From positions 1 to 23,325 of the IMG/VR virus record IMGVR_UViG_3300021185_001690: DNA of 23,325 nt, one strand, 5' to 3'. The DNA comes from a virus. Within the stretch, counting starts at the first letter, position 1. The number at the start of each line of letters is the position of its first letter. Both the position numbers and the translations under genes were made by a program. Positions 1 through 23,325 of the stretch are shown piece by piece. A model generated the notes under the pieces. The model was not told the DNA's origin and made no database searches. It saw nothing but the letters and a program-made list of their open reading frames with translations.

Positions 1-2
1 TA

Positions 3-278
3 ATGGCAATAACACACGAACTTTTAGAAGAATTCACCGGCACTCGCGCAAGTGAAATGCCTGACCCTGAGAACGAGGGTGAGACTATAACTGAAGAGTC
101 AGCTTGCATAGATGTAAAAGTGCGTTTCACATGCAGCGAAACGAGCAAAACTCATGAGCGGTTCGTCAACGTCTGCTTAGATGCTGACGGTGCATATGAT
201 GCTGACGCTACCGCTGTTCGTATCGGTGAAGTTGCTCTGGGCGTAGCTAACAAAATGAGCATGGGCGTAATTGATTAG
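3..278 (+). CDS. Hypothetical phage protein, 91 aa
   Basis: Small acidic protein that I do not recognise. It has an acidic N-terminal third (PDPENEGETITEE) and then a segment with two cysteines that looks like a small beta-rich domain. The ATG follows TA at the window edge, and TAATG would be a typical stop/start overlap with a gene lying outside. It is followed by a 75-base gap with a hairpin, then two further + strand genes, so it belongs to the late/structural transcription unit. The start could lie upstream of the window because the first two bases are all that is seen. Confidence 0.6.
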   Translation: MAITHELLEEFTGTRASEMPDPENEGETITEESACIDVKVRFTCSETSKTHERFVNVCLDADGAYDADATAVRIGEVALGVANKMSMGVID

Positions 279-290
279 CGTTGAAAAGTG

Positions 291-328
291 AGCTTTCATT
301 ATATTAGCGTAGCCAATATAATGAAGCT
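291..328 (+). promoter_or_regulatory. Long hairpin carrying an ATATTAG box, between two structural genes
   Basis: An inverted repeat pairs ATTATATT (298-305) with AATATAAT (315-322). It is extended outward by AGCTT-C against G-AAGCT with one bulged T, and inward by GC/GC, leaving a 3-base loop. No T-run follows, so it is not a standard intrinsic terminator. Its left arm contains ATATTAG followed after six bases by CAATAT, close to the element found before early - strand units (ATATTAG-N6-TAYTAW). It may be a promoter/operator, an RNA processing site or a weak terminator for gene 3-278. Confidence 0.45.
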
Positions 329-353
329 TTCCCACCCCTAGAAGGAGTCTTAG

Positions 354-584
354 ATGACTGATCAAAATACAGCTGTAGAACAACAAGCCGAGCCAACATT
401 AACAATTGGCGAAACTACGTATCCTGTCGACACGCTGAGTGATGAGGTGAAAGAGATGCTTTCGCTGCATGAGCAAGCAATGCAAATGGCCATTGCTGCA
501 AAGCGACAGGCTGCTATCCACGATCTTGCAGTAGCAAACATTGCAGCGCATATCGAAAAAGCTGTGCAGGAAACAGAAGAATGA
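354..584 (+). CDS. Small conserved-type phage protein, 76 aa
   Basis: Starts at ATG 354 behind a good Shine-Dalgarno sequence (AAGGAG, 6 bases away). The N-terminal half is polar (residues 1-20), then comes a short IGETTYPVDTLSDEVKEML segment and an alanine-rich helix to the C-terminus. This resembles the small 'item name then helical tail' proteins often found beside tail genes in marine phages (DUF6447-like), but I assign no function. It ends 7 bases before the next gene and shares its transcription unit. Confidence 0.65.
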   Translation: MTDQNTAVEQQAEPTLTIGETTYPVDTLSDEVKEMLSLHEQAMQMAIAAKRQAAIHDLAVANIAAHIEKAVQETEE

Positions 585-591
585 GGAAAAG

Positions 592-2298
592 ATGGCCTAT
601 TTTAAGCGGGATCGTTTTAGCGGGATAGCGCCAGGAGTCAGTCCGAGACTCTTGGCAGATCAGTTTGGTCAGATAGCAGAGAACATAGGCTTTGAATCTG
701 GTCGGCTTGTATCTACCAAGACAGACACTGACGAATTCACACTAACTAGCTCTACTCGAAGAAGTATCTACAAGTACGAGTACGGCAGCTCGTCATCCGT
801 CTGGCTCCAGTGGAACGAAGAAGTTGATGTTGTCCCTGGTCCTATACCTGGTGATACAACTGATCGCCTGTACTTTACTGGCGATGACTACCCGCGTATC
901 GGTTGGTCTACCACCATTGTTAGCGGTTCGTCATACCCGAATAACTCTTTCCGGCTCGGGGTTCCCGCTCCAGCCATCGCGCCCACGGTTAGTATAAGTG
1001 GTACTGTTGACGAAACGCTCACGCCAAACGATGTGTCTTATGTATACACATATGTAACTGCTGATGGCAGAGAAGGTCCACCTAGTGCGCCTTCTACTGT
1101 CGTCGAGATGGTTGACGGGCAGACAGCGACTCTAACGTTGACTAATCAGACTTTTGCTTCTGGGCATAACTTAGGCAGCGGGTCACTCAAGCGTATATAC
1201 CGCTCTAACACGGGTTCTACCAACACGCAGTTTCAGTTTGTTAAAGAGATACCTATTGCTGACGCAAGTGAACCGGACTCCAAAGATGCCGCGACGCTCG
1301 GTGAAGTACTACCAAGCGGTGGTTGGATTGGACCGCCAGATGACGATAGTTCACTTTACCCAGATGGGCAGCTAAAGGGTTTGATAGCGCTAGCGCAAGG
1401 CGTGATGGCGGGCTTCACAGGCAAACGCTTTTGCCTTAGCGAACCCTTTCTCCCGCACGCATGGCCGATTGGCTATCGTATAACGACTGAAGAAGACATC
1501 GTCGCTATTGCATCAACGGCAAATGGAGTCGCTGCTCTGACTGATGGGCAACCGTACTTCATAACGGGCACCGATCCAAGTGCAATGACCGCGATCCGTA
1601 TTGATTTAGCACAAGCGTGTGTCAACGAGCATAGCGTAGTAGACATGGGGGACTATGTTTTGTACGCGGGGCCAGACGGTTTGTGTGGAGTGCAAAGTTC
1701 TAGCGGCCAAGTTGTTACTAATGGTTTAATTTCAGTTGATCAATGGAACGCTAATTTTAACCCTACGACAATTCGTGCGTTTAGACATGAGGGCACGTAT
1801 GTTGCGTTCCATGCAACAGGCGGCTGGGTCTATGACCCAAGAGGGGGCGAGAATACTCTTTCTACACTTACCATCGACGCAGCAGTACGCGGGGGTTATC
1901 GCAATCCTAAAGATGGGCAGCTTTATCTCATTGTTGGTAACAAGATTAAGAAATACCAAGGCGGCTCAACCAACAACACGCTCAAGTTCAAGAGTAAGAA
2001 ATTCGTTACTTCCGCCCCAGTCTCGATGGGTTGGGTTTCTGTCCACGCTAACGTTTATCCCGTCACAGTCAAAGTATACGGAGACGGTACGTTGGTTGCG
2101 CATTACACGCTGACCTATGCAAACAATGTTTACACTCAGGCAACTACTGTACCCAGCGGGATTAGTGACGGAACACTACGTGAGCCAGTGATGCGTATGC
2201 CTGCAGGCATAGCACAAGAGTGGGAAGTGCAGGTTGAAGGTACTGACATTAACGAATTCTGTCTATCGCAATCGATGGAGGAAATTCGCAACTCATGA
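592..2298 (+). CDS. Virion tail structural protein (tail tube/nozzle-like)
   Basis: Protein of 568 aa. The start at 592 is chosen because GAGGA lies 4 bases upstream and the product then begins MAYFKRDRFSGIAPGVSPR; an earlier in-frame ATG at 541 lies inside the preceding gene. The N-terminal part has the pattern seen in podovirus-type tail proteins and 'packaged DNA stabilisation' proteins: a short arm, a W-rich strand (VWLQWNEEVDVV), then a 'DRLYFTGDDYPRIG' block. A fibronectin-like YTYVTADGREGPPSAPS stretch follows near residue 165, and many short beta strands follow that. This suggests a beta-rich tail component that joins the tail to the fibre, supported by its position directly before the giant fibre gene, which it overlaps by ATGA. 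The family name is an inference from pattern memory, and a siphovirus tail role cannot be excluded. Confidence 0.65.
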   Translation: MAYFKRDRFSGIAPGVSPRLLADQFGQIAENIGFESGRLVSTKTDTDEFTLTSSTRRSIYKYEYGSSSSVWLQWNEEVDVVPGPIPGDTTDRLYFTGDDYPRIGWSTTIVSGSSYPNNSFRLGVPAPAIAPTVSISGTVDETLTPNDVSYVYTYVTADGREGPPSAPSTVVEMVDGQTATLTLTNQTFASGHNLGSGSLKRIYRSNTGSTNTQFQFVKEIPIADASEPDSKDAATLGEVLPSGGWIGPPDDDSSLYPDGQLKGLIALAQGVMAGFTGKRFCLSEPFLPHAWPIGYRITTEEDIVAIASTANGVAALTDGQPYFITGTDPSAMTAIRIDLAQACVNEHSVVDMGDYVLYAGPDGLCGVQSSSGQVVTNGLISVDQWNANFNPTTIRAFRHEGTYVAFHATGGWVYDPRGGENTLSTLTIDAAVRGGYRNPKDGQLYLIVGNKIKKYQGGSTNNTLKFKSKKFVTSAPVSMGWVSVHANVYPVTVKVYGDGTLVAHYTLTYANNVYTQATTVPSGISDGTLREPVMRMPAGIAQEWEVQVEGTDINEFCLSQSMEEIRNS

Positions 2299-5200
2299 GT
2301 AACCAGACTAAAGTACCAGGAATACCAAAGCCTCCTGCAGAAGTATCCCCAGAACTTCGCAGCTGGATAACGTCTGTTGCGGAAGCACTTGAGATTAGGT
2401 TAGGTCGCCGTGGCGATCCAAGAGACCGTGCTGTTACTTTACGAGAGTTAATTGAATCGGGACTTGCAGAAGACTTGAAGGCCTCTCGGTTTGACCCAAA
2501 CAATGTTAACTCTAGCAATTTGGGGATGGGGCCAGTAGAGACAATAGACTCAAATAAGCCTCCCCCTCCTACGGGTTTTGCTGCTGCTGGAGCTTACTCA
2601 CAAGTCAACCTGAGCTGGGACTACCCAAACTACGGCAACCATTCTTACGCTGAAATTTATGGGCATGATTCAGATGCGATAGGTGATGCGCAGATAATAG
2701 GAGCATCTACGGGTCGCGGCTACATAGACCCTATTGGCTCAGGTGCGACGCGCCATTATTGGATTAGGTTTGTTTCACAGTCGAATGTCGTGGGACCGTT
2801 TAACTCTAGTACTAGCACGGTCGCTACAACAGCTGCCGATGTAGACCACTTACTTGGTGTGTTAACAGACGCAATTACTACAGATGAGCTAACAGGTACC
2901 CTTGAGACAGAGATCGGAAAGATTTCTGGTGATATTAGTGTTGCAAACTCTGTCACCGCTCGCATTGCTGCTGAAGCAACTTCGCGAGCCGCAGCGGTTA
3001 GTAGTGAGGCTACTGCTAGGGCGGCTGCAGTTAGCAGTGAGGCTTCTGCTAGGGGGGCAGCCATAACTACCGCCCGCGACGCGCTTCAAGCGCAGATAAA
3101 CGACATCGCAGGTATAGCTGCGTGGGCATCTACTGAGTCTTACAGTATTGATGATAAGGTGCGTCATAGTGACAAATTGTGGAAAGCGGCAGCAGCGAAC
3201 AGTGACTCTGAGCCTACTCACAATAATGGTTCTAGTACCAACTCTGACTGGACGCTTATTGGTGACTATACAAGTTTAGGAGCTAACACAGCAGCGAACA
3301 GTGCAGCGATTTTAGCGATCAACACTGTTGATTCGACCAGTACGTCCGCTGCTGCTCTTGCGATTAAAGCGTTGCAGACAACCGTTAACGATAGTGAAAC
3401 AGGTTTGGAAGCAACAGCGGACTCTTTAGACACGCTGTCTAACCGTGTTAACCATACTGATACGGGTTTGGTAGCAACAGCGAGCAAGCTTACTGGTCTT
3501 GAAACTGCGGTCTTCAACGACATGACGGGTGTGCCTAATTGGGCTAAGGCAGACTCTAGCGCAACTCCAGCAATACCTTCGGTTACATACGGTATAGGTG
3601 CTAGGGTTGTCTATGATAAAAAACTTTACCGCGCCGTTGCAGACCAATTAACGAATGTAGAGGGAGCAGCAAATTATTTTGTTCCGGGGACTAACGCTAC
3701 TAAATGGGCGCTTGATACGGTTGCTGCGGCTTCTGCAGTTACTTTGCTGTCCAACACACTTACGAGTGACTACGCCACTGCATCTGATACTTCGCTCATA
3801 GAAGCCGCCATGCTTAACAGTCTGACGGGTGTACCTGATTGGGCTAAGGCAGACTCTAGCGTATCTCCAGCAATACCTTCGGTTACATACACTATAGGTG
3901 CTAGAGTTATTTACGAAAAAAGACTTTACCGCGCCGTTGTAAACCAATTAACGAACGTAGAGGGCGCAGCAAATTATTTTGTCCCAGGGACTGACGCTAC
4001 TAAATGGGCCACTGACAGTATAACTACAGCATCGGTTTTAGCTGCATCAGAAGCAAGCGCTGACGGCAAGTTCGCGACTGCTACTAAGCTGGATAATCTT
4101 GAATCAGCGGCATTTAGCAATTACACAGGTTTGTCTGAATACAACTCAAACGCGGCGTATCTAGTTGGTGCGCGTGTAACGTATGGCACTGGGGCTGGAA
4201 AAAAGATTTATATAGCAATAGAACCTTCAGGAGGTTCAGTAAGCCCGCAGATACCCACGGTCGCTGCATACTGGGACGAAGACACTTTAGCAAGTCAGGC
4301 AGTATCGTCTGGCGCTGCTGCTCAAGCGTTATCGTCAGCAAATACTTACACAGATACTAATGCTGCTTCAGCAAGTGAGTTCTCAGCCTTGAACGCAGGC
4401 GTGTTTGTAGATATTGCAGGCGTAAATGCTTGGGTAAATACTAAACCCGACTATGATATCGGTGACAGGGTATACCACAACCAAAGAATTTATAAAGCTC
4501 AAAAAGTAACTGGAGATTTTGTGTCAGGCTTATCGACTTGGGCTTCTGGCAACGATTATGAAGTAGATGACATCGTCAAATATACGGATAGCGGTTTAGC
4601 GGTGGACGAGCGTCCTTACAAATGTCTTGTCGATAATACTAACAATACTCCTCACAACAACTTATCTGGGGAAAACCCTAAGTGGGCGATTAACCATCCT
4701 GAGCCTGGGACCAACGCTGCCTATTGGATAATAGACGCCGCTTCACTAGCATCAGCGGTAAGTGCTTTAACAACTGATGTGACGAACAACTATGCAAGAG
4801 CGACGGATGTTACAGCTTTAGACGCATCTATTTTTGGTGGTGTTAACGGAGCGCCTGCTTGGTCGAATCAACAAAGTTATGCCGTGGGTGCCAGAGTTAC
4901 TCATGACGATATTCTGTACAAAGCTATTCAGGCATCATCAAACCAAGCACCCAAACAACCGCCGAATGTAGATTACTGGGCTATCGCTCGATTTGCTACT
5001 GGATCAGCGCTTACTGAGCTGTCAGTTGAGGTGAATGACAAAGCAACAACAGGCAGCTTAACTACGCTTGAGTCCTCAATTTTCAACAACGTCATCGGCG
5101 CTCCCAACTGGGCTACTGGAACCACTTACTCTGCTGGTGCTACTGTCACTTACAACCAGAAGATTTATAGAGCTTTGCAAAGCACAGCTTTTGGCGGTGG

Positions 5201-7199
5201 TGGCGGAGAGCCTACCGAGTATGCTCTACCTACGAATACTACGTACTGGGTACAAGACACTTTAACTACGGCTGATCAGGTAGAAGCTGCATACGCAAAA
5301 AGCAGTGACGTTACGGTGTTACAGAGCAACCTGTTCGACAACATGGTAGGTGTGCCCGAGTGGAATAGTAACACTACCTATTCTGCGGGAGCCAGGGTTG
5401 TTCACACAACTTCTAATGGCGTGAAAAAGCTATACAAGTCGAAAGTAGACAATAATAGTGGAAACTCACCAACAAATACGAACGGGTCTGTTAATACCAA
5501 TTGGGAGCTAGACACTCTGGCTAGCGCAACCGCAGTTAATTCGTTAACCACGCTTGTGAACATCGATGAATCAATAACTGACTACGTTGCGGGGCAGTTT
5601 TCAACAAAGGTTGACCTTGGCAACTTGTCCGTTGCTTCAAAGTTCAGTCAATACCAAACAACAACCCAAGCGGCAGAAGCTACGGTGACTGCAACTGACG
5701 CTTTAAGCGTAGCGATATTTGATCAGATAACAGGCGTGGATGGCTGGTCGACTAACGAAACTTATGCCGAAGGTGATAGGGTCTATTCTAGAACAGGCGT
5801 GGCAGCCCCCATAAAAATATACAAGTCGAAAGTAGCCAATAATAATGGAAACACACCAACAAATCAGAACGGGTCTATTAATACCCAGTATTGGGAGCTT
5901 GATGCTCTGGCGTTTGCTGGGGCTTTTGATACGTTAGATGCAACTGTAAATGCTGACGGCTCGGGGCTAGTAGACAAGGTAAGTAATATTGAACTTGACC
6001 TTGGCGATTTGGGCGATACTTCAGTACAAACTCGGTTTGTAGCTACGGGCGATGATATCAATGGCCTTAAATCAAAGTATACAATTAAGATCGATTCTAA
6101 TGGGCATGTGGCGGGTTTTGGGTTAGCTCAAGACGTTAACCCAGCGGGCATCGCTACGAGTAGGTTTTTTGTCAATGCTGATAAGTTTGCAATTCTGCCT
6201 GACGCAGCTACCTCTGCTGACCCAGCTTGGTCTTCAGGCACCTCATACTCAGTAGGAAACAAGGTCACCCGCGAGGGTAAGTTGTATCAGGCAAGAGTAG
6301 CGCATTCTAACCATCAGCCGCCAAACGATACGTACTGGGATGATCTAAGTCGCAGTCCTTTTACGGTTACAGCTACTGGAACTACCGTCGATGGTACTTA
6401 TGTTCCCGCAGGCGTTTACATTAACAACGCAATGATTAAGCACGCTTCTATTACATCTGCACAGATTGGGTCTGTTAATGCCGACATGATCACCACTGGC
6501 AACTTAGATGTTATGGAGCTTATTACAGCTAACCAAATCAAAGCGAGCCTGCTAGCAATTGACGATAACGTCTTATATGAGGCCGCTAATGGAAATTTGA
6601 TACTTCGAACAGGGAGCGCGGATCAAGGGGTTAAACTCGAAAATTTATCTTATGACGCCTTGGGCCTTGTAGCTCAAGCTACTCAGTCATCTGCGTCTGT
6701 AATCTCTAACCAAAGCTATTATCCAAGTTCATTTACTGCCAGCACACCGTGGCGTTCAGCAGTTATAACAACCCAGATACCCTTTGGCGGAGTAACAACT
6801 CAGACCGTTACGCTTCCTCAGTTTCTGGAGTTTACGATACAAGAAGCGACCATAAAAGAACAAGGTCTTTATTACATAGATTTTGGCGCTTCAGCATTTG
6901 GTCAATTAACCAACAATAACTCTACCGCTGCTAGTCAGGTGATTTTAGATATCCAAAGTAAAATAGGTACTGCCGCTTATACGGACTACACATCGCGTGC
7001 TACACCCGCTAAATATTGGGGAACACTCCCGCTTACGCAGCACTCCGCTTCTACTACTGTCACACTATATACAGGCCGCAAGTATCAGTTTCGTCTCTAT
7101 GGCCATCTTAAAGGTTTTGCCAACTCTTCTATTGGTGCTAGTAACCTGGGGTATCAAGGTGGATACATTCGCATATTCAGAATACCTAACCAGACTTAA
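2295..7199 (+). CDS. Giant tail fibre / tip protein with ~11 CBM5/12-like modules and DUF1983-like C-terminal region
   Basis: Protein of 1634 aa, the likely receptor-binding fibre. Order of parts: N-terminal arm to about residue 85; a fibronectin III-like domain (about 90-175, 'PPPPTGFAAAGAYSQVNLSW'); an alanine-rich coiled region with repeated 'ASSEATARAAAV' heptads (about 215-265); then about eleven modules of the pattern W-x4-Y-x2-G-x-R/K-V-x5-K-x-Y-K/R-A ... P ... YW, starting near residues 272, 412, 512, 611, 709, 746, 852, 935, 1020, 1148 and 1308. Most are separated by 30-60 residue predicted coiled-coil linkers. This pattern is that of the small chitin-binding CBM5/12 domains. Residues about 1254-1422 (YTIKIDSNGHVAGFG ... 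FFVNADKFAI ... PFTV ... IKHASITSAQIG) match the tail-tip DUF1983 region of lambda gpJ-type proteins, with the last CBM module inserted in it. The final 200 residues are a beta-rich head. It overlaps the preceding gene by 4 bases. Confidence 0.85.
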   Translation: MSNQTKVPGIPKPPAEVSPELRSWITSVAEALEIRLGRRGDPRDRAVTLRELIESGLAEDLKASRFDPNNVNSSNLGMGPVETIDSNKPPPPTGFAAAGAYSQVNLSWDYPNYGNHSYAEIYGHDSDAIGDAQIIGASTGRGYIDPIGSGATRHYWIRFVSQSNVVGPFNSSTSTVATTAADVDHLLGVLTDAITTDELTGTLETEIGKISGDISVANSVTARIAAEATSRAAAVSSEATARAAAVSSEASARGAAITTARDALQAQINDIAGIAAWASTESYSIDDKVRHSDKLWKAAAANSDSEPTHNNGSSTNSDWTLIGDYTSLGANTAANSAAILAINTVDSTSTSAAALAIKALQTTVNDSETGLEATADSLDTLSNRVNHTDTGLVATASKLTGLETAVFNDMTGVPNWAKADSSATPAIPSVTYGIGARVVYDKKLYRAVADQLTNVEGAANYFVPGTNATKWALDTVAAASAVTLLSNTLTSDYATASDTSLIEAAMLNSLTGVPDWAKADSSVSPAIPSVTYTIGARVIYEKRLYRAVVNQLTNVEGAANYFVPGTDATKWATDSITTASVLAASEASADGKFATATKLDNLESAAFSNYTGLSEYNSNAAYLVGARVTYGTGAGKKIYIAIEPSGGSVSPQIPTVAAYWDEDTLASQAVSSGAAAQALSSANTYTDTNAASASEFSALNAGVFVDIAGVNAWVNTKPDYDIGDRVYHNQRIYKAQKVTGDFVSGLSTWASGNDYEVDDIVKYTDSGLAVDERPYKCLVDNTNNTPHNNLSGENPKWAINHPEPGTNAAYWIIDAASLASAVSALTTDVTNNYARATDVTALDASIFGGVNGAPAWSNQQSYAVGARVTHDDILYKAIQASSNQAPKQPPNVDYWAIARFATGSALTELSVEVNDKATTGSLTTLESSIFNNVIGAPNWATGTTYSAGATVTYNQKIYRALQSTAFGGGGGEPTEYALPTNTTYWVQDTLTTADQVEAAYAKSSDVTVLQSNLFDNMVGVPEWNSNTTYSAGARVVHTTSNGVKKLYKSKVDNNSGNSPTNTNGSVNTNWELDTLASATAVNSLTTLVNIDESITDYVAGQFSTKVDLGNLSVASKFSQYQTTTQAAEATVTATDALSVAIFDQITGVDGWSTNETYAEGDRVYSRTGVAAPIKIYKSKVANNNGNTPTNQNGSINTQYWELDALAFAGAFDTLDATVNADGSGLVDKVSNIELDLGDLGDTSVQTRFVATGDDINGLKSKYTIKIDSNGHVAGFGLAQDVNPAGIATSRFFVNADKFAILPDAATSADPAWSSGTSYSVGNKVTREGKLYQARVAHSNHQPPNDTYWDDLSRSPFTVTATGTTVDGTYVPAGVYINNAMIKHASITSAQIGSVNADMITTGNLDVMELITANQIKASLLAIDDNVLYEAANGNLILRTGSADQGVKLENLSYDALGLVAQATQSSASVISNQSYYPSSFTASTPWRSAVITTQIPFGGVTTQTVTLPQFLEFTIQEATIKEQGLYYIDFGASAFGQLTNNNSTAASQVILDIQSKIGTAAYTDYTSRATPAKYWGTLPLTQHSASTTVTLYTGRKYQFRLYGHLKGFANSSIGASNLGYQGGYIRIFRIPNQT
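3523..4009 (+). repeat. Tandem in-gene duplication, period exactly 300 bp
   Basis: Bases 3523-3709 and 3823-4009 are highly similar over about 187 bp, including runs such as GGGCTAAGGCAGACTCTAGC that are identical. They encode the second and third CBM-like modules of the tail fibre. The period of 300 bases equals 100 codons, so reading frame is kept. A second, weaker pair is seen around 5440-5530 and 5818-5910 (modules eight and nine). This looks like recent duplication of a carbohydrate-binding module. Confidence 0.9.
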
Positions 7200-7202
7200 A
7201 TT

Positions 7203-7628
7203 ATGCATCTAATCTATAATATAGCTACAGGCAAACCAAGACTGACAGTATCTTCGCTAGATTTAGCGGACGGTAATTTAAAAGAAGGCGAAGCACACAT
7301 AGACGTATCGAACAGCGCTATTGATAACTCGCTATTCGAGAACGTTCTAATTGTTGATGGCCAATTAGTACAGCAGGAAGCAGCCGTGCTTGATCCAGTA
7401 GCAGCAGCGCGTCATTTTCGCATTAGTTTTTTAGCTGAGTCTGATTGGACGCAGACCACAGATAGTCCGCTCAGCGTAAGTTCGAAAGAAGCTTGGGCTA
7501 GGTATCGGCAAGAGTTAAGAGACTTTCCGGCAAGCATTGCAGCCATTGCTGCAGACGAGGAACGGTCTGAGGATTTATCAGAATTATATTTAGTAGAGCA
7601 GTTATTGCCAACACAACCCGAGGATTAG
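7203..7628 (+). CDS. Tail fibre assembly chaperone-like protein
   Basis: Protein of 141 aa. Residues from about 70 on, ISFLAESDWTQTTDSP followed by KEAWARYRQELRDFP, carry the hallmark of the phage tail assembly chaperone family (DUF4376/Phage_tail_APC: 'R..LL..sDWtq..Ds.....aWa.YRq.LRd.P'). Such proteins sit directly after a tail fibre gene and help it fold or trimerise, which is exactly its place here (3 bases after the fibre stop). The N-terminal half is a small unrecognised domain that may bind the fibre. No clear ribosome binding site is seen, so translation may depend on the fibre gene. Confidence 0.8.
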   Translation: MHLIYNIATGKPRLTVSSLDLADGNLKEGEAHIDVSNSAIDNSLFENVLIVDGQLVQQEAAVLDPVAAARHFRISFLAESDWTQTTDSPLSVSSKEAWARYRQELRDFPASIAAIAADEERSEDLSELYLVEQLLPTQPED

Positions 7629-7630
7629 AA

Positions 7631-7735
7631 ATGCATAAAGGTAAGCAGTGCGTGCTAAACGCCAAGACAAAATCAAAACCCAAGTCAAAACCCAAAAAGA
7701 AACCAGCTAAGAAGAAGCGAACTTATGGCTACTAG
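7631..7735 (+). CDS. Lysine-rich mini protein, 34 aa
   Basis: Small ORF starting at ATG 7631, two bases after the chaperone stop, with GAGG seven bases upstream. The product starts MHKGKQCVLNAK and then runs through repeated K-S-K-P and K-K-P steps to end KKKRTYGY: 15 of 34 residues are lysine or arginine. Its stop overlaps the start of the next gene by 11 bases. The tight spacing on both sides and the ribosome binding site argue that it is a real gene. A basic, proline-spaced peptide could bind DNA or RNA or sit in the virion, but nothing shows its role. Confidence 0.6.
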   Translation: MHKGKQCVLNAKTKSKPKSKPKKKPAKKKRTYGY

Positions 7736-7958
7736 AAACTACAAGAAAGAGTACGCGTCTTACCACAGCAAAACTGATCAAAAAAAGAATCGGGCGGGGC
7801 GAAACAAAGCGCGGCGCTCTGCTATGGCGGCAGGCAAAGTGAAGAAAGGTGATGGGCAGGATGTTCATCATAAAGACGGTAACCCCCGTAACAATAAAAA
7901 GGGTAACGTGAAGGTGGTAAGCCGGAAAAAGAACCGTGGTGTTTATAGGTTCGCGTAA
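7725..7958 (+). CDS. Small basic HNH-like protein, 77 aa
   Basis: Very basic protein beginning MATRNYKKEYASYH. The C-terminal half DVHHKDGNPRNNKKGN followed by VKVVSRKKNR has the core of the HNH fold: the His-His start, the asparagine-rich middle (NPRNN) and the closing N-R. The family of 'YKKEY..Y....Q.KNR..RNKARR ... KGDG.DV.H' proteins is widespread in marine phages, where it is labelled HNH-like or hypothetical. The third-position His of a full HNH enzyme is not evident, so it may bind DNA without cutting it. It is the last gene of the + strand module before the attachment region. Confidence 0.65.
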   Translation: MATRNYKKEYASYHSKTDQKKNRAGRNKARRSAMAAGKVKKGDGQDVHHKDGNPRNNKKGNVKVVSRKKNRGVYRFA

Positions 7959-7959
7959 C

Positions 7960-7974
7960 TCCGTCAATGACGGA
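7960..7974. repeat. Perfect inverted repeat TCCGTCA-A-TGACGGA (left arm-type site)
   Basis: A 15-base palindrome with a central A, beginning one base after the HNH-like gene stop. Its right half, ATGACGGA (7967-7974), occurs twice more just before the integrase start (8174 and 8185). Copies on both sides of the attachment core suggest integrase or excisionase arm sites. The palindrome could also form a transcript-end hairpin, but no T-run follows. Confidence 0.5.
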
Positions 7975-8103
7975 ATAGAAAGTAAACAAAATTACTATAA
8001 CTAACAAAATCAACGAGTTATGAAGCTCCGAGACTAACATTTAGTTATGCACAAAAGTTCCGTAAGTAATTGATCTAGAACAAATTAACAGCTTTAGACG
8101 TAA

Positions 8104-8124
8104 CGAATCCCTCCCTCTCCGCCA
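8104..8124 (+). other. attP core: copy of the 3' end of a tRNA-Ser gene
   Basis: The 21 bases read C-GAAT-CCCTC-CCTCTCC-GCCA. They match tRNA positions 56-76: T-loop end, T-stem 3' strand, acceptor 3' strand, discriminator G and CCA. The acceptor strand CCTCTCC followed by GCCA is typical of gammaproteobacterial tRNA-Ser. The homology breaks at position 55 (A instead of the invariant T), and no rest of a tRNA precedes it, so this is not a tRNA gene. Lying 73 bases upstream of the integrase, it is the expected identity segment for integration into a tRNA gene. Flanks hold an inverted pair ATAACTAA (7997-8004) / TTAGTTAT (8041-8048), possibly protein sites. The rest of the 7959-8197 gap is AT-rich with no other gene. 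Confidence 0.75.
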
Positions 8125-8173
8125 CATTTTTAAGTGTTTGTTTCTAATATATTTTTTGCTATGTTAGGAATCC

Positions 8174-8192
8174 ATGACGGACACATGACGGA
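8174..8192 (+). repeat. Two direct ATGACGGA repeats, 11 bp apart
   Basis: ATGACGGA occurs at 8174-8181 and 8185-8192, one helical turn apart, ending 5 bases before the integrase start codon. A third copy, as part of a palindrome, lies at 7967-7974 on the other side of the attP core. Spacing and position fit integrase arm sites or an operator controlling integrase. The second copy also supplies the only weak ribosome binding site (CGGAA) of the integrase. Confidence 0.5.
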
Positions 8193-8197
8193 ATACG

Positions 8198-9196
8198 ATG
8201 GCATACATCAGGGAACGCAACGGAAAGTACTTCGCAGAAATACGCCAAAAAGGCTACCCCAACCAAAACAAAACCTTCAAAACTAAGCTCGCAGCTGTTG
8301 CTTGGGCACGCCGCATCGAGAGCAGCATGGACCAAGGATCGTGGGTCGATACCCGTGAAACACAGTCCGTGCTCATTGATCACATTATGGATGATCTCGT
8401 TTACAGCTTTGAGCGGTTCGGGCTAGAAGTCGCTGGTCCTAAATTAGGACAGCTCAACCAAATTAAAGAATACTTTCAAGGTGTGTCGATCCACGACCTG
8501 ACTTTTGATGAAGTGCTGGACTTTGCTGCTTACCGTTTACAAACCGTGGCTGCTAGTACGCTTCAAACTCAGATGTACTATTTTAAGCAAGCGGTCACAA
8601 ATAGCAGAATAAAAACTGAGCAGCTTGTCGTCGACATGGCGATTGAAGAGTTAAAGCTAAAGAAGTTAATTAGGGGTAGCACAAAACGAGATAGGCGATT
8701 GCAAGGTGACGAGTGGGAAAAGTTGCTTGATGAGGCTGGCGCACATTGGATACGCCCGATCATGGAGATTGCAGTTGAAAGCGGCATGCGTCAAGGCGAG
8801 ATTCACAGTCTTGAGTGGCAGCATATCGACTTTGATAAGAACTTAATTGGCATTTGGCGCAAGAATAAAAACGAGCCAGGGGGTAAAAAGTGGCATGTAA
8901 TACCCTTTTGGCAGGGCGTGAGAGAAGTGCTTTTACGTGAACACAACCAGACTGGCAACACTACTACTGTGTTTGGTGTAAAGCATGCAGCGAGCATTAG
9001 TGACAAGTTTGCCAAGATGACAAAGAAGCTGGGCATCGTCGATCTTCGTTTTCATGATTTGCGCCATGAAGCGATATCGCGAATGTTTGAAGTCAGAAAG
9101 ATGCGCGTCGAAGAAGTCAGATTAGTCTCTGGTCATGCTTCGCTTGAGCAGCTATCGCGATATGTAAATTTACGACCTGAGAATTTAGTCGATTAG
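8198..9196 (+). CDS. int: Tyrosine recombinase / phage integrase
   Basis: Protein of 332 aa that would join attP to the bacterial attB site. The N-terminal 50 residues (MAYIRERNGKYFAEIRQKGY) match the arm-binding AP2-like domain of P4/lambda-type integrases; residues about 60-160 are the core-binding helical domain. The catalytic domain shows R198 (SGMRQGE), a beta-hairpin lysine candidate around K222-K231, H286-x2-R289 (HDLRH), H313 (SGHAS) and the nucleophile Y322 (SRYVN), all in the normal order, so it looks intact. It reads away from the attP core and its stop overlaps by 4 bases the stop of the convergent excisionase-like gene. Confidence 0.95.
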   Translation: MAYIRERNGKYFAEIRQKGYPNQNKTFKTKLAAVAWARRIESSMDQGSWVDTRETQSVLIDHIMDDLVYSFERFGLEVAGPKLGQLNQIKEYFQGVSIHDLTFDEVLDFAAYRLQTVAASTLQTQMYYFKQAVTNSRIKTEQLVVDMAIEELKLKKLIRGSTKRDRRLQGDEWEKLLDEAGAHWIRPIMEIAVESGMRQGEIHSLEWQHIDFDKNLIGIWRKNKNEPGGKKWHVIPFWQGVREVLLREHNQTGNTTTVFGVKHAASISDKFAKMTKKLGIVDLRFHDLRHEAISRMFEVRKMRVEEVRLVSGHASLEQLSRYVNLRPENLVD

Positions 9197-9402
9197 GGTG
9201 TACTGACTTGATTGGTCAGAAAAGTTGCGACTTCTTGCGTGGGGAAGAGGTATTTTTTGCCGAGTTTGGCGTGAGGAATCTCTAGACGGCCATGATAAAT
9301 CTGTTGATACATCGATTGGCGTTTGATTTTTAACAGTGAGGACAGCTCGTGTATGTCCATAAATGGTCCATATTTTTTCTCAAGTATTGCGTTTAAATCC
9401 AT
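9193..9402 (-). CDS. Excisionase-like helix-turn-helix protein (AlpA/MerR type)
   Basis: Protein of 69 aa. Residues 14-60 (FMDIHELSSLLKIKRQSMYQQIYHGRLEIPHAKLG then KKYLFPTQEV) form the winged-helix pattern of the helix_turn_helix_17/AlpA excisionase family: a helix starting at D16, a turn, a recognition helix at R28-Y36, then a wing 'GKKYLFP'. Position beside the integrase, on the opposite strand, suggests control of excision or integration. Start is ATG 9402 with AGGAG 11 bases upstream. Its stop and the integrase stop share four bases with no terminator between, so transcripts of the two genes would overlap antisense. Confidence 0.75.
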   Translation of the reverse strand: MDLNAILEKKYGPFMDIHELSSLLKIKRQSMYQQIYHGRLEIPHAKLGKKYLFPTQEVATFLTNQVSTP

Positions 9403-9474
9403 TCTTATTACCGCTCCTAGTCTGCTTCTTTGCTTTTCTTATCATTTAGATACATTGTAACTATTCTATTACAC

Positions 9475-9492
9475 TTATTAGCAGATTAATAA
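9475..9492 (-). promoter_or_regulatory. Inverted repeat TTATTA-N6-TAATAA upstream of the excisionase-like gene
   Basis: Within the 107-base AT-rich gap between the repressor gene stop and the excisionase-like start, TTATTA (9475-9480) and TAATAA (9487-9492) form a perfect 6-base dyad with a 6-base spacer. The gap also holds possible - strand -10 boxes (TAATAGAAT) nearer the start. The dyad is a plausible operator for the neighbouring HTH protein or promoter for xis. AT-richness makes chance dyads common here. Confidence 0.35.
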
Positions 9493-9509
9493 TTTAATTC
9501 GATTTTGGT

Positions 9510-10064
9510 TTAGCTGTAGTAGAAAGCCACTACTGACCACATTGTGTGAATTTTAGAAGAGTCGGGCAAATCATTTGGTGCGTAGAATTTTAGATGCTTT
9601 TTACCTTTCAATCTGACGGCGAATGCTCGGGGTTTTTTCATCTGAGAAACTGACACAAGTCTAGCGTAGCAGTCCCAATTCCCGATCGCATTTGCAAAGA
9701 GATATGGGTAGTCGTCTGCGCTCATTTTTACGATTATCGAAGATTCTTCACTTCTGGTTTGCAGCAACTCATTAATCCGTTTGGTCATGTCAGAAGCATT
9801 GTAAGACACTGTCTGCTTGACGATGCTTGGCAGATTCTGTTCGATGTCAGGGTCAATCTCGCGTGGGTCTACGTCAAGAAAATTTGCTAGTTTGATAATT
9901 GCCTGAGCACGTAGCTCGGTGATGTTATTGAGGTAGTGACTGATTGCGCCTTGGCTCCAGCCAAGTTCTTTTGCTACTTCAACTTGCGTGAACCGCATCT
10001 CAACTTTTTTCTTTTCCCATATCCTTCTTAGATTTTTGACGGGCTGAGGGAGGTCTTTGTTCAT
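9510..10064 (-). CDS. CI-like XRE-family transcriptional repressor
   Basis: Protein of 184 aa if started at ATG 10064, chosen for its AGGA ribosome site seven bases upstream; an ATG at 10109 is possible. Residues about 22-60 hold an XRE helix-turn-helix: FTQVEVAKELGWSQGAISHYLN with the usual Q-x3-A-x3-G-x5-I-S-x5-N spacing, followed by IIKLANFLDVDP. This is the DNA-binding half of lambda CI-type repressors. The C-terminal 100 residues contain no recognisable S24 protease Ser-Lys pair, so self-cleavage in the SOS response is doubtful. It is read in the same direction as the replication genes, and its start lies inside the 3' end of the VRR-NUC gene. A promoter-like element at 10135-10154 could serve it alone, letting it be made in lysogens. 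Confidence 0.75.
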   Translation of the reverse strand: MNKDLPQPVKNLRRIWEKKKVEMRFTQVEVAKELGWSQGAISHYLNNITELRAQAIIKLANFLDVDPREIDPDIEQNLPSIVKQTVSYNASDMTKRINELLQTRSEESSIIVKMSADDYPYLFANAIGNWDCYARLVSVSQMKKPRAFAVRLKGKKHLKFYAPNDLPDSSKIHTMWSVVAFYYS

Positions 10065-10458
10065 TAGTTCGTCCTGAATGCGTTGTGCTGTATATCCAAT
10101 TCGCAACATCTTGTCGCGTAATATTTTGTTCTATATAGTGCATTCTACTAATATTTTGAGCGAAGTCACGTTTTAGGATTACAGCAGTGTTTTCTACGCC
10201 AATAACAAGCGCGGCAGTAGCTGGGCCGTTGACACGTTCCAGCCATTGAAGTTGCAATTCGGACAATGAATGACGTATCAGCGTGTCGTCCCGTTTCGGG
10301 AGAGTTTTGACATACTTATACTCAACAAACAGTAGTCCTGCAGGTCCGCAATACATCGCGTCAGGTACGCCTCCCGTATAAGTGTCGTGAATTTTCCACG
10401 CATACACTTCGGGTGGTAAGTAGCGGTGTATACTTCTTACAAAACTATGTTCATTCAT
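10000..10458 (-). CDS. VRR-NUC domain nuclease
   Basis: Protein of 152 aa. It has the compact PD-(D/E)XK core of the VRR-NUC family: GGVPDAM (D33), then LLFVEYKY (E46, K48), then a downstream helix LSELQLQWLERVNG with the conserved glutamine (Q69/Q71). These phage enzymes cut branched or structured DNA during replication and packaging. The last 40 residues are polar and basic (TNEQRPPSARQKSKKDMGKEKS) and overlap the repressor gene by 65 bases in another frame, so the tail may be dispensable. No strong ribosome site is seen before ATG 10458. It is separated from the putative ssDNA-binding gene upstream by the 38-bp repeats. Confidence 0.85.
   Translation of the reverse strand: MNEHSFVRSIHRYLPPEVYAWKIHDTYTGGVPDAMYCGPAGLLFVEYKYVKTLPKRDDTLIRHSLSELQLQWLERVNGPATAALVIGVENTAVILKRDFAQNISRMHYIEQNITRQDVANWIYSTTHSGRTNEQRPPSARQKSKKDMGKEKS
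10135..10154 (-). promoter_or_regulatory. Promoter-like element ATATTAG-N7-CACTAT for the repressor
   Basis: On the - strand ATATTAG is followed after seven bases by CACTATATAG. Four other early sites have ATATTAG-N6-TAYTAW. This copy has one extra spacer base. It lies inside the VRR-NUC gene, about 70 bases before the chosen repressor start. A promoter here would let the repressor be expressed separately from the replication genes. Confidence 0.4.
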
Positions 10459-10464
10459 AAATTA

Positions 10465-10567
10465 GGGTGATGCGTTGTAGCCACAAGTGCATCAGGCTTG
10501 CTTTAAAAGGCTTAATCAGGCCTGTAGCTGGGTGATGCGTTGTAGCCACAAGTGCATCAGGCTTGCT
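10465..10567. repeat. Perfect 38-bp direct repeat, each copy a hairpin, 27-bp spacer
   Basis: Copies at 10465-10502 and 10530-10567 are identical. Inside each, TGATGC pairs with GCATCA and, across small bulges, TTGT pairs with ACAA around a 4-base loop. This 145-base gap between the putative ssDNA-binding gene and VRR-NUC contains little else. Paired identical hairpins suggest a structured RNA, a protein-binding or replication site, or remains of a small insertion. No gene fits in the gap. Confidence 0.9.
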
Positions 10568-10590
10568 AAAACAGGGGCAAGGCGACCCCT
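10567..10590 (-). terminator. Weak intrinsic terminator after the putative ssDNA-binding gene
   Basis: On the - strand, 14 bases after the stop codon, AGGGG and CCCCT form a 5-base GC-rich stem with an 8-base loop, followed by G and four T. The T-run is short and a competing CAAGG/CCTTG pairing exists, so efficiency is uncertain. Confidence 0.35.
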
Positions 10591-10603
10591 TGGCTAGGGA
10601 AAC

Positions 10604-11266
10604 TTACTTGTGCAGTTCGTACTGAGCTTCGGCAAACTTGAAGTCTTCTTCTTTTGTCCAGCCTGCGTAGGTAAGGTCTATACCATGCCAAGAGCCTTTG
10701 TCATTGCTCTGTGGTATTGCGGTAATTTTCCACAGACATGCAAACCTGTCGCCGCCTTTCATAGCAATCTCGCTGTTCCAAGCTTTAGATATCTTTAGCT
10801 TAGTTCCGCGAAATTCCATAATTACTGGGCCTTCTAGTGCGCCTGTCTTCTCACTCTTAAGAACTACTACGTGATTGTGCGTCTGGTAATACTCGTACTG
10901 CGCTGGCACAGGAGCTTCTGCGATTGCTTTTCTGGCTTCAGGCAGCGTGGCAAAAGTGCCTATAAAGTTTTTGCCAAACTCTTCTTTCTGCTTGACCGTA
11001 TAATCAGTCGTAAATGACAGACTGATTATATGTAAGGTATCGGTGTAAACTTCCTTTGTGAGGTCGTTAAACCATAAACCTACCTCAGCATCTGACACAA
11101 AGTCAGTGTGATGTTTGTCTACTTCGTTACTCATTTTCTGAAGTAACTTGACCTTGGGGGTTTTAAGTTCTGCCCCTACGTGTTCGTTACCACGGCCAGC
11201 GTCCATGTTTGCTGCGATGTGTGCTGGTACTTTGTCTTCTACTATTGCTAACGCCGTGCTACCCAT
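10604..11266 (-). CDS. Putative ssDNA-binding / replication accessory protein
   Basis: Protein of 220 aa. ATG 11266 has AGGA six bases upstream. The pattern 'TPKVKLLQKMSNEVDKH ... DAEVGLWFNDLTKEVY', a middle region with HNHVVVLK, and 'FRGTKLKISKAWNSEI ... FACLWKITA' matches a family found in replication modules of marine phages and sometimes called ssDNA-binding protein. It also has an alternating strand character suited to an OB-like fold. Position among helicase, nuclease and polymerase genes supports that role. It is not the DUF2815 or classic Ssb family, so the function is an inference. Its leader contains an unusual tandem 8-bp repeat array. Confidence 0.5.
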   Translation of the reverse strand: MGSTALAIVEDKVPAHIAANMDAGRGNEHVGAELKTPKVKLLQKMSNEVDKHHTDFVSDAEVGLWFNDLTKEVYTDTLHIISLSFTTDYTVKQKEEFGKNFIGTFATLPEARKAIAEAPVPAQYEYYQTHNHVVVLKSEKTGALEGPVIMEFRGTKLKISKAWNSEIAMKGGDRFACLWKITAIPQSNDKGSWHGIDLTYAGWTKEEDFKFAEAQYELHK

Positions 11267-11292
11267 AATGTTTCCTTTGGTTAATGGTCATA

Positions 11293-11348
11293 GGTTAAGT
11301 GATTAAGTGATTAAGTGATTAAGTGATTAAGTGATTAAGTGATTAAGT
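11293..11348. repeat. Seven tandem copies of an 8-bp unit (GATTAAGT)
   Basis: Six perfect GATTAAGT units (11301-11348) follow one near copy GGTTAAGT (11293-11300), and GGTTAACG follows. The array fills most of the 96-base gap upstream of the putative ssDNA-binding gene, and on its coding strand reads ACTTAATC. It may be an iteron set (replication origin or protein array) or a slippage-prone spacer changing expression of that gene. Confidence 0.95.
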
Positions 11349-11362
11349 GGTTAACGGTTCTA

Positions 11363-11749
11363 CTACGATTTACCGTAGTTAACTTTGCGTAACACATAGG
11401 GTGATAAACCAGGTATTTCGTCGCCCATTTTCAAGGACTCCTGATATGCCCGTGTATTGATCGCTCGGTTCAAAAACTCCAAAGACCCAGTGTCAAGTAT
11501 GTACTGCGCAAACAGATCATAATTGTCAATTTTCGCTTTGATGCTTTCTGTGATGGACACGCGTGCAGTACCGTTTTTGATAAACGTGACTCCATTAGCG
11601 TCCATATCCTTCTGGAGCAAGTAATCAAGGTCTGACTCTTTCTCTTTTAGAATTTTTAGTTCTGCATTAAGAACTTGTTTTTGTGCAACGATGTCACCCT
11701 TTGCTTCGATCAAATCAGCAAAAGATGTGTTCTCGTCGATTGTTGTCAT
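11363..11749 (-). CDS. Coiled-coil phage protein, 128 aa
   Basis: Starts at ATG 11749 behind AGGAG seven bases away; a longer reading frame upstream is disregarded because it covers the next small gene. Residues about 8-50 (IEAKGDIVAQKQVLNAELKILKEKESDLDYLLQKDMDANG) form a long charged helix with heptad spacing, then a small C-terminal domain with SITESIKAKIDNYDLF and ALNRA-type helices. This 'helix then small domain' design is seen in phage accessory proteins next to ssDNA-binding proteins and nucleases, but I do not recognise a named family. Confidence 0.7.
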   Translation of the reverse strand: MTTIDENTSFADLIEAKGDIVAQKQVLNAELKILKEKESDLDYLLQKDMDANGVTFIKNGTARVSITESIKAKIDNYDLFAQYILDTGSLEFLNRAINTRAYQESLKMGDEIPGLSPYVLRKVNYGKS

Positions 11750-11759
11750 ACGCCGTCTC

Positions 11760-11927
11760 CTATGGCTCGTCGATTGGTTCGTCTGTTTCGTAACAGGGGT
11801 CGTTGGTGATCCCAAAGTCGAATTCAGCCAGCTTTGCTTCGCAACATTTGTCGCACACTTTGCAAAGGTAGATACCTCGCGCATCGTATTCGTCCCATGT
11901 CACTTCGTTTTCATGCATGCAAAACAT
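11760..11927 (-). CDS. Cysteine-rich mini protein, 55 aa (probable zinc-binding)
   Basis: A small gene from ATG 11927 to TAG 11760. The product starts MFCMHENEVTWDEYDARGIY, then has LCKVCDKCCEAKLAEF and ends in YETDEPIDEP. Five clustered cysteines (C22-x2-C25-x2-C28-C29, plus C3 and C45) suggest a zinc knuckle. Small phage proteins with the same 'YLCKVCDKC..AKL ... Y..DEPID' layout sit beside replication genes. It begins 2 bases after the helicase stop and ends 10 bases before the next start, filling the gap exactly. Confidence 0.75.
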   Translation of the reverse strand: MFCMHENEVTWDEYDARGIYLCKVCDKCCEAKLAEFDFGITNDPCYETDEPIDEP

Positions 11928-11929
11928 AC

Positions 11930-13285
11930 TTACCCCGCTTTCTTCCTGTTAGTGTGTAAGTCTTTAAGTACTGATAGCAGCTCCTCCATCTTTCCTGTCT
12001 TGGTTTCCAGCTTGTCGAACACGTCTGGCTCCCAAGTATCGCGAGCTGCAATGCGAATGATTTCTGTTTTTTCCGTCTGGCCAGCACGGTATATACGTCT
12101 GTTGAATTGCACGTAATGCTCGGCGTTGTATGTTGGTGATGCCCAGATAATTGTTTTTGCTTTTGTCATTGTTAACCCGTGACCTGCACTCTGCGGGTGG
12201 CAAAACACGACTTGTAGTTGACCAGCTTGCAGACGGTCTACGACTTCTTTTCGTTTGGCTGCAGGCGTAGAGCCGTCAATCACTCCGTAGCGAATACCGA
12301 GCTTGTCTGATGCAGCCGTCATGTGATCTCGTTCGTGCTTCCAGTTGAATGCGACCAAAGAATGAGAACGCTCTTGCACTAGCTGCATCACTAAGTCATA
12401 ACGCTCTGTGTGGATACCTTGCGCATTGCCTTCTTCGTCGTACACTGCCCCCGTACAAAGCTGCAGTAACTTCTTGACCTTAGCGCCTGCGTGAATGGCA
12501 TTGATTGTTGCCGCGCCTGTGTAGAGCACATTGTCAGCAGCAAGTTGGTTGTATTGGTTTAGAATTTTCTTAGGCAGTTGAACGTACATGGTGTGTACGC
12601 TTTGTTCTGGCATGTCGATACAATCAGTTAATTCGTACCTAAGATTGATATCACTTAGCGCAGCAGCAACTGTTTCCTGTGCGTTGTCTTTATCAACCCA
12701 TTCGTTTGCAAAACCATTGAACTTAGAAGTACACACGGATGCTCTGAAGCTATAGAACCGATGACCTAAGCGCTCGCCTTCGTCAACGATTAGTGTCGGA
12801 TGCCAGATGTCCAAGATAGTGTTGGAGTTAGGTGTTCCTGACATTGCTATGCGTTGGTTGAACGCTTCTGCAACTTTGCGGCACGCCTTGCTGCGCTGAC
12901 TGTCTTTGTTTTTAAACGCTGTAAACTCGTCGATTACGAGCGTGTCGAACCCGCACAATACCCAGTAGTGTTTGGCAATCCATTTGACAGCGTCGTGATT
13001 AGTGATCACTACATCTTCTGTACCGAGGAATGCTTCTTCGCGGTTCTTGGCATACGCAATTGAGTACGTAGTTTCTGGAGTGAACTTTAAGATGTCATCT
13101 CCCCACGAACTTTCAAGGATAGATAACGGGGCAAGTACTAGGGTTCTTGTGTCGCGCCCTGCAATAGCATCAAGCACTGAGCGTGTTTTGCCAGTGCCAG
13201 GATCGCTTGTAATAAGGCAACGAGGATTGTCGTTGATAAAGTCAGTTGTGACTTTTTGATGGTCGAAAGCTTCGTACATAGGCAT
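11930..13285 (-). CDS. SNF2-like DEAD/DEAH superfamily 2 helicase
   Basis: Protein of 451 aa (start ATG 13285; ATG 13279 is also possible as no strong ribosome site is seen). Motifs in order: Q-like FDHQK (7-11), Walker A SDPGTGKT (27-34), Ia LVLAPLSIL (49-57), II VIDEF (117-121), III SGTPNSN (149-155), then in the second RecA fold V 'GHGLTMTKAKTIIW' and VI 'YVQFNRRIYRAGQ'. The NRRIYRAGQ form is typical of phage SNF2-type translocases/helicases, which remodel DNA during replication or recombination. It is complete, short compared with chromatin remodellers, and typical in length for phage relatives. Preceded by a leader with two tandem promoter-like elements. Confidence 0.9.
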   Translation of the reverse strand: MPMYEAFDHQKVTTDFINDNPRCLITSDPGTGKTRSVLDAIAGRDTRTLVLAPLSILESSWGDDILKFTPETTYSIAYAKNREEAFLGTEDVVITNHDAVKWIAKHYWVLCGFDTLVIDEFTAFKNKDSQRSKACRKVAEAFNQRIAMSGTPNSNTILDIWHPTLIVDEGERLGHRFYSFRASVCTSKFNGFANEWVDKDNAQETVAAALSDINLRYELTDCIDMPEQSVHTMYVQLPKKILNQYNQLAADNVLYTGAATINAIHAGAKVKKLLQLCTGAVYDEEGNAQGIHTERYDLVMQLVQERSHSLVAFNWKHERDHMTAASDKLGIRYGVIDGSTPAAKRKEVVDRLQAGQLQVVFCHPQSAGHGLTMTKAKTIIWASPTYNAEHYVQFNRRIYRAGQTEKTEIIRIAARDTWEPDVFDKLETKTGKMEELLSVLKDLHTNRKKAG

Positions 13286-13304
13286 CACTCATTGATGGTT
13301 TAGA

Positions 13305-13323
13305 ATAATAGCATAGCTAATAT
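13305..13323 (-). promoter_or_regulatory. Promoter-like element ATATTAG-N6-TATTAT
   Basis: On the - strand ATATTAG, six bases (CTATGC), then TATTAT, with TG placed as an extended -10 motif. It lies 20 bases before the helicase start codon, so the leader would be very short. It matches the spacing of three other early elements exactly. Confidence 0.55.
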
Positions 13324-13346
13324 ATAGACTCAATTCATTTGAAACT

Positions 13347-13363
13347 GAGGGCATCGCACCCTC
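13347..13363 (-). other. Small hairpin in the helicase leader
   Basis: GAGGG and CCCTC form a 5-base stem with a 7-base loop, between the two promoter-like elements of the 168-base helicase leader (13286-13453). No T-run follows in either direction. The leader holds no small gene that I can support. Confidence 0.3.
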
Positions 13364-13435
13364 TCGGCGTAGGTTTATTTCAGTTTTATGTGAGGTCATG
13401 ATGAAACCCGCTCGAAGTTTTGGACCAGACTCTTT

Positions 13436-13454
13436 ATAGTACTATTACTAATAT
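13436..13454 (-). promoter_or_regulatory. Promoter-like element ATATTAG-N6-TACTAT
   Basis: On the - strand ATATTAG begins at the last base of the stop codon of the GP88-like gene, followed by six bases and TACTATAA. It would drive transcription into the helicase with a leader of about 140 bases, in tandem with the element at 13305-13323. Confidence 0.6.
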
Positions 13455-14215
13455 CAAGCTGCAAATGAATTTAAGTTGCAGGTCAGCGCATCTACTATGA
13501 ATGGGCTGTTAGATTTCTTTGCTTCGTTACCCTTGAGCCGCAATCCGACGATTTTACCTCTGGCTTTTAAGTTCTCTAAGTCAGACTTGTCACCGTCAAT
13601 AACTTCTCGGCCTAGAAACTCGCTGGGCAATCCGTTTCTAAACACGACTGCAATGGGTACGTTTGTTCCTAGCGCTATTCTGACTTGCTTTTTGTATTTA
13701 GGCGCAGCGCTATAACTGAACATAAGTCGGTAGTTGAAAGGAGTCTTGTTGATACGATCTGCCCGCTTTGTATAGTCGTAGAAGAATATGTTTGGAAACT
13801 CCTGCGGTATGTTGTGCTGTTCCCATGCTACATCCGACAGTACGTTAAGACGTACCACTGGTTGTTTGTCTTGTTTAACTGCGTACTTTTCTAGATTGCC
13901 AAGCTCCTTACGTAACTGGGCGAGGAAGCTACTGTTGCCGCTGTGGTAGTAATCTGTCTTGCGTTGACGGGCATCGTTGATACTACTGAACACTTGCGCT
14001 AACCCACTCTCTTTAAGGCAGGGTTTAAAACATTCCGCATTACCTGATGAGGGACATAGCTTTTCGTCAGGCATCATCGACATACCTGCTAAGACGATTG
14101 GTTGTCCTTCGGCAGTTTTTCTTAGTTTGGTGTTACTGTCTCTAGCCAGTAGCTTTATTTTTTGCGGTGGGCTTATTTCTTTTACTGGGATTAGATTCCC
14201 GACTGATGATGTCAT
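13454..14215 (-). CDS. GP88-like (DUF7227-type) phage protein of unknown function
   Basis: Protein of 253 aa, ATG 14215 with AAGGAG eight bases upstream. The order of conserved blocks matches the phage 'gene product 88' family: LAGMSMMPDEKLCPSSGN then ECFKPCL (C54, C62, C66), 'ARQRKTDYY', 'VRLNVLSDVAWE' (121-132), 'FFYDYTKR' (144-151), 'YRLMFSYS', 'IAVVFRNGLP', 'VIDGDKSDL' (205-213) and 'IVGLRLKG'. The three cysteines near the N-terminus suggest metal binding. The family's biochemical function is unknown. It is the last gene before the promoter pair that starts the helicase unit. Confidence 0.7.
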   Translation of the reverse strand: MTSSVGNLIPVKEISPPQKIKLLARDSNTKLRKTAEGQPIVLAGMSMMPDEKLCPSSGNAECFKPCLKESGLAQVFSSINDARQRKTDYYHSGNSSFLAQLRKELGNLEKYAVKQDKQPVVRLNVLSDVAWEQHNIPQEFPNIFFYDYTKRADRINKTPFNYRLMFSYSAAPKYKKQVRIALGTNVPIAVVFRNGLPSEFLGREVIDGDKSDLENLKARGKIVGLRLKGNEAKKSNSPFIVDALTCNLNSFAA

Positions 14216-14399
14216 GCAGTATCTCCTTGCGTATTGTTGAGGTCATCGAACGGTTCAGCTTGATGTGCAGGCGAATGTCTCCTACTTTTAGCCTGTACGT
14301 TGACCAGTACATAGCCTCCGGTGGCTCTGTTGAGATCGTGTACTGGATCAAGTCTTTCTCCCGTCGGTAAAACATTTTTAGATTCGTTGGAAGCTTCAA
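14142..14399 (-). CDS. Hypothetical protein, 85 aa, TTG start; competing frame present
   Basis: TTG 14399 is used because AAAGGAG lies seven bases upstream and the start overlaps the preceding gene's TGA (TTGA). The product MFYRREKDLIQYTISTEPPE and onward (YRLKVGDIRLHIKLNRS) looks like a real beta-rich small protein. It overlaps the GP88-like gene by 74 bases. Another frame, 14212-14454 (80 aa, starting MEKRSYKDLICGPIKEMFLE), has its own ribosome site and ends in an ATGA overlap with the GP88-like gene, so either could be the true gene. A frameshift near the A5/T4 runs at 14374-14382 would join the good start of one to the good body of the other. Confidence 0.45.
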   Translation of the reverse strand: MKLPTNLKMFYRREKDLIQYTISTEPPEAMYWSTYRLKVGDIRLHIKLNRSMTSTIRKEILHDIISRESNPSKRNKPTAKNKATG

Positions 14400-14560
14400 G
14401 GAACATCTCCTTTATCGGGCCGCATATCAGGTCTTTGTAACTCCGTTTTTCCATCTTCCTCGTCCTTTGGTTTATTCTGCTTGTCTTCCTGAGCTTTTCT
14501 CATGAAGAGGAATATCTCGACAGCAGTTAGAATGTGTAACAGTATTTTGAGCATGCGCAT
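14396..14560 (-). CDS. Small membrane-anchored hypothetical protein, 54 aa
   Basis: ATG 14560 with AAGGA close upstream. The first 20 residues MRMLKILLHILTAVEIFLFM form one hydrophobic helix with a positive start, then a strongly charged tail (RKAQEDKQNKPKDEEDGKTE). This is a single-pass inner membrane protein with a cytoplasmic or periplasmic polar tail. It begins just 14 bases after an intrinsic terminator, so its expression depends on read-through or a promoter inside the terminator region. No function can be given. Confidence 0.55.
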   Translation of the reverse strand: MRMLKILLHILTAVEIFLFMRKAQEDKQNKPKDEEDGKTELQRPDMRPDKGDVP

Positions 14561-14573
14561 TTTCCTTCGGGGC

Positions 14574-14599
14574 AAAAAAAAGCCCCTCGTGAAAGGGGC
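14574..14599 (-). terminator. Strong intrinsic terminator
   Basis: On the - strand GCCCCT pairs with AGGGGC (6 base pairs plus a T-G wobble, loop TCAC) and is followed by eight T. It lies 42 bases after the RecB-like nuclease stop and just before the 54-aa gene. It splits the early region into a replication unit and a downstream unit. Confidence 0.9.
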
Positions 14600-14602
14600 C
14601 AA

Positions 14603-14632
14603 CTAGAACTTATAAGTTTTCTTATGTTCTAG
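14603..14632 (-). other. Hairpin between nuclease stop and terminator
   Basis: CTAGAAC (14603-14609) pairs with GTTCTAG (14626-14632), continued by ATAAG/CTTAT with a 2-base bulge and a TTTT loop. It begins 9 bases after the nuclease stop and precedes the intrinsic terminator. It may stabilise the transcript end or act with the terminator as a regulated switch. Confidence 0.6.
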
Positions 14633-14641
14633 GGAGGGAAA

Positions 14642-15391
14642 CTATTCAACACCCCACTGGCACTCTGGGGGATCGCTTTTTCTATATGAGCACCAACGAC
14701 ACGCGTCTTTGCTCGGTGTTGGGTCAAACTCTGTAGCAGTGGTCATCTTGATGGCTCGTCGATGCCAACCTGCAGTAAACTGCATAGCCTGCTCTCTGGT
14801 GTACTGCTTACGGGTTGTTTCACCTTTATCTAGATACCAGAACTCAGTCTGTACAAACTCTAGTTGCGGGTATCTAAAAAAGGTTCCTATTGCGTAGAGC
14901 AAACCCTGTTGGGCGTGAGCTATTTCGTTACCCCATTTCTTACCAGTTTTGTAATCGATGACACGCGCTGATTGTTCGTCTTGATGCACTAGTGCATCTA
15001 ACTTGATACGCGCCCACGTACTTCCTTCCATCCAACCAACGGGTTGCCAGTCGAGATCGAAACCCCACTCACCTTCGAGTTCTACTTTTGCGTCTATATA
15101 AAGCTGCCGTAGTTCCTCGAATTCGCTTTTGAATTTCTTACAGGACTCAGGAAACTCACCTAGCGTTCCGTCAACGTACTGTTCGGCTTCTTCGTGGATG
15201 ACTGTGCCGCGTTGTGCTGCTGGCCCAGAGGTTTCTTGAATTTTCTTAACTTTGGCGATGTAAGATCGGTAGGGACATTCTTCGAATACTTTGAGCGCCG
15301 AATAGGACCAGGCTCTTAACGGGCCTAGTTCAGAAGGTTTTTCTAACGGTTTATCAGCGTCGGCTCTCGTTTCCTGAGTGAGGGAAGGCAA
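14642..15391 (-). CDS. RecB/Cas4-like PD-(D/E)XK nuclease with Fe-S cysteines
   Basis: Protein of 249 aa. TTG 15391 is the start: AAGGA lies eight bases upstream and no in-frame ATG exists before the domain begins. Motifs: RAWSYSALKVFEECPYRSYI (N-terminal), RGTVIHE (H66), KLDAL (D132), VIDYKTGK (D146, K148) and a following AQQGLLYA helix (Q161/Q162), i.e. a complete RecB-family active site. C39 with C231-x2-C234-x9-C244 is the arrangement that holds a 4Fe-4S cluster in Cas4/AddB nucleases. It likely trims DNA ends in phage recombination or replication. It has its own promoter-like element and a strong terminator behind. There is no CRISPR in the window. Confidence 0.85.
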   Translation of the reverse strand: MPSLTQETRADADKPLEKPSELGPLRAWSYSALKVFEECPYRSYIAKVKKIQETSGPAAQRGTVIHEEAEQYVDGTLGEFPESCKKFKSEFEELRQLYIDAKVELEGEWGFDLDWQPVGWMEGSTWARIKLDALVHQDEQSARVIDYKTGKKWGNEIAHAQQGLLYAIGTFFRYPQLEFVQTEFWYLDKGETTRKQYTREQAMQFTAGWHRRAIKMTTATEFDPTPSKDACRWCSYRKSDPPECQWGVE

Positions 15392-15417
15392 GTCATTTTC
15401 CTTGTTTATTTTTCAGG

Positions 15418-15436
15418 TTAGTACTATAGCTAATAT
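15418..15436 (-). promoter_or_regulatory. Promoter-like element ATATTAG-N6-TACTAA
   Basis: In the 49-base gap between the primase stop and the nuclease start, the - strand reads ATATTAG, six bases (CTATAG), then TACTAA. Same spacing as the elements at 13305, 13436 and 21804. It would give the nuclease a leader of roughly 20 bases. Confidence 0.55.
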
Positions 15437-15440
15437 TTAT

Positions 15441-17957
15441 TCAGAAAGAAAGTAACAGTTTTTTATCGTGTTCTTCGAAGTACTGATCTGTTAAGCGTTT
15501 AAGTTCTAGCTCGTTAGTTTCCCACGTAGTGACTACGCCGCGCACTACATTAGTATCTCGTTCTGCTTTAAATGGTCTCTTACGTTCAGTTTCGATACCG
15601 CTTCTGCTCATGCGTTTTGAGAACTCACGCTGCGACAGTCTTGGGTTTTGTTCGGTCTGAACATGAAATACCGTGCGCAGATGCTCCATTGGTATAACAA
15701 GGTAGTCATGCATGCCTTGTGCAATCCAAGACTTTACTAATCGTTGTGCTGCTTCGATTTCGTTAGCATGGATTACGGACGCTGTGTTTATATCAAGGAT
15801 GTCTGTGAAGTAGTTGAGCTTACCGTCTTTAAGCGCTTGGCAGAACTCCTCGAACACTGACATTGACACGTTGCGCATTTGTTCTTTGGCAAGGTTATTG
15901 ATAGCTGTTTTTGCTAAGTGCGAATTCACTTCATACGTGTTTAAGATACCTGCAAAGTCGTACAACTCTTTCTCAATCAAACCTGAGTCAAGCTGGCCAG
16001 CCATTTCAGGAAAAGCGTCAAGCAGCTTAACGTCTTGCTTCGGCGCAATGTTGTAACGTCTGTCGCCTGTCTCAATGTTTACTGCATCTACTCTGTTAGT
16101 GAGGAAGATGTAGTTTGTGTAATTTTCAACTTCAACCTGGTTGGATCGCATGCCGCGTATTGTGATCGTAGGCTCAGTGATTTGGTTTTTAAGTTTGTCT
16201 GCCATCTTACCTGCGCTAGATGATGCGGAGGCCATATGAAATTCATCAACTACAAGGAACAAAGCGTCGCGCATGTATAGATTGAACTGTTCTTCCATGC
16301 TTTGTAAAAACTTCATTGGTACATGTTGTCTGCCAAATAATCCTCTGAGTATTTTACTGTAGAATATTCCTTTACCCGTGCCCTGCGTTCCTGTCATTAC
16401 CCAAGACACACCTGACTTGTTTCTAGTCTGGTAGATGTAGGCTAGCCAGTTGATGAAGCGCTCATACTCTTCATTGCCGTTGCCAAGTATGTGGTAGATA
16501 ATTTTATGGATCGTAGGACAGGCGTTCTTTAATTTGTGTCCGCTGCCAACTGTTAGCGGCTCATCAGGGTTGTTGCAATTCCTGACGTACTCACTTCTTT
16601 GATAGGTATTCACATAATAAGGCGTGTTGGTGAAGTTAACCGCTTCTTCATTAGACGTTGGGTCAAAAACAACGCGTCCGTCGGGTATGAAATCTGGTGG
16701 AACCTTTCCGTGATTCATAAAGAAATCCTCGATGTTCATCTTGCTAATAGGTGTAAGCGGATACTCCTTTGCGAATTGTTTTTCGTTGGGGCTATAAATA
16801 CCATTGAAGAATGTATCTGTTGCATAGTCGCGCAATACGATAGGTCTTTCTGCTTGTCCTACTTCTTCAAGACGCTCTTCATAACGTTCGAAAATAGATA
16901 TATAAAAATCAGGGTCTGCTTTTTCTATTTCAAAGAGCGGCTCGTCTTTGAAGTTATACATGTAGGAAGGCTTTTGCATATTGAAGTAATAAGCACCTGA
17001 GTCGCCTCCGTTTATGTTGCAGCGTATGTACGGAAATGATGTTTCATCGGCAATTAATATCGACATTTTGTCAGGATTAGTGAGCACTTCTTCGGTACTA
17101 GAATCGATAGTCGTAATCCGCGTTTTTGTTTGCCGTTTACTAAAACCGGAGTCGTCCCTGAGTTTGTCTTTTATCTTTTGCCCTTTCTCATAACATCTTT
17201 GTGGACTTATGTTTGACATAAGCGTTGCAAGGTCAAAAGTAGGGTTATGTCTTTTTACAAATACTATTCGGTCGTCATCTGAAGCGAATGTGTTGTTAGC
17301 GGCATCTTCAAACGTTGGAGGTGCAATAAATATAATTTTAGAGTTGTCTGCAACTGAAGGATCAAGTGGGTACTTTAGGGATTGTCCGTTAACAGATAAG
17401 CTTAATTGGTCGCTAAAGACATCTGACTCAAAATTCGCATCCTGTAAGAATAGCTTTATTGACTTAGCAGGCATGGCAACGTTTAGCTGCATGAATATAT
17501 GAATAGAGGTTTTGTTGCCCTTCATACCTAAACTAGAGGATGCTTGTGCGATATAACTCACATCATGCATTTCTACTGGTAGTTCTGCTATGCACTGGTT
17601 GGCTAAGTTCGCTACATCAGCTGATGTTATTTTTGAGTTGTTTTGCAGTGGTTTCGGCAGGACTACGCCATCGATATCAAGTATCAATAGGTTCGAGAGT
17701 TCGTTTTTATTTGATTTGCCAGCTCGTGACTCATCGAAGAGCGGTGCTTTTAGGTTTCCCTTCAGCATGCAAAAGCCTTTTCTGCCTTCGCTTCTAATCA
17801 GCTGTTCGAGTTGCTGTAAGCCGTCATCTGATACAGGTAAATCATATTCGCTAGAAGTAACTTTCTTGACGTGCGGGTAAGGTCTAAAACCTTCATTAGT
17901 AGAATGGTATTTGCTGAGGCTCAGGCCATTTGTCGCCTGCAAGAATGTTACTCGCAT
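15441..17957 (-). CDS. AEP primase fused to SF3 (DUF5906/VapE-like) helicase
   Basis: Protein of 838 aa; ATG 17957 with AAGGA eight bases upstream (a TTG one codon earlier is less likely). The N-terminal part carries archaeo-eukaryotic primase motifs: LLILDIDG (D94, D96), TSIHIF (S141-x-H143) and a candidate third aspartate in YPLDP (D189). The C-terminal half is a superfamily 3 helicase: Walker A GTQGTGKG (513-520, K519), Walker B LFLVVDEFH (D561, E562), sensor YIFLTNR (N611) and GDRRYNI (arginine finger candidates R623/R624). The enzyme would unwind the fork and lay primers for the polymerase encoded two genes upstream. The ribosome site lies directly after the csrA stop 14 bases away, so both are probably co-translated. 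All key residues are present. Confidence 0.9.
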   Translation of the reverse strand: MRVTFLQATNGLSLSKYHSTNEGFRPYPHVKKVTSSEYDLPVSDDGLQQLEQLIRSEGRKGFCMLKGNLKAPLFDESRAGKSNKNELSNLLILDIDGVVLPKPLQNNSKITSADVANLANQCIAELPVEMHDVSYIAQASSSLGMKGNKTSIHIFMQLNVAMPAKSIKLFLQDANFESDVFSDQLSLSVNGQSLKYPLDPSVADNSKIIFIAPPTFEDAANNTFASDDDRIVFVKRHNPTFDLATLMSNISPQRCYEKGQKIKDKLRDDSGFSKRQTKTRITTIDSSTEEVLTNPDKMSILIADETSFPYIRCNINGGDSGAYYFNMQKPSYMYNFKDEPLFEIEKADPDFYISIFERYEERLEEVGQAERPIVLRDYATDTFFNGIYSPNEKQFAKEYPLTPISKMNIEDFFMNHGKVPPDFIPDGRVVFDPTSNEEAVNFTNTPYYVNTYQRSEYVRNCNNPDEPLTVGSGHKLKNACPTIHKIIYHILGNGNEEYERFINWLAYIYQTRNKSGVSWVMTGTQGTGKGIFYSKILRGLFGRQHVPMKFLQSMEEQFNLYMRDALFLVVDEFHMASASSSAGKMADKLKNQITEPTITIRGMRSNQVEVENYTNYIFLTNRVDAVNIETGDRRYNIAPKQDVKLLDAFPEMAGQLDSGLIEKELYDFAGILNTYEVNSHLAKTAINNLAKEQMRNVSMSVFEEFCQALKDGKLNYFTDILDINTASVIHANEIEAAQRLVKSWIAQGMHDYLVIPMEHLRTVFHVQTEQNPRLSQREFSKRMSRSGIETERKRPFKAERDTNVVRGVVTTWETNELELKRLTDQYFEEHDKKLLLSF

Positions 17958-17971
17958 CAATAAAATCCTTT

Positions 17972-18166
17972 TTATGAACTGCTGGAGTTAACGTGCTTTC
18001 CTTTGTAAATCTCTTCACGGTCTATTTCAATATCAAGATTCGCATCAAACGCTAGGCGTACTTGATTGCTTCCTATCTTCGATACTCTAATAGACATAAT
18101 GATTTGGTCATCTTTGTGGATGATTACTTCTTCGTCTTGCTTTCTTGAGAGGACTAGTCGCGACAT
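17972..18166 (-). CDS. csrA: CsrA/RsmA-family RNA-binding translational regulator
   Basis: Protein of 64 aa, ATG 18166, four bases after the polymerase stop. It aligns along its length to CsrA: LVLSRKQDEEVII (E. coli LILTRRVGETLMI), IRVSKIGSNQVRLAFDA (VTVLGVKGNQVRIGVNA) and IEIDREEIYKGK (VSVHREEIYQR). RNA-contact residues are kept: R8 (E. coli R6) and R50 (E. coli R44), and the LxLxR strand and NQVR core are intact. CsrA is a dimer that binds GGA in hairpin loops, often over ribosome sites, and changes translation or stability of mRNAs. The ribosome site is weak, so translation probably depends on the polymerase gene. It could act on host mRNAs, on phage mRNAs (see the hairpin at 21780-21793), or compete with host CsrA for its small RNA sponges. 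Confidence 0.93.
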   Translation of the reverse strand: MSRLVLSRKQDEEVIIHKDDQIIMSIRVSKIGSNQVRLAFDANLDIEIDREEIYKGKHVNSSSS

Positions 18167-18170
18167 AGAA

Positions 18171-19976
18171 TTATTTGCTGTAGTTTGTTGCGTAACCACC
18201 TTCGGCATCGAGCGGTAAATCAGGCGCCCAATGAGGTGGTATGCACATATCGTCAATGATGGCTTCCATTGTAGCATCAGCTTCGATAATACTGCCACTA
18301 ATAATTATTTCATCGTGTACTGTGAGGGCAACGTCGCCTAAATTGCTCTTATCGAGTCGCAAGATGCTGTCGGTAATGACAATTCGTGCTAACGCTTGGA
18401 TGACGTTTTCTGTAATCCTGCCCCCATACGTGTATTCGGGTTTCCCGCCTTTACCGTCATACATCAGCCCATTTGGACCATGCCGAAGGTTGTGGTATCT
18501 GAGCGCCATACCGTTTGGCAATTCAAGCGCGTGGTGCCTTACGGTCAGTGGTCCGTAAACGTTGCCGTAGTTATCTTTGTGCATCGTCTGCTTGAGTAAA
18601 TCTTCCAGCTTGCTCCAGAGCATCGTGATGCCTGTGTACAAGGAGCGGTATGCGTCAACAACGCGTTTAGCTTCACTTGTCTCAATATCTACAGGCGGCC
18701 CCATAGCACCCGCTTTCAGAGTGTCTTTGAATTTGACGTGTCCCATGCCGTATCCGAGGCCTAAAACAGCGGTCTTGCCAACAAAGCGCTCTGTGGGATC
18801 GTTTTCTTTGTTGATTGGGCGGCTATAGATTTCTTGGGCGAGGTTGGCATATACGTCTTCTCCATCGCGGAACTGCTGTAGCAGCTGTTCTTCGCCAGCT
18901 AACCATGCCAGCATGCGAGCCTCGATGTTGCTTAGATCAGCAACAAAGAGCAGTTTGTTATCAGGTGCAATAATGCATCGCCGCAGCTCCCCTCCTCTGG
19001 GGAGGTTCTGCATATTTAGCTTATCGGTCCCGCCAAATCTGCCTGTGTGCGCCGCGTAGTAACGAAGTGGTACTGGCAGCCAATCGTCGTTCCATGCAGC
19101 TCCGAGAAATCTCTTTGCTCTTGTTTCTGTCAATCTGCTTTTGACAGCTGTCCGAGCGTCCCATATGTGTTGGTGCTGAGGGTACATTGCTTGCAGCTGT
19201 TTGAATGCGGGATCGTTTTTGCCTAGAGCGGGGATTATCTTGCCCGTGTTTAAACTCTTTTTAGTTGGGGGAACGATCTCCATTGAACGTATGTGTTCTG
19301 CGAATTGTTCATTAGAGCTGAGTACTTTGCGTTCAACGCCACTGGCCTCTATGGTTTGTTCAGCGTTCTGGAACTCTTGTTCGTGGTACTTTGCCAATCG
19401 CTCTCTGTCGATCTTGAGTTTTGGTTCACAGAACATACGCGTTGTTATGTCAACTAGGTCCATTTCTGACCAAGGCATGCGCGTCAGCATTTCTTCGTAA
19501 AGCGCCCATGTCAGGTCAACGTCTTGGATACAATAGCCCGCGATCTCTTGCTCGATGTCAGGGGGTAGATCGAATATGCCTTTGGCGTTAACTAGCTCGT
19601 CGCCCTTTCGCATTGACTCATCGTTTGGCCACTCTCGTGCGGCGCAATCTTTGAGCCTAGCCGATTGACCAGGATATAAGCCGCGACTCATTGCCGCAGT
19701 GTCAATGTAGTAACTGGGTTTTACTCCGTAGTACTGCGTCAGAATGTAGCCATCGAACATTGTGTTGTGGCAAATGAGCGTAGCATCGCCCCAATCAATG
19801 TCTTTGATGGCGTCTTCTGCTTCGTCTTCCCCAAACCATTCTGTGTCTTCATGATCTATCTTGATACCTACACCCCAGACCTTGAACATCTCGTCGTTGA
19901 CGTATTCCATTGTGGTCTTTTTGGTGAGGCTGTGTGCTACGCTGTAGAACGTTTCGAAATCTAGGGTTACCAGCAT
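18171..19976 (-). CDS. Family A DNA polymerase with 3'-5' exonuclease
   Basis: Protein of 601 aa. ATG 19976 shares one base with the preceding TAA, with AGGGG ten bases upstream; a GTG seven codons earlier is rejected. Exonuclease: D6-x-E8 (TLDFET), HNTMFD (D75) and Y148-x3-D152. Polymerase: TGRFGGTDKLNMQNLPRG (312-328), motif A VADLSNIEAR (D347), motif B R397-x3-K401-x7-YG (409-410), motif C HDE (554-556). There is no 5'-3' exonuclease domain, as usual in phage replicases. The residue equal to E. coli F762 is L405; leucine here has been linked to temperate viruses and slower, less accurate synthesis. Followed after 4 bases by csrA. Confidence 0.95.
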   Translation of the reverse strand: MLVTLDFETFYSVAHSLTKKTTMEYVNDEMFKVWGVGIKIDHEDTEWFGEDEAEDAIKDIDWGDATLICHNTMFDGYILTQYYGVKPSYYIDTAAMSRGLYPGQSARLKDCAAREWPNDESMRKGDELVNAKGIFDLPPDIEQEIAGYCIQDVDLTWALYEEMLTRMPWSEMDLVDITTRMFCEPKLKIDRERLAKYHEQEFQNAEQTIEASGVERKVLSSNEQFAEHIRSMEIVPPTKKSLNTGKIIPALGKNDPAFKQLQAMYPQHQHIWDARTAVKSRLTETRAKRFLGAAWNDDWLPVPLRYYAAHTGRFGGTDKLNMQNLPRGGELRRCIIAPDNKLLFVADLSNIEARMLAWLAGEEQLLQQFRDGEDVYANLAQEIYSRPINKENDPTERFVGKTAVLGLGYGMGHVKFKDTLKAGAMGPPVDIETSEAKRVVDAYRSLYTGITMLWSKLEDLLKQTMHKDNYGNVYGPLTVRHHALELPNGMALRYHNLRHGPNGLMYDGKGGKPEYTYGGRITENVIQALARIVITDSILRLDKSNLGDVALTVHDEIIISGSIIEADATMEAIIDDMCIPPHWAPDLPLDAEGGYATNYSK

Positions 19977-20167
19977 TAAAACGGTTCCCCTGAGCACTCG
20001 TTGCGAGCGTAAATCTCACCCTCGATTTGTCGCCACTTCGATAGCAGTTCGCTAAACATCTGGGGGGATCGCGCTCTGAGGTAGGTCGTTGCGTAGGTGT
20101 GAAACTCAGGGTTGATGTTGTCTCTGGCAAAACCTTCTAGCTCTGCAAAGTATTCGTTAGTGTCCAT
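19976..20167 (-). CDS. Hypothetical protein, 63 aa
   Basis: Starts at ATG 20167 with AGGAG seven bases away and ends in a TAATG overlap with the polymerase; its own start overlaps the previous TGA (TGATG). MDTNEYFAELEGFARDNINP begins an all-helical small protein with a basic middle and a single C-terminal cysteine. I see no family. The tight coupling to the polymerase suggests a role in replication or expression of that gene. Confidence 0.7.
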   Translation of the reverse strand: MDTNEYFAELEGFARDNINPEFHTYATTYLRARSPQMFSELLSKWRQIEGEIYARNECSGEPF

Positions 20168-20388
20168 CAGTCATCTCCTATGACAAAGTGTTTGTTAGCG
20201 TTTGTTGCTAGGTCTAAAATCTTTCTCCACACTATTTCCGGTGGCGTGTTGCTGAATTCGCTGATTGACGTTCTTGCAACTTCGTTCATTAGCTTCCGCT
20301 CGTTCATGGTTTCCCAGAAAGGCGGTAGCGGTTGTACTAGGTATTGTTGTGCAGCGAACTCGATCAGCGCTTGCTTAGTCCACTTCAT
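20167..20388 (-). CDS. Hypothetical protein, 73 aa
   Basis: ATG 20388, overlapping the end of the preceding gene by 14 bases and the next by TGATG. The product is helical: MKWTKQALIEFAAQQY, then PPFWETMNERKLMNEVARTS, then PEIVWRKILDLATN. No recognised domain. Shared overlap pattern on both sides argues for a real gene. Confidence 0.65.
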   Translation of the reverse strand: MKWTKQALIEFAAQQYLVQPLPPFWETMNERKLMNEVARTSISEFSNTPPEIVWRKILDLATNANKHFVIGDD

Positions 20389-20749
20389 TAGGAAGCTGTT
20401 CCTCTCTCCAAGTTTCTTCTATTTGTGTAATTCTGCTAGCCGCCATGCTGAAATTTACTTGGTATATACGCCGCGTTCCGATTTTTTCGTCTAAAGATTC
20501 TTTCATTGACTTGCCGTTTCTCGCTCCTTGCTTTAAGCGAATGCGGTCTTCGTTATCGGGATGAAATGCTCCGTGCATAGTTGTTGCCACTACACAACGT
20601 CCGTTATGCACGTCTGCGAGCAGGTCTTTGAAAGACTCTGATTGGAGATCGTGGCCGAAGTACACGAAATAAATTGTTTCGTCGTGCGGTTCTCTAGCGT
20701 CCAGATTAACCACTCTTGTTATTCTCATTTCGTGTGTTTCTTGAACCAT
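20375..20749 (-). CDS. Hypothetical protein, 124 aa
   Basis: ATG 20749 is chosen because AGGAGG lies seven bases upstream; the overlap with the previous gene is then 44 bases. ATG 20728 would shorten it. The first 60 residues look like a beta-alpha domain (ITRVVNLD, TIYFVYFGHDLQSESFKDLLADVHNGRCVVATTMHG), followed by a charged region (RIRLKQGARNGKSMKESLDEK) and a helix. I do not recognise it. Confidence 0.6.
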   Translation of the reverse strand: MVQETHEMRITRVVNLDAREPHDETIYFVYFGHDLQSESFKDLLADVHNGRCVVATTMHGAFHPDNEDRIRLKQGARNGKSMKESLDEKIGTRRIYQVNFSMAASRITQIEETWREEQLPNEVD

Positions 20750-21005
20750 TGCTTTTCCTCCTGAAAAGTTTCTCAGCACCTTTTTTGCCCTTTGCTGACA
20801 GCTCTTTGTGCCATTCCTGTTGTTTTCTGGTTACGCCGTAGTTCAATTGTGAGACGCCAGTTGGTATTTGCTCAATAGTGCCTCCCCTTTTAAAGAAGTC
20901 GTCTATCTGATCTACCATTAGTGCTCTTGCTTGTTCTTTTTCCTGGTGTGTTGCTAGCTTAGGCTGGACATTCCTTGTCGTACCGCGAGTTAGTTTGGCG
21001 CTCAT
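20706..21005 (-). CDS. Small basic phage protein, 99 aa
   Basis: ATG 21005 with AGGA seven bases upstream. The N-terminal 35 residues are polar and basic (MSAKLTRGTTRNVQPKLATH), followed by the helix ALMVDQIDDFFKRGGTIEQIPTGVS, then a lysine-rich tail. The 'I.dFf.rGG.I.qiP.GvS' block is found in many short phage proteins of unknown function. Overlaps its upstream neighbour by ATGA. Confidence 0.65.
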   Translation of the reverse strand: MSAKLTRGTTRNVQPKLATHQEKEQARALMVDQIDDFFKRGGTIEQIPTGVSQLNYGVTRKQQEWHKELSAKGKKGAEKLFRRKSNGSRNTRNENNKSG

Positions 21006-21187
21006 CGTTCCATCCTTACTTTGTCCCAACTACTTTGTTCAGATTTAATATACTGCCATCCAAACTCAATGCTTCGTTCTTCAAGTCTGACGGGACTTAC
21101 ATCGCCTAGTTCCTCTGGGTTCCACAGGATTACTGCGTAGCCTTCGTCAGTTAGCTCACGTAGCACGGCTATTTGTTTTTTATCCAT
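21002..21187 (-). CDS. Conserved-type small phage protein, 61 aa
   Basis: ATG 21187. The product LRELTDEGYAVILWNPEELGDVSPVRLEERSIEFG has the 'eGYAV..w.PeEL....p..vE......G...I' pattern common in short early phage proteins of many tailed phages. Function is unknown. It overlaps the following gene by ATGA and follows the previous stop by 2 bases. Confidence 0.7.
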   Translation of the reverse strand: MDKKQIAVLRELTDEGYAVILWNPEELGDVSPVRLEERSIEFGWQYIKSEQSSWDKVRMER

Positions 21188-21189
21188 AA

Positions 21190-21432
21190 CTAAACGTTCC
21201 TTTTTAGATCATCGACTGTCAGACAGTTGTATTTTTCACACACTTTGGTGACGTACTTTTTGGAGCGACAAGCTGCCATTTGTGAGAAGGGGAATTTTCG
21301 CGAGGGTTCACGTACATTAATAAGGTCTTGGTGTTCTGCGTAGAAGCGGCCTGCATTGTCAAACTCGCCTTTTGGGTGGATGTTGCGGTTTTTTAGGTCT
21401 TGATAGACTGCGTTAATAAGATCTTCTTTCAA
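21190..21432 (-). CDS. Hypothetical protein, 80 aa, TTG start
   Basis: TTG 21432 overlaps the preceding TGA as TTGA and has AGGAG eight bases upstream, which decides the start; no ATG lies within the first 50 residues. The product MKEDLINAVYQDLKNRNIHP is helical, followed by a basic middle (REPSRKFPFSQMAACRSKKY) and TKVCEKYNCLTVDDLKRNV. Three cysteines. No family recognised. Confidence 0.65.
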   Translation of the reverse strand: MKEDLINAVYQDLKNRNIHPKGEFDNAGRFYAEHQDLINVREPSRKFPFSQMAACRSKKYVTKVCEKYNCLTVDDLKRNV

Positions 21433-21779
21433 GATTCACGCTCCTTTGATTCAAGATGTTTTTCGAGATGTGCGAGTGCTCGCCATGCGACTTGTGGCCA
21501 GTCTTCATCGATGACGTGTCGCATCAATGCGTCAAGCTCATCGCCAGACTTGGCTCTGTCCCAGTGCAGTGTCTCTGGCGTTTGCCCATGTTGAATGCCA
21601 CCTGTTAGTGACACTTGTGCAACGGCAGCGATTGCTCGGGGGAAGTAGGCAATGAAACCTGTGTGTACAGGTATCTTTTTGCGGGCTTCAGCATCGGTGG
21701 GGAGTTTGTATTTCGGGATTGATTCAGCGGGGGGATTGTCATAGGGATCGACGTATGCTCCTTGCCATGACTTTTTCAT
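21429..21779 (-). CDS. DUF5664 / MazG-like dNTP pyrophosphohydrolase-type protein
   Basis: Protein of 116 aa, ATG 21779. It shows the helical blocks of the DUF5664 (dATP/dGTP diphosphohydrolase-type, MazG-like) family: IPVHTGFIAYFPRAIAAVAQVSLTGGIQHG, then LHWDRAKSGDELDALMRHVIDED, then QVAWRALAHLEKHLE. The acidic E-x2-D/E and H residues in the middle helix (DELDALMRH) would bind Mg. Members hydrolyse dNTPs or NTPs to monophosphates and pyrophosphate and adjust the nucleotide pool during phage replication. It is the first gene after a strong promoter candidate, and its ribosome site lies in a CsrA-type hairpin. Exact substrate unknown. Confidence 0.75.
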   Translation of the reverse strand: MKKSWQGAYVDPYDNPPAESIPKYKLPTDAEARKKIPVHTGFIAYFPRAIAAVAQVSLTGGIQHGQTPETLHWDRAKSGDELDALMRHVIDEDWPQVAWRALAHLEKHLESKERES

Positions 21780-21793
21780 AACACCTCCTTGTT
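21780..21793 (-). promoter_or_regulatory. CsrA-type hairpin over the ribosome binding site of the DUF5664 gene
   Basis: On the - strand AACA-AGGAGG-TGTT ends one base before the ATG: a 4-bp stem with a hexaloop AGGAGG that is also the Shine-Dalgarno sequence. The CsrA consensus is RUACARGGAUGU with ACA/UGU pairing around the GGA loop; here only one base is inserted. A CsrA dimer, from phage or host, would block translation. Confidence 0.45.
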
Positions 21794-21803
21794 GTTTCGC
21801 TTA

Positions 21804-21830
21804 ATAGTATCAGCGCTAATATATTAGCGC
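21804..21830 (-). promoter_or_regulatory. Early promoter candidate with overlapping perfect 18-bp palindrome
   Basis: On the - strand ATATTAG, six bases (CGCTGA) and TACTAT, with TG as an extended -10 motif, at 21804-21822. GCGCTAATATATTAGCGC (21813-21830) is a perfect palindrome overlapping it. On the + strand a second ATATTAG-N6-TACTTA runs at 21821-21839. The palindrome could be an operator for the phage repressor. This is the only gap of note (60 bases) in the 18-23 kb block. Confidence 0.6.
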
Positions 21831-21839
21831 CAGTACTTA

Positions 21840-22475
21840 TTAAAGGTTTATTGGATCAGACGCTGTTTTTGTTGTTAGTGCTATCTGCCCATCGTTGATG
21901 AGATGTTTTATGACATCTGGCACTAACTCTTTGACGCTTTCTTCAATGCTTTGTTCGATTGCTTCTTTATGCATAAAGTCTTCAAGCATTTCTTCAACTC
22001 TTATGTCTACGTCATCTCTGTCAACGAATCGGTATTGATCTATGAAGTCTTCAAGCATGCTTTCTAAACTGTCTTTGTTGACGAAGCCTGAATCTTCTAT
22101 ACATTCTTCGACGTCTTCCTGAGTCATATACTCTTCTGCGCAGCGCACTTTCATGTAAGTTTCTATCTTATCCCCAATATCGTCTTCGCTTACTGCAAGT
22201 TGTTCGTTGACGGTCTTGGTGACAGTTTCCTTGATGTACGCGTCAAGTGCGTCTGAAAACGATGTTGCTGCGTTTTTTGGTTCAAATGCTGGGTGAGTTT
22301 CGTAGTCAGATGATTCCATGACTGCACTAAGGCTGATTAAATCAAGGTCATATTGACTCTCAGCGTTTGCGAGTAGTCTTTTATACTCAGCTTTCGCGTC
22401 TGCTTCGTCATCAAACACTTCCCAACTGTCTTCGCTACCACGGCAGTGGGATACGACGTATGTTCGTCCGGTCAT
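21840..22475 (-). CDS. Acidic hypothetical protein, 211 aa
   Basis: ATG 22475 (ATGA overlap with the previous stop) and GAGGAG eight bases upstream. The first 35 residues form a short domain (TYVVSHCRGSEDSWEVFDDEADAKAEYKRLL), the pattern of small 'display/conversion' domains that may bind a ligand. The rest is strongly acidic and helical with near repeats (LESMLEDFIDQ / VEEMLEDFMHK; DVEECIEDSG). No family recognised. Acidic early proteins can mimic DNA or scaffold other proteins, but this is only a possibility. Confidence 0.65.
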   Translation of the reverse strand: MTGRTYVVSHCRGSEDSWEVFDDEADAKAEYKRLLANAESQYDLDLISLSAVMESSDYETHPAFEPKNAATSFSDALDAYIKETVTKTVNEQLAVSEDDIGDKIETYMKVRCAEEYMTQEDVEECIEDSGFVNKDSLESMLEDFIDQYRFVDRDDVDIRVEEMLEDFMHKEAIEQSIEESVKELVPDVIKHLINDGQIALTTKTASDPINL

Positions 22476-22816
22476 TCTGTTTTCTCCTCTACTTTGTGGA
22501 TAAAATGCAGTAAGTTATGCAAATCTGCTCGGTACTCTGTTTCATAATGCTCGTGATCAGCCAGTAATTCACTTATCTCCACGACAAAATTTATCGCCTC
22601 TTTTTTAACCATCGGCTCGTATGGCACTAACTCACATTCCATAGCGCACTGTTCGCACCACTGTGCGCATTCTGGATCAAAGCGTAAATGTGATTCGCCA
22701 TGCTTTACGAAAAGGTTGTAATGGACTTCGTCGTTAGTGAAACACTTTGCACATACGAGCGTTTCGTCATAAAGAAAACTTGCTGTTTTCATGCCTAGTG
22801 CTTTGTCGGTACTCAT
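22472..22816 (-). CDS. Cysteine-containing hypothetical protein, 114 aa
   Basis: ATG 22816 overlaps the previous stop as ATGA; the internal ATG 22792 is possible. Cysteine pairs TLVCAKCF and PECAQWCEQCAMEC look like metal ligands (C22-x2-C25 with C50, C54, C57, C61), suggesting a zinc-bound fold. The C-terminal third is a charged helix (VEISELLADHEHYETEYRADLHNLLHF). Function unknown. Confidence 0.65.
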   Translation of the reverse strand: MSTDKALGMKTASFLYDETLVCAKCFTNDEVHYNLFVKHGESHLRFDPECAQWCEQCAMECELVPYEPMVKKEAINFVVEISELLADHEHYETEYRADLHNLLHFIHKVEEKTE

Positions 22817-22998
22817 GCGTGATACTTAGCCTCCTTTAGGTTATCTGGGTCGACTTTGTCTGCTAGATACGAGTAGTCAAAGTTTGTGTCTTCGAAGAAC
22901 ATTTTGATGCTGCCATCAGCATTAAGTAATTCGTTACCGTCTTCGTCTCGTTTGTAGTAAAAGACGTTGTACACCGCGATTGAATACTCTTTTGCCAT
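22813..22998 (-). CDS. Hypothetical protein, 61 aa
   Basis: ATG 22998 with AGGA six bases upstream. MAKEYSIAVYNVFYYKRDED reads as a beta-hairpin domain, followed by NADGSIKMFFEDTNFDYSYLAD. No family recognised. It lies 2 bases after the preceding stop and overlaps the next start by ATGA. Confidence 0.65.
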   Translation of the reverse strand: MAKEYSIAVYNVFYYKRDEDGNELLNADGSIKMFFEDTNFDYSYLADKVDPDNLKEAKYHA

Positions 22999-23000
22999 GC

Positions 23001-23309
23001 CTAATCCTCTTCTTCGTCGAATTGCGAAATTATGAATTCGAAGTCTGGGTCGGAATCAGGGCTACGGCGCTTTGAGACTTTTTGAATGAACCTAAGTGGG
23101 CAAGAGTCGTCGTACCATTCTTGTAACGTTCTGGCAGCATCAACCTCCGGTTTAAAAGGTTGTGGTATAAGAGTTATTGAATAATCCCATTCTTTAAATT
23201 CTTCTGTCGTTTCTGCATCTGCCGTGATGTAGATTTTGTGGCACTTATCCCATGTAATGGCATGAGCACCTTTTACTGCTTCAATAATTCGGTCATCGGG
23301 TTGGATCAT
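23001..23309 (-). CDS. Hypothetical protein, 102 aa
   Basis: ATG 23309 with GGAG eight bases upstream. The protein opens MIQPDDRIIEAVKGAHAITW and has HKIYITADAETTEEFKEWDY and an acidic end (FIISQFDEEED). It is the first gene of the - strand block visible in the window; upstream context is cut off at 23325. No family recognised. Confidence 0.65.
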   Translation of the reverse strand: MIQPDDRIIEAVKGAHAITWDKCHKIYITADAETTEEFKEWDYSITLIPQPFKPEVDAARTLQEWYDDSCPLRFIQKVSKRRSPDSDPDFEFIISQFDEEED

Positions 23310-23325
23310 GTTTAGTACTCCGATG

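Follow-up and report, generated by a model that had tools for sequence, protein, structure and literature searches.

A tRNA-Ser 3′ end as the probable core of a lambda-type phage attachment site, with predicted arm sites that covary with the integrase N terminus

The 23,325 bases of viral DNA analysed here (the window) carry the 3′ end of a tRNA-Ser gene shortly before a tyrosine integrase gene. We consider it very probable that positions 8105–8124 form the core of an attP of the lambda type, present here in the free state (not integrated) and used by an arm-binding integrase (Int) with a tRNA-Ser gene as its target. Across relatives of this phage, the hexamer repeated in the predicted arm sites follows the N-terminal 45 residues of Int, and not the Xis-like protein or the repressor.

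The window and its genes

The window is an IMG/VR record classed as linear and is a fragment. Genes in its left part read rightward and encode a phrog_511 internal virion protein, a 1,634-aa tail fibre protein, a fibre assembly protein and an HNH protein. The right part holds the integrase gene on the plus strand and, on the minus strand, genes for an HTH_17 protein, an HTH_3 repressor, a helicase, an exonuclease, a DUF5906 primase-like protein and a family A DNA polymerase. Among named phages, those with the closest virion proteins (about 30% identity) are about 55–63 kb long, and some relatives of the integrase in IMG/VR lie on contigs of 51–61 kb, so the window probably makes up less than half of a genome. 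The initial annotation, which had called this DNA a genome, therefore said too much for a 23 kb linear fragment. The genes around the attachment site are as follows.

7725–7958, plus strand: small HNH_3 protein, the last rightward gene before attP
8198–9196, plus strand: tyrosine integrase, 332 aa (PF00589, E = 7.5e-20)
8198–8332, plus strand: predicted arm-binding domain, Int residues 1–45 (three strands and a helix in the structural model)
9193–9402, minus strand: small HTH_17 protein, candidate excisionase (RDF)
9510–10109, minus strand: HTH_3 repressor-like protein

The presence of the repressor-like protein indicates a temperate phage. The HTH_17 protein lies directly downstream of int in most loci (51 of the 55 loci of the relative set have a match, the window included), and we infer that it has the role of Xis. 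Repeats were also seen elsewhere in the window. Within the tail fibre gene, segments 3523–4009 and 5426–5885 are repeated (187 nt at 90% and 73 nt at 89%). A 46-nt direct repeat (93%) that itself contains an inverted repeat, at 10465–10575 between leftward genes near the repressor, possibly represents operators, and an iteron-like tandem 8-bp repeat, TTAAGTGA, occupies 11287–11362 between two leftward genes.

The catalytic residues of Int (R198, H286/R289, H313 and Y322) make up the complete R, HxxR, H, Y set and are invariant in 35 sequences. The predicted model of the protein, of moderate overall confidence (mean pLDDT 85.5, pTM 0.55), matches the folds of the lambda and Tn1549 integrases, which are the nearest solved structures (1z1b, E = 7e-11; 6en0, E = 5e-11). 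The window protein fell below threshold for the Pfam arm-binding models, the sole match being a sub-threshold one to Arm-DNA-bind_4 in one distant relative. Together, the catalytic domain, the predicted N-terminal domain and the matching predicted arm sites described below are consistent with an arm-binding integrase of the lambda type.

A tRNA-Ser 3′ end before the integrase gene

The sequence at 8104–8124, CGAATCCCTCCCTCTCCGCCA, occurs once in the window, and no match to it arose in 100 shuffles with up to three mismatches allowed. At least 119 viral stretches contain the same 21-mer. Among the matches listed, 85 of 119 stretches carry a full tRNA ending in it, in every case a tRNA-Ser (ARAGORN), with anticodons GCT (34), TGA (29), CGA (16) and GGA (6); the other 34 have no called tRNA, and 7 of these have an open reading frame matching the integrase profile within 2.5 kb. 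All but one of the 85 listed tRNA-Ser (84) begin with GGAGAGG, which is complementary to CCTCTCC. Immediately before the 21-mer stands one of the heptamers GAGGGTT (52), GGGGGTT (31) or GTGGGTT (2), each made up of a T-stem strand and TT. These starts and heptamers bear out the structural numbering by which the initial annotation had recognized the 21-mer as a tRNA-Ser tail. The match to the tRNA 3′ end runs through the last base, CCA included.

8105–8124, plus strand: attP core, tRNA-Ser 3′ end, positions 57–76 (8104, position 56, also matches and varies in relatives)

An alignment-based scan of viral contigs yielded 61 loci with integrases 23–92% identical. Removal of duplicates, of L225 (a cut-off contig) and of L231 left 53 relatives with integrases 34–92% identical; L231, the most distant match at 23%, showed no such core and does not enter the counts. 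All 53 relatives have a tRNA-Ser 3′ end (up to five mismatches to the 20-bp consensus) 68–93 nt ahead of the int start, in agreement with the earlier proposal that the 21-mer is an attP core beside the integrase gene; the stated distance of 73 nt between the end of the core and the integrase ATG at 8198 is also correct. The proposed extent of the core held for 20 of its 21 bases: the unit common to the family is 20 bp, with identity beginning at position 57, whereas the first base, C at position 56, is A in most relatives.

Since tRNA genes do occur in phages, the 21-mer could be a decayed phage-borne tRNA gene, or a chance match, with no role in integration. We regard this as extremely improbable, because the place of the core before int is fixed across integrases that are 34–92% identical while most of the neighbouring sequence diverges, a whole tRNA is never present, and the shuffles gave no chance match.

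Five relatives (L215–L218 and L220, integrases 37–39% identical) have the core reversed with respect to int, which counts against the attP interpretation. In these five loci the reversed core (TGGCGGAGAGAGAGGGATTC) is followed by TCTCCGC, giving an inverted repeat.

The site appears in its free form

The earlier claim that this DNA is not integrated stood up, in that the window has no ordinary prophage junction: there are phage genes on both sides of a single core copy, and we found no complete tRNA in the window. The same holds for the relatives, in which all 53 loci have a single core copy and none a complete tRNA. With one fragment and never a whole tRNA in 53 of 53 relatives, the site is most simply read as free-form attP, the only form seen in the clade. 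A linear fragment such as this record might also be the inner junction of an integrated or tandem prophage, and in a tandem lysogen that junction would look attP-like too. We consider this very unlikely, given that virion genes lie on the left side and genes for integrase, repressor and replication on the right, that the window lacks a full tRNA, and that four relatives of 51–60 kb, searched end to end, have one core copy each. A fifth large relative, of 61 kb, has a diverged core beyond the reach of the search pattern.

On one 61 kb contig (IMGVR_UViG_3300021335_000017; loci L200 and L222), the integrase and the region upstream of it that contains attP occur near both ends, which suggests an assembly with a long terminal overlap, that is, a closed genome.

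Predicted arm-type and IHF-like sites

The search pattern applied to every locus consisted of four copies of a single hexamer: two in inverted orientation upstream of the core, and two in direct orientation, spaced 11 bp, immediately before int. With at most one mismatch overall, 50 of 54 loci (counting the window) contained this four-site pattern, compared with 0 of 1080 shuffles. IHF-like sites were scored against the consensus WATCAANNNNTTR, with offsets counted from the core. The features in the window are:

7960–7974, half-sites 7960–7966 (minus strand) and 7968–7974 (plus strand): predicted left arm-type sites, palindrome TCCGTCA-A-TGACGGA
8008–8020, plus strand: IHF-like site AATCAACGAGTTA, 0 mismatches, offset −97
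8063–8075, minus strand: IHF-like site TAAGTAATTGATC, 1 mismatch, offset −42
8131–8143, minus strand: IHF-like site TAAGTGTTTGTTT, 1 mismatch, offset +26
8175–8181, plus strand: predicted right arm-type site 1, TGACGGA
8186–8192, plus strand: predicted right arm-type site 2, TGACGGA, 11 bp after site 1 and 5 nt before the int ATG

The centre of the palindrome is 138 bp before the core start in the window and in 41 of 47 loci, and the exact 7-mer TGACGGA has only two further copies, on either strand, in the window. IHF-like matches (at most one mismatch) occurred at −97, −42 and +26 in 95 of 147 chances, compared with 0.23% of other positions; the relatives are not independent samples for this count, yet the sequence between the sites varies widely.

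Arm sequences follow the integrase N terminus

The arm hexamers differ among relatives (GACGGA, GGCACA, GTCACA, GACACC, GGCACC, GACGCA, GACCCA, GGGGCA, AGCGGA, GTACCC and others), and when 10 arm classes are mapped on a tree built from the C-terminal (catalytic-domain) part of 45 integrases, at least 21 changes are required. After correction for the C-terminal part and for the att DNA in between, differences in the left arm correlated with differences in Int residues 1–45 (partial Mantel r = 0.51, p = 0.0002). The right arms behaved similarly (partial Mantel 0.49), and the C-terminal part of Int had no residual correlation with arm sequence. Close pairs show the same pattern. Between L172 and L174, identity is 99% for the C-terminal part and 51% for the N terminus, and their arms are GGCACA and GACACC, respectively; for the window and L002 the figures are 97% (C-terminal part), 64% (N terminus) and 94% (att DNA), with the arms GACGGA and GGCACA. 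In L172 and L174, the 16-bp left palindrome differs within identical flanks, in step with an Int N-terminal domain replaced about 230 bp away.

Palindromes are typical operators, and one repeat pair lies just before the int start codon, so the palindrome and direct repeats might be read by a repressor or an Xis-like protein instead of Int. A weak correlation of the arms with Xis, given the Int N terminus (r = 0.19, p = 0.04), also points that way. However, the arms still tracked the Int N terminus after control for Xis (r = 0.445) or for the repressor (r = 0.443; p = 0.0002 for each), and did not track the repressor (r = −0.03). Furthermore, the Xis stretches of L172 and L174 are nearly identical although their arms differ, and 76 pairs with the same arms have repressors less than 50% identical. 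On the strength of the partial correlations, this locus pair and the 76 pairs, we rejected both proteins as readers of the arms, and we judge it unlikely that the repeats are operators and not integrase arm sites.

Particular residues of the Int N terminus (12, 14, 16 and 24) track particular arm bases. Among 36 distinct combinations of N terminus and hexamer, R16 occurred with A7 (26) and K16 with C7 (8), which covers all 34 combinations having R or K at residue 16. E14 occurred with G5 (7) and Q14 with A5 (17), whereas S24 occurred with T3 (12) and T24 mostly with G3 (8 of 9). Residues 12, 14 and 16 alternate along and just beyond the second predicted strand (10–15), and residue 24 is in the third (23–27); in the model, they are placed as would be expected for one face of a DNA-reading sheet. 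These associations make up a candidate recognition code, statistical in nature and drawn from sequences with shared ancestry.

Why arm recognition switched at least 21 times while the chromosomal target stayed fixed is a question that these data raise, and the avoidance of cross-talk at a shared site is one idea. Tentatively, and with the odds somewhat against it, arm sequence may be under diversifying selection, with the Int N-terminal domain and the four arm sites exchanged as a lock-and-key set among phages that use the same tRNA-Ser site. If so, a co-infecting or superinfecting relative could not excise or mis-integrate a resident prophage, and the phages would form ‘integration incompatibility groups’ comparable to repressor immunity groups.

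Proposed integration reaction and host

In the reaction that we propose, the core-binding and catalytic domains of Int would bind the attP core and its tRNA-Ser counterpart, the N-terminal β-sheet domain would bind the four arm sites (7960–7974, 8175–8181 and 8186–8192), and IHF would introduce bends into the DNA at up to three sites. After strand exchange within the 20-bp identity, the phage would lie beside the tRNA-Ser gene, and the tRNA would be restored because the 5′ part from the host would be rejoined to positions 57–76 supplied by the phage. The integrated int would then lie 73 nt downstream of the tRNA and in the same direction, with the displaced 3′ end at the other end of the prophage. 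The arms beside the start codon may also allow Int to repress its own gene; a promoter and terminator scan from the core to int found nothing, including no sigma-70 consensus, and thus lends no support to such autorepression.

The initial annotation had expected the 21-mer to name the host. This fails, because among the matches listed the 21-mer ends tRNA-Ser of four anticodons (at least 85 tRNAs). Two motif scans of 84,980 genomes, with alignment patterns and with the DNA pattern DLRFHDLRHEAISRMF, returned no related integrase or integrated copy; these scans required exact short motifs and covered one genome per species, so that more distant relatives would be missed and the absence is weak evidence. 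The gammaproteobacterial host that had been suggested is in part in keeping with the named protein relatives, which are mostly from gammaproteobacterial phages, but at 35% identity or less they point to it weakly. CCA encoding in tRNA genes is not restricted to Gammaproteobacteria.

Comparison with known systems

A tRNA 3′ end as attP core beside a tyrosine integrase gene is a long-known arrangement. Lambda shares with the window the three-domain tyrosine integrase fold, arm sites flanking the core and IHF sites, those of the window being predicted. By contrast, lambda attB is not within a tRNA gene, the lambda int promoter layout differs, and the arm arrangement of the window, a palindrome on the left and a direct repeat on the right, is not that of lambda.

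The Pseudomonas phages vB_PaeP_Tr60_Ab31, YA3 and PAJU2 resemble the window in integrase superfamily, in having a tRNA-Ser 3′ part before int and in an int read away from the tRNA. The PAJU2 and Ab31 integrases are 28% identical to that of the window over the whole length, with a longer tRNA-Ser 3′ part upstream of int. The core of the three phages, taken from the anticodon region onward, measures about 64 bp, compared with 20–21 bp, from the T-loop, in the window, and their arm-like repeats (GGGGGAAT) differ in sequence from the window’s arms. YA3 integrates into a serine tRNA gene of PA14 with a 64-bp common sequence, and the tRNA is restored, at a site identical to that of Ab31 (PMC7326022).

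In KplE1 and HK620, intS is directed away from the restored tRNA, and its regulatory region overlaps an att half-site with arms, resulting in negative autoregulation (PMC2951348). The integrase there is a different one, and autoregulation in the window is putative.

The docking site described here is of an ordinary kind, and covariation of arms with the Int N-terminal domain is already known on a small scale in the cluster K mycobacteriophages (CrimD, Anaya and Adephagia), in which arms differ between close relatives together with Int N-terminal residues 17 and 19 (PMC3203893). Strand exchange in cluster K takes place in the T-stem region of a tmRNA, and it was remarked there that related phages with a common core differ in their arms (PMC3203893). 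In the literature searched, subscription journals being outside the search, we found no example of a whole family in which entire domains have switched repeatedly while the target stayed constant. The present family offers a large natural data set for DNA recognition by integrase arm domains: whereas cluster K involves one or two base changes and a tmRNA, this family has at least 10 hexamers, replacement of the whole N-terminal domain and a tRNA-Ser target.
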